Positions 1 through 44,362 of a stretch of 44,362 bases of DNA are shown in pieces. A program made the translations under genes and the position numbers. A model generated the notes under the pieces. It did not search any database. It was not told the origin of the DNA and saw nothing but the letters and a program-made list of their open reading frames with translations. Within the stretch, counting starts at the first letter, position 1. Each line of letters starts with the position of its first letter. Source of the DNA: Myxococcales bacterium (GTDB lineage Bacteria; Myxococcota_A; Polyangia; Polyangiales; Houyiibacteriaceae); NCBI GenBank assembly GCA_029862185.1, contig JAOTXX010000030.1, forward strand, positions 1 through 44,362. Reading direction: 5' to 3'.

Positions 1-671
1 CTCACGTTGCTCAACCTGTTGCTCAGGCCATCGGAGACGCGATCACAGAGGATGCCGACGTCGGCCTCTTCGATTGGTAGGCCTCGCCCGCCGCTGGGGA
101 GACGCGAGCCGAGAAGCGGCACGACAAAACCGCCGGCGACTGGCGGATCATACGCGGCCTGGAACGCCATCGCGTCAACTGCACGCGCCTCGGCCAGCAA
201 GGGGTACCCGTGCTGAACGGCTTTGTGAGCTACATCCAAGGCGTCGTGGGCGACTCGCACGAACTGCTCGACTGCGTCACCAACCCTTTCGACCGTGCTC
301 TCGACCGGATTGAGCACGGCGATGAGTGCGGATGCTTTTGCGGCGAGGACGACCGTCGCAACGAGCCCGTAGAGAATGCCGATGACGATTTCGAGCAGAA
401 CTTCGACGCTGCGGATGACCAGCAGAATCCCGGCGGTCACGGCCATTACGACGTTGAGCAATACATGGAGGTTCATCCCTTTGGCACCCATCACCGACGC
501 TGCGTGCGCGCCTGCGTCCGCGCCGTCCTGCATGATGCGCCGGTAGATGACAGCGTCCCCTACCCCCAGGAGGTAGTAGAGAGACCCGATGAGGAGGAGC
601 GCCATGAAGAGGGACATGAGCATCATGGCGCCCTTCGTCTCTTCGATCAGGCGTGCTTGCTTCGGGTGCAT
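1..671 (-). CDS. TadG-like Flp pilus assembly protein (partial, cut by window edge)
   Basis: Read on the minus strand from the ATG at 671-669, this frame stays open for 223 codons to the window edge. The N-terminus is short and charged, ends in a Gly (residue 14), and is followed by a long hydrophobic helix rich in Met and Leu (about 15-38). That is the class III pseudopilin arrangement of TadG N-terminal domains. A second hydrophobic stretch lies near residues 68-118. Its start overlaps the stop of the TadE-like gene as TAATG, so the two are translationally coupled. Flp/Tad systems build thin adhesive pili at the inner membrane, and TadE/F/G-type pseudopilins are minor components. The C-terminal part is not visible, so a von Willebrand domain can be neither confirmed nor excluded. 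Confidence 0.75.
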   Translation of the reverse strand, partial: MHPKQARLIEETKGAMMLMSLFMALLLIGSLYYLLGVGDAVIYRRIMQDGADAGAHAASVMGAKGMNLHVLLNVVMAVTAGILLVIRSVEVLLEIVIGILYGLVATVVLAAKASALIAVLNPVESTVERVGDAVEQFVRVAHDALDVAHKAVQHGYPLLAEARAVDAMAFQAAYDPPVAGGFVVPLLGSRLPSGGRGLPIEEADVGILCDRVSDGLSNRLSNV

Positions 672-1450
672 TAGTAAGCCCTCGCGCGATACTCGTAGGG
701 CGCGTCTTGGATCAGCAGCGTGGTTTGGTGCTGTAGACCCCGGAATCGACCCCCCAGAAGACTGTGTACCAGCGGCAGAAAGGCCTCGCCCAGCTCCTCT
801 TTGGCATCGAGGTCTGCGAACGACTGACAAAGTAATCTTCGGGCAAGTGGCACAGTGCATTGATAGGCGTACGTCACCCTCACGGTGATTTCGGGCTCCG
901 TCGCAACGACTCCCTGAAGCCCCGGAAACGTCACCGCGAGAGCAAACGGTTGATAGTAGAGTGCAGTGAGAAGCTTCCGCTCGCTTCCGATCGCCTTGCC
1001 AATACTGGGCCGCGAATCGCGGCCCACATTCATCGGCGCCAACGGCATCATCGGCGCATGCGCGGCCAGTCGAATCGAGTTGAGGCGTGACTTTCCAAGG
1101 TTCACCAAAGCCTCATGAGAGAATGCCGCTAGGAGGCCCGCTTCGCTTGCTCGAGCCCGCACGGTCGACCCGATTCGCGCGAGCGCAACACCCAGATCAG
1201 ATGCCGTTATGGGATTTCGGTCCACGCTCAGCTCGGCCTCCCCGCCGTATTCGTTTGGATCGTCGGGCAGAACTACTACGGCGGACCGTGCAGCCGAGTC
1301 AGCGGAATGCTTCACCATCAGGTCTGCGTGGCCGATGAACGCGAGCTGAAGAACGCACAGGAAGAACGTCCACATCGGAACGAACGCGATGAGGAGCTCG
1401 AGAAAGACTACGCCGCGTTTGTCTGCAAATAGCGACTCGGAATTCGACAT
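671..1450 (-). CDS. TadE-like pseudopilin
   Basis: This 259-residue protein begins with a short leader ending in ADKRG (Gly13), then a hydrophobic segment with Glu18 at +5 after the Gly. That is the class III prepilin cleavage pattern shared with the Flp pilin of the same locus. The remaining ~220 residues are periplasmic in character and typical of TadE-like proteins. The frame stays open further upstream, but the ATG at 1450 is chosen because the leader starts there and the prepilin peptidase gene ends 8 bases before it. It probably acts as a minor pseudopilin processed by the neighbouring peptidase. Assignment rests on the N-terminal signature and gene order, because the C-terminal domain is poorly conserved in this family. 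Confidence 0.8.
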   Translation of the reverse strand: MSNSESLFADKRGVVFLELLIAFVPMWTFFLCVLQLAFIGHADLMVKHSADSAARSAVVVLPDDPNEYGGEAELSVDRNPITASDLGVALARIGSTVRARASEAGLLAAFSHEALVNLGKSRLNSIRLAAHAPMMPLAPMNVGRDSRPSIGKAIGSERKLLTALYYQPFALAVTFPGLQGVVATEPEITVRVTYAYQCTVPLARRLLCQSFADLDAKEELGEAFLPLVHSLLGGRFRGLQHQTTLLIQDAPYEYRARAY

Positions 1451-1458
1451 CGCTCTCG

Positions 1459-2004
1459 TCACGGCGTGGCCCATGCCAACAAGAGATGCGGAGCCGCGAA
1501 GAATACCGTCGCCGCGAAGACCGGCGCGCCCATTCGAATGGGAGCGGCCAGCGCGTTGCACGATTCGCGACGCCACCGCCGTGGAAGCACAGGGCCCAAG
1601 GCCACGACCAGTGCGTTCTTCAGAGTGCTGGTCAACGCCCCCTTCCGGGCGAGCGCCGCACTGGCGACGACCAAGGCCGCCACGCAAGCCGCCAGCTGGA
1701 TCTCGACGCCGAGAAGCAGGTCGAAGCCCATCACCGCGCCAAGGGCGCCAAAGAGCTTGACGTCGCCGCCCCCCATCGCGCCGCGGCGAAACAGGAGGTA
1801 CGGCACTAAGCCGCCCAAAAGCCCGGCCGCGAGGCTATGGAGGGCGTATTCAATGCCAAACGCCAGGCCGTAGCTCCATGGAGCGAGCAGGAGGACCGGG
1901 AGCGTCAGCCAATTGGGGATCTCGCCTCGTCGCCAATCGCAGAACGCTGCTGTTGCGGCAACGCATAAAGCCAGACCCGCAGCGATGGTTATCGCAGTCT
2001 TCAT
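1459..2004 (-). CDS. Prepilin peptidase, TadV/CpaA type (A24 aspartic protease)
   Basis: This 181-residue integral membrane protein has the two catalytic aspartates of A24 peptidases: Asp23 in the CDWRRGEIPNWLT context and Asp81 in GGGDVKLFGA. It lacks the N-terminal methylase domain of PilD, so it is the short TadV/CpaA type. It would cleave the leaders of Flp and of the TadE-like pseudopilin on the cytoplasmic side of the inner membrane. The ATG at 2004 lies 11 bases after the flp stop, and its own stop lies 8 bases before the TadE-like start, so these genes form one operon. An open frame extends upstream to 2361, but that part overlaps flp and has no family similarity. Confidence is high because both active-site motifs are intact. 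Confidence 0.92.
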   Translation of the reverse strand: MKTAITIAAGLALCVAATAAFCDWRRGEIPNWLTLPVLLLAPWSYGLAFGIEYALHSLAAGLLGGLVPYLLFRRGAMGGGDVKLFGALGAVMGFDLLLGVEIQLAACVAALVVASAALARKGALTSTLKNALVVALGPVLPRRWRRESCNALAAPIRMGAPVFAATVFFAAPHLLLAWATP

Positions 2005-2015
2005 TGCACAGCCTG

Positions 2016-2201
2016 CTACTGCACGACGTCCGCGATGTATCCGTCCGCCGCTTCGACTTCGCCGATCAGGGTTTCGCCGAATTGCTGCCAAGCCGCGATA
2101 CCCACCACGGCTATCAAGCCGAGCACGATGATGTACTCGACCGTGGTCAAGCCACGCTTGTCGGCGAGCAACGTCTTGTTGTTTTCCGCTTCGATTCTCA
2201 T
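2016..2201 (-). CDS. flp: Flp/Fap-type pilin
   Basis: A 61-residue prepilin with a 17-residue charged leader ending in LADKRG, followed by a hydrophobic helix that starts LTTVEYIIVLGLIAVVG. Glu22 and Tyr23 sit at +5/+6 after the processing Gly, the hallmark of Flp pilins. A clear Shine-Dalgarno (GAGAGGAAGG) precedes the ATG. It is the major pilus subunit candidate, and the peptidase that would mature it is encoded immediately downstream. The ADKRG leader motif is repeated in the TadE-like protein, suggesting one peptidase recognises both. Confidence 0.92.
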   Translation of the reverse strand: MRIEAENNKTLLADKRGLTTVEYIIVLGLIAVVGIAAWQQFGETLIGEVEAADGYIADVVQ

Positions 2202-2216
2202 GACTGCCTTCCTCTC

Positions 2217-2351
2217 TCAGGGCACCGGTAAAAGGATAAAGAGCTTCGTGAAGTAAAATGCTTGCACGAGGGGGACGCCGAGGGCGTAGAGGGCTAGGCC
2301 CGCCGTTAGGACGACGATTCCTGTCAGCAACGTGTACTCGGCGAACACCAT
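2217..2351 (-). CDS. 44-residue Flp-like hydrophobic mini-protein without leader
   Basis: A very short frame runs from the ATG at 2351 to the TGA at 2217, 15 bases before flp. The product begins MVFAEYTLLTGIVVLTAG and is hydrophobic over most of its length. Its Glu5-Tyr6 corresponds exactly to the +5/+6 Glu-Tyr of mature Flp, as if a pilin had lost its leader. An in-frame TGA lies three codons upstream of the ATG, so no leader can be encoded in this frame. Placement and strand fit the pilus operon. No strong ribosome-binding site is visible, and it could be a decayed pilin gene. The Flp-like signature is clear, but expression is unknown. Confidence 0.55.
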   Translation of the reverse strand: MVFAEYTLLTGIVVLTAGLALYALGVPLVQAFYFTKLFILLPVP

Positions 2352-2635
2352 GCCCGGTCATCGGACAGGGGCGGCGGGTGTTGTGTCGAAAGTCTCACGC
2401 CGGTTGGGGCGGGGCGGAGCTCGCTAGGCGGTGGGCCGTTCTAGGCAAGCTCCGGATGAGCGTCTAGCCATGTCGGCCCGCAGGGCGGAGAGTGGCTGCC
2501 AAATCCTATTTCTGCTGCTGTGCCCGCTTTGGTGCCTGCCAGGCCTGCTCCGAAGTCCGGGTAAATAATTGCGTATGGACGGGCGTGCGGGCTGTCCCTA
2601 TGTTCGTCAGCCACGTCGCAAGGAACCCCATTCCG

Positions 2636-3063
2636 ATGGCCTCAGTGAGTAAGCGCATGGTGATCGACGCAGCGCCCGAGCGCGTGTTTGCCTATGTGAC
2701 CGCGCCGTCGAGGCTCCCTGACTGGCTTCCGGGCCTGGTCGAGGTTCGGAACGTCGTCGGGACGGGCGCCGGGCAACAGTACGAGTGGACCTACAAATGG
2801 CCGGGCTGCGGCTTCGCGGGCAGAGCACGGTGGTGGAGTACCCTCCAAACAATTGCGCCGTCCACCAGAGCATCGGCACGATTGGTAGCGGTTGGACGTT
2901 GGCGGTCGAGCCCTATGAAGAAGGGGCGGTGCTCCGTATCGATATCGAATACAGCGTTCCTGTGCCGGTCTTGGGAAAGCTGGCCGTGCGGCTCGCGGTG
3001 AGGCGGGACGCGCGGGACTTCGCACTCGCGTTCGACAATATCAAGGAAATGATCGAGAACTAG
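2636..3063 (+). pseudogene. SRPBCC-family protein, frameshifted
   Basis: The first of two tandem SRPBCC (START/Bet v1-like ligand-binding) genes. From the ATG at 2636 the product aligns residue for residue with the intact neighbour (3103-3531), for example ERVFAY and VRNVVGTGAGQQYEWT. After the Lys codon near 2795-2797 the frame shifts. The rest (RGQSTVVEYPP through EYSVPVPVLGKL to KEMIEN, stop 3063) continues in another frame. The paralogue has four A residues where this copy has three, so one A is missing. A Shine-Dalgarno (AAGGAA) precedes the start. It is either a recent pseudogene or a sequencing/assembly error. SRPBCC proteins bind hydrophobic ligands, and no ligand can be inferred here. 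Confidence 0.8.
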
Positions 3064-3102
3064 CCAAAGTACACTTAACTCTCGACCGAGGAGCTCGGGC
3101 GA

Positions 3103-3531
3103 ATGGCCACCTGGAAGAACAGCATCGAAATCCACGCACCCGCGGACCGAGTATTCGCGTATGTGGACGAGCCCATGAACTTGGCGGAGTGGCTGCCAAG
3201 CATCGTCGAAGTTCGGAACGTGATCGGGACAGGCGCAGGGCAACAGTTCGAATGGACCGCCAAAATGATAGGGCGTCTACTCCGCGGGCAGAGCACGGTC
3301 GTCGAGCATGCTCCCAACAAATGTGGCGTGCATCAGACGATCGGAATGGTCAGCAGCACGTTTGGGTATTGCGTCGAACCCCATGACGAAGGGACGGAGC
3401 TGACCCTCGAGATCGAGTACAGCGTCCCGATTCCCTTGTTGGGCAGGCTAGCCGAGCACGTCCTCGTCCGGCGCAACGCGCGGGAGTTCCAGTTGGCGCT
3501 CGACAACGTCAAAGAGCTCATGGAGGCCTAG
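3103..3531 (+). CDS. SRPBCC-family (polyketide cyclase/dehydrase-like) protein
   Basis: A 142-residue single-domain protein of the START/SRPBCC fold. It has the usual N-terminal beta strand with HAPADRVFAYV, a central GTGAGQQFEWT segment, and a C-terminal amphipathic helix ending LDNVKELMEA. A good Shine-Dalgarno (GAGGAGCT) lies ahead of the ATG. It is the intact copy of a tandem duplication whose first member (2636-3063) carries a 1-base deletion. It faces the L,D-transpeptidase gene with only 5 bases between stop codons. Members of this superfamily bind lipids or other hydrophobic small molecules, or act as cyclases. The specific role cannot be read from the sequence. Confidence 0.85.
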   Translation: MATWKNSIEIHAPADRVFAYVDEPMNLAEWLPSIVEVRNVIGTGAGQQFEWTAKMIGRLLRGQSTVVEHAPNKCGVHQTIGMVSSTFGYCVEPHDEGTELTLEIEYSVPIPLLGRLAEHVLVRRNAREFQLALDNVKELMEA

Positions 3532-3536
3532 GCGAG

Positions 3537-4778
3537 TCAGTCCTTTGCGCGAACCTGCACCGTGGTCGGGCGGTCTTCGGGCATCGGGAGGATCGCGTTC
3601 CAACCGGGCGGCAAGACCGGCTGGCTGAACTGAAACAGATAGCGAGCGTCCGCAGGCGAGAGGTTGATGCATCCGTGGCTTCGGCGGCGGCCGAAGTCGT
3701 TGTGCCAGAACGCGGCGTGGAAGCCGTAGCTGCCTTTGAAGAACTGCACCCAGGGGACATCTTGAATCGAATAATTTTTGTCGACGTCGGTGCGCTCGAT
3801 GTCGTCCATGTCGGAGTATTGGAGCTTGACCCAGATTTGGAACACCCCGACTGGGGTTTCGGATTGCTTGCTGTTGCGGCCGGTCGAAACCAAGGTCGCG
3901 AAGGTCGGCCTGGGGCCTTCGTAGGCGACGAGGATTTGCTGGTCGATGTCGATGTCGATCCAACGGTCGGTCGGGCCCACGCCTTCGGGGGGTTCGACGC
4001 GCACGGCGCGCGCGAGGTTGGCGGTGCGCATCCACCCTCCCCCGGCGAGCTTGCTCCAGGCGCCTTGGCTCGATTGGATGTGGACCGCGGCGTGGCGGTC
4101 GAGGCGTTTGCGAACGCGGCCGTTGGGCGTCTCAAAGAGCTTGGCGGGCTTGGGCGAAACCCATGCGACGTCGAGCGGCTTGCCGCGGCGGAGCTTCACG
4201 CCGGTGAACGCGCTCCCGTCGACGAAGTGAACCGAGCCGCGTTCGATCCAGAGGTAGCGGCGCGTGCGGATGAACTCGACGCCCTCATACACCTGCTCGC
4301 CGGTAATCACGATTCCGTAGCCCTTGCCGAGCGCTTCGCTGTAATCGCTTCGGAAGTAGTCGCTCGGGTGGGCGTACGCACGAGTGCCGTCGAAGCGGAC
4401 GAAGGCGTAGCGCTGGGGCAGGCGCGCGCTTCGGCCGGTGAGCTCGTCGCGCTTGAGGCCAGGGGGCTCGGGCGAAGGTTGCACGTGCCCTCCGCAGATG
4501 AAGAGCTCGTCGCTGGTTTCGTACCAGACCCCGGTCGAGCAACCCTCGCCGAAGACCCTCCGCGTGAAGCCGAGGCGCGTGCCGGCGCCGACGGTCCCGC
4601 GGCGACGTGAGCTGCCGTCGGGTGCGAGCATCACGGGGGCGCCGTCGTTCACGACTTCGACCGACTTGGCCCACGATGGCGCGGGCGCCGCGGGTTGGCC
4701 GACAGCCGCGTCGGCTGAAACCCAGTCCGGCCAGCCGACGGCAAGCGCCGCGATGAAGAGAACTGAGCCCCGAGCCAT
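3537..4778 (-). CDS. L,D-transpeptidase (YkuD domain), secreted
   Basis: About 413 residues: an N-terminal signal peptide (MARGSVLFIAALAVGW), a ~270-residue region with SH3-like segments, then a YkuD catalytic domain. The YkuD domain starts near IDIDIDQQILVAYEG and ends with the active-site motif RRRSHGCINLSP, which contains the catalytic Cys and the His and Arg of the family. It would cross-link peptidoglycan or attach proteins to it by L,D-transpeptidation in the periplasm. The ATG at 4778 is preceded closely by GGAAG; in-frame ATGs at 4787 and 4790 are alternatives. A longer frame upstream is the opposite-frame shadow of the activator gene. It is the last gene of the rpe-activator-transpeptidase run. 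Confidence 0.88.
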   Translation of the reverse strand: MARGSVLFIAALAVGWPDWVSADAAVGQPAAPAPSWAKSVEVVNDGAPVMLAPDGSSRRRGTVGAGTRLGFTRRVFGEGCSTGVWYETSDELFICGGHVQPSPEPPGLKRDELTGRSARLPQRYAFVRFDGTRAYAHPSDYFRSDYSEALGKGYGIVITGEQVYEGVEFIRTRRYLWIERGSVHFVDGSAFTGVKLRRGKPLDVAWVSPKPAKLFETPNGRVRKRLDRHAAVHIQSSQGAWSKLAGGGWMRTANLARAVRVEPPEGVGPTDRWIDIDIDQQILVAYEGPRPTFATLVSTGRNSKQSETPVGVFQIWVKLQYSDMDDIERTDVDKNYSIQDVPWVQFFKGSYGFHAAFWHNDFGRRRSHGCINLSPADARYLFQFSQPVLPPGWNAILPMPEDRPTTVQVRAKD

Positions 4779-4812
4779 CACTTCCATCATAGGCGGGAGC
4801 GACGCCGATCGC

Positions 4813-6206
<1,394 letters not shown>

Positions 6207-6210
<4 letters not shown>

Positions 6211-6905
6211 GCGCCGTCCTTTCGGATCGCCTCGATGGCGGCCGCGTAGTCGTCGTGGTTGAAGACCGCGCTGCCCGCGACGATGACGTCGGCGCCCGCC
6301 TCGACGACTTGGCGTGCAGTGCCGGGCTTGACGCCGCCGTCGACTTCGAGGTCGATGTCGAAACCAGACTCGTCAATCATGGCGCGAATCCGAGCGAGTT
6401 TGTTGGTGGCGGACGGGATGAAGCTCTGGCCGCCGAACCCAGGATTGACGCTCATGACGAGGATCAGGTCGACGTCGGGCAGGACGTATTGTAGGCAATC
6501 GGGAGGGGTATGGGGGTTGAACGACACGCCGGCGCGCTTTCCGAGAGCGCGGATTTGCTGAAGCGTGCGGTGCAGGTGCGTGCTGGCCTCCGCGTGCACT
6601 GTGATGACGTCGGCGCCAGCCTCGGCAAACGACTGAACATACTTCTCTGGTTCGACGATCATGAGGTGAACGTCCACTACGCTCTTGGTCGCAGCGCGGA
6701 TGGCTCTGACCACCACGGGGCCGATTGTGATGTTGGGCACGAAACGGCCGTCCATGACGTCGACGTGGATCCAGTCGGCGCCCGCCTTGTCGACTGCCTG
6801 GACTTCAGCCTGGAGGCGGCCAAAATCAGCCGAAAGCACGGACGGGGCGATTCGAAGTGGCTTTGGAGAGCGGGGCACGGCAGCAGTCAAGCGCCGCCGG
6901 GGCAC
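6207..6905 (-). CDS. rpe: Ribulose-phosphate 3-epimerase
   Basis: A 232-residue TIM-barrel enzyme interconverting ribulose-5-phosphate and xylulose-5-phosphate in the pentose phosphate pathway. The diagnostic motifs are all present: [15 protein letters not shown], the metal-binding [30 protein letters not shown] and the second metal/phosphate segment [10 protein letters not shown]. The GTG at 6905 gives a slightly long N-terminus; the in-frame GTG at 6878 would give a more typical length. Its stop overlaps the start of the FHA activator by 4 bases. Core metabolic enzymes followed by regulators are often just transcriptional neighbours, so no functional link is claimed. Confidence 0.95.
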
Positions 6906-6926
6906 CGTGTCAATCGCATCCCTTCC

Positions 6927-6956
6927 TTGACCAGGCCAGTGCCCGCAAAGGACAAT
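6927..6956 (+). promoter_or_regulatory. Candidate sigma-70-type promoter for the Ser/Thr kinase
   Basis: TTGACC at 6927-6932 and GACAAT at 6951-6956 are separated by 18 bases. They would start transcription near 6963, about 29 bases before the kinase ATG. The divergent rpe promoter should lie in the same 86-base gap. Prediction by eye only. Confidence 0.35.
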
Positions 6957-6991
6957 GGAAAAACGCCTCAGGGGAGGGCGGACGAGCTGAG

Positions 6992-8479
6992 ATGACCGAT
7001 CAGAGATACAACCTGATCGAAAGACTTGAAGCCGGCGGGATGGCCGAGGTTTTCCTTGCGGAAGCCACGAGTGTTCAAGGTTTCAAGAAACGCGTCGCGA
7101 TCAAGCGCGTTCTGCCGCATCTCGCCTCGCACACGAACTTCATCGGGATGTTTCTGGACGAGGCTCGGCTAGGCGCCCGGCTGTCGCACGCGAACATCGT
7201 GAGCGTTTTCGACATCGGGAAGTCGGACAACAGCTTTTTCATCGTGATGGAGTTCGTCGACGGAACGAACCTGAAAAAGATCATGGAGACCCTGCGGCTC
7301 AAGCGGCAGCCTTTCCCTCTCAAGGACGTCATCTACATTGCAATGGAAGCGTGCCGCGGGTTGAGTTACGCCCATGAGCTTCTCGACGACGACGGAAAGC
7401 TGGTCGAGCTGGTTCACCGGGACGTCTCGCCGCCGAACATCCTGATCAGCAAGCGGGGCGAGGTGAAGGTCACCGATTTCGGCCTGGCCAAGGCGCGAAC
7501 GCAGCTGGAGCGAACGGACCCCGGCGTCGTGAAGGGGAAGTTCAGCTACCTGTCGCCCGAGGTGGCAAACGGGCAGTCGGTTGATGCGCGGGCCGACATC
7601 TTCGCGCTCGGCGTTTGCGTTTGGGAAATGCTTTCGGGGCGCCGTCTGTTTCTCGGGGAAACCGACTACGATACGGTCCAGGCGGTTTCGAATGCCGACG
7701 TCCCCAGCCTGGTAGGCGACCACCCCGAGGTCGACCCGCAGTTCGAAACGATGCTCCTGAAATCGCTTGCCCAAAAGCCGGACGATCGGTTCCAGACGGC
7801 GCGTGAGTTTGGCGACGCGCTGGCGAGCTATCTCTTTCATCATCAGATGAAGGTGACCTCGTACGACATCGCCAACCTCGTCAAAGCGGCGCTCGAGCGC
7901 CAGAAGTCGGTGCCGCCACAGCCGATGATGATCGACGGCATGATCCAAGAAGAGCTCGCCAGGTTCACGTCGCTCGACAGCTCGGTCAACGTCCCGGCCG
8001 ACCCGTCGAAGCCGTTCAGGCTCAATCCCGACGATGAAGGCGCAAGGCCGCTGGTGGCTTCGGACTTCGTCGACCCCAGCAATTGGTTTGCCGGTGATTC
8101 GGAAGTCGAGACGGCAATCGAAAACGTGCGCAGCAGCGCACCGCCAGGCGCCACGATGGGCTGGTTCGAGTCCAAGAGCAGCAGGCCAGCGGCTGAGCGC
8201 CCAGCCGGGGTGCCGATGGGCCCGTCGCTGATTCCGGCGCCGCGCGTCAAAGGCGAAGATGGGTCGCCCGTGATGACCTTCCGCCCGCCGGGTGCGGCCC
8301 CGATCTCCATCGTAGACCCGCAGTCGGAAAAGCCGGCCAAAGAGAAGAAGAAGCCAAAGCAGAAGAGCGAAGCGGCTCCCGCAGGCAAGCCCGGCGGCTC
8401 CAAGGTGGCCCTGATCGTCGCCGGCGTCGTTGCGCTCGCCGCGCTTGGTGTGGCCCTGGGCTGGTTCCTCACGAAGTAG
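6992..8479 (+). CDS. Hanks-type Ser/Thr protein kinase with C-terminal membrane anchor
   Basis: 495 residues. The kinase domain covers about 6-290: glycine-rich loop EAGGMAEVF, catalytic Lys38 (VAIKRV), Glu in FLDEARL, HRD at 142-144 ([11 protein letters not shown]), DFG at 162-164 and the SPE triad. A long linker rich in Pro, Ala and Ser follows, then a Lys-rich stretch and a single C-terminal transmembrane helix (about 472-494). The kinase therefore faces the cytoplasm and is tail-anchored. The HRDVSPPN form of the catalytic loop is common in myxobacterial kinases. The ATG at 6992 is used; an upstream extension in the same frame overlaps rpe and has no kinase similarity. Its stop overlaps the convergent transglutaminase gene by 11 bases. 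Confidence 0.93.
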
Positions 8480-10631
8480 GCGCGCGCTTCGCCTTGGCTC
8501 GAACCCCGCGGCTCAACTGGCGCAGCCGCTTGTAGTCGTGCAGCGGCAAGGTCGCTTCGCCGAAGCGCGCCGCGAGGTACGCATCGGTGACCTCGCGAAC
8601 TTCATCGGACGCGGCGAACCCGGCGCGGTCGAGCTCTTCGGCGTGCTCGATCGGTGTGAGATCCGGCGGGCGCGCTTGCCCTGCGCTTCGAAGGCTGCTC
8701 TCGAGTGTAAGGTAGAGACGAACTGCGCGGTCGCGGTTGGGGTCGAGTTGCCGCCCCGCACGGGTTCGGCGACGGCGTTTGCGGCGCCATCGAACCCACA
8801 GGACGCCAACGCCGAAGACGCTCATGATAGCAACGAACCAACGCCAGTCGGGGCGGAACGGGATCGGCCCCAATTCGTTCTGGCCGTTCGACGGACCGTC
8901 CGCGCTGAACGGCTTTGCACCGCGATCTCCGCGCAGGGATCGATACCATGCGGCGAGGCCCTGCAGCGCCTTGGCCTGGTCGCGGATGTTGTACTCGACG
9001 ACGTACTCGGCCCAGCGGACGCGCATCGCATCGAGGATCTGCCGCATTTTCACGGCCAAGCCGGACGGCGCCGCGAAGACCTGACCGGAGGCCGGCGTCG
9101 GGTCGAACGTGACCCAGCGACCGTCGATGAGCACTTCTACCCAGCTGTGCGCGTGTCCGTTACGAACGGCGTAGTAGTCGCCGTAGGGGTTGTAGTCCGC
9201 ACCGAGGAAGCCGGTGACGTTGCGTGCCGGCAGTCCGAGGGAGCGCATCATGATGGCCATCGCGGTCGAGAAGTACTCGCAATGACCCGCCTTGGCTTCG
9301 AACAGGAAGACCTGAAGCGGGTCCTTGCCTTCGGTGTCGGGCTGCTCGAGCGTATAGCGGTACTTGCCTCCACCTCGGAGGTAGCGCTCGACAAACTGAG
9401 CTTGGGCGTGCGGGTTGGAGACGCCGTTCACCACCTCTCGGGCCAAGGCCTCGACTCGGTCGTAGTCAGGCGGAACCTCGAGATAGCGGCTTCGCAGGCG
9501 GTTCGGGATGTTCTCCCGAAAGCCGCGCGACTTCGCCTTGGCGAAGGCCTTGTAGGTCAGAGGTCCTTGGACGCGCCCCTGGTAACGCACGTCGAGCCCC
9601 GGCGAGCGCGTGATGCGTCGGTAGCGATTGCGGCCGGCGCGGACCGTCGGCGGAAGCTGCAAGGACACCGTGCCCTCGGGCAAGAACAAGACCGCCTCAT
9701 CCATCGGGTCGAGGATAATCTCATACTCCCGGTCTCCCGGCTTTGGCGGACGGAAAACCATGTACGTGTCTTGGAGTCGTTTCAGCTCTTCGCCGGCGAT
9801 GGGCGAACGCGACCAGCGGCCGTCGCTGTAACGGTCGAACGAGGTGCCCCGGAGGCGCAGGTCGAGCGAGCGCCGCGGCGGGTCGGGCCGGTTTTTGGGT
9901 TTGACGCGCATGACGACGGTGGGGTCGTCGCGAATCGTGCCGAAGCCGCCGAGCTCGACGTCGTCACCGAAGCCGGCCACCGACTGTGGCCGCACGCCCA
10001 GATTGGAAAGGAAACCGAAGCCAACCCGCGGAAACGCGAAGAACATGGCGGCGGTCAAGACGAAGAGCGGAACCGCGAGAAGCGTCGTACCGCCGAAGAA
10101 CGCCGGGGTCGCGAGCTTTTTGCTTTGGAGCTCGCCGCGGAGAACGGGGCCGTCTGAGCCGTGCGCAATCTCGAGCTCTTTTCGTAGATGCGTGAGTGCG
10201 AGCATCCACGGCATGACGATGACGAAACCAAAGAAGACGACCGCATAGTCGAGGCCAGTCGAGAACACGGTGCCTGCGATCAGGTGCAGGAAACCGAGGA
10301 TCGCAATTTGCTGGTAGTCCGCTGCCGTCTTTCGATGCGAGAGGCGTGAGATCTGAAGGAATGCGGCGTACTGCACGCCAACCGACAAGATAGACTCTCC
10401 GGCCATCGCTCGCGCGATTTGGAGGACGAGAACCAACACCGCGGCGATGTTCCAGAAACGCGAGTAGCCCGGGCGGTCGAGGAGCGGCGGCTCGGCAAAC
10501 CAGCTGGCCGCGAAAGCCAAGACGACGAGCGTTGCTTCAACGGGGCTGAACGTCGTGCCGAGCAAGAGCGCGATGAGGCCGAGCGCTGCAAACAGGTACG
10601 TCACGAGCTTGTGGGCGGAGCTGAATTTCAT
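8469..10631 (-). CDS. Membrane transglutaminase-like protein (TgpA family)
   Basis: 720 residues. The N-terminal part contains about six transmembrane helices within residues 1-200. A periplasmic transglutaminase-like domain follows with an intact triad: Cys451 (AGHCEYFSTA), His495 (NGHAHSWVEV) and Asp510 (WVTFDPTPA). A further helix lies near residues 595-615, before an Arg-rich C-terminal tail. It is the third gene of a MoxR-DUF58-transglutaminase operon, a widely conserved arrangement linked to envelope functions. The ATG overlaps the DUF58 stop as ATGA. The substrate is unknown for most of the family. Confidence 0.92.
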   Translation of the reverse strand: MKFSSAHKLVTYLFAALGLIALLLGTTFSPVEATLVVLAFAASWFAEPPLLDRPGYSRFWNIAAVLVLVLQIARAMAGESILSVGVQYAAFLQISRLSHRKTAADYQQIAILGFLHLIAGTVFSTGLDYAVVFFGFVIVMPWMLALTHLRKELEIAHGSDGPVLRGELQSKKLATPAFFGGTTLLAVPLFVLTAAMFFAFPRVGFGFLSNLGVRPQSVAGFGDDVELGGFGTIRDDPTVVMRVKPKNRPDPPRRSLDLRLRGTSFDRYSDGRWSRSPIAGEELKRLQDTYMVFRPPKPGDREYEIILDPMDEAVLFLPEGTVSLQLPPTVRAGRNRYRRITRSPGLDVRYQGRVQGPLTYKAFAKAKSRGFRENIPNRLRSRYLEVPPDYDRVEALAREVVNGVSNPHAQAQFVERYLRGGGKYRYTLEQPDTEGKDPLQVFLFEAKAGHCEYFSTAMAIMMRSLGLPARNVTGFLGADYNPYGDYYAVRNGHAHSWVEVLIDGRWVTFDPTPASGQVFAAPSGLAVKMRQILDAMRVRWAEYVVEYNIRDQAKALQGLAAWYRSLRGDRGAKPFSADGPSNGQNELGPIPFRPDWRWFVAIMSVFGVGVLWVRWRRKRRRRTRAGRQLDPNRDRAVRLYLTLESSLRSAGQARPPDLTPIEHAEELDRAGFAASDEVREVTDAYLAARFGEATLPLHDYKRLRQLSRGVRAKAKRAPTS

Positions 10632-11623
10632 GCCGCGCGCCTTTTGTGCTTCGGGTCGCGGCGGTGGGCAGCGGCGCGGGCGGGCGCAAGGAGCGCGAGA
10701 AAGTGCCAGATGGGGTCGGGCGGCGTGCCGCCAGGCACCAATGGCGAGACGCTGCTGCTCGACTGAACCTGCACCGAAATGCCCTGCGTGAGATAGACGG
10801 AAGCCAAGGTTGCGACCTCGGAAATCGACGTTTCAAACCGCTCTTGCCATGCCGCTTCGTCGTCGAGCCCGGAGGGGATCAGGTTGTCGACGGTGAGGGT
10901 GACGAGCGCGCTGGAGTCCTGCTCGTGTTCGCGAACGACGAGCTCGCCTCGGCTTGCGGTTCGTTTCCAGTGGATGTCTCGAGCCTCGTCGCCCTCACGG
11001 TAAAAGCGCACGCTGCCCGCAAACTCGCTTCCGCGGCCGGTCTGGTGAATGGGCGCAGCGTCCCCTTGCATCGGGCGGAGGGCCGGCGTGGCAACGTGCT
11101 CGAGCAGCCGCGGATAGACGACGATCTCGTCGGGCAAGAAGATGGTGTAGCCTTTTTCGATCAGGCCGAACGGATAGCGCGTGAGAACCCGCACGGTTCC
11201 GAGCTCGAAAAGCCCCCGGCGCGGTGACTCGAAGCGATAGCTCGCGACCTCCGTCTTTCCGGGCGCGACCCGAACGAAACGCGCGGCCTCCGTATCCACA
11301 CCGTCAACCTCATCGATGGCTTCGACCGAGACGCTGGAGAGCCAGCGCTTCTCGTTGAGTAATGCGATGTCGATGAGCGAGCGCCGCCCTGCAAAGAGTC
11401 GAGCGGGCAGATTGCGCGAGATTTGGAGCTTCCAGAGCGCGAGGTCACTCAAGACACCGCTCACCAGGAGCAGACTGAGAAGCAGGCCGAGCACTAGGTA
11501 CAGAAGGTTATTTGCTGTGTTCACCGCAGCGAGACCGACACCGACGGTGACGAAGAGGAACGCCCGCCCCTCGCGCGTCAGTCGAAACCTTCGCCTGCTC
11601 CGCTTTCGCCGAAAGATCCGCAT
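10628..11623 (-). CDS. DUF58-domain membrane protein
   Basis: 331 residues with a basic N-terminus, two adjacent transmembrane helices (about 22-60), and a DUF58 region. The conserved DUF58 core is near residues 196-238 (GSEFAGSVRFYREGDEARDIHWK, then ELVVREHEQD). DUF58 proteins have a von Willebrand-like fold and are usually encoded with a MoxR AAA+ ATPase and a transglutaminase, as here. They are thought to form a complex or chaperone system at the membrane. The gene starts 12 bases after the MoxR stop, and its own stop overlaps the transglutaminase ATG by 4 bases. The C-terminus is basic and low in complexity. Confidence 0.9.
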   Translation of the reverse strand: MRIFRRKRSRRRFRLTREGRAFLFVTVGVGLAAVNTANNLLYLVLGLLLSLLLVSGVLSDLALWKLQISRNLPARLFAGRRSLIDIALLNEKRWLSSVSVEAIDEVDGVDTEAARFVRVAPGKTEVASYRFESPRRGLFELGTVRVLTRYPFGLIEKGYTIFLPDEIVVYPRLLEHVATPALRPMQGDAAPIHQTGRGSEFAGSVRFYREGDEARDIHWKRTASRGELVVREHEQDSSALVTLTVDNLIPSGLDDEAAWQERFETSISEVATLASVYLTQGISVQVQSSSSVSPLVPGGTPPDPIWHFLALLAPARAAAHRRDPKHKRRAA

Positions 11624-11635
11624 CGTCCGGCCCGA

Positions 11636-12601
11636 TCAGAGAGGGACAGAGACGACGGTGAGAAGCTCGCGAATCACGCGCTGCGCATCGTCACGAACCG
11701 CGGCTCCCCCCATGCCGCCGCTGACCTTCACACGGTGGGCCAGGACGGGGCCCGCGAGGGCCTTGACGTCGTCGGGCAGCACGAAGGAGCGCCCTTCGAC
11801 CAGCGCCCTCGCCCGCGACGCACGCTCGAAGCCAAGCGCCCCTCGGGTGGACACGCCGACCGACAAAAGCGGCGTATTTCGCGTCGCGATGACGATTCGA
11901 TGCAAGTAATCGAGGACAGCGTCGTCGACCCGTACGGAGTCGACCGCCTGCTGAACGTGCCGAAGCTCGTTTGCGCTCATCGTTGGGTTGAGCTGTTCGA
12001 CCGGGTCCGAGCCACGACGATTGAGCACCTCTCGTTCGACACTGGGCGGCGGATAGCCAACGCTGAGCCGTACGAGAAATCGGTCGAGCTGCGACTCGGG
12101 CAGCGGGTAGGTTCCGTAGAACTCCTGCGGGTTCTGCGTCGCGACCACGAAGAACGGCTCTTCGAGACCGTACGTCTCTCCGTCAATCGAGACCTGCCGT
12201 TCGTCCATCGCTTCGAGAAGCGCGCTTTGCGTTTTGGGCGTCGTTCGGTTCACCTCGTCGGCGAGCAGAACCTGCGTGAAAATCGGGCCAGGCCGAAACT
12301 CGAAGGTGCTCTTCGATTGGTTGAACACGTTTCCGCCGAGGACATCGGTCGGCATGAGGTCGGAGGTGCATTGAAGGCGTCGAAACGTCACACCGACCGA
12401 CGCCGCCAGGGCGCGAGCCAAGGTCGTTTTGCCGACCCCTGGAACGTCCTCGAGCAGCAGGTGCCCGCGGGCCAAAAGCGAGACGACCGACAGCTTGATG
12501 ACCTCTTCTTTGCCCCGAACGACCAGCGCGATGTTCTGAACGAGACGCTGAGACAGTTGGGTCGCGTTTTCGGAGATGTGCGCGACGCTTGGTTGAGCCA
12601 C
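11636..12601 (-). CDS. MoxR-family AAA+ ATPase
   Basis: 321 residues with a MoxR AAA+ core: Walker A DVPGVGKTT (about 52-60), Walker B VLLADEVNR (111-119), the sensor-1 segment FFVVATQNPQEFYGTYPLPE, and the C-terminal lid with STRGALGF. MoxR ATPases act as chaperone-like maturation factors for proteins encoded beside them, here DUF58 and transglutaminase membrane proteins. The start is GTG at 12601 with only a weak ribosome-binding site. It heads the three-gene operon; a candidate promoter lies in the 110-base gap after the patatin gene. Confidence 0.94.
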   Translation of the reverse strand: MAQPSVAHISENATQLSQRLVQNIALVVRGKEEVIKLSVVSLLARGHLLLEDVPGVGKTTLARALAASVGVTFRRLQCTSDLMPTDVLGGNVFNQSKSTFEFRPGPIFTQVLLADEVNRTTPKTQSALLEAMDERQVSIDGETYGLEEPFFVVATQNPQEFYGTYPLPESQLDRFLVRLSVGYPPPSVEREVLNRRGSDPVEQLNPTMSANELRHVQQAVDSVRVDDAVLDYLHRIVIATRNTPLLSVGVSTRGALGFERASRARALVEGRSFVLPDDVKALAGPVLAHRVKVSGGMGGAAVRDDAQRVIRELLTVVSVPL

Positions 12602-12636
12602 TTTTCGAGCCTACCACACCCAACGTTGTGGGTAAA

Positions 12637-12666
12637 ATATTACAATAGCACTGACCTTTGCGTCAG
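12637..12666 (-). promoter_or_regulatory. Candidate promoter of the moxR-DUF58-transglutaminase operon
   Basis: On the minus strand CTGACG (12666-12661) and TAATAT (12642-12637) are 18 bases apart in an AT-rich patch that is unusual for this DNA. The -35 box is part of an inverted repeat, CTGAC/GTCAG (12651-12655 and 12662-12666). An imperfect palindrome, CCCAACGTTGTGGG, lies just downstream at about 12620-12633. Either could be an operator. Judged by eye only. Confidence 0.35.
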
Positions 12667-12711
12667 GGTTCCACTCTTTGTCCACAGTGCTCCAATCGCC
12701 CAAACCACCAG

Positions 12712-13959
12712 CTATTCCGGGAGTTTGGACGCTGAATGTGACATCGATCCCACAGTTGGCGCCGGGGACAGGATCGAATCGGGGTCCTCGAAAAGAAATG
12801 CCTCGATTTCATCTCGCTTGGCGTGTGCATCGCGCCGGCCCATCTCGATGAGGGTCTGCGCAAAACCCCCGTCGAACAGGAGGTAGCTGGCCAAGTCCGC
12901 GTCCGCTCCGGCGCCAACATCGAGCATGCTGATGAACGCGCGCCCGAGGCTCTTGCCAAAGCGCACTCGGTTGGAGGCGAGGTACTCCGAAGCGACTTGT
13001 CCAATGTCGACGGTGGGTCGAAGAACCAAGGAGCTGAGCAGGCGGCGCTTCGCCAGAGCGCCACGCGCTTTGGCGGCTTCGTTGATGCGGTCGAGGAACT
13101 CCGGACCGTAGGCGCGCACGCCATCGCGAAGGAAGTCGTTGATACGCTGTACTTCGAGGAGGTCGGTGTTCACGTGGTCGAGAAGGAAGGCGTTGAGCAC
13201 CTTTCCGAGCATGAACGTTGCGCCCGGGTACTTGCCGTCTTTCACGGCCCGCCGGTCGGGCGAGTGCGGCGTCGAGAGCCCAATGACGAGCAAACGGTTC
13301 ATGCCGAGATGCACCGAAGGGCCCATCGGCGTGTTGAGGCGAAGGCCGCCGTCGCAATGGATCTCGTCGCCGATCTCGACCGGCGGAAAGATGAGCGGAA
13401 TCGCGGCGGAAGCGAGCACATGGTGTTGGCCGATCCGAGCGCGGCGCACCAACGCATGAAGGCCCAGGCTCTCCGGAATCCCAATGCCCGGAGCCGCATC
13501 GACGAAAATCACAGGTTGCCCGGTGCCGACGTGTGTGGTGCTCACCGTGAGCGCTCGAAGCGCACCGCTTCGAATGTTCTGTCTGAGCCGCCGCCAGCGA
13601 ACGTTTCGGCCCACCAGAGCCGAGAGCGGGGCCGGGTCGAAGACGCCGCGCCCCTGGCCGGAGCCGCCGAGAAGCACGCGATAGAGGCCTGCGGCCTGAC
13701 GCAGACCAAAACCAAGCACCTGAGGCAGCTCGAGCTCGGTCCAAATGGAAACGAGCTGCTTCACCCCGGCCGGCACATCGCCGATGGCAGAGGCGATGAA
13801 GGCGCCGTTGACGGCGCCGACACTGGTCCCCGAGATCAGGTCGACCTTCGGTGCCTTGCCCTTCGAGTCGAGGAACTCGCTGAAGATGTATTGGAGAACT
13901 CCAACCTCGTACGCGCCTCGCGCACCACCCCCCGAAAGTATCAAGCCAAGACCACCCAC
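12712..13959 (-). CDS. Patatin-like phospholipase
   Basis: 415 residues. The patatin domain covers about 1-220: oxyanion loop GGGARGAY (10-17), nucleophile elbow GTSVG with Ser46, and catalytic Asp203 in CDGGL. Together these are the Ser-Asp dyad of patatin/RssA-type lipid acyl hydrolases. The C-terminal ~200 residues have no recognisable domain. No signal peptide is present, so the protein is probably cytoplasmic or peripheral at the membrane. The GTG start overlaps the stop of the upstream small gene as TAGTG. It lies on the same strand as the MoxR operon but is separated from it by 110 bases with a candidate promoter. Confidence 0.92.
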   Translation of the reverse strand: MGGLGLILSGGGARGAYEVGVLQYIFSEFLDSKGKAPKVDLISGTSVGAVNGAFIASAIGDVPAGVKQLVSIWTELELPQVLGFGLRQAAGLYRVLLGGSGQGRGVFDPAPLSALVGRNVRWRRLRQNIRSGALRALTVSTTHVGTGQPVIFVDAAPGIGIPESLGLHALVRRARIGQHHVLASAAIPLIFPPVEIGDEIHCDGGLRLNTPMGPSVHLGMNRLLVIGLSTPHSPDRRAVKDGKYPGATFMLGKVLNAFLLDHVNTDLLEVQRINDFLRDGVRAYGPEFLDRINEAAKARGALAKRRLLSSLVLRPTVDIGQVASEYLASNRVRFGKSLGRAFISMLDVGAGADADLASYLLFDGGFAQTLIEMGRRDAHAKRDEIEAFLFEDPDSILSPAPTVGSMSHSASKLPE

Positions 13960-14303
13960 TATGTTTCCTCGTCTTTCAAGCGTAACAGCCGAACGGGCTT
14001 GCCGCAGAAATCATCGCTAGACAGTAGCTGGCGGATCTCTGGAGGGAGCCAGATCTCCTGATGGGGCAGGCGGCGAAGCGCATCGAGCAGCACCTCGGCG
14101 CGGCGCCAGGGTGGGGCACTGGGAGACACGTAGAGCAGCATTTCCCCCTGGACCCGGCAGAGCCCTCCGTCGACATGGGACTCCTCGGGGAGCTCTTCTT
14201 CGAGGAAGCGTATCCCCAACCGGGTCAAAGCTCGTTCCAGGGCGTCGAGCTGAAGCGCGAGTTCCACGCCTCTAAGGGTGCGGCCGCCAGCCGGGCCCCG
14301 CAA
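13959..14303 (-). CDS. Small conserved-looking protein of unknown function
   Basis: I do not recognise this protein (114 residues from the TTG at 14303; a GTG at 14267 with AGAGG close by would give 102). It has an N-terminal helix, LALQLDALERALTRLGIRF, then an acidic loop. A region follows that could pair beta strands (LCRVQGEMLLYVSP) with a helix (RRAEVLLDALRRLPHQEIWLP), and the C-terminus is charged. No membrane segment or signal peptide is visible. Its stop overlaps the patatin start, so it is probably co-translated with it. The frame has normal GC and codon usage for the window, and the opposite strand has no better candidate. Confidence 0.6.
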   Translation of the reverse strand: MRGPAGGRTLRGVELALQLDALERALTRLGIRFLEEELPEESHVDGGLCRVQGEMLLYVSPSAPPWRRAEVLLDALRRLPHQEIWLPPEIRQLLSSDDFCGKPVRLLRLKDEET

Positions 14304-14343
14304 TCTGGTCGTTTGGGCGACCGATTGGTAAGATGCTCAGACC

Positions 14344-15411
14344 TTGATTCACCTAGCAAAACCATGGATTGGCGAGGACGAACGCCGCGCGGTCGCGGCC
14401 GTTTTGGAGTCTGGGCAGCTCGTTCAAGGGGCGTTGGTCGAGCGCTTCGAGCAGGCGGTCGCCGCGCTGCTTGGCCGTCGGCACGGGGTCGCCGTGTCGA
14501 GTGGCACCTCCGCGCTCCAGCTCGCGCTCAAGGCGCTGCAAGTCGGCCCGGGAGACGAGGCCCTCTGCCCGGCGCTCAGCTGGCCGAGCCCGGCGCATGC
14601 AATTCGGGTGGCCGGGGCGAAAGTGCGCTTCGTCGATGTCGATCAAGGCGAGTGGAACAGCACCGCAGAGGCGCTCCGCGAAGCACGGAGCGGCAGCACC
14701 AAGGTGGCCATCGTCATCGATCAGTTCGGCAACCCAGCACGCGCCCAGGCGATTCGGGAGGCCCTGGGTTCATTGCCGATCATCGAAGACGCGGCGTGCG
14801 CGCTCGGAAGCCGCTTTGCCAGCGGTCCCTGCGGCAGCCTCGGCGTCGTGTCTTGCCTGAGCTTTCATCCACGAAAGATCTTGACGACAGGCGAAGGTGG
14901 GATGTGCCTCACCGACGACGACGACGTCGCCGACAAGCTGCGGACACTGCGCAACCATGGACAGCTCGGCGGTGAGTTCGTCGTCGCTGCCGGGAACTCG
15001 CGCATGACCGAGATTGCCGCTGCACTCGGGCTCTCACAGCTTCAACGGCTCGATGAAATTCTTGGAAGAAGGCGTGAGCTGGCCGCGCTCTATGCAAAGG
15101 CGCTCGGTGGGGCGCTCGACATTCAAACAACCCCAGACGGCGCGGAGTCCAACTACCAGACCTTTGGAGCCATTCTTCCACAAGGCTTCGCTCGCAAGTC
15201 GGTTTGCGAAGAGCTCCACGATCGGGGCGTCGAAGCCGGCGTTCTCTCTTTTGCGATTCACAAGCTCGGCAGCTTTGCCGGAAGCGACGCTTCGCTGCCA
15301 ATCGCCGAGCACATTGCGACGCGTGGCATCGCGCTTCCTCTCTATCCACAGATGCGGAACGCCGACGTCGAGGAAGTCGTCCGTGCCCTTCTCGGAGTGC
15401 TCGATGCGTGA
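14344..15411 (+). CDS. DegT/DnrJ/EryC1/StrS-family PLP aminotransferase
   Basis: 355 residues of the sugar aminotransferase fold: start IHLAKPWIGEDE, the substrate/PLP segment VSSGTSALQLAL, the Asp/Ala motif IIEDAACALG, and the PLP-binding Lys178 in SFHPRKILTTGEGG. Such enzymes transaminate nucleotide-linked keto-sugars used for surface polysaccharides or glycosylated metabolites. The start is TTG, since the only nearby ATG (14333) is out of frame and stops at once. The ABC ATPase gene overlaps its last 8 bases, so the two are co-transcribed. No other sugar-nucleotide genes are in the window, so the substrate is undetermined. Confidence 0.9.
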   Translation: MIHLAKPWIGEDERRAVAAVLESGQLVQGALVERFEQAVAALLGRRHGVAVSSGTSALQLALKALQVGPGDEALCPALSWPSPAHAIRVAGAKVRFVDVDQGEWNSTAEALREARSGSTKVAIVIDQFGNPARAQAIREALGSLPIIEDAACALGSRFASGPCGSLGVVSCLSFHPRKILTTGEGGMCLTDDDDVADKLRTLRNHGQLGGEFVVAAGNSRMTEIAAALGLSQLQRLDEILGRRRELAALYAKALGGALDIQTTPDGAESNYQTFGAILPQGFARKSVCEELHDRGVEAGVLSFAIHKLGSFAGSDASLPIAEHIATRGIALPLYPQMRNADVEEVVRALLGVLDA

Positions 15412-16333
15412 CGACTTGGTGCTCGAGGTGAATGGCCTCTACAAGACCTTCCACATCGGCTTTTTCCGCAAGCGCGTGGACGCCGTGCGCGGGACGAGCT
15501 TCTCCGTCAAGCGCGGCGAGATCTTTGGCCTGCTCGGGCCCAATGGCGCGGGCAAGACGACCACCATCAAGTCGATTCTTCGCCTGATTTTTCCTACCAA
15601 AGGCGAGATCCGAATTTTCGGGCGCCCGTCCGGCGACCGTGAAGCAGCGAAGCGCGTAGGCTACATGCCGGAAAACCCATACGTCTATCAATACCTCAAG
15701 CCAATCGAGTTCCTGGACCTCTGCGGTCGGCTCGTAGGCCTCGAAAAGCACGAACGCCGCGCACGCTCCGAAGAGATGATCGACAAGGTCGGTCTTCGGC
15801 ACGCCACGGATCGACCGATCGGCAAGTTCTCCAAAGGCATGATGCAACGCATCGGGCTCGCACAGGCGCTCCTGCACGACCCGGAGCTCTTGGTGCTCGA
15901 TGAGCCGATGAGCGGGCTCGACCCCATCGGCCGCAAAGAGGTGCGCGACGTCTTGCTCGAACAGCGCGAGCGCGGAAAGACGCTCCTGTTCACGAGCCAC
16001 ATTCTGAGCGACGTGGAGCTCCTCTGCGACCGCGTCGCAATCATGCAGCAGGGCGAAATCACCTCGGAGGGCCAGGTGCACGACCTCCTGGAGTCCGCTG
16101 GGCGGCGCGTCGAGATTCGACTGAGTAGCGCATCACAGAAGCTCAGAGATTCGCTCGCGTCGCGGGGGACGATTCTCGATGGCGGGGCCGGCCATCTCAC
16201 GCTGCAGGTCAACGGCCAGCAGGCAGTCGACGAGGTCCTCCGGATCTCGAGCGCAGCCGGCGCCCGGCTCGACGCGATGATTCCGGAGCGGGAGTCGCTG
16301 GAGAACCTGTTTCTCAAAGGCGCGCGCGGCTGA
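15404..16333 (+). CDS. ABC-2-type transporter ATP-binding protein
   Basis: 309 residues. Nucleotide-binding domain: Walker A GPNGAGKTT, a Q-loop region replaced by YMPENPYVY, signature KFSKGMMQR, Walker B LLVLDEPMSGLD and the switch His in FTSHIL. These are typical of ABC-2 export ATPases. A C-terminal ~75-residue domain follows that regulates or couples to the permease. The ATG lies inside the aminotransferase gene (8-base overlap) with GGAGTG upstream. No permease gene is adjacent: the next gene is a rhodanese, so the partner must be encoded elsewhere. Possible roles include polysaccharide, lipid or drug export. Confidence 0.92.
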   Translation: MRDDLVLEVNGLYKTFHIGFFRKRVDAVRGTSFSVKRGEIFGLLGPNGAGKTTTIKSILRLIFPTKGEIRIFGRPSGDREAAKRVGYMPENPYVYQYLKPIEFLDLCGRLVGLEKHERRARSEEMIDKVGLRHATDRPIGKFSKGMMQRIGLAQALLHDPELLVLDEPMSGLDPIGRKEVRDVLLEQRERGKTLLFTSHILSDVELLCDRVAIMQQGEITSEGQVHDLLESAGRRVEIRLSSASQKLRDSLASRGTILDGGAGHLTLQVNGQQAVDEVLRISSAAGARLDAMIPERESLENLFLKGARG

Positions 16334-16376
16334 GCTGCCCACTTGCCCCGAAGTCGATGTTCCCTAGAAGCAAAGC

Positions 16377-16814
16377 ATGACCGTTAAAAGGGTTTCGCCG
16401 CTGGAGGCCTCCGCGCTCCTCGAAGACGAAGGCTACGCGTACCTCGACGTTCGCTCGATTCCGGAGTTCGATGAAGGGCATGCGGTCGGCGCGTACAACA
16501 TCCCTCTGTTGCACGCCACGCCGTCGGGCATGCGCCCAAACGGGGACTTCATGTCGGTGGTCGCCGCTGTGTTTCCGAAAGAGAGCAAGTTGGTGGTCGG
16601 CTGTCGGTCGGGCAACCGCTCGCTCAGGGCGGCCGAAGCCTTGCTCGCCTCCGGCTTCGAGCACGTCGTCGACCAGCGGGCCGGGCACGAAGGTGCGCGT
16701 GACGCGTTCGGCCAGCTCCAGGAACCGGGCTGGCACGCCGCCGGCCTCGAGGTTGCACGCGAGGCCGAACCCGGGCGCACCTACGAAGCCCTGCTGGCGC
16801 GTCGCGACCGCTAG
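16377..16814 (+). CDS. Single-domain rhodanese-like protein
   Basis: 145 residues. The rhodanese fold shows YLDVRSIPEFDEGHAVGAYNIP near the N-terminus and an active-site loop VVGCRSGNRS with Cys76, which would carry the persulfide. A C-terminal tail of about 35 residues follows. Such proteins transfer sulfane sulfur in the cytoplasm. The CRSGNRS loop resembles that of single-domain GlpE/PspE-like enzymes, but nothing here identifies its acceptor. The gene is 43 bases after the ABC ATPase. Its TAG stop and that of the convergent aldehyde dehydrogenase share the palindrome CTAG. Confidence 0.9.
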   Translation: MTVKRVSPLEASALLEDEGYAYLDVRSIPEFDEGHAVGAYNIPLLHATPSGMRPNGDFMSVVAAVFPKESKLVVGCRSGNRSLRAAEALLASGFEHVVDQRAGHEGARDAFGQLQEPGWHAAGLEVAREAEPGRTYEALLARRDR

Positions 16815-18565
16815 CCGAACATGCTGGCCCAGATGAGGCCTGGGAGCCTGGCCAAAGACGGGTCGGCGTTGAAATACGTGAGCTTCGGACCGACCGCGAG
16901 CGCTCTATCGTTGTCGACGAACCAGGCGGGCCTCGGGAACACGCGGAACGGGCCTCGGAGCACCGACTTTTGCGGCCGGTCGAACATGAAGGTGTTGTGC
17001 ACGACGCCTTGTCCCGATCGAATGTCTTTGCGTTCGTGCCCGGGGAATGCGCCCCAGGTGGGCGTCGCGAATCCGTAGATCAGCCCTGACCAATGGTTGA
17101 CGGCAATGGCTCCGTACCGGAGGTTGGCGATCGCGCGCTCGACGGCCTCGGCGACCGCCGGGTCCTTGAGGGACTTCGGATGGACGATGATGCTGCAGGC
17201 AAGCGTGCCCCAGACGCGCTCGTTGCAGAACTCAACTGCCGCGTCGATGTATTCGACAATCGACGAGGCCGGGAGCGCGACCTCGCTGGTCTGTCCGCAC
17301 CAGGACTCGGTGTTGAAGCAGATGTCATCGGCGTGGCGAGGGTCGAGGTGGTGGATCAGCGTCCAAGGCACCCGGCCTTCACCCTTGGCGCCGAATAGCT
17401 CGGCGTCAGGGTGATGCTCGACGAACGTCTTTTGACGCTCGTGGGCGCCAGGATAGTATGGCTTCCGATCGGCGGCCTTTTTGAATGCCTTTCGCAGCGC
17501 GTCGAGCAGGGCGTCGCGTCGGTCCCATTTCTCGTGCTGCACGATCACCCGCGTCGCCGTGCAGTTGAAGCCCGCGTTGTTGACGATGGTGGACGCGATG
17601 TTCACGCCGTGGAAGTCGAGGTCCTTCTGCGACCAGGGGCCGGGGACGATGATGATCGGGCTCACATTGCCGAGCTCACAGGTGAGTCGCTTGGGGTTGC
17701 GTGCATCATCGGCTGCTTTTCTGCGCGCGCCTTCTTCGCCGACGCCAAAGACGATTGCGTCGTGGGTCTTGTCCGAACCGGTGACGTGGATTTCCTCGAC
17801 CAGACGGTGCAGGCAAAGGTAATCACCCTCGGTCGCGCCCCCGTACACGAGCCGAAAAAAGCCTCGCTCGCGGAGCGGCTCGAACATTTCGTCGATGAAC
17901 GGGCCGAGGTATTCGTTGACCGGATTCATCTTCAACAGGACGACCTGACCCTCTACGAAGAGCTTGTAGAGGGTGTCCATCGGCCCGATCGAGGAGACGT
18001 TTCCTGCGCCCAGCACCAGGGCCAGCTTCCCTCTGGGCGACTTTTCCCGGTAAAACGAGGCCTGGTCCTGGCTCAGCTCCTCGAGCCGGACACCGGGCTG
18101 CATCCAAACCTCGGCCGTGAAGCCTTGAAAGAGCAGTCCATCGAACCCATCGGCCGGGAACACCGGCGCCACCACTTGCCCATCGGGGCGCGCGAAGGCT
18201 GCCGTCGGAAGTTGAGGCACCCCCCGCTCTTGGATGTCGCGGAGCGATGCAATGAGCAGGGTGATGTTCTTGACGACGGCGGAAGGGCCGACCAGCCACT
18301 CCTCGCCTTCTTCGGCTCCGCCAAAGGTCATACCCTTCGCTTCCACAGATGCGGCGACCCAGCGCTCGGCAACTTCGACAGCTCGCTCTCGCACGTGCTC
18401 CAGCATCTCGATGCGTTCGTCGAGGTCGAGCGCCACCCATTCGTTCTTGTGGTCCTCGAGGATCGCAAGCGCTTCGTCGAGCTTGGACTGTGAGGTGGGT
18501 TCGATCCGATGTTCGGCTTCGGGGATGGCGGCGGAGCCTTGCTTCTGGGCGACGGCTTGAGTCAA
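16811..18565 (-). CDS. Aldehyde dehydrogenase superfamily protein, long form
   Basis: 584 residues, longer than the usual ~490. The catalytic Glu is probably Glu297 in LTCELGNVSP, and the nucleophile is Cys335 in NNAGFNCTATRV. The N-terminal ~110 residues are helical and unlike standard members, and the C-terminus extends past the usual oligomerisation region. It would oxidise an aldehyde with NAD(P)+, though CoA-acylating activity is also possible; the sequence does not identify the substrate. The TTG start is well supported by AAGGAGG five bases upstream, which itself overlaps the stop of the helicase gene (TGAAGGAGG). The two genes are therefore coupled. Confidence 0.85.
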   Translation of the reverse strand: MTQAVAQKQGSAAIPEAEHRIEPTSQSKLDEALAILEDHKNEWVALDLDERIEMLEHVRERAVEVAERWVAASVEAKGMTFGGAEEGEEWLVGPSAVVKNITLLIASLRDIQERGVPQLPTAAFARPDGQVVAPVFPADGFDGLLFQGFTAEVWMQPGVRLEELSQDQASFYREKSPRGKLALVLGAGNVSSIGPMDTLYKLFVEGQVVLLKMNPVNEYLGPFIDEMFEPLRERGFFRLVYGGATEGDYLCLHRLVEEIHVTGSDKTHDAIVFGVGEEGARRKAADDARNPKRLTCELGNVSPIIIVPGPWSQKDLDFHGVNIASTIVNNAGFNCTATRVIVQHEKWDRRDALLDALRKAFKKAADRKPYYPGAHERQKTFVEHHPDAELFGAKGEGRVPWTLIHHLDPRHADDICFNTESWCGQTSEVALPASSIVEYIDAAVEFCNERVWGTLACSIIVHPKSLKDPAVAEAVERAIANLRYGAIAVNHWSGLIYGFATPTWGAFPGHERKDIRSGQGVVHNTFMFDRPQKSVLRGPFRVFPRPAWFVDNDRALAVGPKLTYFNADPSLARLPGLIWASMFG

Positions 18566-18575
18566 GGTGCCTCCT

Positions 18576-20510
18576 TCAAGACGCAGATACCGACGACATG
18601 TTGGGGTGTTGGCTCGCGGAGATCAAGAGCTCCCGAACCTCGTCGAGGCGGTCGCAGACGCGCGCCGGCGGAAGGCTTCGAAGAAACACTTTTCCATAGC
18701 CTTTACGGCGAATTCTCGAATCGAGAATAGCGACGACGCCTCGATCTTGTCGGGTGCGGATCAGGCGTCCAAAGCCCTGTTTCAGGGAAAGCGCAGCCGC
18801 TGGCACGAGGTAGCGCATGAACGAAGATTCGCCGGCCTCGTCGAGACGTTCGCAGCGAGCGGCAATCACCGGATCGCTTGGAACGTCGAACGGGAGCTTA
18901 TCGATGATGACGAGCCGCAGCGCCGAACCGGGGACGTCGACACCCTCCCAGAAGCTCGCGGTCGCGAACAACACGGCGTTGCCCTGATCGCGAAATCGAT
19001 CGAGCAAGGTTTGTTTTGGTGCGTCGCCTTGGACGAACCAGTCGTAATCGAGTTGATCTCCGACGCGCTTGGCGAGAATCCGCATCATGCGCAGCGAAGT
19101 CGAAAGAACGAATGCGCCCCCTTCTGACATGCGGATGAGCTCCACGATCTCTTCGGCCGCCGCGTCCGGGAAGTCCGACGCGCGCGGGTCAGGGAGGTGC
19201 TGGGGCGCATAGAGCGCCGCTTGCTCTTCGTATCGGAAAGGCGAACCGACGAGCTCTTCGCTGACCTCGCGATCGATGCCGAGGCGGTGCTTGACGAAAC
19301 CGAAGTCACCGCCAGTGGTCAGCGTTGCGCTGGTAAACACCACGCAGGGGACCCGCTCGTGCAGCCGCTCACGCAACAGCGGGCCCACGTCGATGGGGCT
19401 CGAGCCTACGGCGGGGCTGCGTCCGGTCGCCTGCGCCCAGCTCACCTGGCCCGGCGCTTCGAGAGAGCCCAGCGCATCGCGAAGTCGGTCTGTGCGCCTG
19501 GCGATTTGCAAGGCATTCTCTCGCGGAGGCCGAAGGTTCCGGAACGAGGCGGCGAGCTCGGCGAGCGCGTTGTCCAAGGCGAAAAGCGCGCCTTCCGGGA
19601 TCAGCTCTGGGGGCAACGGGACTCGGCCGCCGTTGGCGCTGCCGGGGAGGGCGCTGAAAAAATTCGAGGATCGCTGGAGCACCGCGTCGAGAAGCCGCGT
19701 TGCCTGCTTCTTTTCACTTTGCCCGCTGCGCAAGGCCGCTCGGGCGTCCCGGACCAACTTGTCGAGCATCGCCGTCGAGACCCGCGAGCCAAAGAAGAGA
19801 GTCGCGGTGTCCTCGATCTGATGCGCTTCATCGAAGATGACCGCGTCGTAGTCGGGCAAGACGGAGGCAAACCCGGTGTCGCGAAGCGCCAAGTCCGCGA
19901 AGAACAGGTGATGGTTGACGATCACGAGCTGAGCGTCGTCTGCGCGTCGGCGGACGCGGGTCACGAAGCAGTCCTCGTAAAAGTCGCAACGGGAACCAAT
20001 GCGCGTATCGGATCCGCTCACGACCCGCGACCAGATCGGGTCTTCCTCGGCAATCGACGCCAGGTCGGCGCGATCACCGGATTGGGTGGTCTCGATCCAA
20101 TTGCGAAGCGCGGGCAGCGAACGGGCGAAGCGGGGCTGCGTCGCGTCGGCGCTGCTCGAAAGCTCCTGAAACCTTCGGCGGCAGAGGTAGTTGCTCAGGC
20201 CCTTCACGCACGCTGCGTTGATGTCGATGCCAAGGTGGCTTTTCAAGGCCGGAAGGTCCTTCTCCATGATCTGGTCCTGAAGCGCGCGGGTGCCGGTCGA
20301 TACCAGCACGCGGCGCCCGCTCAGGGCCGCAGGGATCAAATAGGCCCAGGTTTTTCCAGTGCCGGTTCCGGCCTCGATCAGCAGAACGCCGTCGTGTTGC
20401 AACACGTCCTGCACCGCGCGGGCCATTCGAATCTGCCCTGGGCGATGCTCGTAGCTCGGGATGCCGCGGGCCAGCGGTCCATTCGGTCCAAGCAGGTGGC
20501 CCGCATCCAT
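18576..20510 (-). CDS. DinG/XPD-family iron-sulfur helicase
   Basis: 644-residue superfamily 2 helicase. Walker A is EAGTGTGKT (about 46-54), and the DEAH box is FDEAHQ (226-231). Four Cys at 101, 110, 175 and 181 are spaced as the 4Fe-4S cluster ligands of XPD/DinG proteins. C-terminal motifs include VFTSATL, FWEGVDVPG and the QGFGRLIRTRQDRG motif VI. It unwinds DNA 5' to 3' in repair or replication conflict. There is no exonuclease domain, so it is the DinG/YoaA type. ATG start at 20510. Divergent from rhomboid and coupled to the aldehyde dehydrogenase downstream. Confidence 0.93.
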   Translation of the reverse strand: MDAGHLLGPNGPLARGIPSYEHRPGQIRMARAVQDVLQHDGVLLIEAGTGTGKTWAYLIPAALSGRRVLVSTGTRALQDQIMEKDLPALKSHLGIDINAACVKGLSNYLCRRRFQELSSSADATQPRFARSLPALRNWIETTQSGDRADLASIAEEDPIWSRVVSGSDTRIGSRCDFYEDCFVTRVRRRADDAQLVIVNHHLFFADLALRDTGFASVLPDYDAVIFDEAHQIEDTATLFFGSRVSTAMLDKLVRDARAALRSGQSEKKQATRLLDAVLQRSSNFFSALPGSANGGRVPLPPELIPEGALFALDNALAELAASFRNLRPPRENALQIARRTDRLRDALGSLEAPGQVSWAQATGRSPAVGSSPIDVGPLLRERLHERVPCVVFTSATLTTGGDFGFVKHRLGIDREVSEELVGSPFRYEEQAALYAPQHLPDPRASDFPDAAAEEIVELIRMSEGGAFVLSTSLRMMRILAKRVGDQLDYDWFVQGDAPKQTLLDRFRDQGNAVLFATASFWEGVDVPGSALRLVIIDKLPFDVPSDPVIAARCERLDEAGESSFMRYLVPAAALSLKQGFGRLIRTRQDRGVVAILDSRIRRKGYGKVFLRSLPPARVCDRLDEVRELLISASQHPNMSSVSAS

Positions 20511-20568
20511 GTGCGCGCTTTAGCACGAGGCACTGCGGCTGCCTTGCCGACGCGCTATAGAGAGCCCG

Positions 20569-21291
20569 ATGGTCATCCCCATCCGCGACATCAACCAGAC
20601 GCGCCGCACACCTATCGTCACCTGGGCCATCATCGGCGCGAACATGCTGGTCTTCATGGGCAGCTTGAGCCTCGAGAGCGGCGAGGCCGAAGCCATCGTG
20701 ATGCGCTTCGGCGTGATCCCCGACGTCATCGTGCACGGCAATTGGGCCGCCGCACGCGTGGATGGAGGCGCGCTTGGAAGTTGGGTGACGCCGTACACGA
20801 GCATGTTCCTGCACGGCGGGCTCCTGCATCTCGCAAGCAACATGCTCTTCCTGCACGTCTTTGGCGACAACGTGGAGGACGTGCTCGGGCGCGCTCGCTA
20901 TCTCTTGTTCTACGTTCTGTGCGGGCTCGGCGCTGCCCTGGGGCATGTTCTCGTCGACCCCAACAGCATGGTGCCCATGATCGGCGCGTCGGGCGCAATA
21001 TCGGGTGTCCTAGCCGGCTACCTCACTCTCTTCCCGCATGCGCGCGTCGTCACGCTCATCCCGATCTTCATCTTCATTCACTTCATGGAAGTGCCCGCTG
21101 CGATTTTCATCGTGCTCTGGTTCGTGCTGCAGCTCGTGCTGGGCTACATGTCCCTCGGCATGATCGCCGAAGGCGGAGGCGGAGGCGGCGTCGCCTGGTT
21201 CGCGCACATCGGTGGCTTTCTCGCCGGCCTGCTCTGGATTCGTCTGCTGTACCGAAGGCCTAAGGCGCGTCGGCAGCTTCTGTTTCGCTAG
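20569..21291 (+). CDS. Rhomboid-family intramembrane serine protease
   Basis: 240 residues with six or seven transmembrane helices. The catalytic dyad is Ser141 in GASGAISG and His213 in WFAHIGGFLAG; HLASN (87-91) supplies the conserved His and Asn near the oxyanion. A loop of six consecutive glycines precedes the His helix. It would cut transmembrane substrates in the inner membrane. TATAGA at about 20556-20561 may be its -10 box. The last 32 bases overlap the convergent PilZ-PEGA gene. Confidence 0.93.
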   Translation: MVIPIRDINQTRRTPIVTWAIIGANMLVFMGSLSLESGEAEAIVMRFGVIPDVIVHGNWAAARVDGGALGSWVTPYTSMFLHGGLLHLASNMLFLHVFGDNVEDVLGRARYLLFYVLCGLGAALGHVLVDPNSMVPMIGASGAISGVLAGYLTLFPHARVVTLIPIFIFIHFMEVPAAIFIVLWFVLQLVLGYMSLGMIAEGGGGGGVAWFAHIGGFLAGLLWIRLLYRRPKARRQLLFR

Positions 21292-23332
21292 GCGCCGAAG
21301 GATCTTCGACGGGCTTTGGCTCGGACGGCGGCGCCGCCTCGGCCTTCACCTCGCTTGGCCCAGCTGCAGCCTGTGGCTCGGGCGTCTCTTCGCTAGGCTC
21401 GGCCGGCGGCTCGGCTTTCTCGTCGCTAGGCGCAGCGGCACCGGAGTCTGGGCTGGACCCGGCCCCTTCTTCCCGAAGAGTCACGTTGACGGTTGCAAAC
21501 ATGCGGCGCGTCTCTTCGGTGAACGAAGCGCGGGTCACGAATTTGTTCGCGGTGTCGTAGCCGTTCATGGAGAACACGATCCTTCGAGACTTCGGCATCG
21601 ATTTGAACTCGAGCTCGCCAGGCGTGACGACCACGCCGCCACCGACCGCACTCGCCATTGCGCCTGCTGGGTCGGTCACGACCTGAACGACGTAGGGCAG
21701 CGGTACGAGCCGCATCGTCAGCGACGCTTGGCCGGCGGCGACCTCGATTCGCTGCCTCTGACCCAGGTAGCCGCGAAGCTTCGCGTAGATTGAAACCTTC
21801 GTCCCCACCTCGTGATCGACCACGATCGGCGTGCGTCCCTTGCGTTTTCCATTGACAGTGACGAATGCGCCAACTGGCTGCGAGGTGACCTCGAACTTGA
21901 TGACACCAGCATCGACGCCCTTGTCAGGCGCCGCGTTGGCCGCCGCTGGTTTGGCCGAAGCCGCAGCGTCCCCCTCGCCTTCTTCGCTCTGCGCGGAAGC
22001 TTGGGTGGCGGCGGGGTCTACGGAAGGCGTCGCGCCTGCGGCGGCCTCTTCTTTGGGCTCGATCACCGCAAGAGCGGCAACAGGTACCGCGGCGCGATTG
22101 GGCTCGGCAGGTTCAGCCAAGCGGACCGCGAGCGAATCGATCAAATCGTCGAGCAGTCCAAACTGCCACGCCGCAACCGCCGCACCGGCAACGACCAGCA
22201 CCGCGATGAGCAGATAGACCAAGCCGGGTCGAGCCTGCTTCTCCGGGGTTGGTCTCGTCGTCCAAATGGGCTCGGGCGCCTGCGGAACCTTGAAGGCCTC
22301 CGACGGAATGCCTGGCGCGTCTGGAACAGGCCGTCCCATTTGCCGGTCGCCGGAATCGAAGAAGTGCGCGTCGATGACCTCGCCTGGCGCTGGGCCGAAC
22401 GAGTCGACATCGCCGGAACCGAAAAGGTCTTGAACTCCGCCTTCGAACGATTTGCCCGTCATCTCATCCGAACGTACTTTGGGGGTCGCTCGCCTCTCGG
22501 ACTGGACCAGCTTCGAGGCGTCCTTGGCGATCACCGTGGCGTCGGCTTCAGGGTGATAGCTGTCGGTCGGGTACTCGTGGACCTTCGTGGTTTCATCTTC
22601 GAGAAAGTCGTCTTCTGGGTCGATCTCGTCGAACGCCGGCGCCGCAGCGCTACTGATGCGCGCTGCTGAGCTGCCACCGGAGCCGCCGAACGCGGACATC
22701 GCACCGCGCGCCTGTGCTTCCGACGCCGATTGCCTCTGTTGAGAAGCAGGGGTGTCGAGCGCCGCGAACGCGCCATAGGCTGCCGGATTGTTTCTGTCGT
22801 CGCCGTGATGGCGTGCGCGCGCCGCTCCGGCCTGCGCCTCACGTCGTGCGGCTTCACCGGCCCCGCCCTCCTCGAGCGCAGACGCCAGAAACTCGCTGAC
22901 GTGCCGGACCTTGGTTTGATCGTCGCTGGCAGGCTGGTCGGACTCCGAAGCCTGAAGATGGCCGCCCTCCTTGCCGTGATCGAAGACACCCGGGCGCGCC
23001 CGGTCGTCTGCGATCTTTTGTACGATGGCGCGGGAACTCGCATCCATCTTGATGAACTTGATTCCCATGCCGGCAGGGTCCTGCGGGCTCGCGTCGGCTG
23101 CTTCGCGCCTCCACACCACGCGGCCCACTCCATGGATGAGGGTCGACTCGTCCTGGAGCATGAACTCGAACTTCAGAAGCGTACCCACGGCCAACGGCTT
23201 CTTAGCCTTGATGAATACGCCGCCCCGCGAAATGTCGCAGCTGTAGCGTTCGATGAAATCCTCGAGCGTGGCGCTCTTGTAGCGGATCTTCAGTGAAAGC
23301 AGGGTGCGCTTGTCCTTGCGTGCGTCTGCCAT
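21260..23332 (-). CDS. PilZ-TM-PEGA domain protein
   Basis: 690 residues. An N-terminal PilZ domain (about 8-105) contains RYSCDISRGGVFIKA, the D-x-S-x-G-G c-di-GMP motif, in the form typical of myxobacterial PilZ paralogues. A long disordered Ala/Ser/Asp-rich linker, one transmembrane helix (about 369-390), an acidic Ala-rich stretch, and tandem PEGA-like repeats (VTSQPVGAFVTVNGKRKGRTP and a weaker second copy) follow. The C-terminus is low in complexity (Pro/Glu/Ala). The layout suggests a cytoplasmic c-di-GMP sensor linked through the membrane to a periplasmic beta-rich domain. It converges on rhomboid with a 32-base overlap. Confidence 0.85.
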   Translation of the reverse strand: MADARKDKRTLLSLKIRYKSATLEDFIERYSCDISRGGVFIKAKKPLAVGTLLKFEFMLQDESTLIHGVGRVVWRREAADASPQDPAGMGIKFIKMDASSRAIVQKIADDRARPGVFDHGKEGGHLQASESDQPASDDQTKVRHVSEFLASALEEGGAGEAARREAQAGAARARHHGDDRNNPAAYGAFAALDTPASQQRQSASEAQARGAMSAFGGSGGSSAARISSAAAPAFDEIDPEDDFLEDETTKVHEYPTDSYHPEADATVIAKDASKLVQSERRATPKVRSDEMTGKSFEGGVQDLFGSGDVDSFGPAPGEVIDAHFFDSGDRQMGRPVPDAPGIPSEAFKVPQAPEPIWTTRPTPEKQARPGLVYLLIAVLVVAGAAVAAWQFGLLDDLIDSLAVRLAEPAEPNRAAVPVAALAVIEPKEEAAAGATPSVDPAATQASAQSEEGEGDAAASAKPAAANAAPDKGVDAGVIKFEVTSQPVGAFVTVNGKRKGRTPIVVDHEVGTKVSIYAKLRGYLGQRQRIEVAAGQASLTMRLVPLPYVVQVVTDPAGAMASAVGGGVVVTPGELEFKSMPKSRRIVFSMNGYDTANKFVTRASFTEETRRMFATVNVTLREEGAGSSPDSGAAAPSDEKAEPPAEPSEETPEPQAAAGPSEVKAEAAPPSEPKPVEDPSAPSETEAADAP

Positions 23333-23419
23333 GTTCTTTTGTCTGGAACCCCCAATTAAGAGTAGCTAGCGATTCGTGAAGCAACAAACGATTCGGTGAG
23401 AAAACGACGCCTAAAGTGT

Positions 23420-24244
23420 TCAATAAAGAGTTGCCAAATTGACGCGAATCGGGCGATGCGTTCCCGGGGTAGTCCAAAGGCGCACATCGGCAGGGGTCGG
23501 GCTTCCCATGCAGGCGCCATGAAATTCCAAGGCCCACTGCGATTTCGAGCAGTGACCGATCGTCGCCCAGTGAATCGAGAAGCCCATGTGCAGCACATCG
23601 CGGACTGCGTTTGAGAATTCTTCGACGCCGGGGTCGATGCTCAGGTGGAGGCTGGACCAGGGGCGCCCTACACAGACCCCGTGCCCAATGCTCAGTGCGC
23701 AGGCATCGGCGAGGGAGTCCGCTTCGACCTCGACCTCGAAACCTCGCGGGGAGGTCTCTACGACGATCCGCGCATCGCGAGCCCATACACGTGGCGCACC
23801 TCCCAGAAGCTCGAACGACCGGCCAAACGCCTCGACGAGCTCCGGAGCGACATCGAGCAGGGGCGCCAGTGCGAAGTCACGGTTCTGGAGCTCTCGATGA
23901 GGCACTCGAAGACCGGGCGAATCGTATGGGCCTCGCTCGTCCCAAAGCAGGTCGAGATCGATGCTTCTCGGACCCCATCGTTGGTCGGCATCGCGCCGGC
24001 GGCCGAGACGACGTTCGGTTCGCAGCAACACCGACAAAAGCTCGGTCGGCGAACGCGCCGTTTCCAACCGAAACGCGGCGTTGAGATACCGCGGCTGGGA
24101 CGGTCCCAGTGGTTCCGTTTCGTAGATTGGCGAGACGGCGGTCACCTGGATCTCGTCGCGCGCGTGCAACAGGGCCTGCGCTGCACGGATCGCGGCCTCC
24201 CGCGCTCCGAGATTGGTCCCCACCCCAACGACAACCGCGCGCAT
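23420..24244 (-). CDS. folK: HPPK (FolK) with an unassigned C-terminal domain
   Basis: 274 residues from the ATG at 24244, chosen because GAGG lies just upstream; an ATG at 24259 is an alternative. Residues about 1-155 are 6-hydroxymethyl-7,8-dihydropterin pyrophosphokinase. They show VGVGTNLGAREAAI, SPIYETEPLGP, YLNAA, ERRLGR, RWGPRSIDLDLL and VPHRELQNRDFALAPL, which supply the pterin, ATP and two-Asp metal sites. This is the folate pathway step before dihydropteroate synthase. Residues about 160-274 are an extra region, starting GFEVEVEADSLADACAL, that I cannot assign. Normal FolK is ~160-170 residues, so this is a fusion or lineage-specific extension. Confidence 0.88.
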   Translation of the reverse strand: MRAVVVGVGTNLGAREAAIRAAQALLHARDEIQVTAVSPIYETEPLGPSQPRYLNAAFRLETARSPTELLSVLLRTERRLGRRRDADQRWGPRSIDLDLLWDERGPYDSPGLRVPHRELQNRDFALAPLLDVAPELVEAFGRSFELLGGAPRVWARDARIVVETSPRGFEVEVEADSLADACALSIGHGVCVGRPWSSLHLSIDPGVEEFSNAVRDVLHMGFSIHWATIGHCSKSQWALEFHGACMGSPTPADVRLWTTPGTHRPIRVNLATLY

Positions 24245-24260
24245 CGCCCTCACATTCATT

Positions 24261-24281
24261 AAAAGGGGACAGTCCCCTTTT
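24261..24281. repeat. Perfect 10-bp inverted repeat (REP-like palindrome)
   Basis: Arms AAAAGGGGAC and GTCCCCTTTT flank a single central A, in the gap between the divergent folK and xseA genes. The GGGGACA end resembles the GGGGACACTCTCC end of the 64-bp repeats elsewhere in the window. Isolated palindromes of this kind are often REP elements mobilised by RAYT-type transposases; none is encoded here. Confidence 0.7.
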
Positions 24282-24312
24282 TCATAGGATGGATTGCGGC
24301 TAGGTTCGGCGC

Positions 24313-25752
24313 ATGTCGGAGATGCCGCTTTTCGAGCGTCTTCAGAGCCAAGGCCATGATGGCGATGAACGTGTCTTCCGCGTCAGCGAAGTCAACCGTG
24401 CGGTTCGCCTCACCCTCGAGGACAACTGGGGGAAGGTGCTCATCGAGGGCGAGTTGTCCGACGTGCGGCGGGCGAAAGGGCACGTCTATTTCACGCTCAA
24501 CGACGAGGAAGACCCCGCTCAGCTGCGTGGGGTGATGTTTCAATCCGACGTCCGCCGGACCAAGGCGCCGCTCGAAAATGGCGCCCGCATTCGGTTTCGC
24601 GGGTCGCTTTCGCTCTACACGGCGCGCGGCCAGTTCCAGCTGATCGCTCGCTCGGCGCAGCTCGCGGGCGAGGGCGACCTCGCGGCTGAGTTCCGCAGGC
24701 TACGTGCGAAGCTCGAAGCCGAGGGCCTGCTTGACCCGGAGCGAAAGCGCCCGCTGCCCGCGCTGCCGCGGCGGGTTGGCGTGGTCACGAGCCGAACGGG
24801 CGCGGCCCTGCGGGACATCATTCGCGTGGCGTCGGAGCGCTGCCCCGTGCAGATCCTCGTCGCCGACTGCCGGGTCCAGGGCGAGGACGCGCCGGACAGC
24901 ATCGTATCGGCGCTCGAGCTGATTCAGCGGGTCGAGGACTTGGACGTGGTGATCGTCTCGCGCGGCGGCGGTTCGGCGGAAGACCTCTGGGCGTTCAACG
25001 ACGAAGGGGTGGCGCGCGCCATTGCAGCCTGTCGCGTGCCCATCGTGAGCGGCGTCGGTCACGAGGTCGACATGACGATCGCCGACCTAGTTGCTGACGT
25101 GCGAGCCGCCACACCCTCCAATGCAGCCGAGATTGTCGTGCCCGAGCGCGAAGCGCTGCTTCGCGACCTGCGATCGTGGGAACGGCGATTGAACCAGGCT
25201 CTGGACAATCGGATAGGCGGTCTTCGCCTTCGGCTCGAACGGCAACTGCGCCCGCTCTACGGCGCCCGGAGAGTCATCAGCCCAGTTCGTCGAGAGCTCC
25301 GGGACTTGCAGCAACAGATGCAGCAGATGCAACGGTCCGATCTCCGTGAAAGGCAGGACCGGCTCGCGGAGCTCAATCGGCGGCTGATGCGCTTGGATCC
25401 GCGCTCGGTGCTTCGTCGCGATCAGCGCGAGCTCGCGGTGGTGACCGCCAGGCTCAGGGATGCGGGCCGCGTCCCGGTTCGGCAGCGCCGCGACCGCCTG
25501 CAGTCTCTCGAATTTCGATTGCAGGGCCGTGGGCGGCCGCTGGTGCGGGAGGCGCGCGCAACACATGCAGAGCTTTGTGCGCACTTGGACGCGCTTTCGC
25601 CATTGCGGGTGCTCGAGCGCGGGTATGCGATTGCGCTTCACGAGGCGACCGGTCGTGCGGTTCGGAGCAAATCCGAGGTGAAGCAAGGCGACCGGCTGCG
25701 CGTCCGAGTGTCCGATGGAGAGTTTGGCGCAAAGGTCGAGGGCCATGACTAA
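24313..25752 (+). CDS. xseA: Exodeoxyribonuclease VII large subunit
   Basis: 479 residues. An N-terminal OB-fold (about 20-115: VFRVSEVNRAVRLTLE, GELSDVRRAKGHVYFTL) is followed by the XseA catalytic domain with RVGVVTSRTGAALRDI, VIVSRGGGSAEDLWAFNDE, SGVGHEVDMTIADLVAD and RAATPSNAAE. A coiled-coil region and the C-terminal PLRVLERGYAI segment complete it. The enzyme degrades single-stranded DNA together with XseB. No small-subunit gene follows: the next gene is aroE, which overlaps its last 8 bases. xseB is therefore elsewhere. Confidence 0.95.
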   Translation: MSEMPLFERLQSQGHDGDERVFRVSEVNRAVRLTLEDNWGKVLIEGELSDVRRAKGHVYFTLNDEEDPAQLRGVMFQSDVRRTKAPLENGARIRFRGSLSLYTARGQFQLIARSAQLAGEGDLAAEFRRLRAKLEAEGLLDPERKRPLPALPRRVGVVTSRTGAALRDIIRVASERCPVQILVADCRVQGEDAPDSIVSALELIQRVEDLDVVIVSRGGGSAEDLWAFNDEGVARAIAACRVPIVSGVGHEVDMTIADLVADVRAATPSNAAEIVVPEREALLRDLRSWERRLNQALDNRIGGLRLRLERQLRPLYGARRVISPVRRELRDLQQQMQQMQRSDLRERQDRLAELNRRLMRLDPRSVLRRDQRELAVVTARLRDAGRVPVRQRRDRLQSLEFRLQGRGRPLVREARATHAELCAHLDALSPLRVLERGYAIALHEATGRAVRSKSEVKQGDRLRVRVSDGEFGAKVEGHD

Positions 25753-26587
25753 TCCGATTCGTCTCGGGATTTTCGGGTGGCCGGTCGCCCATTCGAAGTC
25801 GCCGCAGATGCACGAGTCCGCCGCGCAGGCGCTGGGGATCGCGCTTCGCTACGAGCGATTCGAAGTCGCGCCGGAGGGTTTGGCCGAGGCGGTTCGAGCC
25901 AAGCACGCAGCGGGCATCGACGGTTACAACCTCACCGTGCCGCACAAAGTGGCCATCATGTCGCTTGTCGACGAAGTCGCGCCGGCAGCGCGGGCGATCG
26001 GCGCGGTCAACACCGTCGTGCGGCGCGGCGGGCGGTATCTCGGCGACAACACGGACGCACCTGGGTTCGTGCGTTCGCTCGAGGACGCCGGCGTGCAGCT
26101 CAGCGGGGCCAGCGTGGTCGTCCTCGGCGCAGGAGGCGCAGCGCGTGCCGCGGTCGTGGGCCTGGCTGACGCGGGCGCGGCCGAGATCCGCGTGCTCTCT
26201 CGAAGGCCCGAGCAAAGCAAAGCGCTGTGCCGATCGTTGGCTGACGCGGTCGGCTGCAATCTGGAGGCGGCACCACTTGGCGAAGCGGGCCGCTATTTCG
26301 GGGGTGCCAGCCTGCTCGTGCAGGCTACGAGCGCGACCCTCGAGTCGAACCCAGACGCCCAAGCGTTCGCCGATTCCCTCCCGATTGAAGCCCTGCCGGA
26401 GGGAGCCGCGGTCGTCGACATGGTCTACAAGCCGCTCGAGACAACCCTGCTCGCACGCGCGAATGCGCGCGGTTTACCGACCATCGATGGCCTCGGGATG
26501 CTGCTCCATCAGGGCGCGATCGCCTTTGAAATGTGGACCGGCTTCGCGCCGCCTCTCGACGTCATGCGTTCGGCGTTGAGCGACTGA
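25745..26587 (+). CDS. aroE: Shikimate dehydrogenase
   Basis: 280 residues. Substrate-binding segment PVAHSKSPQMH, catalytic Lys68 in YNLTVPHK, Asp104 in GDNTDAPGF, NADP-binding GAGGAARAAV, and the C-terminal GLGMLLHQGAIAFEMWTG. It reduces 3-dehydroshikimate in aromatic amino acid biosynthesis. The ATG at 25745 sits inside the end of xseA; a longer frame from 25715 adds ten residues with no similarity. The gene ends at a GC hairpin (26609-26627). Confidence 0.95.
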   Translation: MTNPIRLGIFGWPVAHSKSPQMHESAAQALGIALRYERFEVAPEGLAEAVRAKHAAGIDGYNLTVPHKVAIMSLVDEVAPAARAIGAVNTVVRRGGRYLGDNTDAPGFVRSLEDAGVQLSGASVVVLGAGGAARAAVVGLADAGAAEIRVLSRRPEQSKALCRSLADAVGCNLEAAPLGEAGRYFGGASLLVQATSATLESNPDAQAFADSLPIEALPEGAAVVDMVYKPLETTLLARANARGLPTIDGLGMLLHQGAIAFEMWTGFAPPLDVMRSALSD

Positions 26588-26608
26588 TCGCACACATCAA
26601 AGCGCGGT

Positions 26609-26627
26609 CCGCCGGCTCAATCGGCGG
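26609..26627. terminator. Candidate hairpin between convergent aroE and an unknown gene
   Basis: CCGCCG (26609-26614) and CGGCGG (26622-26627) form a 6-bp all-GC stem with a 7-base loop. CACAC (26591-26595) and GTGTG (26632-26636) could add an outer stem. There is no U tract, so termination efficiency is uncertain. Confidence 0.35.
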
Positions 26628-26647
26628 CGGGGTGTGTTCGTCGACGA

Positions 26648-27100
26648 TCATTCGCCCTCGAGCTCCGCAACTCCGAAGATCTCGGCTGCGTGCACGAACA
26701 CCAGCCTCTCAGCTTCCATGACCGGGTCGGGCGATGCATCGATGCCCACAGTGCAATCATCGATCGCGAAAAACTGCTCGGACTCCATGAGCTCATCCGA
26801 GACCCTCACGCCTTGTGGCAAGGACAGCGTCCCCATCACCAGGCCGCCGGAAAACAAGCAAGCCACTTCATGGCGCGTGCGGCCATGGTCTTCGTCGAGG
26901 CCGAGCATGGCGTCTTCTCCCGGCACGACGATCAGGACGGCCTTGCGCTGCACGGCCAGAAACGGAATTGTCTCGGGCTGCGCCGGCATGCTGACGTTCG
27001 TCATCCGAAAGAACGCCTCATCTCCATTCAAAAACGGCAACAGCCCCAGGCCCGCCGGAACATGCAACGTTCCAATCACCCAACCCGCAGGCGTAAACAT
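26648..27100 (-). CDS. Protein of unknown function with an internal duplication
   Basis: 150 residues from the ATG at 27100. The frame remains open to an ATG at 27187, but that extension is encoded by a 64-bp repeat and is probably not native. The two halves resemble each other: GWVIGTLHVPAG...FLNGDEAFFRMTNVSM near the start and GLVMGTLSLPQG...LMESEQFFAIDDCTV about 80 residues later. This suggests two copies of one small beta-rich domain. No signal peptide or membrane helix is visible. It lies downstream of the sigma-54 regulator on the same strand and could be co-transcribed, although the inverted repeat pair between them may block read-through. No function is assigned. Confidence 0.65.
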   Translation of the reverse strand: MFTPAGWVIGTLHVPAGLGLLPFLNGDEAFFRMTNVSMPAQPETIPFLAVQRKAVLIVVPGEDAMLGLDEDHGRTRHEVACLFSGGLVMGTLSLPQGVRVSDELMESEQFFAIDDCTVGIDASPDPVMEAERLVFVHAAEIFGVAELEGE

Positions 27101-27119
27101 CCGCACCGTCGCAACAGAA

Positions 27120-27183
27120 GGGGACACTCTCCGGGGTTCTAAATACCCGATATGGGGCAGGTTTTGGGAGAAAGATCGCAGCG
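27120..27183 (-). repeat. 64-bp dispersed repeat, copy C (inverted)
   Basis: Read on the minus strand it begins CGCTGCGATCTT and ends GGAGAGTGTCCCC, exactly 64 bp, like the copies at 27232-27295 and 39212-39275. The middle ~39 bases differ. It is head-to-head with the 27232 copy across a 48-bp spacer, giving a 176-bp imperfect inverted structure. Confidence 0.75.
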
Positions 27184-27231
27184 GCATATCACTGTGATTT
27201 TCGCGTCTCAGAGTGGGTGTGCGGAAGATGT

Positions 27232-27295
27232 CGCTGCGATCTTCGTTGGAGAAAGCTTATTATTTCAGGTGCTTATGGGGGTGGAGAGTGTCCCC
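27232..27295 (+). repeat. 64-bp dispersed repeat, copy B
   Basis: Starts CGCTGCGATCTT and ends GGAGAGTGTCCCC, 64 bp. The half nearest 27295 encodes the last ~11 residues and stop of the sigma-54 regulator on the minus strand, so the element appears to have entered or replaced the end of that gene. Its middle is AT-rich compared with its surroundings. Confidence 0.78.
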
Positions 27296-28777
27296 TGTGT
27301 GTTTGGCTACGGTGCGGCGGTCGACGCCGAGGATTTGGCCCGCTCGGGTGTAGTTGCCCTCCCGTTGGTAGACCCAGGTGCTGTAGGTGGAGATGACCTG
27401 GTCGAGGGTGGCGTTTGCGTTTTGCATTTGCTCGACGAGCGAGTCGAGGGCGCCGCTTGCAGGGACCGCTGTCGCCGGAAGGTAGCGCCCGTGAATCAAG
27501 AGGTTGCGGACGCACTGCTCGAGCTCCCGCATGTTGCCGGGCCATGGGTAGTCGAAGCCAACGCCACGTTCGATTCCAGACATGACCTCTTCGAAGCTCG
27601 CACGATCGTCGGCGCCGAGGGTGCGTTGAATCAACACTCCGACGAGATGCGCAAGCTCGTCACAGTCGCCCGCGAGTTGCTCTTTCAGAGAAGGGGTCCG
27701 AATGACGTCCGAACAGAGGCGATAATAGAGGTCCTCTCGAAAACGCCCGGCTTGCATTTCGCGCGCTAGGTCCCGATTCGTCGCCGCGACCACTTTGCCT
27801 CCAAAGCTTCTTGGCTCGCTGTCCCCCAATCGGTGAAACGTCCGGGACTGCAGCACTCTCAGAAGCTTCACCTGGACTTCTGGATCGAGCTCGCCGATCT
27901 CGTCCATGAAGATGGTCTCGCTCGCGGTGCGGCCTTCCAGGTGGCCCATGCGGTCGGCGATCGCGCCGGTGAATGCCCCCTTCTTGTGCCCAAAGAGCTC
28001 GGATTCGATGAGCGTATTGGACATCGCCGCCAAATGCAGCGGGTGAAATGCCGTCCGGAAATCGCGGGCGAAGCGACGGCGACCCCCGTCGAATGGAATG
28101 TACGAAGAGAGGCCGATCGCGCTTGCAACGAGCTCCTTGCCTGTGCCGGAGGAGCCCAGAATCAAGGTGCTCGCTTCGTGCATTCGACCTTGGAGATGAT
28201 GCAGATAGCGCCAGGGGTCGTGTGTGAACAACGACTCCCAGACGCTCGCGCGCAGCTTTGCAGCGGCGATCGAGTTCCCGAGGATTTGATGAAAGACGAA
28301 ATGAAAAGCGCGCCGCGTTTGAAAGAAGAGCGCAAGCAAGTCGGCAGGGTCGCTTGCCCAACGAGGCGGACTCACATGCCGAAACAGCTCGCGAAAATCA
28401 TGTTGAAACGAGTCGTAGAAATCGACGGTCTCGGCGCGAGACTTGGCGATGATCGACTCATACAGCTCGGAGTCGTAGCGATAGTAGAGCACGTATAAGG
28501 CGGCGCCCCGAATGAGGTCGCAGTCTTGCTCGCTGTATGCTGCGCCGCGCTCGAAGCCGGCCTGCGCAGCCGCCATCTGCCGTTCGGCTTCTTCTTGAAT
28601 CGCGGGGAGCGCCGGGTCTTCGAGCGGCCAGTCCAAGGAGCGGCTCCACGGCGAGGTGCGCGCCACCTGCTCGCCCACGATGATCGCCTCGAGTCTGGGC
28701 CGCTCGGGCCCAAACGGATTGGTGAATCCGAGCTTCCCAATGGCATCGAGCCGGGCTGCGGCCTCTGAGTCCAGCAT
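27260..28777 (-). CDS. Sigma-54 enhancer-binding protein, divergent from a pspA-like gene
   Basis: 505 residues. A unique N-terminal helical domain (about 1-200) has no receiver, GAF, PAS or FHA signature. The AAA+ domain follows, with Walker A GSSGTGKE (208-215), an intact GAFTGA loop (267-272), Walker B IFMDEIGEL (289-297) and an arginine-finger region FREDLYYRL. A C-terminal Fis-type helix-turn-helix (NYTRAGQILGVDRRTVAKH) completes it. ATG at 28777 is used; a TTG two codons earlier is possible. TGTACA sites overlap the start and extend into the divergent region, suggesting autoregulation plus activation of the pspA-like gene. This parallels pspF-pspA, but PspF has no N-terminal domain. The last residues come from a repeat element. 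Confidence 0.9.
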   Translation of the reverse strand: MLDSEAAARLDAIGKLGFTNPFGPERPRLEAIIVGEQVARTSPWSRSLDWPLEDPALPAIQEEAERQMAAAQAGFERGAAYSEQDCDLIRGAALYVLYYRYDSELYESIIAKSRAETVDFYDSFQHDFRELFRHVSPPRWASDPADLLALFFQTRRAFHFVFHQILGNSIAAAKLRASVWESLFTHDPWRYLHHLQGRMHEASTLILGSSGTGKELVASAIGLSSYIPFDGGRRRFARDFRTAFHPLHLAAMSNTLIESELFGHKKGAFTGAIADRMGHLEGRTASETIFMDEIGELDPEVQVKLLRVLQSRTFHRLGDSEPRSFGGKVVAATNRDLAREMQAGRFREDLYYRLCSDVIRTPSLKEQLAGDCDELAHLVGVLIQRTLGADDRASFEEVMSGIERGVGFDYPWPGNMRELEQCVRNLLIHGRYLPATAVPASGALDSLVEQMQNANATLDQVISTYSTWVYQREGNYTRAGQILGVDRRTVAKHTGDTLHPHKHLK

Positions 28778-28815
28778 GTACAAGCAGTGTACACAAGATG
28801 GTCATTTTATGTACA
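28777..28815. promoter_or_regulatory. Three helically phased TGTACA hexamers: probable enhancer (UAS)
   Basis: TGTACA occurs at 28777-28782, 28788-28793 and 28810-28815. Centres are 11 and 22 bp apart, that is one and two helical turns, all on one face of the DNA. Relative to the predicted start at about 28893 they lie at roughly -78 to -116, where sigma-54 activators bind. The first hexamer abuts the regulator's own start codon, so binding could also repress its synthesis. Confidence 0.65.
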
Positions 28816-28866
28816 TAGCGATGAAGGCGTCGCAAATTTCCTCAATAATTTCAAGATCATCAGGCC

Positions 28867-28882
28867 TGGCACGCTCCCTGCT
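28867..28882 (+). promoter_or_regulatory. Sigma-54 (-24/-12) promoter of the pspA-like operon
   Basis: TGGCACGCTCCCTGCT matches the consensus TGGCACG-N4-TTGCW except for C in place of the first T of TTGC. GG (28868-28869) and GC (28880-28881) have the required 12-base offset. Predicted start about 28893, followed at once by AGGAGG (28894-28899) and the ATG at 28905. Confidence 0.75.
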
Positions 28883-28904
28883 CTGTCAGGCATAGGAGGT
28901 TGCG

Positions 28905-29540
28905 ATGAATCGAATGAAGCGATGGACCATGAGCGTGACGAGCTGGGTTGATGGAGTGCTGGCCCAGGTCGAAAACCACGAGTCGGCCGTCAACGCGGCG
29001 ATCGGCCGGGTCCGCCAATCCACGGCGCGAGCACGCGTCCAGCTCAAGCGGGTCGAGCGCGACCAGCATTCCCTGAGGGACAGCCTCGCTCAGGAAGAGC
29101 GCGCGGTCGAAGTCTGGCGCCGACGTGCCAAGTCTGCCGAAGACGAAGCGGTTGCCCTCGAGTGCATGCGCCGCTTCAAGGCGTCGGAGCGACGGTTACA
29201 GCAATTGCGCCAGCGTCTAGCCGAGCACGAGCGATCGCACAAAGAGCTCAGTGAAGGCATCCGGATGTTGAACGCCCGTTTGGGCGAGCTCAACGAACGC
29301 AAGAACTTGATGCGCACACGCCAGTCGCGTGCGGAGGCCGCCCACGGCATGGCGAGCGCGACGGGACCGATCGGTGACCTCGAAGAGGTCTTCGATCGAT
29401 GGGAGACGCGGGTCGGTGAGATCGAAATCGCATCGGAATGCGCCGAACCGCTCGACGCGTTCGAAGCCGAGCTCGAAGCCGTCGACGAAACCGAAGATCT
29501 TCGGCTCGAGCTCGAAGCACTGCGCACCGAGGAATCCTAG
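28905..29540 (+). CDS. PspA/IM30-family protein
   Basis: 211 residues, almost entirely alpha-helical coiled coil. An N-terminal amphipathic segment (SVTSWVDGVLAQVENHESAV) is followed by the PspA-like core: EVWRRRAKSAEDEAVALECM, matching the conserved W-x3-A region of PspA, and ERRLQQLRQRLAEHERSHKEL. An acidic C-terminal tail follows. PspA/IM30/Vipp1 proteins form ESCRT-III-like assemblies that support damaged inner membranes. Strong AGGAGG five bases before the ATG; an ATG at 28914 is an alternative. It has its own sigma-54 promoter facing a sigma-54 activator gene, and is followed 8 bases later by a membrane protein gene whose ribosome-binding site overlaps its stop. Confidence 0.82.
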   Translation: MNRMKRWTMSVTSWVDGVLAQVENHESAVNAAIGRVRQSTARARVQLKRVERDQHSLRDSLAQEERAVEVWRRRAKSAEDEAVALECMRRFKASERRLQQLRQRLAEHERSHKELSEGIRMLNARLGELNERKNLMRTRQSRAEAAHGMASATGPIGDLEEVFDRWETRVGEIEIASECAEPLDAFEAELEAVDETEDLRLELEALRTEES

Positions 29541-29548
29541 GAGGCTAG

Positions 29549-30802
29549 ATGGAGACCCGACTTCAACAACTCTTTCAAACACTGCGCTGGTGCGGCGCCG
29601 CCATGATCGTGGCTGCCGCGGCCACGTTTCTCGTTCAGAGCTGGGATCAGGTCGGGGACGTGCCCCGCTATCTCACGCTGCTCGGAATGACCACGCTGCT
29701 GCCGGCCCTGGCCTATGTCTGCGGCATTCGCATGCAGGAGGGCCGGAGCGCGCGCGTCCTGATGCTCACCCTGCTCGCACTCATCCCGATTCACGCGGGC
29801 GTGCTCGGCGGGTTCGTCCTGTCGCAGTTTGGAGCGGGCACCAGCAGCCTCGGGCCGGTCGCGCAATGGGTCGCGCCCAGCCCCTTGGCGGCAGTCCTGC
29901 TCGTTGCGGGTGCCGGGCTTGCTCTGATTCCCTTGATCTGGGCCGCCTTTCGCGTGCTCTGGCGACCGCACGCTCGCCTGCTGACCGCGGCAAGCGTCGC
30001 AAGTCACGCGCTCTTGCTCGTCCCCGATCGAAGCTCAGTTGCGGCAACCCTGACCGTCGTTCCCATTCTCGGATTCACCGCCGCGTGCGCGGCCCGCATC
30101 AAGCCGGAGACCCTGGAGTCACGGCTTGCGGTAGCCTCCCTCGTCGGGCCGGCCGCGGTCATCGCCTCGCGCCAACTGCTCTTCTACGATGTCTCGAGCG
30201 CTTTCTGGGGCGCCATCCTCGGAACCTGCGCATTGGCTCTCTTCACACTTGGAAAGAGGAGCGGGGACGCCACCATCGAACGGTTTGCAATCGTGCCGAC
30301 CCTCCTTGCGGTCGCGGCGTTCGTCGACGCGACCGGCCCCTGGCCGACCTTGTCCGATTCGAGCGTTTGGCTGGCCTATGGTCTGATTTCGTCCGTCCCG
30401 CTGCTTGCCTTCGCCTGGACGAGCTCTCACAGCAAGGAGCTCTTCCTTTGCGCGGCGGTCGCTCTGAACGCAACCATCGCAATGACCACTCTACTGCTCG
30501 ATCCACGGCCCTGGGCGGCCCTCCAAGCCATCGCCCTGGGCCTCGGCATCTCGAGCTACGGGTTCGTCACGGGCCGCCGCCCTCCGCTCTACTCGGGAAT
30601 CGCACTCGCCGGCTTTGGATTCATCATCGAAGTCGTTCACGCCATCGAGGTGTTCCAACCAAGCGGTTGGCTCGCGCTCGCCGGTTTCGGCTCCGCCTTG
30701 GTAGGGCTGACTGCCTGGCTGGAGCGTCGCGCGCGTTCCGTTCGTCAGGCGGCGCCCGCTGCCAATCTGTCCCAGCCCGCTCCGGCGACCCTGTCACAAT
30801 GA
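29549..30802 (+). CDS. Polytopic membrane protein, second gene of the pspA-like operon
   Basis: 417 residues with about ten or more transmembrane helices spread evenly over the length and short loops. The N-terminal pattern (LRWCGAAMIVAAAATFLVQSW, then PRYLTLLGMTTLLPALAY) recalls DUF2157/DUF4401-type proteins, but I do not assign it firmly. The C-terminus is a short hydrophilic tail rich in Ala, Pro and Gln. AGGAGG spans the stop of the pspA-like gene (29539-29544), so translation is coupled. Classical Psp systems pair PspA with small PspB/PspC proteins; a large polytopic partner is different. A role in anchoring the PspA-like protein or sensing membrane state is inference from context only. 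Confidence 0.75.
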   Translation: METRLQQLFQTLRWCGAAMIVAAAATFLVQSWDQVGDVPRYLTLLGMTTLLPALAYVCGIRMQEGRSARVLMLTLLALIPIHAGVLGGFVLSQFGAGTSSLGPVAQWVAPSPLAAVLLVAGAGLALIPLIWAAFRVLWRPHARLLTAASVASHALLLVPDRSSVAATLTVVPILGFTAACAARIKPETLESRLAVASLVGPAAVIASRQLLFYDVSSAFWGAILGTCALALFTLGKRSGDATIERFAIVPTLLAVAAFVDATGPWPTLSDSSVWLAYGLISSVPLLAFAWTSSHSKELFLCAAVALNATIAMTTLLLDPRPWAALQAIALGLGISSYGFVTGRRPPLYSGIALAGFGFIIEVVHAIEVFQPSGWLALAGFGSALVGLTAWLERRARSVRQAAPAANLSQPAPATLSQ

Positions 30803-30868
30803 CAGTCAAACCTGGGAAGACGGTCGCCTTTTGCACGAAATCAATGGGTAAATGGGCGCCTTACGGGC

Positions 30869-30884
30869 TGGCACGAGGCCTGCA
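30869..30884 (+). promoter_or_regulatory. Second sigma-54 (-24/-12) promoter, before the small anchored protein
   Basis: TGGCACGAGGCCTGCA has the same layout as the element at 28867 (TGGCACG-N4-CTGCW) and the same C-for-T deviation. GG at 30870-30871 and GC at 30882-30883 are 12 bases apart. The predicted start (about 30895) is only ~5 bases before the ATG at 30900. No TGTACA site lies directly upstream. Confidence 0.6.
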
Positions 30885-30899
30885 TTACCCCAGGACGTC

Positions 30900-31340
30900 A
30901 TGAGACGAACGGGTATCTATCTCCTTGTCATCCTATCGATCGTGGTCGGGGCCGCGGTGGTCACTGACGCCATCGTGGTCACCGACCGCGAGCGAATGGA
31001 TGAGTTCATCGACTCGGTGACCGGGCAGGTGTCCGAGTCCCGCATCGACAACGCGCTCCGTTACGCGGACCCGTCGAAGGTCACCGTGGAGCTCGTGCAC
31101 GACGGACACAGGCGACGCTACAGCACCCGTAACGCGGCGGCGCTCAAGCCCGATGCGCGCAAAGCGCTCGCGTCCCTCGAGGGCTCGAGGCTTCACCTGA
31201 TTCAGGAAAGCATTTCGCTCGATGGCGGGCGCGCCCGAATCGCGCTGAGGCTTCGAACCGACGCCGGCCTCGCCAACACGATCTTCGACCTCCGCCGCGA
31301 AGAGGATCAGTGGATCCTTCGCCGCGTGATCGTCAATTAG
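30900..31340 (+). CDS. Small membrane-anchored periplasmic protein
   Basis: 146 residues: a basic N-terminus and one transmembrane helix (RRTGIYLLVILSIVVGAAVV), then a ~120-residue domain with DEFIDSVTGQVSESRIDNALRYAD and a beta-rich end (SISLDGGRARIALRLRTD, WILRRVIVN). I do not recognise the family; the end is reminiscent of NTF2-like or lumazine-type cone folds, but that is only an impression. ATG at 30900 follows CAGGAC and a -24/-12 promoter. A frame from 30852 is longer but starts before the promoter. Probably the third member of the Psp-like regulon. It overlaps the convergent DUF167 gene at TTAG. Confidence 0.75.
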   Translation: MRRTGIYLLVILSIVVGAAVVTDAIVVTDRERMDEFIDSVTGQVSESRIDNALRYADPSKVTVELVHDGHRRRYSTRNAAALKPDARKALASLEGSRLHLIQESISLDGGRARIALRLRTDAGLANTIFDLRREEDQWILRRVIVN

Positions 31341-31627
31341 GCCAGGTCGAAGCGAACGTCGGCCGCGCGGATTCCATCGACGCGCAGCAGCTTGATTCGC
31401 GCGCGGTCGCCGCGAATGATCTCGACGTCTGATTTGGAGACGCCAAGCGTTTTGGCGAGCAGCTTCCGGAGCGCTTCGTTTGCTGCGCCATCGACCGGCG
31501 GCGCGGTGAGCGCAACTTTGAGAGCGCCGTCTTGCACCCCGATCACGCGACTGCGACTCGCACGCGGCGCAACCCGCACCTCGAAAACGACCCCGCCATC
31601 CTGTTCCCGAACGCGCAGCTCGCTCAT
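31337..31627 (-). CDS. DUF167 (YggU-like) protein
   Basis: 96 residues. The DUF167 signature is clear: VRVAPRASRSRVIGVQDGALKVALTAPPVDGAANEAL, then LGVSKSDVEIIRGDRARIKLLRVDG. YggU-like proteins are small conserved cytosolic proteins, often near yggT or pyrroline-5-carboxylate reductase genes, without a settled function. The ATG at 31627 is divergent from lgt with a 54-base gap. A long open frame continuing upstream to 32368 is the antisense shadow of lgt. Confidence 0.88.
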   Translation of the reverse strand: MSELRVREQDGGVVFEVRVAPRASRSRVIGVQDGALKVALTAPPVDGAANEALRKLLAKTLGVSKSDVEIIRGDRARIKLLRVDGIRAADVRFDLA

Positions 31628-31681
31628 CGTGCAACCAAAGCCACTTGACCCCCGAGGCGAACCCGGCGAGATTCCCGCCCA

Positions 31682-32683
31682 ATGCATCCGGTCCTGTTCA
31701 GCATTCCGACGCCCTGGGGCGCGATCCCGATCTACTCCTATGGTGTGATGTTGGGAAGCAGCCTGCTCTTTGCCTGGTACTACATCATGTACATGGGCAA
31801 GAAGGTCGAGGGCTACAACCGTGAGCTTCTCGCCAGCTGCTTCACCTGGACGGCCGTCGGCGCGATCGTCGGCGCCCGGCTGCTCTATATTCTCACCAAC
31901 TTGGACTCCTACGACAGCATCGGGTCCTGGTTCGACCTGCGCTCGGGCGGCCTGGTGGCGTACGGCGGCTTTCTCGGCGGCTTCGTCACGGCGCTGGCCT
32001 TTTGGCGACTCAAGAAGATCCCTCTTCTGCCGTTCGCTGACATCGCCGTTCCGACACTCGCTTCGGGCCTGATGCTCACACGCGTCGGCTGCTACCTCTA
32101 TGGCTGTGACTACGGCCGCCCGCTCCGAGAGAGTGCGCCGGGCTGGCTGCAGTCCGCGGGCACCTTTCCGAAATGGGACAGCGAGGCGTACCCCACGTTT
32201 GCCTGTGACCAAACGATTAACGGCTCGCCCGCGTATCAGCACCACCTCCAAGAGTATCCCGACCTCATGGTCGAGCGCCTGAGCTCGCTCGCGGTCCATC
32301 CGACGCAGATTTACGAATCGGTCGCGGGCCTGCTCCTGTTCATCTTCGCGACCTGGCTGCTCATCCACCGCAGGTTTCGGGGCCAGATACTCGTCACGGT
32401 GGCCGGGCTCTACGGCCTTTGGCGATTCCTCATCGAATACCTGCGAGACGACCCGGAGCGCGGATTCGCCTTTGGTTTTTCGACGTCTCAGTTGATTTCA
32501 CTCGCGCTCATTCCCGTGTGCATCATCGCGTATGTTCACCTGAGGAAGCGCGCCGAAGAGAACGGCGACATCGCGCTCCCGTCCTGGGCGCTCGAATCAG
32601 CAGCGAGTCCTGCGGCGCCGGCGACGAGCGCGGATAGCCGCCCCGCGAAGTACAGGCCGAAGAAAATCAAAAAGAAGAAGTAG
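31682..32683 (+). CDS. lgt: Prolipoprotein diacylglyceryl transferase
   Basis: 333 residues with about seven transmembrane helices. Lgt features: start HPVLFSIPTPWGAIPIYSYGVML, GGLVAYGGFLGG (about 89-100), Arg134 in TRVGCYLYGCDYGRP, and HPTQIYES in the C-terminal third. It transfers diacylglycerol to the lipobox Cys of prolipoproteins; several lipoproteins are encoded in this window. The signature Lgt motif here carries two Cys (137, 142) in place of the usual Asn residues. A ~40-residue loop follows it, and the C-terminus ends in a Lys-rich tail. The stop is six bases from that of the convergent LysM gene. Confidence 0.92.
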   Translation: MHPVLFSIPTPWGAIPIYSYGVMLGSSLLFAWYYIMYMGKKVEGYNRELLASCFTWTAVGAIVGARLLYILTNLDSYDSIGSWFDLRSGGLVAYGGFLGGFVTALAFWRLKKIPLLPFADIAVPTLASGLMLTRVGCYLYGCDYGRPLRESAPGWLQSAGTFPKWDSEAYPTFACDQTINGSPAYQHHLQEYPDLMVERLSSLAVHPTQIYESVAGLLLFIFATWLLIHRRFRGQILVTVAGLYGLWRFLIEYLRDDPERGFAFGFSTSQLISLALIPVCIIAYVHLRKRAEENGDIALPSWALESAASPAAPATSADSRPAKYRPKKIKKKK

Positions 32684-32689
32684 CCGCGC

Positions 32690-33610
32690 CTAGTCTTTGG
32701 TGGGCTGCTTGGCGCGCTTGAAGGCCTCGAGGACCCGGGGCGAAGTGCGCACCGTGTCGAGCTCGAGGTTGGGCTGAAGGGCCAATGCTGCACGAAAGGC
32801 AGCTTCGGCGAGGTCCGCTCGCTCGAGCGCCACGTAGGCCACGGCGAGCTCTTTTTCGATCGTCACCACCTGCGTCGAGCTCAGGCTCTGCGTGCCGAGC
32901 AGCCGGTTCCCGAGCGCGACCGCTTCGGCAAACTGGGCCTTTTCGACCTGCTCGATGAGCTCCGGCAGCGCGGTTTCGACTTCATCCTGCGCCGCTTTTG
33001 CTGCTCCGCCACCAGCGGCGAGCATGAACGCCGCGGACGCTTTGGTTTGTCCTTCGCCCGCAAGCCGGAGATCGAACAAGGGAACCAGCACGACCCGGCC
33101 TCGCTCGATTCGTGCGCCGGGGTTGAACGCGCGCAGCCGCTTCACCGAGAGTGGGCTATCCGGCAGGTAGGTCTTCGCAATCTTCGCAAGGGTCTCGCCG
33201 GGCGCCACCACGTGACGCAGCGGGTAGGGGATCAGAAGCTCGGCGCCTTCATCAGGTTCAACGCGCCTGTTGCCATTGTTCGCCTCGATCAAGGTCGCCG
33301 ACCGCGAGGGCAGCCCGTAGAACTGAGTTGCGATCGACTTCCAGGTTTCGTCCTTGCTCACGCGGTAGAAGCTCACCATCGGAATGAAGATCCAGCTCCC
33401 TGCCACCAGGCCGCTGGCCCCGGACCCCTTCATTCGATTCGCCTCGCGCAAGACGGCTTCACGCGTGGGGTCTGCGTAGTAGCGCTGCGCGATCGACGCG
33501 AGCGTGTCACCATCTTGCACGGCGTGCGTGTACACTGGCTGCGCTCCTGCGACCGCGGCAGACGCGCTGAAGCCGAGGACGAGCAGCACCGAGACTATCC
33601 TTTGCCTCAT
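32690..33610 (-). CDS. Secreted LysM protein with C-terminal TPR-like region
   Basis: 306 residues. Signal peptide MRQRIVSVLLVLGFSASAAVAGAQ, then three LysM-like modules: THAVQDGDTLASIAQRYY, YRVSKDETWKSIATQFYG and RHVVAPGETLAKIAKTYL. A helical region follows resembling two TPR units (AVAYVALERADLAEAAFRAALALQPN). LysM modules bind peptidoglycan or similar glycans, so it is likely periplasmic. Its ATG overlaps the stop of the Ser/Thr kinase as ATGA, so the two products are made together. It may be a partner of the kinase's periplasmic PEGA-like domain. Confidence 0.88.
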   Translation of the reverse strand: MRQRIVSVLLVLGFSASAAVAGAQPVYTHAVQDGDTLASIAQRYYADPTREAVLREANRMKGSGASGLVAGSWIFIPMVSFYRVSKDETWKSIATQFYGLPSRSATLIEANNGNRRVEPDEGAELLIPYPLRHVVAPGETLAKIAKTYLPDSPLSVKRLRAFNPGARIERGRVVLVPLFDLRLAGEGQTKASAAFMLAAGGGAAKAAQDEVETALPELIEQVEKAQFAEAVALGNRLLGTQSLSSTQVVTIEKELAVAYVALERADLAEAAFRAALALQPNLELDTVRTSPRVLEAFKRAKQPTKD

Positions 33611-34935
33611 GGCGTCGCCTGCGGTTCTTCCGCGACGGCGATGGGCTCGGTCAACGTCGCCCGGTCATGCACCGTTTCGCCCGTCTCGATGACGACCTCA
33701 TGCTCGACGGGCGCAAAGTAGGGGTTGGTGTACTTCACGTAGTGCCGGCCGGGCTGAAGAAGAATCGCCCGCGCCGCCGGCGTCGTCAGCACATGCTGCC
33801 CATCGACCTGCACGTGCGCCCAAGGGTCGGCGCTGACGGTGAGAAGTCCGGCCTCCGCGGGGTTCAAGGTCACTGGGGCACGACCGAGCGACGGGCCCGA
33901 CCAGCGACCGCTTGCCGCCTGGACGCTGAGCCCCGAAATGGCGAGCACCACCAGCGCAGCCGCCTGCCACTTGGCGATGCTTTTGAGAAAGTTGCCGTTG
34001 CGCCGACCGCTTCGAAGCGCGCGCGGTGCCACGGCTGAAAGCACTTCGTCGGTTTGGTCGCCGGTCATCACGCCGATTTCGTGCAGGAACATGACGAGGC
34101 GCGCGTTGTGGCTCATCTGCACACGGGGCGCGAGAAACTCGGTGAGGTCGTCGATCAGGGCCTGCGTGGTCGGGTAACGATTTGCGGGCATTTTTTGAAG
34201 GCAACGCGCCATGATTCGTTCGAGCTTTCGTGGCACTTCGACGCCGAGCCTCCTAGTCGCCTCGTAGCGGTCGAGCCGGATCTTCTGCATGACCGTGCGC
34301 GCCTCGTCTTCGACGAATGGCTTTCGGCCGGTGAGCATCTGGTAGAGCACGATGCCCACCGAAAAGATGTCGCTACGAAAATCGAGCTTGTCCCCGAGAA
34401 TTTGCTCCGGGCTCATGTAGCTCGGTGTGCCGAGGCCTGTCCCTGTTTCGGTCAAGTCACCAAAGCGCTCGTGGCGCGCAATCCCGAAGTCCATGACCTT
34501 CACGTCGCCCTGCATCGAGACCATGATGTTTGCGGGCTTGATGTCGCGGTGGATGATCCCGCGAAAGTGTGCGTAGTCGAGTCCGCGCGCGAGCTGCAGG
34601 GTGATGATGGCAGCGATGTCGGCGGGGAGGCGCGGCGAACGCTCGAGCAAGTCGTAGAGGTCGATCCCGTCGACGTATTCCATGATGATGAACATCGAGC
34701 GCCCATCTTTGAGGAAGTCGATGACGTGCAGGATGTTCTCGTGCTGGAGCGACGCCATGAAATTGGCCTCGCGTTCAAAGCGGGCGGCGAACTGGCTGTC
34801 GATCGCGATCGACGGCTTGAGCGCCTTGATCGCGACCCTCCGATTGAGCGGTTCCTGGATCGCTTCGTAGACGACAGCCATGCCTCCGCTGCCGATTTGC
34901 CCGAGGACGCGACACGTTCCGATTCGCTCAACCAT
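33607..34935 (-). CDS. Ser/Thr protein kinase with transmembrane helix and PEGA-like domain
   Basis: 442 residues. Kinase domain about 6-270: GQIGSGGMAVVYEA (P-loop), Lys37 (VAIKALK), Glu in FEREANFM, HRD 129-131 (IIHRDIKPANIM), DFG 149-151, TPSYMSPEQ activation segment. A juxtamembrane region leads to one helix (about 317-338), then a periplasmic part with a PEGA-like repeat (LLTVSADPWAHVQVDGQHVL). The co-translated LysM protein suggests a kinase monitoring the cell wall; that link is inferred. A strong promoter is visible immediately upstream, with almost no leader. Confidence 0.93.
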   Translation of the reverse strand: MVERIGTCRVLGQIGSGGMAVVYEAIQEPLNRRVAIKALKPSIAIDSQFAARFEREANFMASLQHENILHVIDFLKDGRSMFIIMEYVDGIDLYDLLERSPRLPADIAAIITLQLARGLDYAHFRGIIHRDIKPANIMVSMQGDVKVMDFGIARHERFGDLTETGTGLGTPSYMSPEQILGDKLDFRSDIFSVGIVLYQMLTGRKPFVEDEARTVMQKIRLDRYEATRRLGVEVPRKLERIMARCLQKMPANRYPTTQALIDDLTEFLAPRVQMSHNARLVMFLHEIGVMTGDQTDEVLSAVAPRALRSGRRNGNFLKSIAKWQAAALVVLAISGLSVQAASGRWSGPSLGRAPVTLNPAEAGLLTVSADPWAHVQVDGQHVLTTPAARAILLQPGRHYVKYTNPYFAPVEHEVVIETGETVHDRATLTEPIAVAEEPQATP

Positions 34936-34946
34936 CGCGATCCCTC

Positions 34947-34975
34947 AAACTAGGAGGGCGCTCAGCCGGTGTCAA
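34947..34975 (-). promoter_or_regulatory. Sigma-70-type promoter for the kinase-LysM operon
   Basis: On the minus strand a perfect TTGACA (34975-34970) is 17 bases from TAGTTT (34952-34947). Transcription would start near 34940, only ~5 bases before the kinase ATG at 34935, so the mRNA would be almost leaderless. Confidence 0.6.
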
Positions 34976-35024
34976 CGATCGCTAAAAGTTTGGAGAAAAC
35001 CGACACTTAGGGCGGTGATCCGGC

Positions 35025-36047
35025 CTATGGAGCCGGGCGCACACAAAGCCCGCGTTCGACGCGGTCGAGGCCTCCGCGGCCGTCCCGGACGACGAAGTTG
35101 AAGCGAACGAGGCGCCCGTCCGAAGGCGCATCGGAGGGGGGCCGCCACTGGGTCCTAATCACAGCCGGGCGTTGCGTAATGAACGAGAAGGCGACCTCGA
35201 AGCCGCCGCGATCCGCAAGCCAGCTGACCTGAATCTCTTCGGTGAATTCCTGACCCTCGATGGTGAAAGTTTGAAGGCTCTCGTCGGTCACCCCAAAGTC
35301 GATGGGCAAGGGAGGGTCCCCCGCAACCGGAAGCTGCGCGCGCACTGCTGCGCTGAGCCCATCGAGGCAGCCGGTGGACGGCTCGTCGCGCGGTACGCCT
35401 TCCGCGTAAGGTGGCGGCCAAGCGCTCTCATTCAGCAGAATGTCATTTAGGATTTCGGGGTTGAGGTTTGGATCCTCGGGATCTCGCTCGATAGGAATCT
35501 GAACCGTGACCAACCGCCCGGCGACGAGCGGCTCAGGGAGCTTGATGGGCTCCCCATTGGGCCCCTCGCAAAGGAAGAGATCCTCGGTCTCGCCCGAAGT
35601 GAGCCCTTCAATCGCCTCCCGCGAAGGCGAGCCTTCACCGCAGACCACCCCTTGGAGAAGCACCTCTCTGGCCTCGGCCGCGTCGAGCACTTCTTGTGAA
35701 GGCACCTGAAAGCCAATGACGGGCAAGGCAAGCGGGTCGCCGGGCTGCGGCCCGACGCAGCCATCACAGCCATCGTTCAAGGTGCCGCAGATCGGCACGC
35801 CGATCCGCGTCGCCGTTGGAACGCAAGCCAGGAAGAACCAGGTGAGCGAAGGCGTCCCACCCTCGTCGATGACCAGAATCGACGCCTGCACGTCGTCGCC
35901 CGGGCCTGGGTTGGCGCGACCGCGCGCGCCCTGGACATCGATACGAGCGCCAACGACGCGAAGATTGATGACCGCCGAGGCCGGAAGAAAGCTCTCACTG
36001 CACGCCGCCGCGAAACACAGCAAGATCGGCCCGAGCGCGCGTCTCAC
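35025..36047 (-). CDS. Lipoprotein of unknown function, coupled to the TonB-type receptor
   Basis: 340 residues from the GTG at 36047. The signal sequence RRALGPILLCFAAACSES has a lipobox with Cys16. The mature part is beta-rich with several Cys (ICGTLNDGCDGC, VVCGEG, FLCEGP) and no domain I recognise. Its start overlaps the receptor stop as GTGA, so it is synthesised with that outer-membrane protein. It may be a surface or periplasmic partner, by analogy with lipoproteins paired with TonB receptors. An open frame extends further upstream to 36206 but overlaps the receptor gene and has no signal peptide. The stop precedes the kinase promoter by ~50 bases. Confidence 0.8.
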   Translation of the reverse strand: MRRALGPILLCFAAACSESFLPASAVINLRVVGARIDVQGARGRANPGPGDDVQASILVIDEGGTPSLTWFFLACVPTATRIGVPICGTLNDGCDGCVGPQPGDPLALPVIGFQVPSQEVLDAAEAREVLLQGVVCGEGSPSREAIEGLTSGETEDLFLCEGPNGEPIKLPEPLVAGRLVTVQIPIERDPEDPNLNPEILNDILLNESAWPPPYAEGVPRDEPSTGCLDGLSAAVRAQLPVAGDPPLPIDFGVTDESLQTFTIEGQEFTEEIQVSWLADRGGFEVAFSFITQRPAVIRTQWRPPSDAPSDGRLVRFNFVVRDGRGGLDRVERGLCVRPAP

Positions 36048-38629
36048 AGCTGCCCCCTCACTCCGAGCGCGGGGATGATCGGAAGCCCGAGCAGCGGGCT
36101 TTGCTCCCTGAAGTCGTAGTTGTAGATGATGCCCTCTTGGTTCTGTTGATTGTACGCGTTTCGGATATCGAGGAACAACGCGAGCTGCCAGCCCTTGAAG
36201 ATCCACTCTTTCTGAACCCGAACATTGAGCTCGTGGAACAACGGGTTTCTGAGCGAGTTCACGCGCCCGTCGATTGGAATATAGACATCGCTCAGCGCAT
36301 CGTAAGCCGAGCCGATGACCGGCGTGTTCGGGTTGCCGCTCACGAGGCGGAACAGGCCGCCGATCTCCCAGTTGCGCGGGAACTTGTAAACGAACGACGC
36401 GGAGAGAATGTGCGTTTGGTCGAAATCAAATAGCCGCCAGGGCTCCTCGGGCCCATCCTTCCGCTCGCTTCGGGAGAGCGTGTAGGAAAGATAGCCGAAG
36501 TACTTGCGTCCGGTCGCGGGGCGGAAGTTGGCGCTGAACTCCGCGCCGTAGATCCGTCCGATCCCGCCCGTCACGTAGAAGGGCGCTTCGCCGTTCGGTG
36601 TTTGGATGGCGCGATCCCAGAGGTACTTGTAGAAGCCTTCGACACCAAACCGGAAGCCGGGGATCGGGTCGTACTCCCAGCCCGCGCCGACGTGGACCGC
36701 CTGAATCGGATCGAGGTCCGGGTTGCCGATGCTAGCGTCCGACTCCTGAAACTCCGGTGGCTGGCTGAAGATCCCGACCCCGAGCTTGACCCGCATGTCG
36801 GGGCGCACGGTGAAGATCGTCGTCACCCGCGGGTCGACGGCAAACGCGTCGATGTCGCCGAAATAGTCCACGCGAAGGCCTAGGATGAGCTCGGTGAACT
36901 TTCCGAGCCGGAGGTCCGATTCGAGGTAGAGGCCGGGCCGGTAGACCGTCGTGTTGACGTCGGCGAACACCTGCTCCTGACCGGCGAGTGAGCCCTGCTG
37001 GCTTCCTCCTCCCTCCTGCGCGGTCGGCTGCGGGCCGACGTAAGTCAGGTCGACTGGGGTGACGAAGACGTCCAGGCCCGCAATCAGTCGAACCCGGTCG
37101 GTCACCTGGTACCGCCACTCGGCTCGGCTGTAGGTCTGAATGAACGTGCCTTCGAGCCTGAGCTCGTCGCCCAAGCGAAACGTGATCTTGCTGGGACCGA
37201 CGTTGAACGCCAGCTCTTGGTCTACCTTTTCCCCGACCTGGCGCGTCCAGTCGATCTGGTTGTTGTAAAAGCTGGTTGCGAACTGTGTGTTGCCACGGAT
37301 CGCAGGGTCGTCTCCCCCGGCCTCTTCCAGAATCAGCTCCAGCCGGTCGCTGGAACCGTACGCCGAGATGCGGATACGGTCGCGCTTGGTCGGCGCGAAC
37401 TTGAGCTTGAACTGGTAGTCGATGTAGACGGGCGCCTGCCGCACGCCGACATCGTCCGGGAGCACCGCCGGCAGGATGAGGTCGATCAGGCTTCGCCGAA
37501 GGCCGCCCGAAATGCTGATCTTGTTGGTGATGGGGCCTTCGAGCGTGATGAAGGTGTCGATGACCGAAAATTCGGCGACGCCGTGAATCTTGTCTTGGGC
37601 GGGGTCCCGGGTGGTGACCTCCAAGATGCCACCGGTACGGCGGCCGTATCGGACCGAGAAGTTGCCGGGGTAGAAGTCGATCTTCTCGAGCTGATAGGAG
37701 TTGTAGACGCTGGTGAGGCCACCGAAGTGGTAGATCAACGGAACGGGAATGCCATCGATGAACGACTCGCTGTCCTGCGGCGCTGAGCCACGGACGATGA
37801 GCAAGCCGATGCCGAACGGAGGCCTTGCGACACCAGGAAGGAGCTCGACCGCGCGAAGCGCATCGCCGCGCGTACCGGGGATACGGGTCAGCTCTTCTTT
37901 GTCGATCGTTCGCTTCACGACCTCGCGTGGCGGTGCATCGATGACGGCGGTTTCGCCAAAGCCCCGATACGCTGCTCTCTTTTTTGCCCCGAGCCGGTAG
38001 ATCACCTCGGTGACCTGCCCGGCCGAGAGTTCCTCCTCTGCTTCGAGGTCGCCGTATTCACCGCCTAGAATCGTGATCTCGTACTTCCCGGGTTCGAGAT
38101 CGGTCGCGATGAAGGTCCCGTCCGGTCCTGAAACCAGGTCTCGGACGAGCTCGCCTCGCTCGTTGGCAATCTCGATGCCGACCGAGCCCGCGGCGCTGTC
38201 GTCTTCGGCGCGCAGAATGGTCCCCGAAAGCCAGCCCGTCGTGATCACCTCCGACGGCGCCTTGAGCTCGAAGACGTATCGGTAGCGAATGCGCGCGGCA
38301 ATGGGCTCCCAGTCGGTGCGCGCCGGCTCGAAGACAAACTGGCGGGCGGCGGCAAGTGCGGCTTCATCGAAGGCCTCACCGGCCGAGAGCGCCACGTTCA
38401 CCTCGGTGACCCGCCCGTCTTTGCCCACGACGATGTCGAGCTCGACCACGGTCTCCTCGGGCTCTTCGCCTTCGATTTCAGGGTAGTCGGCCTCGACGAA
38501 GCGAATCAGCTTCGGTGGCGTGATCAGCGGCTTCTTCTCGGGCTCGGCACCGGTTTTCGGCTCGCCTTGCCCCTGCGCGCCACTCGCGAGGATCCATACG
38601 ACCAAGAACGCACCGACCGAGCGAAGCAC
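36044..38629 (-). CDS. TonB-dependent receptor with fused TonB C-terminal domain
   Basis: 861 residues. After a signal peptide come, in order: a TonB energy-transducer C-terminal domain (about 36-130; TVVELDIVVGKDGRVTEV, FDEAALAAARQFVFEPA), a carboxypeptidase-regulatory-like beta sandwich (about 135-215), a plug domain (IPGTRGDALRAVELLPGV, LIVRGSAPQDSESFIDG), and a 22-strand-type barrel to the C-terminus. It is an outer-membrane protein; the ligand is unknown. A TonB-CTD on the receptor itself is a recurrent feature in Myxococcota. Start is GTG at 38629 with GAGG upstream; the nearby ATG at 38640 is out of frame. Confidence 0.9.
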   Translation of the reverse strand: MLRSVGAFLVVWILASGAQGQGEPKTGAEPEKKPLITPPKLIRFVEADYPEIEGEEPEETVVELDIVVGKDGRVTEVNVALSAGEAFDEAALAAARQFVFEPARTDWEPIAARIRYRYVFELKAPSEVITTGWLSGTILRAEDDSAAGSVGIEIANERGELVRDLVSGPDGTFIATDLEPGKYEITILGGEYGDLEAEEELSAGQVTEVIYRLGAKKRAAYRGFGETAVIDAPPREVVKRTIDKEELTRIPGTRGDALRAVELLPGVARPPFGIGLLIVRGSAPQDSESFIDGIPVPLIYHFGGLTSVYNSYQLEKIDFYPGNFSVRYGRRTGGILEVTTRDPAQDKIHGVAEFSVIDTFITLEGPITNKISISGGLRRSLIDLILPAVLPDDVGVRQAPVYIDYQFKLKFAPTKRDRIRISAYGSSDRLELILEEAGGDDPAIRGNTQFATSFYNNQIDWTRQVGEKVDQELAFNVGPSKITFRLGDELRLEGTFIQTYSRAEWRYQVTDRVRLIAGLDVFVTPVDLTYVGPQPTAQEGGGSQQGSLAGQEQVFADVNTTVYRPGLYLESDLRLGKFTELILGLRVDYFGDIDAFAVDPRVTTIFTVRPDMRVKLGVGIFSQPPEFQESDASIGNPDLDPIQAVHVGAGWEYDPIPGFRFGVEGFYKYLWDRAIQTPNGEAPFYVTGGIGRIYGAEFSANFRPATGRKYFGYLSYTLSRSERKDGPEEPWRLFDFDQTHILSASFVYKFPRNWEIGGLFRLVSGNPNTPVIGSAYDALSDVYIPIDGRVNSLRNPLFHELNVRVQKEWIFKGWQLALFLDIRNAYNQQNQEGIIYNYDFREQSPLLGLPIIPALGVRGQL

Positions 38630-38703
38630 GGCCTCAGCATACGAAGGGCTCCGAGGTCACACAAACGGAAGGGGGGCCAGCTGTCCTGTACGGCCGGGGT
38701 CGT

Positions 38704-39021
38704 TCAACGCGACGCCCGAAGCGCGCGGAGCCATTCCCCGCTCAGCACGAACTTTGGGAACCGGTAGAACTGCTCGGTGAAGATCCGCGTCACGAACTCG
38801 CCTGGGCCTTCAAAGGGCAGCGGCGGATTGGGCTCCTTCTTGTGGCCCACGCCCTGAATGGCGAGGGAGATGAGAGGGAGCAAAAGGGAGAGCAACGCGG
38901 CCAACCATCGACCCTGAATCGCGGCCACCACCGCATAGACGATACCGAGGACGAAGAGCGGCACGACCACGATGTGGAGGAGCAGATTCGTGCGGTTCTT
39001 GTGAAAGCGGGGGTAGTCCAT
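38704..39021 (-). CDS. DUF962/Mpo1-like small membrane protein
   Basis: 105 residues. It starts YPRFHKNRTNLLLHIVVVPLFVLG, where H-x8-H fits the metal-ligand pattern of DUF962/Mpo1 proteins. Two or three transmembrane helices follow, then QGVGHKKEPNPPLPFEGPGEF, the second conserved His/Glu motif. Fungal Mpo1 is an Fe(II) dioxygenase of 2-hydroxy fatty acids; bacterial members are mostly unstudied. The ATG at 39021 is directly preceded by a 7-bp stem hairpin. It is transcribed away from pstS. Confidence 0.78.
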   Translation of the reverse strand: MDYPRFHKNRTNLLLHIVVVPLFVLGIVYAVVAAIQGRWLAALLSLLLPLISLAIQGVGHKKEPNPPLPFEGPGEFVTRIFTEQFYRFPKFVLSGEWLRALRASR

Positions 39022-39022
39022 G

Positions 39023-39089
39023 CGGCGAGGCTACTGCACTCGCCGAACAAGTTAAAGGGCCCCGATCGCGTGCTCGCGCAACCGGGGCC
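39023..39089 (-). promoter_or_regulatory. Two consecutive hairpins in the leader of the DUF962 gene
   Basis: CGGCGAG (39023-39029) pairs with CTCGCCG (39039-39045) around a 9-base loop, directly against the ATG at 39021. GGCCCCG (39058-39064) pairs with CGGGGCC (39083-39089), with an inner CGCG/CGCG stem. On the minus strand the larger hairpin is followed by CTTTAACTTGTT, so it could act as an attenuator or terminator before the gene. Confidence 0.45.
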
Positions 39090-39211
39090 GGGGGGTGGAT
39101 GGGTGTTTCTGAACGGACGATCTTGGAGAGGCTGTGTTTGGACAGTGCGAACGTAGGCGATCGTGGAACCATGCGGGGTGCCAAAATGGTGAACAACGGG
39201 TGACAGGTAGG

Positions 39212-39275
39212 CGCTGCGATCTTTGCCGGAGAAACGCTGTGACTCCGAGGGCTTGGGGGGGTGGAGAGTGTCCCC
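39212..39275 (+). repeat. 64-bp dispersed repeat, copy A
   Basis: Begins CGCTGCGATCTT and ends GGAGAGTGTCCCC, exactly 64 bp. It is closest to copy B at 27232-27295: both also share GGAGAAA at the same offset and GGGGGTGGAGAGTG before the end. It ends 15 bp before the Pho box of pstS. Confidence 0.78.
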
Positions 39276-39289
39276 GCGTCGTCGCCCGG

Positions 39290-39307
39290 CTGTCACACGG
39301 CTGTCAC
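39290..39307 (+). promoter_or_regulatory. Pho box (PhoB-type binding site) upstream of pstS
   Basis: CTGTCAC occurs twice, at 39290-39296 and 39301-39307, with an 11-bp period. This is the direct-repeat structure of PhoB sites (CTGTCAT-N4-CTGTCAY). It implies induction of the pst operon in phosphate starvation by a PhoB homologue encoded outside this window. No good -10 box is seen at the usual distance. Confidence 0.75.
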
Positions 39308-39345
39308 ACAGGGGGCTCAGAGTCGGGGCGATTGGAGCGAATACA

Positions 39346-40260
39346 TTGAGAAAAGCGTATCAAAATCGGTTTGTTTTTGTGGTTCTCGCCGGGGCCCTCC
39401 TCGCGTCGTCGTGCACGTCGGGAAAGAGCCGGCAAGAAGGTGACGCACCCAAGGAAACCGCGCAGACGCGACGGAGCTCGACGCTGACCATCAAAGGCTC
39501 CGACACCATGGTGATCTTGGCTCAGAACTGGGCGCAGGCCTTCATGGCCGCGAACCCGGGCAAGGTGATTCAGGTTTCCGGCGGTGGGTCCGGAACTGGC
39601 ATGGCCGCTCTGATCAACGGCACCGCAGACCTCGCGAATGCCAGCCGACCGATCAAGGACAAGGAGCGCAAGCAACTCGCCAAGCGCCGCGACGTAGAGG
39701 TCGAGGAGTTCCGCGTCGCCCTCGACGCGCTCGCCGTTTATGTGCCGGCATCCAATAAGATCGAATCGCTCACCATCCCTCAGCTCAAGAGTATCTTCCG
39801 CGGCCAGACCACGAACTGGAAAGATGTCGGCGGAGAAGACAAGTCCATCGTCCTCTACAGCCGGGAGAACAGCTCGGGCACGTACGCGTACTTCAAGGAA
39901 CACGTTCTCGAGGACGAGGACTTCGCCGCGACCGCACAAACGCTCCCTGGCACCGCAGCCGTGATCAACGCGGTCAGCAAGGATGCGGGCGGCATCGGGT
40001 ACGGCGGCATCGCTTATGCCGAAGGCGTCCGCACGGTGAAGGTTGCGCCGGCCGACGGTGAGCCCGTCGAGCCCACGATGGAGAACGCCACGAGCGGTAA
40101 GTACCCGCTTTCCCGCTTTCTCAAAATCTACAGCGCAGGCAAGGCCAGCGGCATCGCCAAGGAGTACCTGGACTACGTGCTCTCCGACGATGGTCAGAAG
40201 ATCGTCGAAGGCGTCGGCTACTACCCGCTTCCCAAGGAAGCCACCGCGGCGGCAGAGTGA
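39346..40260 (+). CDS. pstS: Phosphate ABC transporter substrate-binding lipoprotein
   Basis: 304 residues from the TTG at 39346 (GGAG eight bases upstream). A lipoprotein signal, FVFVVLAGALLASSC, gives Cys23 as the lipidated residue. The mature protein is a PstS-type periplasmic binding protein: LTIKGSDTMVILAQNWAQAF, VSGGGSGTGMAALINGTADLANASRPI, YSRENSSGTYAYFKEHVL and IGYGGIAYAEG form the phosphate-binding loops. It delivers phosphate to PstCA. A frame from 39223 is longer but begins inside the upstream repeat and runs through the Pho box. The stop overlaps the pstC GTG as GTGA. Confidence 0.95.
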   Translation: MRKAYQNRFVFVVLAGALLASSCTSGKSRQEGDAPKETAQTRRSSTLTIKGSDTMVILAQNWAQAFMAANPGKVIQVSGGGSGTGMAALINGTADLANASRPIKDKERKQLAKRRDVEVEEFRVALDALAVYVPASNKIESLTIPQLKSIFRGQTTNWKDVGGEDKSIVLYSRENSSGTYAYFKEHVLEDEDFAATAQTLPGTAAVINAVSKDAGGIGYGGIAYAEGVRTVKVAPADGEPVEPTMENATSGKYPLSRFLKIYSAGKASGIAKEYLDYVLSDDGQKIVEGVGYYPLPKEATAAAE

Positions 40261-41297
40261 CCGAACGGGTGCTCGAAGCAAGCGAACGTACGCGCGCCGC
40301 AAAGACCCGGCAACGTATCAGCGTTCGCCCGCAGAGCGCCAAGTCCAAGTTGGCGGGCTCGTTTCACACACCGCTGTGGCACCGCGTGGCGGAGCGCCTC
40401 ATCGCCATTCTCGCACTGGCTGCGGTTTTGGCGATCGCGCTGATCTTCGTTTTCATCGCGCGTGAAGCGGTTCCCATGCTCTGGGAGGCGGAGTTTGCCG
40501 AAGAGGTGCAGATACGCGACCTCTTTTTCGCAAAGGAATGGAAAGGCTACGACGAGCCGGTATTCATATGGCAGCCGGTGGGCGAGCCAGCGAAGTTCAA
40601 CGTGGTGCCGCTCTTCATCGGGTCGCTCAAGGTGACCTTGCTGGCGATGCTGATGAGTGTCCCACTCGGCGTCGGCTGCGCGATGTTCATCGCCCTCTAC
40701 GCGCCACGAGCCGTCCGCGAAGTCGTGAAACCGGTGATCGAGCTCTTGGCGGGCATCCCATCGGTCGTGCTCGGCTTCTTTGCGCTGATGGTGCTCGCGT
40801 CCTGGGCCCAGGCGACCTTTGGGTTTCACTTCCGATTGAATGCGTTCGTCGCCGCAATTGGCCTGGCCCTCACAATCGTCCCGGTGATCTTCACGATCTC
40901 CGAAGACGCGATCCAAGCCGTCCCAAGCACCCTGACCGAGGCGGCCCTGGCGCTGGGAGCCAGGAAATATCAGGTCGCGCTGCGGGTCGTGCTCCCTGCC
41001 GCGATTCCCGGCATCGCCGCTGGCGTGGTCCTGGGATTCGGCCGCGCCATCGGGGAAACGATGATCGTGCTGATGGCTTCGGGCAACGCCGCAATCATGG
41101 AGCTCTTTGACTTCAGCACCAGCGTGCGGACGGTCACCGCAACGATCGCAGCCGAGCTCGGTGAAGTCGCACAAGGGGATCCACATTGGCGCGTGCTCTT
41201 TTTGCTCGGCGTGATGCTCTTCGGGGTGACCTTCGTCCTCAACATTCTCGGCGACCTCTTCATCCAGCGACTGCAAAAGAGGCTAACCGCGTCATGA
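40257..41297 (+). CDS. pstC: Phosphate ABC transporter permease PstC
   Basis: 346 residues. Six transmembrane helices follow a ~45-residue cytoplasmic N-terminus. The BPD permease signature EAALALGARKYQVALRVVLPAAIPGI identifies the ATPase-coupling loop. A periplasmic insert of about 50 residues (FAEEVQIRDLFF...) lies between the first two helices. The GTG start overlaps the pstS stop, and the TGA overlaps the pstA ATG (ATGA). It forms the inner-membrane channel with PstA. Confidence 0.95.
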   Translation: MTERVLEASERTRAAKTRQRISVRPQSAKSKLAGSFHTPLWHRVAERLIAILALAAVLAIALIFVFIAREAVPMLWEAEFAEEVQIRDLFFAKEWKGYDEPVFIWQPVGEPAKFNVVPLFIGSLKVTLLAMLMSVPLGVGCAMFIALYAPRAVREVVKPVIELLAGIPSVVLGFFALMVLASWAQATFGFHFRLNAFVAAIGLALTIVPVIFTISEDAIQAVPSTLTEAALALGARKYQVALRVVLPAAIPGIAAGVVLGFGRAIGETMIVLMASGNAAIMELFDFSTSVRTVTATIAAELGEVAQGDPHWRVLFLLGVMLFGVTFVLNILGDLFIQRLQKRLTAS

Positions 41298-42193
41298 GGT
41301 ACACGAGCAAAGACTGGCTGCTCGCAGGGCTGACGGGTGTCTCGCTCGCGGTCATTCTGTTGCTGCTGGCGGTACTGCTCGGGCAGATCGTCTGGCACGG
41401 AGCACCCGTCATCTCAGCCGAGTTCCTCAGTCAAAGCCCCGGCGCCGACATGGTGAGCGGCGGAATTTGGCCGGCGATCTACGGCACCGTGTTCATGACC
41501 CTCCTGATGACAATTGCGGGCGTGCCTGTCGGCATCGCGACCGCAATCTACCTGACCGAGTACGCATCTCCCCGATCGCGCATCGCCAAGATTGTGCGCA
41601 TCGCGGTGAACAACTTGGCGGGCGTTCCTTCCATCGTGTTTGGTCTCTTCGGGCTCGGGTTCTTCATCATTTTCGTCGGTGGCAGCATGGACGCGCTGCT
41701 CTACGACGACACGACGCCCGTTTGGGGCAAGCCCTCGATCCTCTGGGCCTCGCTCACCCTCGCAGTGCTGACCTTGCCCGTCGTGATCGTGACGACTGAA
41801 GAGGCGCTCAGAACGGTGCCTCAAGAGTTCCGCGATGCTTCGCTCGCCCTGGGCGCGACGCGCTTCCAGACGGTCTACAAAATCGTCCTTCCCAACGCGA
41901 GAGGCGGCATCCTAACCGGCGTGATCCTCGCGGTGAGCCGGGGCGCGGGCGAAGTTGCGCCCATCATCTTTTGTGGCGCAGCCAACTTTCTGCCGTACCT
42001 GCCAACCGACCTCCGCGACATGTTCATGCACCTCGGCTACCACGTCTACGCCCTGGCGACGCAGTCACCGAACGTCGACGCGGCGAGGCCGACGCTCTTC
42101 GGCACCGTGCTCGTCTTGCTCGTACTCACGTTCTCGCTCAACCTGCTAGCCGTGATTATCCGAGCCCGCTCGCGCGCATCCCTTCGATCATGA
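41294..42193 (+). CDS. pstA: Phosphate ABC transporter permease PstA
   Basis: 299 residues with six transmembrane helices. Signature segments are [35 protein letters not shown] and the coupling loop [27 protein letters not shown] periplasmic insert occurs near [22 protein letters not shown] at 41294 (ATGA overlap with pstC) is preferred over a longer out-of-place frame from 41186. Its stop overlaps the pstB ATG by 4 bases. Confidence 0.95.
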
Positions 42194-42981
42194 GCAATCT
42201 CACAGACGCGGCCGCCGAAGCCCCCAACGACGTGAAGATGGAGACACGGGGGGTCAACGTCTACTACGGGGACAATCACGCCATTCGAAACGTCGACTTC
42301 GACATCACCGATCGGAGCGTGACCGCGCTGATCGGTCCCTCGGGCTGCGGCAAGAGCACCTACCTGCGTGCGCTCAACCGCATGAATGACACGATCTACA
42401 GCTGTCGGTTCGAAGGGCGCATCCTGCTCGATGGCGAGAACATCTACGACCGGAGCGTCGACCCGGTGGAGGTCCGCCGCAGGGTCGGCATGGTCTTCCA
42501 GAAGTCGAATCCGTTTCCAAAATCGATCTTCGACAACGTCGCCTTTGGGCTTCGAATCGGAGGCGAAAAAGACAAGGACGTCATCGCGGAGCGCGTCGAG
42601 GAGTCCCTCAAAGGGGCGGCGCTCTGGGATGAGGTGAAGGACCGTCTCCAGAGCTCGGCGCTAGGGCTCTCGGGCGGCCAGCAGCAGCGCCTCTGCATCG
42701 CGCGATGTCTGGCAGTCTGGCCGGAGGTGATCCTGATGGACGAGCCGGCCTCCGCGCTCGACCCGATCGCGACGGCGAAAATCGAGGAGCTCATCCGCGA
42801 GCTGCGCGAGAACTATACGATTGTGATCGTGACGCACTCGATGCAGCAGGCTGCCCGAGTCAGCGATTTTACCGCGTTTTTTTACATGGGAGAGCTCATC
42901 GAACACGGCAAAACAGACAACATGTTCACCCGCCCCTCCAGAAAACGCACGGAAGAGTATATTTCCGGTAGGTTTGGATAA
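42190..42981 (+). CDS. pstB: Phosphate ABC transporter ATP-binding protein PstB
   Basis: 263 residues. Walker [10 protein letters not shown] (49-57), Q-loop [13 protein letters not shown], signature LSGGQQQR, Walker [14 protein letters not shown] and switch His in VTHSMQQA. The N-R-M-N motif after Walker A (LRALNRMND) is typical of PstB. It powers phosphate uptake and, with PhoU, signals phosphate status to the PhoR kinase. The start overlaps pstA (ATGA) and the stop overlaps phoU (TAATG). Confidence 0.97.
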
Positions 42982-43679
42982 TGCCGCACCCCAGCCGACC
43001 CTTGCGCACGCACACGCATCAAGAGTTCGAGGCGGAGCTGCGCAATCTGAAGGATCGACTCCTCGCGATGGGCGGTCGGTGCGAACAGATGATCAGCGTT
43101 GCGATGCGCGCGTTCGAGGAGCGCGATGTGAGCCTGGCCAACGAGGTCATGCAAGCCGACCATCTCATGAACGAAGACGAGGTGGAGGTCGACGACCTCG
43201 CGGTGCGCATCTTGGCGCTGCGGCAGCCGGTCGGCCGTGACCTGCGCTTCGCCGTCGCCGCCGTCAAGGCATCGACCGACCTCGAGCGGATCGGTGACGA
43301 GGCGGTCAACATTGCGGAGCGCGCAATGGAGATGGAGCCTGCCGACGGTCTGAGCCCGCCGGGCTCCAAGCTTCCAGAAATGGCGCAACGCGCCCGCGGC
43401 ATGCTTCGCGATGCGCTCAACGCGCTGGTCGAAGAGAACCCGGGCAAGGCACGCGCGGTCTTTGCGCAAGACGACGCGGTCGACGACATCTACGGCGAAG
43501 TCATCGGGCTCTGTCTCGAGTACATGCAGGACGACCCAACTCGTATTCCGGACGGCATGCGGATCTGCAACTGCGCGAAATACCTCGAGCGAATCGCCGA
43601 TCACGCGACCAACATCGCCGAGATGGTGATCTTCATGGTCGACGGGCGAGACGTCCGACACGGCGGTCACGGCGCCTGA
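42981..43679 (+). CDS. phoU: Phosphate signalling protein PhoU
   Basis: 232 residues, all-helical, with two PhoU repeats. Each carries the metal-binding E/D-x3-D-x3-N pattern: STDLERIGDEAVNIAE in the first and AKYLERIADHATNIAEM in the second. PhoU relays the transporter state to PhoR and restrains Pst under phosphate excess. It is the last gene of a chain in which every junction overlaps, so stoichiometric translation is likely. The stop is eight bases from that of the convergent DUF4156-like gene, with only a weak CTGAG/CTCAG hairpin (43676-43691) between. Confidence 0.96.
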   Translation: MPHPSRPLRTHTHQEFEAELRNLKDRLLAMGGRCEQMISVAMRAFEERDVSLANEVMQADHLMNEDEVEVDDLAVRILALRQPVGRDLRFAVAAVKASTDLERIGDEAVNIAERAMEMEPADGLSPPGSKLPEMAQRARGMLRDALNALVEENPGKARAVFAQDDAVDDIYGEVIGLCLEYMQDDPTRIPDGMRICNCAKYLERIADHATNIAEMVIFMVDGRDVRHGGHGA

Positions 43680-43687
43680 GGAGGGGC

Positions 43688-44014
43688 TCAGCGGTAGCCG
43701 GTCGGCGGGTAGACTTCGTCGGTCGGCGGGCAGCCGAAGATCCTGCCGGTGACGACGGTCGTCAACCCATCTTCCAGGTCCAGGTGCGCCGATTCGAGGA
43801 GAATGTGCGTTGCGCCACGCTCGGCGGCCTGCCCAAGCGCGTCTTCTCGGGCGTGCGCGGCGTCTCCACCGGCGCCTTCGACGACGCCCAGCTTCTCGCA
43901 GCGAGGCTTGGTGTTCACGATCCGGACGTCCGCCGCGGTCTCGGTGCTCGTGGGCTTGCAAGCCGGCGCCGAGTAGCAGAGGAACACGAGCCAGGCAGCG
44001 GCTAGGCGGCTCAA
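43688..44014 (-). CDS. DUF4156-like lipoprotein
   Basis: 108 residues from the TTG at 44014, two bases after the porin stop. Signal peptide SRLAAAWLVFLCYSAPAC with lipobox Cys19. The mature part (RCEKLGVVEG..., then ALGQAAERGATHILLES and GRIFGCPP) matches the small DUF4156/YjeI-like lipoprotein pattern with its two conserved Cys. An open frame to an ATG at 44092 would bury the signal peptide and overlap the porin, so it is not used. Probably co-transcribed with the porin gene. Lipidation would depend on the Lgt encoded at 31682. Confidence 0.72.
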   Translation of the reverse strand: MSRLAAAWLVFLCYSAPACKPTSTETAADVRIVNTKPRCEKLGVVEGAGGDAAHAREDALGQAAERGATHILLESAHLDLEDGLTTVVTGRIFGCPPTDEVYPPTGYR

Positions 44015-44015
44015 C

Positions 44016-44362
44016 TTAGAGCGAGGCCTGGAGTTGGAGACGGAAGATTGTGGAGCCTTCTCCGAAGGTGTCTTCCCAAAGCTGCGAGACATCGGCCTGA
44101 ATCTTGAACGGGTGGCGAGCGAAATAGTAGCTCACGGAGAAGGTGGTCCCGTACTGGTCGGTCAAGCTCGTGGCGCCCCTCTTCGAGTTGGCCTTGACCA
44201 GCGCGCCGCGCGCCGCGAACTCGAAGCGCGTGTTTGGAATTAAATAACCGGCCTGGAGCATCCAGCCGATGCCGTTGCGGGGGTCGGTCGGGAGATCTGG
44301 GTCGTAGTCGGGATCCGTTGGCGCGATGTCGCCGACATTCCGCTGGCCCGTTCGGAACGCGA
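44016..44362 (-). CDS. OprP/OprO-type phosphate-selective porin (C-terminal part, runs off window)
   Basis: The minus-strand frame is open from the right edge to a TAA at 44018-44016 (about 115 codons). It shows the end of an outer-membrane barrel: alternating strands YLIPNTRFEFAARGALV, GTTFSVSYYFARHPFKIQADVSQLW and a final STIFRLQLQASL. The phrase YYFARHPFKIQADVS is characteristic of phosphate-selective porin O/P proteins. Position next to the pst operon supports a phosphate or anion porin. A loop rich in Asp, Pro and Thr lies at the edge. Only about a quarter of the protein is seen. Confidence 0.78.
   Translation of the reverse strand, partial: AFRTGQRNVGDIAPTDPDYDPDLPTDPRNGIGWMLQAGYLIPNTRFEFAARGALVKANSKRGATSLTDQYGTTFSVSYYFARHPFKIQADVSQLWEDTFGEGSTIFRLQLQASL

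Follow-up and report, generated by a model that had tools for sequence, protein, structure and literature searches.

Two predicted sigma-54 promoters of likely unrelated neighboring units in an uncultured Myxococcota genus

Gene organization of the locus

We analyzed a 44-kb window (the whole stretch of 44,362 nucleotides) from the genome of a member of an uncultured Myxococcota genus. The locus of interest starts with a gene on the reverse strand (27260–28783) encoding a sigma-54 activator (bEBP; PF00158, 4e-45). Its Walker A and GAFTGA motifs are intact in the alignment and its AAA+ domain is followed by a C-terminal HTH-like region. The N-terminal ~200 amino acids present no family match and are helical in the predicted model, while the AAA+ part of this model resembles FleQ, NifA and NtrC-type structures. 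The window contains another, ordinary sigma-54 activator ORF (4813–6210, reverse strand) with a PF00158 match at 5311–5808. Inverted repeats built on GGGGACA../..TGTCCCC were also noticed by eye, in an intergenic stretch (~24260–24285) and at the 3′ end of the first activator gene (~27120–27295).

The genes that follow are divergent from this activator and lie on the forward strand. The first one (28905–29540) encodes a member of the PspA/IM30 family (PF04012, 39.7 bits for a gathering cutoff of 33.9) whose product scores below the PspA equivalog cutoff; we refer to this gene as pspA. The sequence AGGAGG is present ahead of it at 28894–28899. The second gene (29549–30802) begins 8 nt downstream of pspA and encodes a polytopic membrane protein with zero Pfam or NCBIfam matches. 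This membrane gene co-occurs with pspA and the activator across relatives, and the two forward-strand genes are probably carried on one transcript.

The third gene (30900–31340), hereafter gene 3, encodes a protein of 146 amino acids composed of an N-terminal helix, which is likely a membrane anchor, and a domain of NTF2-like predicted fold. No Pfam family match was found for this protein. Its AlphaFold2 model presents a mean pLDDT of 80.6 and was matched by Foldseek to DUF4783 and NTF2-like structures with E-values of about 1e-5. The predicted fold of the domain is thus similar to that of known NTF2-like proteins (DUF4783 structures 4orl and 4ouq), but sequence identity to these structures is 8–18% and the membrane anchor is an additional element of gene 3. 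The relatives of gene 3 that bear names come from uncultured Myxococcota and Deltaproteobacteria bins.

Two sites matching the sigma-54 consensus

The preliminary description of this DNA had reported the pattern TGGCACG-N4-CTGCW at two positions, each directly ahead of an ORF, and no further correctly spaced intergenic match by eye in 44 kb. Both statements were borne out: searching both strands, the sites TGGCACGCTCCCTGCT (promoter 1; 28867–28882, forward strand) and TGGCACGAGGCCTGCA (promoter 2; 30869–30884, forward strand) are the sole exact matches of the window. The first T of promoter 1 is located 38 nt from the start codon of pspA (ORF beginning at 28905) and the first T of promoter 2 is located 31 nt from the start codon of gene 3 (ORF beginning at 30900). 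Transcription is predicted to start near 28893 and near 30895, respectively, the latter about 5 nt upstream of the ATG. At both sites, the GG and GC dinucleotides are found 10 bases apart within a TGGCAC..TGC context.

The two exact matches to TGGCACGN4CTGCW compare with 0.03 expected in the window, and none of 100 shuffles reached two. When Y was allowed at the first base of the −12 element together with one mismatch, the window yielded no additional site. Tolerating two mismatches led to 8 matches in the window for 9.6 expected, which represents noise. Scans for sigma-70 promoters and terminators gave no result exceeding chance.

The standard sigma-54 consensus is TGGCACG-N4-TTGCW (quoted in PMC7910581). 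The two sites resemble standard sigma-54 promoters in their GG/GC spacing, in the −24 heptamer, in the TGCW of the −12 element and in the presence of candidate enhancers upstream. They differ by the scarcity of T at the first −12 base of both promoters and by a short distance from the −24 box to the start codon, which is merely 28–32 nt for gene 3 and 29 nt for the gspC-position gene described below. The genome encodes one RpoN and 25 PF00158 matches, about 18 of which are strong. Based on their sequence and conservation, both sites are very probably sigma-54 promoters. It is extremely improbable that they have no promoter function and match the consensus by chance in GC-rich DNA: although the window count at two mismatches is no higher than in shuffled sequences, the exact matches largely exceed their expectation, and the GG, the GC, the heptamer and the distance to the start codon are conserved across many species.

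Conservation of the two promoters

The site of promoter 2 was found upstream of gene 3 in 18 genomes of the genus and in 14 loci of nine other genera, spanning three families, and its first T is located 28–32 nt from the start codon in every one of these loci. Promoter 1 was identified in 13 of 13 loci of the genus, at 38–39 nt from the start codon. The gene-3 site presents a mean information of 1.40 bits per column in the genus and 1.15 in the other genera (respectively, 0.39 and 0.22 in the 110 bp upstream) and the pspA site 1.49 bits per column (0.64 upstream); because GG and GC were required in locating the sites, independent evidence comes from the fixed distance and from the columns other than these four. 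Three genomes of the genus have TTCGCA as the −12 element and retain GG and GC.

Both sites deviate from the consensus at the same base (C for T), a coincidence to which the preliminary description had given weight. The deviation itself is real at both sites, but it is uninformative since C is common at this position in the genome and among orthologues. Genome-wide pattern searches with TGGCACGN4YTGCW returned 15 matches, nine of them with C. When any base was accepted at that position, as well as C or T in the −24 box, the genome presented 36 matches relative to 13 for the reversed control. Among the orthologues of promoter 2, this column is composed of five C, nine G, one A and three T in the genus and of ten C, two A and two G in the other genera; among those of promoter 1, it is composed of eleven C, one A and one G. 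These base counts rule out the shared C as a signature of the pair and indicate that C is an allowed letter and that these two promoters rarely have T at this base.

The activator–pspA–membrane gene module

An array of TGTACA-type hexamers is located at 28777–28815. It consists of four copies with a spacing of 11 bp, starting at 28777, 28788, 28799 (degenerate, TGGTCA) and 28810. The pattern TGTACAN5TGTACA with at most two mismatches was found three times in the window for 0.10 expected, and the array is retained in relatives of the genus. This array represents a candidate enhancer of pspA and possibly an element for the activator's own control. The first hexamer overlaps the start codon of the activator, which suggests autoregulation. 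We propose that promoter 1 would drive pspA and the membrane gene, and that it would be opened by the divergent activator acting on the TGTACA array in between, in a layout similar to that of PspF and pspA.

The PspF/pspABC phage-shock locus (PMC11237479) indeed presents a comparable layout: a central promoter region is common to a divergent sigma-54 activator and pspA, pspA has a −24/−12 promoter, and a membrane protein is encoded after pspA. Several features are nevertheless different. Relative to PspF, the activator of the present locus possesses an additional N-terminal region of ~200 amino acids, with the AAA+ domain beginning near residue 200, and it scores 147.2 bits with the PspF equivalog model, whose cutoff is 443.55. 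Because of this low score and of the extra domain, we did not file this activator as PspF. In addition, the second gene is neither PspB nor PspC by any family model, and the enhancer is an 11-bp-phased TGTACA array.

Gene 3 as a separate unit

In most genomes of the genus, gene 3 is oriented like the membrane gene and starts 97 bp past its end. It had been described as the third gene of one locus; the adjacency is correct, but the gene stands as a separate unit, which is found in the order aroE–gene 3–lgt in relatives. This order, with the module absent in between, was observed in G027, G031, G037 and G042, with the reservation that incomplete assemblies limit each individual module absence. 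Genome-wide searches of G027, G031 and G037 detected none of the three module genes (activator, membrane gene or close pspA), and promoter 2 is intact in these genomes; G042 contains a diverged module (64%) on a separate contig. In other genera (G023, G045 and G046), gene 3 is located near aroE and/or lgt without the module. Conversely, the module is present in another family (G099 and G134) with gene 3 not nearby. Finally, pspA and the membrane gene are missing beside the activator in G028 (L103), where the gene-3 promoter is intact. A remnant of a pspA-type promoter, TGGCACGCGCCGTGCG, precedes the intact gene-3 promoter at this last locus.

Since gene 3 occurs without the module and with an intact promoter, the gene and its promoter look like the older resident, and the psp module most likely came to adjoin gene 3 later. 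This distribution bears on the suggestion of the preliminary description that the two promoters were duplicated or co-evolved. Promoter 2 is present in nine other genera as well as in congeners that lack the psp module, the enhancers of the two promoters differ, as do their N4 spacers and flanks, and the C that they have in common is nothing unusual for this lineage. A duplication of the promoter is ruled out by the distribution and by the differing enhancers. The related proposal that gene 3 can be expressed independently of the first two genes gained support.

Upstream of promoter 2, we identified the palindrome TGTCACAATGACA (30792–30804), which follows the pattern TGNCA-N3-TGNCA and constitutes a candidate enhancer of gene 3. 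It is the sole motif of this type in the window. The membrane gene has its stop codon inside this palindrome, as though the module ended precisely there. A TGTACA array was sought upstream of gene 3 and was not found.

Alternatively, the whole locus might form a single psp-type stress regulon, in which the divergent activator opens both promoters and gene 3 is boosted separately without any duplication. The 97-bp distance and the shared orientation observed in most genomes of the genus fit such a regulon, enhancers can act at a distance, and both promoters possess a GAAATCATTG-like box. However, genomes lacking the activator retain promoter 2 together with its own palindrome, gene 3 is devoid of the TGTACA array, and the palindrome is wanting at pspA promoters. 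We therefore regard a single regulon as quite unlikely. The neighboring activator as the sole controller of gene 3 was rejected, because the promoter persists where this activator is undetected.

An enhancer motif shared with a type II secretion locus

Searches for PF00158 and RpoN defined 26 loci in the genome, only one of which, L022, holds the gene-3 motif, and it does so twice. This locus, on contig 45, encodes a response regulator of the receiver-AAA+-Fis type and, downstream, a gene in the position of gspC (without Pfam match), the GspD secretin and the GspE ATPase. The first motif is located 25 bp ahead of the ATG of the regulator and the second ahead of the promoter of the gspC-position gene (CGGCACGN4TTGCT). 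Across 30 orthologous secretion loci, we counted 53 such motifs for about 2 expected, and both motifs are present in 17 of the 17 loci of the genus.

We then built an enhancer matrix trained on the sites of the secretion loci only and used a threshold of 12 bits. The top score of this matrix in the 44-kb window is the gene-3 enhancer. This score is modest for a single window (it was reached by 11 of 100 random windows), and the enhancer claim rests for this reason on conservation. At 12 bits or more, the matrix detected 31 of 32 gene-3 loci bearing the promoter, one of 13 pspA loci, none of 13 promoterless gene-3 paralogues and 1.3% of random 170-bp segments. Second paralogues of gene 3 (in G016, G023, G046, G177, G178, G179 and others) present neither the sigma-54 promoter nor the palindrome. 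At loci L116, L123, L166, L167, L171 and L176, such a promoterless paralogue adjoins the copy that possesses both elements. A composite search for enhancer and promoter across the genus recovered gene 3 in 18 genomes, the remaining matches being at control level; an analogous search recovered gspC in 17 genomes, and its control gave no match.

From these patterns, we consider it likely that the window contains two genuine sigma-54 promoters belonging to unrelated neighboring units, and that gene 3 is read via its palindrome by a different, unlinked activator, for which a secretion-linked regulator is the best candidate. In detail, promoter 2 would drive gene 3 and would be opened by an unlinked activator acting on the TGNCA-N3-TGNCA palindrome. 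The best candidate for this role is the response regulator encoded ahead of gspC-gspD-gspE on another contig, with the same palindrome ahead of its own gene and ahead of gspC. Because the palindrome is common to the regulator gene and gspC, gene 3 would most likely belong to a small type II secretion regulon; it likewise has this enhancer motif ahead of a sigma-54 promoter.

It is also conceivable, but unlikely, that the two units are independent and that gene 3 is activated by another NtrC-family protein recognizing a similar motif, in which case gene 3 would be unrelated to secretion. The genome encodes many activators, and the half-site letters differ within the genus: gene-3 sites are mostly TGYCAN3TGRCA and the regulator's own site is TGACAN3TGTCA, so that a related activator could be the reader. 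In addition, G028 (90% complete) and G042 (79%) kept the gene-3 enhancer, and no close orthologue of the secretion regulator or gspC promoter was found in these genomes. Against this possibility, the motif was found in the secretion-linked locus alone among the 26 loci, and in other genera the range of letter variants at gspC overlaps that at gene 3 (TGCCATTTTGTCA and TGACAGAATGTCA, for example).

The proposed secretion regulator occupies the same place as Nla4 of Myxococcus xanthus, an NtrC-type activator adjoining type II secretion genes, as judged from locus numbers only: nla4 is MXAN_2516 (PMC2875238), whereas gspD and gspK are MXAN_2514 and MXAN_2505, respectively (PMC3222651). In the literature, Nla4 has been associated with starvation and development (PMC4048283). 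Our literature search found nothing direct on the sigma-54 control of gsp genes or type II secretion in Myxococcus. More tentatively, gene 3 could be the founding member of a Myxococcota family of accessory factors for type II secretion, which would be membrane-anchored and NTF2-like. Gene 3 and gspC would then be controlled together by an Nla4-type activator that also regulates itself and acts via a palindrome dedicated to this purpose; the regulon would be very small, and its sigma-54 promoters would produce nearly leaderless mRNAs. We view this extended scenario as possible rather than probable.

These observations turn a look-alike pair of sites into a testable wiring diagram. An uncharacterized and widely conserved envelope protein would be linked to type II secretion, and the PspA-type stress module, whose activator is unusual, would be set apart from gene 3. 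For a regulator placed like Nla4, the analysis supplies a candidate binding motif and a short list of putative targets.

Predicted leaders and a box upstream of the promoters

The leader lengths were derived from geometry, assuming that transcription starts 12 nt after GC. The gene-3 mRNA is predicted to be nearly leaderless, with a leader of 2–6 nt. For the gspC-position gene, the distance between the −24 box and a GTG is exactly 29 nt in 17 of 17 genomes of the genus (L223–L239), from which a 3-nt leader is predicted. The leader of pspA is predicted to be just sufficient for the AGGAGG. Leaderless mRNAs are known from other bacteria (PMC3616915), and we found no report in the literature searched linking them to a sigma-54 secretion regulon. 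The analysis also offers a clean case of conserved sigma-54 promoters whose predicted transcripts have almost no 5′ leader.

Finally, a GAAATCATTG-like box was observed in the window at 28843–28852 (reversed, pspA) and at 30837–30846 (gene 3), as well as at gspC (L222). An identity of this box as an IHF site was considered and is unsupported by the IHF consensus. At pspA, gene 3 and gspC alike, the box is located 24–32 bp ahead of the −24 element. No other sigma-54 site retrieved from the genome matches the motif, which was chosen post hoc from these promoters, as well as these three. The same box recurs in relatives of the genus.
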